Assembly: GCA_900696645.1 (NCBI GenBank)
Contig: CAADGV010000002.1
Location: 1-5,850, forward strand
Length of the DNA: 5,850 nucleotides
Source: an uncultured Chlorobiota bacterium
GTDB taxonomy: Bacteria > Bacteroidota > Ignavibacteria > UBA10030 > UBA6906
Direction of reading: 5' to 3'
Numbering within the stretch: the first letter of the stretch is position 1; every line of letters starts with the position of its first letter. The notes beneath the pieces were generated by a model, which did not search any database, was not told the DNA's origin, and worked only from the letters and a program-made list of their open reading frames with translations. The translations under genes and the position numbers were made by a program. Shown here one piece after another: positions 1 through 5,850 of the stretch.

Positions 1-39
1 CGTTATGTGCAAGCCGTTGAATTTATAGCGGCCACGAGT
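1..39 (+). repeat. Inverted partial copy of 481-518, including attC-like outer box
   Basis: Positions 1-39 align with the reverse complement of about 481-518. Shared blocks are GTTATGT, GCA, GCCG, TTGA and finally AGCGGCCACGAGT, a perfect 13-base match (27-39 against 493-481). Small gaps lie between the blocks. The similarity stops just after the 13-base block. Read on the minus strand, positions 1-10 are GCACATAACG, identical to the outer box at 608-617. Confidence 0.5.
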
Positions 40-51
40 TGCCGCCCCCAT
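1..51 (-). CDS. Possible start of a further gene, cut by the window edge
   Basis: An ATG at 51 is preceded by GAGAGG exactly seven bases upstream, a good ribosome-binding site by the standard of the core operon. The visible product is MGAATRGRYKFNGLHIT. Only 17 codons are inside the window, so neither the length nor the family can be judged. It competes with another reading of the same bases, in which a different frame (ANQWGRQLVAAINSTACT then TAA at 3-5) is the tail of the decayed methyltransferase. Confidence 0.33.
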   Translation of the reverse strand, partial: MGAATRGRYKFNGLHIT

Positions 52-67
52 TGGTTAGCCTCTCAAC

Positions 68-587
68 TCAAATATCAAGACGGTAAGCGAATGAATGCAA
101 TGAGCAATGGATTTTCTTTGCTCTAAGCAATTCTGTGGCTGAGAACTGACTGCCAATTTCAAGACGACATCCCGATGCTGGATGATGAGTCCAAGCCACC
201 CAAGACCATGCACCTTGCGCCCGTTCCTCGTCCCTCTCCCCGTTCGGTTTATACAGCCAACGCACACCAGAGTTTGCCAAGTATCTGCAATCAGGATGCG
301 CTCCAAAGAAATCAAGTCCAATCGTAAATCGGGCGCTCATCAGCACATGAAACATATCGTTCTTGATGTGCCAACTCTGGGTGTCCCCCGCTACACTCTT
401 TCAGATCATTCGAGTACGCTTCACAACCCACGGCTCGGAATGCCTTGCACACTGCCTGGCTTTTCTCGCAACTGATAAGCACTCGTGGCCGCTTTTCAAT
501 ACGGCCTGCAACATAACAACCCGCACCACGGCGGTCGCTTCGCTCCCTCAACTCTTCGCTCGTTTGTATGTGGTTAGTTGTGCTCAT
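68..587 (-). pseudogene. Frameshifted phage-type DNA (cytosine) methyltransferase remnant
   Basis: Residues 35-71 counted from the ATG at 587 (RVLISCEKSQAVCKAFRAVG, then EAYSNDLKECSGGHPE) match the start of the short phage DNA methyltransferase family, usually M-x-V-L-I-A-C-E-x-S. This includes the SAM-binding region. The frame then breaks near 371-374. Skipping one T turns GAGTTGGCAC into GAG TGG CAC (E-W-H), and the expected sequence resumes as HIKNDMFHVL, then GAHPDCRYLANSGVRWLYK, containing the P-x-C-x-x-L-A-N-S-G-V-R-W-L catalytic-region signature. This second frame runs to a TGA at 68-70, but after about position 225 it no longer resembles the family. The first 34 residues are encoded by the palindrome at 508-618 and are unlike other family members. 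There is no Shine-Dalgarno sequence. It is probably inactive unless the extra base is a sequencing error. Confidence 0.72.
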
Positions 588-618
588 CGCTGCGTGGTGC
601 TTTGTCCGTTATGTGCCA
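508..618 (-). repeat. attC-like imperfect palindrome (integron cassette recombination site candidate)
   Basis: Read on the minus strand, the element opens with GGCACATAAC and closes with GTTATGTTGC, whose ACATAAC and GTTATGT pair over 7 bases. Inside, after spacers of 7 and 5 bases, GCACCACG (593-600) pairs perfectly with CGTGGTGC (523-530). About 62 bases remain as a central segment. Outer box, unpaired spacer, inner box and variable centre is the R-L-L-R architecture of attC sites, and 111 nt lies within the known size range. The AAC and GTT triplets needed for cleavage are present. Each outer box departs from the RYYYAAC/GTTRRRY consensus at one position. The gene upstream stops with TAA inside the first box. 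No integrase is in the window. It could instead be a MITE-like palindrome. Confidence 0.42.
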
Positions 619-630
619 TGCTCGGACAAA
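601..630. repeat. 8-bp perfect hairpin over the 3' end of the 81-aa gene
   Basis: TTTGTCCG (601-608) is exactly complementary to CGGACAAA (623-630), with a 14-base loop that itself contains ATG-TGC-CAT. The hairpin includes the TAA stop of the 81-aa gene. On neither strand is it followed by a run of T, so it is not a standard intrinsic terminator. It shares bases with the outer box of the attC-like palindrome, so the two structures would compete. Confidence 0.45.
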
Positions 631-854
631 TACTGCCTAAGTTCATCAGCACATTTATGAATAGCCCTTGTTTTCTCATTCCACGCTTCTATTACATCAT
701 CTGACATTTCATTCATCGCCCATTGCCAAGTTTCATCTATTGCACAATAATCAGCTTTACGCTCGGCTTCAATTGCATCCAATAAAGCACGGCACATAAC
801 AAGCAGTTTTGCGTCATGCTGGATGGGCGTTGTGTTTTTAACTTCTGTACTCAT
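609..854 (-). CDS. 81-aa helical protein of unknown function ending inside an attC-like palindrome
   Basis: This is an 81-aa acidic, helical protein. Residues 14-35 (from DAKLLVMCRALLDAIEAERK) and 45-78 (from QWAMNEMSDDVIEAWNEK to ELRQYLSEH) look like two or three amphipathic helices, with isolated cysteines at 21, 37 and 68 that form no motif. I do not recognise the family. In contrast to the upstream genes there is no Shine-Dalgarno sequence; the bases before ATG are TATAGTTGAT. The gene follows a 34-base A+T-rich gap, the longest between genes so far. Its TAA stop falls inside the box GGCACATAAC that starts the palindrome at 508-618. A stop placed inside the first box of attC is typical of integron cassette genes. 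An internal GTTATGTGCC at 791-800 repeats the same box in the opposite sense. Confidence 0.6.
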   Translation of the reverse strand: MSTEVKNTTPIQHDAKLLVMCRALLDAIEAERKADYCAIDETWQWAMNEMSDDVIEAWNEKTRAIHKCADELRQYLSEHGT

Positions 855-888
855 ATCAACTATATTTTAGTTCTATTTGTAATGGATT
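855..888 (-). other. A+T-rich intergenic gap before the 81-aa gene
   Basis: These 34 bases separate the 70-aa and 81-aa genes and are clearly richer in A and T than the flanking coding DNA. On the minus strand they contain TATAGT near the start codon, but there is no matching -35 hexamer 16-18 bases upstream, so no promoter can be claimed. There is no hairpin followed by a T-run. The gap may mark the boundary between the compact phage-like operon and the leftmost genes. Confidence 0.3.
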
Positions 889-1101
889 TTATGCACTACG
901 ACTCTTAAAGTTTGAGCAAAACTGCAAACCGTCAGTTTCATACGATTTAATATGGGCATCAACCTCGACCCATACTATTGGATTGTAGCATTTCCCGTAT
1001 TTTCTGGTGTTCCCCTCTTGATTGGCGATCGCCTCCCAGTATTTGCAGTCGGCGCAGCGCATCCCCACCTCTTCAACTATCTTGCTCTGTTGAGCATTCA
1101 T
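889..1101 (-). CDS. 70-aa four-cysteine zinc-binding-like protein
   Basis: This is a 70-aa protein with the arrangement MRCADCKYWE (Cys16, Cys19), YGKC (Cys38) and FCSNF (Cys62). C-x2-C, a single Cys about 20 residues on, and a final Cys before an aromatic residue is a pattern shared by many small phage proteins. It probably makes a single zinc site. The start at 1101 lies three bases after the HNH stop and has AGGA close upstream. An alternative start at Met14 (1062), preceded by GAGGTGGGG, would begin directly at MRCADC and looks equally typical of the family. The gene is translationally adjacent to the HNH gene, so it belongs to the same operon. Its function is unknown. It ends with TAA, followed by a 34-base A+T-rich gap. 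Confidence 0.72.
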   Translation of the reverse strand: MNAQQSKIVEEVGMRCADCKYWEAIANQEGNTRKYGKCYNPIVWVEVDAHIKSYETDGLQFCSNFKSRSA

Positions 1102-1104
1102 ATC

Positions 1105-1485
1105 CTACCCTCTGTTGAGCTTGAACTTTCCCAAGGTCACCCCCCTGTATTTCGCGAACTCCAGGATGCTCCTACTGCCTTTCGTCGAATTACATTTGCG
1201 GCACGCTGCGACGATGTTGTGCCGGTTATGTTTTCCTCCTTTAGCGAGGGGTTCTACATGGTCGCCCGACATCTTCTTGAAATCTGTCTCCCCGCATCCG
1301 TAGGCACATTCAAAGCCTTGTTTCTCGAAAGCATACTTCACCCAGCTACGAGGAACAGCTTTGCGTACCGTCGGCGTTGCTCCCGCCCGCCCGTGCCTCA
1401 TCTTCGCAAGCCATTCCTTCACTTCACGAATGACGATGCTCTCTCCCTTTATCACAGATTGCTCGTCCAAGAACTTCGTAATCAT
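1105..1485 (-). CDS. HNH endonuclease
   Basis: The protein is 126 aa when started at the ATG at 1485, four bases after the RDF-like stop. The open frame continues to an ATG at 1542, which would add a Arg/Lys-rich leader and overlap the upstream gene by 53 bases, so the shorter form is preferred. The C-terminal half is a complete HNH domain. It has Cys60 and Cys64 (FECAYGCG), the catalytic DH pair Asp75-His76 in GDHVEPL, GGKHNRHN ending in Asn90, and CRKCNSTKG with Cys95, Cys98 and Asn99. The four cysteines form the structural zinc site and His76 is the expected general base. The N-terminal 50 residues are charged and helical and may help DNA binding. It could be a homing, packaging-associated or restriction-type nuclease. 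There is no terminase in the window to support a packaging role. Confidence 0.85.
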   Translation of the reverse strand: MITKFLDEQSVIKGESIVIREVKEWLAKMRHGRAGATPTVRKAVPRSWVKYAFEKQGFECAYGCGETDFKKMSGDHVEPLAKGGKHNRHNIVAACRKCNSTKGSRSILEFAKYRGVTLGKFKLNRG

Positions 1486-1489
1486 TTTC

Positions 1490-2485
1490 TCATATCCCCA
1501 ACGGGTTATTCGGGTCAATCGCCTCTTCTTTCTTCTTGTCAAATCCGAGGTATGACCATCGGGTTTTTACCATGCTCTGAACTTCATCTGCTTCTTCCAA
1601 CGTGAGTCCGTTTTGTTCTTTCAGGGCGAGTATTTTGTTCCCGATTTCAACGAGCTTGTGCCTGTCGGTTGTTGCCTTGATTTCGTTTACCAACTTCGGG
1701 ATGATGTCGCCGGGGATCGGTGTCCCATCTGTGAGTTGGCGCGAAGAACTAATCCGGGTCATCAAATCCTCATCCCAACCAAGTGCTTTTCCGACCTTCG
1801 TTAGACGCTCCACAATGCTTGAGATACTTGTCGGAGGCGTGAGTTCCCAAATCGGGAACTTGAGTTTTGCATCCTCTTTCCCGGCTACCATCTTTACCCA
1901 CAGCTTCATAGGAAGGTGAGCGAGTTTCGGTGTGCCGAAGAATAGTTTGGTGAGTCCGGCCAGATTGGTCAGAGCATCATACACGGCACTCCCGCTGTTC
2001 TTGCTTCCTGTCTCGAACAGATACGGGAGTGTACTGACAATCGTTCCCTTTGTCGGCTCAAGAACAAATGCCTTGAGGTTCATCGTGTATCGGCAGGCTT
2101 TCTTCCGCAACTCCTTATCTTCAGTATCGAACAAACCCAATGTGAGACAGACACATTCACTTTCCTCGCCGACTCCGTATTGCTTGCCGCCGATGTTCTC
2201 GGAGATTCGGTGTAAGCATGTGTCGCCGTCGCATTTGCGGATTGCTTGGCTGTTTGAACCGTACAGGGCGAAGCGGTCATCAAATACGTCAGGGATGTTG
2301 TCAGACGGGACGACGATCATCAGTTCCTTCGGCTCCTCTCCATACAGTGCCCTGATTTCGGGGAAGGCATCTATATTCCAGTGGTCGAGGGCGCGGGGAA
2401 GGTTGCGCTCCGTCTTTTCCCCCGTCTTGATTTTCCCGCGTGGGTCGGTCTGGATTTTTTGCCTGCGGTGTTCGGAGGTTATCAT
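1490..2485 (-). CDS. phiC31 gp3-like protein (recombination directionality factor family)
   Basis: This 331-aa protein begins at the ATG at 2485, overlapping the nuclease stop by ATGA and preceded by AAGGTGA about five bases away. The N-terminal half has the signature I associate with the gp3-like RDF family. It starts with a basic opening (DPRGKIKTGEK) and ALDHWNID at 32-39. IRALYGEEPKELMIVVPSD then follows (44-62), along with a large aromatic segment, RFALYGSN. Cysteines in CDGDTC (85-90), CVC (111-113) and Cys131 could form a zinc site. The C-terminal third (about 260-305) is helical and charged, and the gene ends in DPNNPLGI. The phiC31 protein switches serine integrase from integration to excision. 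Many relatives sit next to exonuclease genes rather than integrases, and that is the case here, so a role in DNA replication or recombination is equally possible. No integrase is present in the window. Confidence 0.68.
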   Translation of the reverse strand: MITSEHRRQKIQTDPRGKIKTGEKTERNLPRALDHWNIDAFPEIRALYGEEPKELMIVVPSDNIPDVFDDRFALYGSNSQAIRKCDGDTCLHRISENIGGKQYGVGEESECVCLTLGLFDTEDKELRKKACRYTMNLKAFVLEPTKGTIVSTLPYLFETGSKNSGSAVYDALTNLAGLTKLFFGTPKLAHLPMKLWVKMVAGKEDAKLKFPIWELTPPTSISSIVERLTKVGKALGWDEDLMTRISSSRQLTDGTPIPGDIIPKLVNEIKATTDRHKLVEIGNKILALKEQNGLTLEEADEVQSMVKTRWSYLGFDKKKEEAIDPNNPLGI

Positions 2486-3432
2486 GCTGTCACCTTCTTG
2501 TTTTTCTTCCCGTTCTTGTTTTCGATTGATGCTTCGAGTTGTGTTGTGAGTGGGTCACTCGCCGCAATCTGGGCGTTGATTTTCTCTATCTCCACCGGAG
2601 CAATAACCGGAATCCCCGAAAGTAAACTTCTCCCACCGAAATCAATCCTGTCCGGCATGGTGAAAACTGTCGGCGTGTTGTTCGGATTGTTGTATCGCCA
2701 GAGTTCAAGGGCAAATATGCTCAATTCGCCGTCACGCTTCATCTGCTCCTTTGTGCGGATGTCAATATCAAAGCCCGACTTGTTCCCCGCGTCAAGGTAG
2801 AGAACAAACGTCCCGACAATCGGCATACCAAACAGGTTCATTTCTTCAAGCTGTATCGCGTAGTGGGCTGTCTGCAAATGGTAGTTTTTGTCTTTCCCGC
2901 CCGTCTTGATGTCGCCGATGTAAAGCCCCGTTTCCGGGACAACCCGAACCGTACTCTTGGTGAGCGCATATTCTCCGGCTTGCAAGACGCACGGTAGGTC
3001 AACCGTCCCGGCGGTCTCTTGCACATGAGAACATGAAACTACTTCCGAGCCAAGTACCTGCGGCTTGACTACTTCCATGAATTGAGCGAAACGGATAATC
3101 TGCAACCACTCTTCCTGCGTGAATAGAATCCGGCCAAGTTCGTCTTTGAAGGATATCGCGCCCTCCATCAGTCCCTTGTTGATCCCGGCGTGTATGCGGC
3201 TGCCTTTGTTCAGTGCCCGATTTACAATCGCCTCCGCCTCAAAGTTTCCTATCTTGCCGCGCCAGAGCGATAAGAAGGGCTTGTTGATGATGTTCAGGAA
3301 GGTCGTCGTGGAGTTGTAGTAGAAACGGCCATCTCCGACGGGTTGCGACCATTTTGCATCCCCAAATTCTTTCGGGCGGGGTATCGGGTAGTACCTGTCG
3401 TCGAACCATTCAATGCGGGTTACATCGTCCAT
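2482..3432 (-). CDS. PD-(D/E)XK nuclease, RecB/Cas4-like (probable phage exonuclease)
   Basis: This 316-aa protein starts at the ATG at 3432, with GGAG seven bases upstream, 14 bases after the ATPase stop. The open frame extends further upstream but that part would overlap the ATPase gene. The motifs of the RecB/Cas4 branch appear in order: STTTFLNIINKPFLSLW (41-57), a typical N-terminal helix; GSRIHAGINKG (77-87) with the motif I His81; GTVD (142-145) with the metal-binding Asp145; IGDIKTG (172-178) with Asp174 and Lys176, the D-x-K catalytic pair; and QTAHYA (187-192) with Gln187 and Tyr191. The catalytic site therefore looks intact. No Cys cluster for an iron-sulphur centre like that of Cas4 or AddB is evident. 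The tail (300-316) is a Lys/Asn-rich, probably disordered segment. It probably degrades or resects DNA during phage replication or recombination. The stop overlaps the RDF-like gene start (ATGA). Confidence 0.85.
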   Translation of the reverse strand: MDDVTRIEWFDDRYYPIPRPKEFGDAKWSQPVGDGRFYYNSTTTFLNIINKPFLSLWRGKIGNFEAEAIVNRALNKGSRIHAGINKGLMEGAISFKDELGRILFTQEEWLQIIRFAQFMEVVKPQVLGSEVVSCSHVQETAGTVDLPCVLQAGEYALTKSTVRVVPETGLYIGDIKTGGKDKNYHLQTAHYAIQLEEMNLFGMPIVGTFVLYLDAGNKSGFDIDIRTKEQMKRDGELSIFALELWRYNNPNNTPTVFTMPDRIDFGGRSLLSGIPVIAPVEIEKINAQIAASDPLTTQLEASIENKNGKKNKKVTA

Positions 3433-3446
3433 TCGTTTTCTCCGGT

Positions 3447-4730
3447 TTAGAGTACAAATGCGCTCTTGTTCTTCATGTACGAAATGAATTCCGTCAAGAC
3501 GGCTGTTTGGAACCCTCTCGTACAATCACCCACCCCGTATTTCAGGTGGATATATTCCTCAAGAATCGTGTTTGCGACTTCATTCACACCCCTTTCAAAA
3601 CACACATCGGATATAATTATCTCACCCTCGTAAGCAACACCCAGCATTTCCTTGCTGTCGAATATGGCACACTTCACGGGGTAATCAACCGGAAAACCGA
3701 CTTCTTTGAAGAATTCCATCGCCTGATTGAGTGTTGCCCTGTACAATGGAGGCATTTCTATGTCACGAAATATCAAACCGGTTTGGGACACCTTGAATGC
3801 CGCCCCGACATTTTGATCGCCGATGATTGGGCGCAGAGAGTTGAAGATTTTTGTCGGGATGATTATGTGGTTGTGTATCTCATCGGGCTTTAGAAGCCCA
3901 GAGAAGCCGCGCGGGGCAAGCCTGTTCTTTTTCACGCACGACCTGAACACATGCGAAATTTCACCCGGAGTTATATCGGCATAATCGGCAACCGTCCCCT
4001 CAATGTATTGCTGCTCACACGACTCCATCAGTACGCGCATGATTACCTCTTCGTTTTCGCAACGATAGAGAAGCCCCCATATTTTTTCCTCAACTTCCCA
4101 GCGATACTTCACAAGTCGGTTTTCTTCAATGGCAATCTCGGAGAAATCATAGTCGTAAACAGAATTTAGGTTTGTCTCAAAACACCTTATCCCCTTCCGG
4201 TAGATGTTCGCTACGTTCCCGGTTTTCTCAAGGATGCGCCCCATCGGGCACTCAAACAGAATCTTCTTCCTCTCAGCGAAATACTTGTTAAATTCCGCAA
4301 GAAATAGGAGCACGTCCCCGCTCAGGTCAATGTAGAAGTGGGTTTCATTCTCTTTTGGATGAATCTCGTCAACGACTTCAATCGAGCATCCACCCTCATC
4401 AAGGGCGTTGCAATAAATTTCCCTCAGTGCCTGCCAAAGTTCCCAATCCTTCCCCATCTCGGTTGTTATTGAGGTCTTTCGCCCGTTGATAGTGATAAGG
4501 TCGTAATCGTCTCCCCGGAATGATTCTTTCACCGTGTCAATGCTGATCTCATCAGTACCAGAGAATAGCCCGACGCGATACTTTTTCCGCAACAGATAGG
4601 CAAGAGCATACTTATTGCCGATCCCAAATTGCCCAATCTTTGTCTCATCAGTGCGCTTACTGGACGCACCAAGTAAGTACAAAGCCTTTTCATCAAGTAA
4701 TCCGGTATTCTTTATTTTGAGATATTTCAT
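3447..4730 (-). CDS. GHKL/Hsp90-like ATP-binding protein with reordered motifs and a C-terminal EExxH segment
   Basis: This 427-aa protein has a near-perfect AAGGAG five bases before the ATG; a GTG three bases earlier is a less likely start. Residues 32-48 (IGQFGIGNKYALAYLLR) closely resemble the glycine loop and helix that close over ATP in Hsp90 and MutL-type GHKL ATPases. Residues 103-114 (REIYCNALDEGG) match the N-box (E-x3-N-x-x-D) that holds the magnesium ion. In classical GHKL folds the N-box comes first, so the order here is reversed, as in a circular permutation. The segments YRKGIRC (177-183) and IEENRLVKYRWEVE look like further family-conserved stretches. Near the C-terminus, EEYIHLKYG followed by DCTRGFQ (391-408) is reminiscent of a zincin HExxH helix with the first His replaced by Glu. 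Similar proteins are, from memory, annotated in phages simply as ATP-binding proteins. The substrate is unknown. It lies 14 bases upstream of the nuclease gene. Confidence 0.75.
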   Translation of the reverse strand: MKYLKIKNTGLLDEKALYLLGASSKRTDETKIGQFGIGNKYALAYLLRKKYRVGLFSGTDEISIDTVKESFRGDDYDLITINGRKTSITTEMGKDWELWQALREIYCNALDEGGCSIEVVDEIHPKENETHFYIDLSGDVLLFLAEFNKYFAERKKILFECPMGRILEKTGNVANIYRKGIRCFETNLNSVYDYDFSEIAIEENRLVKYRWEVEEKIWGLLYRCENEEVIMRVLMESCEQQYIEGTVADYADITPGEISHVFRSCVKKNRLAPRGFSGLLKPDEIHNHIIIPTKIFNSLRPIIGDQNVGAAFKVSQTGLIFRDIEMPPLYRATLNQAMEFFKEVGFPVDYPVKCAIFDSKEMLGVAYEGEIIISDVCFERGVNEVANTILEEYIHLKYGVGDCTRGFQTAVLTEFISYMKNKSAFVL

Positions 4731-4990
4731 CACTTCTCCTTATCAATGATTTGAAATCTGTTTGCTGTTTGGTAGCATCGAGGGTGCATGTCAACGAAGG
4801 CGGCGACCTTTACAATGTTGCCGCGAATGACTTCAACTTCTGTCTCACAAACTTCCCCGCAAATCGAACAGATTGGAGTACATTCGTCAACCTTGCGTTG
4901 GCGTTTGTATGGCACTTTCTCCATTTTGAAATCGTATGGTAATGCTGTTGGCATTTTTCCCCCGTTCATAATTGCGGCAAGATGGTTCAC
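4730..4990 (-). CDS. 86-aa Cys-rich, probably zinc-binding protein (GTG start)
   Basis: The protein is 86 aa if translation begins at the GTG at 4990. That start is preferred because it overlaps the upstream TGA (GTGA) and has AGAGGA six to seven bases upstream. Internal ATGs at 4969 and 4954 are alternatives giving 79 or 74 aa; 4954 follows a G-run. The N-terminus (NHLAAIMNGGKMPTALPYDF) precedes a basic linker. It leads to a cysteine cluster, ECTPICSICGEVC, with Cys37, 41, 44 and 48, and a later HPRC (His69, Cys72). Four of these could bind zinc, separated by a short beta hairpin. The function is unknown, but the fold is probably a small treble-clef or ribbon. The stop TGA shares one base with the ATG of the GHKL-like gene (TGATG), which suggests coupled translation. 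Confidence 0.68.
   Translation of the reverse strand: MNHLAAIMNGGKMPTALPYDFKMEKVPYKRQRKVDECTPICSICGEVCETEVEVIRGNIVKVAAFVDMHPRCYQTANRFQIIDKEK
4735..4740 (-). promoter_or_regulatory. Strong Shine-Dalgarno for the GHKL-like gene
   Basis: AAGGAG lies just before the GTG-ATG pair at 4733/4730. Its spacing of about five bases favours the ATG at 4730. It lies inside the end of the upstream Cys-rich gene, so the two are probably translated in a coupled way. Confidence 0.6.
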
Positions 4991-5238
4991 TTCAAGTCCT
5001 CTTCGGTTAGTCCTGCTTCTTGTAGAATTTGATGCCAATTCCAATAGAAATAAACAAACCCATACTTTTCTTTACGACCTTTCAACCTCTTCACGAAGTC
5101 CTTCACTGCATCCTTCCTCACGGCTTCGAGTAGGGCGGTAAGGGTCGGCTCTTGCGTCTCTTCGATTTTGGCGCGCAGGATTTCTACGTGTCCGGTTAGT
5201 TGGGCGTTATGACTCTCGGCGGTTTTCGGATGGTTCAT
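4987..5238 (-). CDS. 83-aa predicted helical protein, unknown function
   Basis: This 83-aa protein is rich in Glu, Lys, Leu and Ala. Residues 12-50 look like one long amphipathic helix (from QLTGHVEILRAKIEE to about KDFVKRL), followed by a basic stretch (RLKGRKEK) and an aromatic segment GFVYFYWNWHQILQ. It ends in a short acidic helix, LTEEDLK. No catalytic motif or cysteines are visible, and I do not recognise the family. The start at 5238 is supported by a Shine-Dalgarno-like TGAGGT seven bases upstream and by the ATGA overlap with the previous stop. Its own stop overlaps a GTG start of the next gene. It may be a small DNA-binding or protein-adaptor component of the operon, but the sequence does not decide this. 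Confidence 0.68.
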   Translation of the reverse strand: MNHPKTAESHNAQLTGHVEILRAKIEETQEPTLTALLEAVRKDAVKDFVKRLKGRKEKYGFVYFYWNWHQILQEAGLTEEDLK

Positions 5239-5420
5239 TCTGTTACCTCAACCCTGTGATTACGAATACCTAAAAAAGTCTGCCTCGACTGTCTTTTTCT
5301 TGTCAAGTGAAAATGCTTGCAATTAGGACAACGATAATAATACTGCCCAAAAATTCTTCCAAACCATTTTGCTCCGCGCTTTGTATAATATACCCGCTTT
5401 TCGCAGATTGCGGTTTTCAT
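5235..5420 (-). CDS. 61-aa zinc-ribbon-like protein (CPNC motif)
   Basis: This is a basic 61-aa protein centred on YYYRCPNCKHFHLTRKR (residues 27-43). The C-x2-C pair (Cys31, Cys34) followed by His36 and His38 looks like a zinc knuckle. The pattern Y-R-C-P-x-C-x-x-x-H-L-T recurs in small phage and prophage proteins of unknown role. Tyr, Arg and Lys are abundant, which fits nucleic-acid binding, though that is inference. The start at 5420 is preferred because it overlaps the preceding stop as ATGA; an in-frame ATG at 5432 would add MGRA. The first 15 bases of the gene are identical to the first 15 of the upstream signal-peptide gene, so MKTAI opens both proteins. The stop overlaps the next start (ATGA). 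Confidence 0.7.
   Translation of the reverse strand: MKTAICEKRVYYTKRGAKWFGRIFGQYYYRCPNCKHFHLTRKRQSRQTFLGIRNHRVEVTE
5406..5420 (-). repeat. 15-bp direct repeat at a gene start (copy 2)
   Basis: This is the second copy of ATGAAAACCGCAATC, at the start of the 61-aa zinc-ribbon gene. Supporting detail is given with the copy at 5720-5734. Confidence 0.7.
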
Positions 5421-5734
5421 AGCCCTGCCCATCCCCTTAGAAGTCTGTATGCCTTCGGCGTTAGTGCTGACAAACTTAATGGAGTTGCACCTATCGGCTC
5501 AATGAATCTATCACCGCCACCCGCCATCTCGTAACCTAAGAGCATCCACTTTGTTTCTTCTTTCGTCATGTCCCCCACAACAAAAAGCGTATCACCGATA
5601 AGTTGTACTCCAATCCAATGCCTCTCATATCCCCCGTCGCGAGTATCAACCCACGAAAATGTGCACGGGAAGTACCTTTCTTGCGCCTGAACCGAAACAG
5701 TTAAGAGAAACAGTGACAGGATTGCGGTTTTCAT
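5417..5734 (-). CDS. Small exported protein with N-terminal signal peptide, unknown function
   Basis: This gene encodes 105 aa. The N-terminus MKTAILSLFLLTVSVQAQ is a textbook Sec signal peptide: a Lys, a hydrophobic core at residues 4-13, and a V-Q-A cleavage site near residue 17. There is no lipobox Cys. The mature part, about 88 aa, has one cysteine (Cys24) and alternating hydrophobic stretches such as HWIGVQLIGDTLFVVGDM, suggesting a small beta-rich domain. It ends in a Leu/Trp-rich tail. The start at 5734 is chosen because it overlaps the upstream stop (ATGA) and begins the signal peptide; the in-frame ATG 24 bases upstream would add a charged MRVHREQA leader. I do not recognise the family. 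A secreted protein inside an otherwise DNA-metabolism operon could modify the envelope or be a phage moron, but that is inference. Confidence 0.72.
   Translation of the reverse strand: MKTAILSLFLLTVSVQAQERYFPCTFSWVDTRDGGYERHWIGVQLIGDTLFVVGDMTKEETKWMLLGYEMAGGGDRFIEPIGATPLSLSALTPKAYRLLRGWAGL
5720..5734 (-). repeat. 15-bp direct repeat at a gene start (copy 1)
   Basis: ATGAAAACCGCAATC opens the signal-peptide gene and occurs identically at 5406-5420, where it opens the zinc-ribbon gene 314 bases downstream. The identity covers exactly the start codon and the next four codons (MKTAI), with no similarity upstream or downstream. Confidence 0.7.
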
Positions 5735-5850
5735 TGCTTGTTCTCGGTGTACTCGCACATCCCGATACAGTTCTCATCCCCGCAATGCGGGCATGGGAAG
5801 TGCATCTTCGTCTCGGTGAGCTTTTCCATCACCACCGCAAGCACAAGCCC
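5731..5850 (-). CDS. C-terminal part of a Cys-rich (zinc-ribbon-like) small protein, cut by window edge
   Basis: This reading frame is open from the window edge to a TGA at 5731-5733. The last 39 codons are visible and end in MCEYTENKQ. The visible part contains FPCPHCGDENCIGMC, in which four cysteines (C-x2-C-x4-C-x3-C) could hold one zinc ion. The true start is unknown. An in-frame ATG at 5829 would give a 32-aa protein, but it has no convincing ribosome-binding site, so the gene probably begins beyond the window. Its stop overlaps the start of the next gene in an ATGA, which indicates translational coupling within one operon. No specific function can be assigned. It may be one of the small zinc-binding proteins common in phage early regions. 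Confidence 0.6.
   Translation of the reverse strand, partial: GLVLAVVMEKLTETKMHFPCPHCGDENCIGMCEYTENKQ

Follow-up and report, generated by a model that had tools for sequence, protein, structure and literature searches.

Box-bounded gene units and an attC-like palindrome at the edge of a phage-like contig: a possible remnant of an integron-type cassette array

Clusters of attC sites without an integrase are already known from phages. Qi et al. (2023; PMC9892861) described 17 such clusters, with methyltransferases among their cargo, and five of the six phage sites tested recombined in an IntI1-dependent manner; Tetrasphaera phage TJE1 is the phage whose two tested attCs recombined, and Polaribacter phage P12002L carries attCs in divergent directions (PMC9892861). 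Extrahelical bases have been identified as the first, absolutely conserved determinant of strand choice, and sites stripped of these bases still recombined, at a lower rate and with their polarity partly lost (PMC2727003). Here, we describe a window of 5,850 bp, the whole stretch of DNA that was analysed, which is an entire contig (C2) of a 46-contig, 4.2-Mb bin. We tentatively read its left 0.85 kb, with a probability of roughly 45%, as the remnant of an integron-type cassette array, degenerate or atypical, in phage-like DNA. What distinguishes C2 from the phage clusters described in 2023 is the poor fit of its site to the rules for attCs.

Positions 889–5758 of C2 hold a block of phage-like genes on the minus strand, comprising an HNH nuclease gene (1105–1542), a Gp3-like gene (1490–2485), an exonuclease gene (phrog_298; 2482–3525), a gene matching phrog_8203 at 5.9e-118 (3447–4733), and small genes, all on that strand. 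Neither the phrog_8203 relative nor a small 81-aa gene to the left of the block was found in 391 other sampled genomes of the class, and C2 may therefore be a phage that was binned with its host or by chance. Within the block, GATTGCGGTTTTCATAGC occurs at two gene starts (5406–5423 and 5720–5737) as a 94% repeat. The contig has no intI, and hence no complete integron with intI and attI beside an array. Like the integrase-less clusters (CALINs) of TJE1 and P12002L (PMC9892861), it carries small genes and a methyltransferase gene in phage DNA that lacks intI.

The two leftmost genes are separated by a palindrome, designated site W (positions 511–614). Read on the plus strand, ACATAAC (511–517) is followed by the 5-nt spacer AACCC, the inner box GCACCACG (523–530), and a centre of 62 nt (531–592); the right half consists of CGTGGTGC (593–600), the 7-nt spacer TTTGTCC, and GTTATGT (608–614). 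The sequence-only reading had proposed an attC-like recombination site here, and the palindrome on which it relied, with boxes ACATAAC/GTTATGT, perfect 8-bp inner boxes, and an unpaired centre, is present exactly as it claimed. Its spacers of 7 and 5 nt are correct as read on the minus strand, and the TAA stop codon that it saw inside an outer box belongs to the minus-strand ORF at 609–854 and lies in the box at 608–614. It had also described the flanking genes as lacking Shine-Dalgarno sequences, which holds for both the methyltransferase remnant and the 81-aa ORF; several genes to the right of them in C2 do have one. The plan of W is that of an attC in its inverted outer boxes (R''/R') with AAC and GTT cores, all 7 pairs of which are formed, and in its inner inverted boxes (8 of 8 paired), unpaired spacers, and variable centre. 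Each outer box has one mismatch to the consensus RYYYAAC/GTTRRRY, as the sequence-only reading had pointed out; the mismatches are real and are no objection, since the TJE1 sites, with boxes such as GTATAAC/GTTATGC, have them too. TJE1 resembles C2 further in that its palindromic sites lie between genes and have boxes of the GTTATGC/GTTATAC type.

Taken by itself, a perfect 7/7 outer pair has a chance expectation of about 0.8 per window. The combination of a 7/7 outer pair and an 8/8 inner pair at attC-like spacing was absent from 4 Mb of Markov sequence and from 674 kb of real sequence, and its calculated chance is about 3e-4 per window. The W palindrome is unlikely to have arisen by chance, though this figure alone is not decisive because many patterns were open to choice. 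A transcription terminator was also considered for W and thought unlikely, given the 62-nt loop and the lack of a T-run after the palindrome.

The boxes of W recur at the left edge of the contig. The sequence GTTATGTGC is found at 2–10 and 608–616 on the plus strand and at 792–800 on the minus strand, i.e., three times in the first 800 bases versus ten times in the rest of the 4.2-Mb genome; the copy at 2–10 stands at the very start of the contig and is cut off by its edge, so that the left end of C2 falls exactly at a box. Two units are thereby delimited, with genes that extend from box to box: unit 1 (2–517) has a gapped 38-nt inverted repeat at its bounds (2–39/481–517), and unit 2 (608–800) has a 14-of-15 inverted repeat (608–622/786–800). 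The score of each repeat was reached in 0 of 3000 random trials. Among 408 GTT anchors in a small control with real sequence, 2 equalled unit 2 in the quality of their partner; at this frequency of about 0.5%, the repeat of unit 2 is suggestive. In the same bacterial family, chromosomal cassettes near IntI (G013, L114) are built in a similar way, with the start of a cassette and its own end forming an extended inverted repeat, which has 15 matches with one gap in L114, compared with 14 of 15 and the gapped 38 nt in C2. In contrast to W, with its GTTATGT boxes and no extrahelical base, the attCs of L114 are GC-rich and have GTTAGG boxes and an extrahelical base.

If the left end of C2 is a cassette remnant, the two short gene units (the decayed methyltransferase gene and the 62/81-aa gene), each between inverted GTT-type boxes, would be the cassettes, and the palindromes between units would serve, or would once have served, as the recombination sites. 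An integron integrase would come from a host, not from the phage DNA, which carries none; it would fold one strand of a palindrome, cut at G|TT of the outer box, and insert or excise a unit. Site W would have lost, or never had, its extrahelical bases and would work weakly, with poor polarity. Of this scenario, the boxes and inverted repeats are observed, as are the phage-like context and an integrase gene in the bin; an integron integrase may have made the units, and the integrase of the bin may be the one that acts on them.

The 8 inner pairs of W are continuous, and no extrahelical base is present in its R''-L'' arm; in contrast, an unpaired base interrupts the inner stem in the sites of TJE1 and P12002L. 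The predicted single-strand fold of W was no better than those of shuffled sequences. For comparison with attCs, two home-made covariance models were used. R1 was built from nine sites, six beside IntI genes of the same class (L112, L114, and L119) and three in a Limisphaerales contig (L042), and R2 from eight of the R1 sites, two TJE1 sites, one P12002L site, and the aadA1 site, whose sequence was confirmed at 100% in plasmid records. Training sites were few because most of the IntI neighbourhoods fetched from the class (stretches of up to 15 kb) showed no recognisable array. The models detect attCs beyond their training sets, in L062, L064, L045, and L049 and on contig C14 of the bin (33.3 bits). 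R1 detects the sites of TJE1 and P12002L although no phage site went into it; it is limited in that the 146-nt sites of L114 were not recovered at full length. The scores on the two strands of 511–614 were 1.7 and −0.3 bits (R1) and 6.0 and 4.7 bits (R2), and no match was correctly paired. Unlike W, the TJE1 and P12002L sites match the models, at 15.9–22.7 bits with R1 and 27.8–42.8 bits with R2, whose training set included three of them; the L042 sites, which have the same length as W (104 nt), score about 42 bits. An Rfam search gave no match. When the whole of W was used in a DNA search of its own genome, no second copy was found, and patterns derived from W gave no matches or chance matches in viral contigs and 395 genomes of the phylum.

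The sequence-only reading had looked to a significant covariance-model score, to extrahelical bases in the fold, and to more copies at gene spacing for support. The home-made models gave no significant, properly paired match on either strand, folding revealed no extrahelical base in the inner stem, and only one complete site of the W kind was found. For want of an extrahelical base, a properly paired match, and a fold better than shuffles, we do not file W as a standard attC, and its attC status, judged from sequence and models, is unproven. The cassette reading as a whole keeps its footing in the two-unit plan with inverted GTT boxes beside phage-like genes, the intI and the canonical attC on other contigs of the bin, and the precedent of attCs in phages, and loses it in the model score, the extrahelical bases, and the complete copies.

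The best attC-model match in the window was a different, 42-nt attC-like site, designated V (794–835, plus strand). With R2, it scored 14.1 bits at a window-wide E value of 0.02, a modest value given that two models were applied; another run gave 8.5 bits. V is shorter than the attCs found in this analysis. A CALIN is defined by two or more attC sites spaced like cassettes; C2 offers W, which fails the models, V, which is weak at this E value, and a further box cut by the contig start. W had been assumed to lie on the minus strand. Two features shared with most reference sites, spacers of 5 then 7 nt and a C ahead of GTT, favour the plus strand instead, and V is also on that strand; both genes would then be reversed in their cassettes. 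A similar arrangement occurs in P12002L, in which an attC placed by the model is opposite to the flanking methyltransferase genes. The codons within the boxes do not decide the orientation, because ATG and TAA both occur in the boxes, which are symmetrical.

The gene of unit 1 is a decayed methyltransferase-like phage gene (phrog_757; 8–500, minus strand) that is both frameshifted and shortened. It begins at about 486–500 with a start that matches that of Vibrio phage 1.154.O, and ends in NQWG..., with the QWG motif kept near the box and a TAA in the edge box. Within 45–355 of the window (minus strand), a frameshift occurs around 345–350 and the middle of the gene is unrecognisable, owing to either pseudogene formation or a sequencing error. 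The 81-aa ORF of unit 2 (609–854, minus strand) would encode 62 aa if begun at the ATG at 797, inside the box. The differences between the window and the phage contig L060 are a weak hint in favour of this shorter start: the first 19 codons have 3 amino-acid-changing and 0 silent differences, and the remaining codons have 8 and 8. Positions 608–864 share 90% DNA identity over 257 bases with the IMG/VR phage contigs L058–L060, which encode a major head protein, a head protease, and a head morphogenesis gene, and this identity ends at 608, inside the outer box. In a sister contig, L144, the small gene lies in a swappable region flanked by terminator repeats, and the break at 608 can therefore have arisen without an integrase. 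The idea that an exact IntI crossover at 608/609 proves the orientation was dropped, because the junction of the phage relative, as L144 shows, lies in a terminator repeat.

These phage relatives bring in the explanation that we rank second, and which we regard as possible: small accessory phage genes brought together without an integron, through homologous or illegitimate recombination, into an ordinary mosaic whose hairpins are regulatory or accidental, and whose boxes recur since joins of this kind are promoted by short inverted repeats at the ends of genes. It agrees with L058 and L144, in which the same small gene occupies a swappable region with its junctions in terminator repeats, not in boxes, and with a site W that has neither extrahelical bases nor model support and whose fold is not unusually stable. 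However, a mosaic of this type does not predict units with extended inverted repeats on both sides that end in the same GTT box, nor does it predict the model match at V, and the cassette remnant is preferred. The variable small-gene region of L058/L060 and L144 resembles C2 in the 81-aa gene, common to L058–L060, and in another small gene, which is bounded by the inverted boxes GTTGTGTGC/GCACACAAC and followed by a 17-bp stem; that stem gave no attC-model match either. In this region, unlike in C2, half a terminator repeat takes the place of W after the 81-aa gene. A 782-bp block (L058:8250–9031/L144:3797–4578), which holds two small genes with inverted boxes at the bounds and the 17-bp stem, is 99.7% identical between L058 and L144, has flanks of 93% identity, and was therefore exchanged recently. 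A separate class of cassette site in phages such as C2 and L058/L144 is quite improbable; such sites would be perfect-stem palindromes that lack extrahelical bases and lie between mini-genes bounded by inverted boxes and mobilised by the integrases of hosts or by a different recombinase.

Were the units cassettes, host integrons would be a route by which phages of environmental bacteria swap small genes and methyltransferases, something that has so far been shown for only a few isolates, and an attC that works without extrahelical bases, if true, would bear on strand choice by the integrase. If they are not, the locus is a caution that patterns of boxes and palindromes alone do not make an attC.

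The remark that intI is absent applies to C2 only: the same bin has a true integron integrase on another contig, C38 (432.6 bits; cut-off, 265). The gene lies at L038:6751–7704 (contig C38 of G000), with an attI-like GTTAGGGC at about 7870. In the class, an integron integrase was found in 69 of 391 genomes, in many cases at contig ends. C38 itself ends about 0.3 kb past intI, where arrays typically break assemblies, and C2 likewise starts exactly at a box, with a GC content (0.485) close to the values of about 0.49–0.54 at the sampled loci of the bin. These features are consistent with the explanation ranked third, that the edge of the host's own chromosomal cassette array is joined to a prophage, through a true junction or an assembly chimera, and that no capture by a phage took place. 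We consider this unlikely. The genes of both units are phage-type (phrog_757, and a gene 90% identical to one in a capsid-encoding phage contig), the phage block and the small gene are without relatives in the 391 genomes of the class, and the attCs near integrases in relatives of the bin and on C14 look quite different. The C14 site is a canonical attC (L145:1501–1597; 33.3 bits with R1), and a second, weaker R2 match lies on the same contig (L145:787–849; 18.9 bits).
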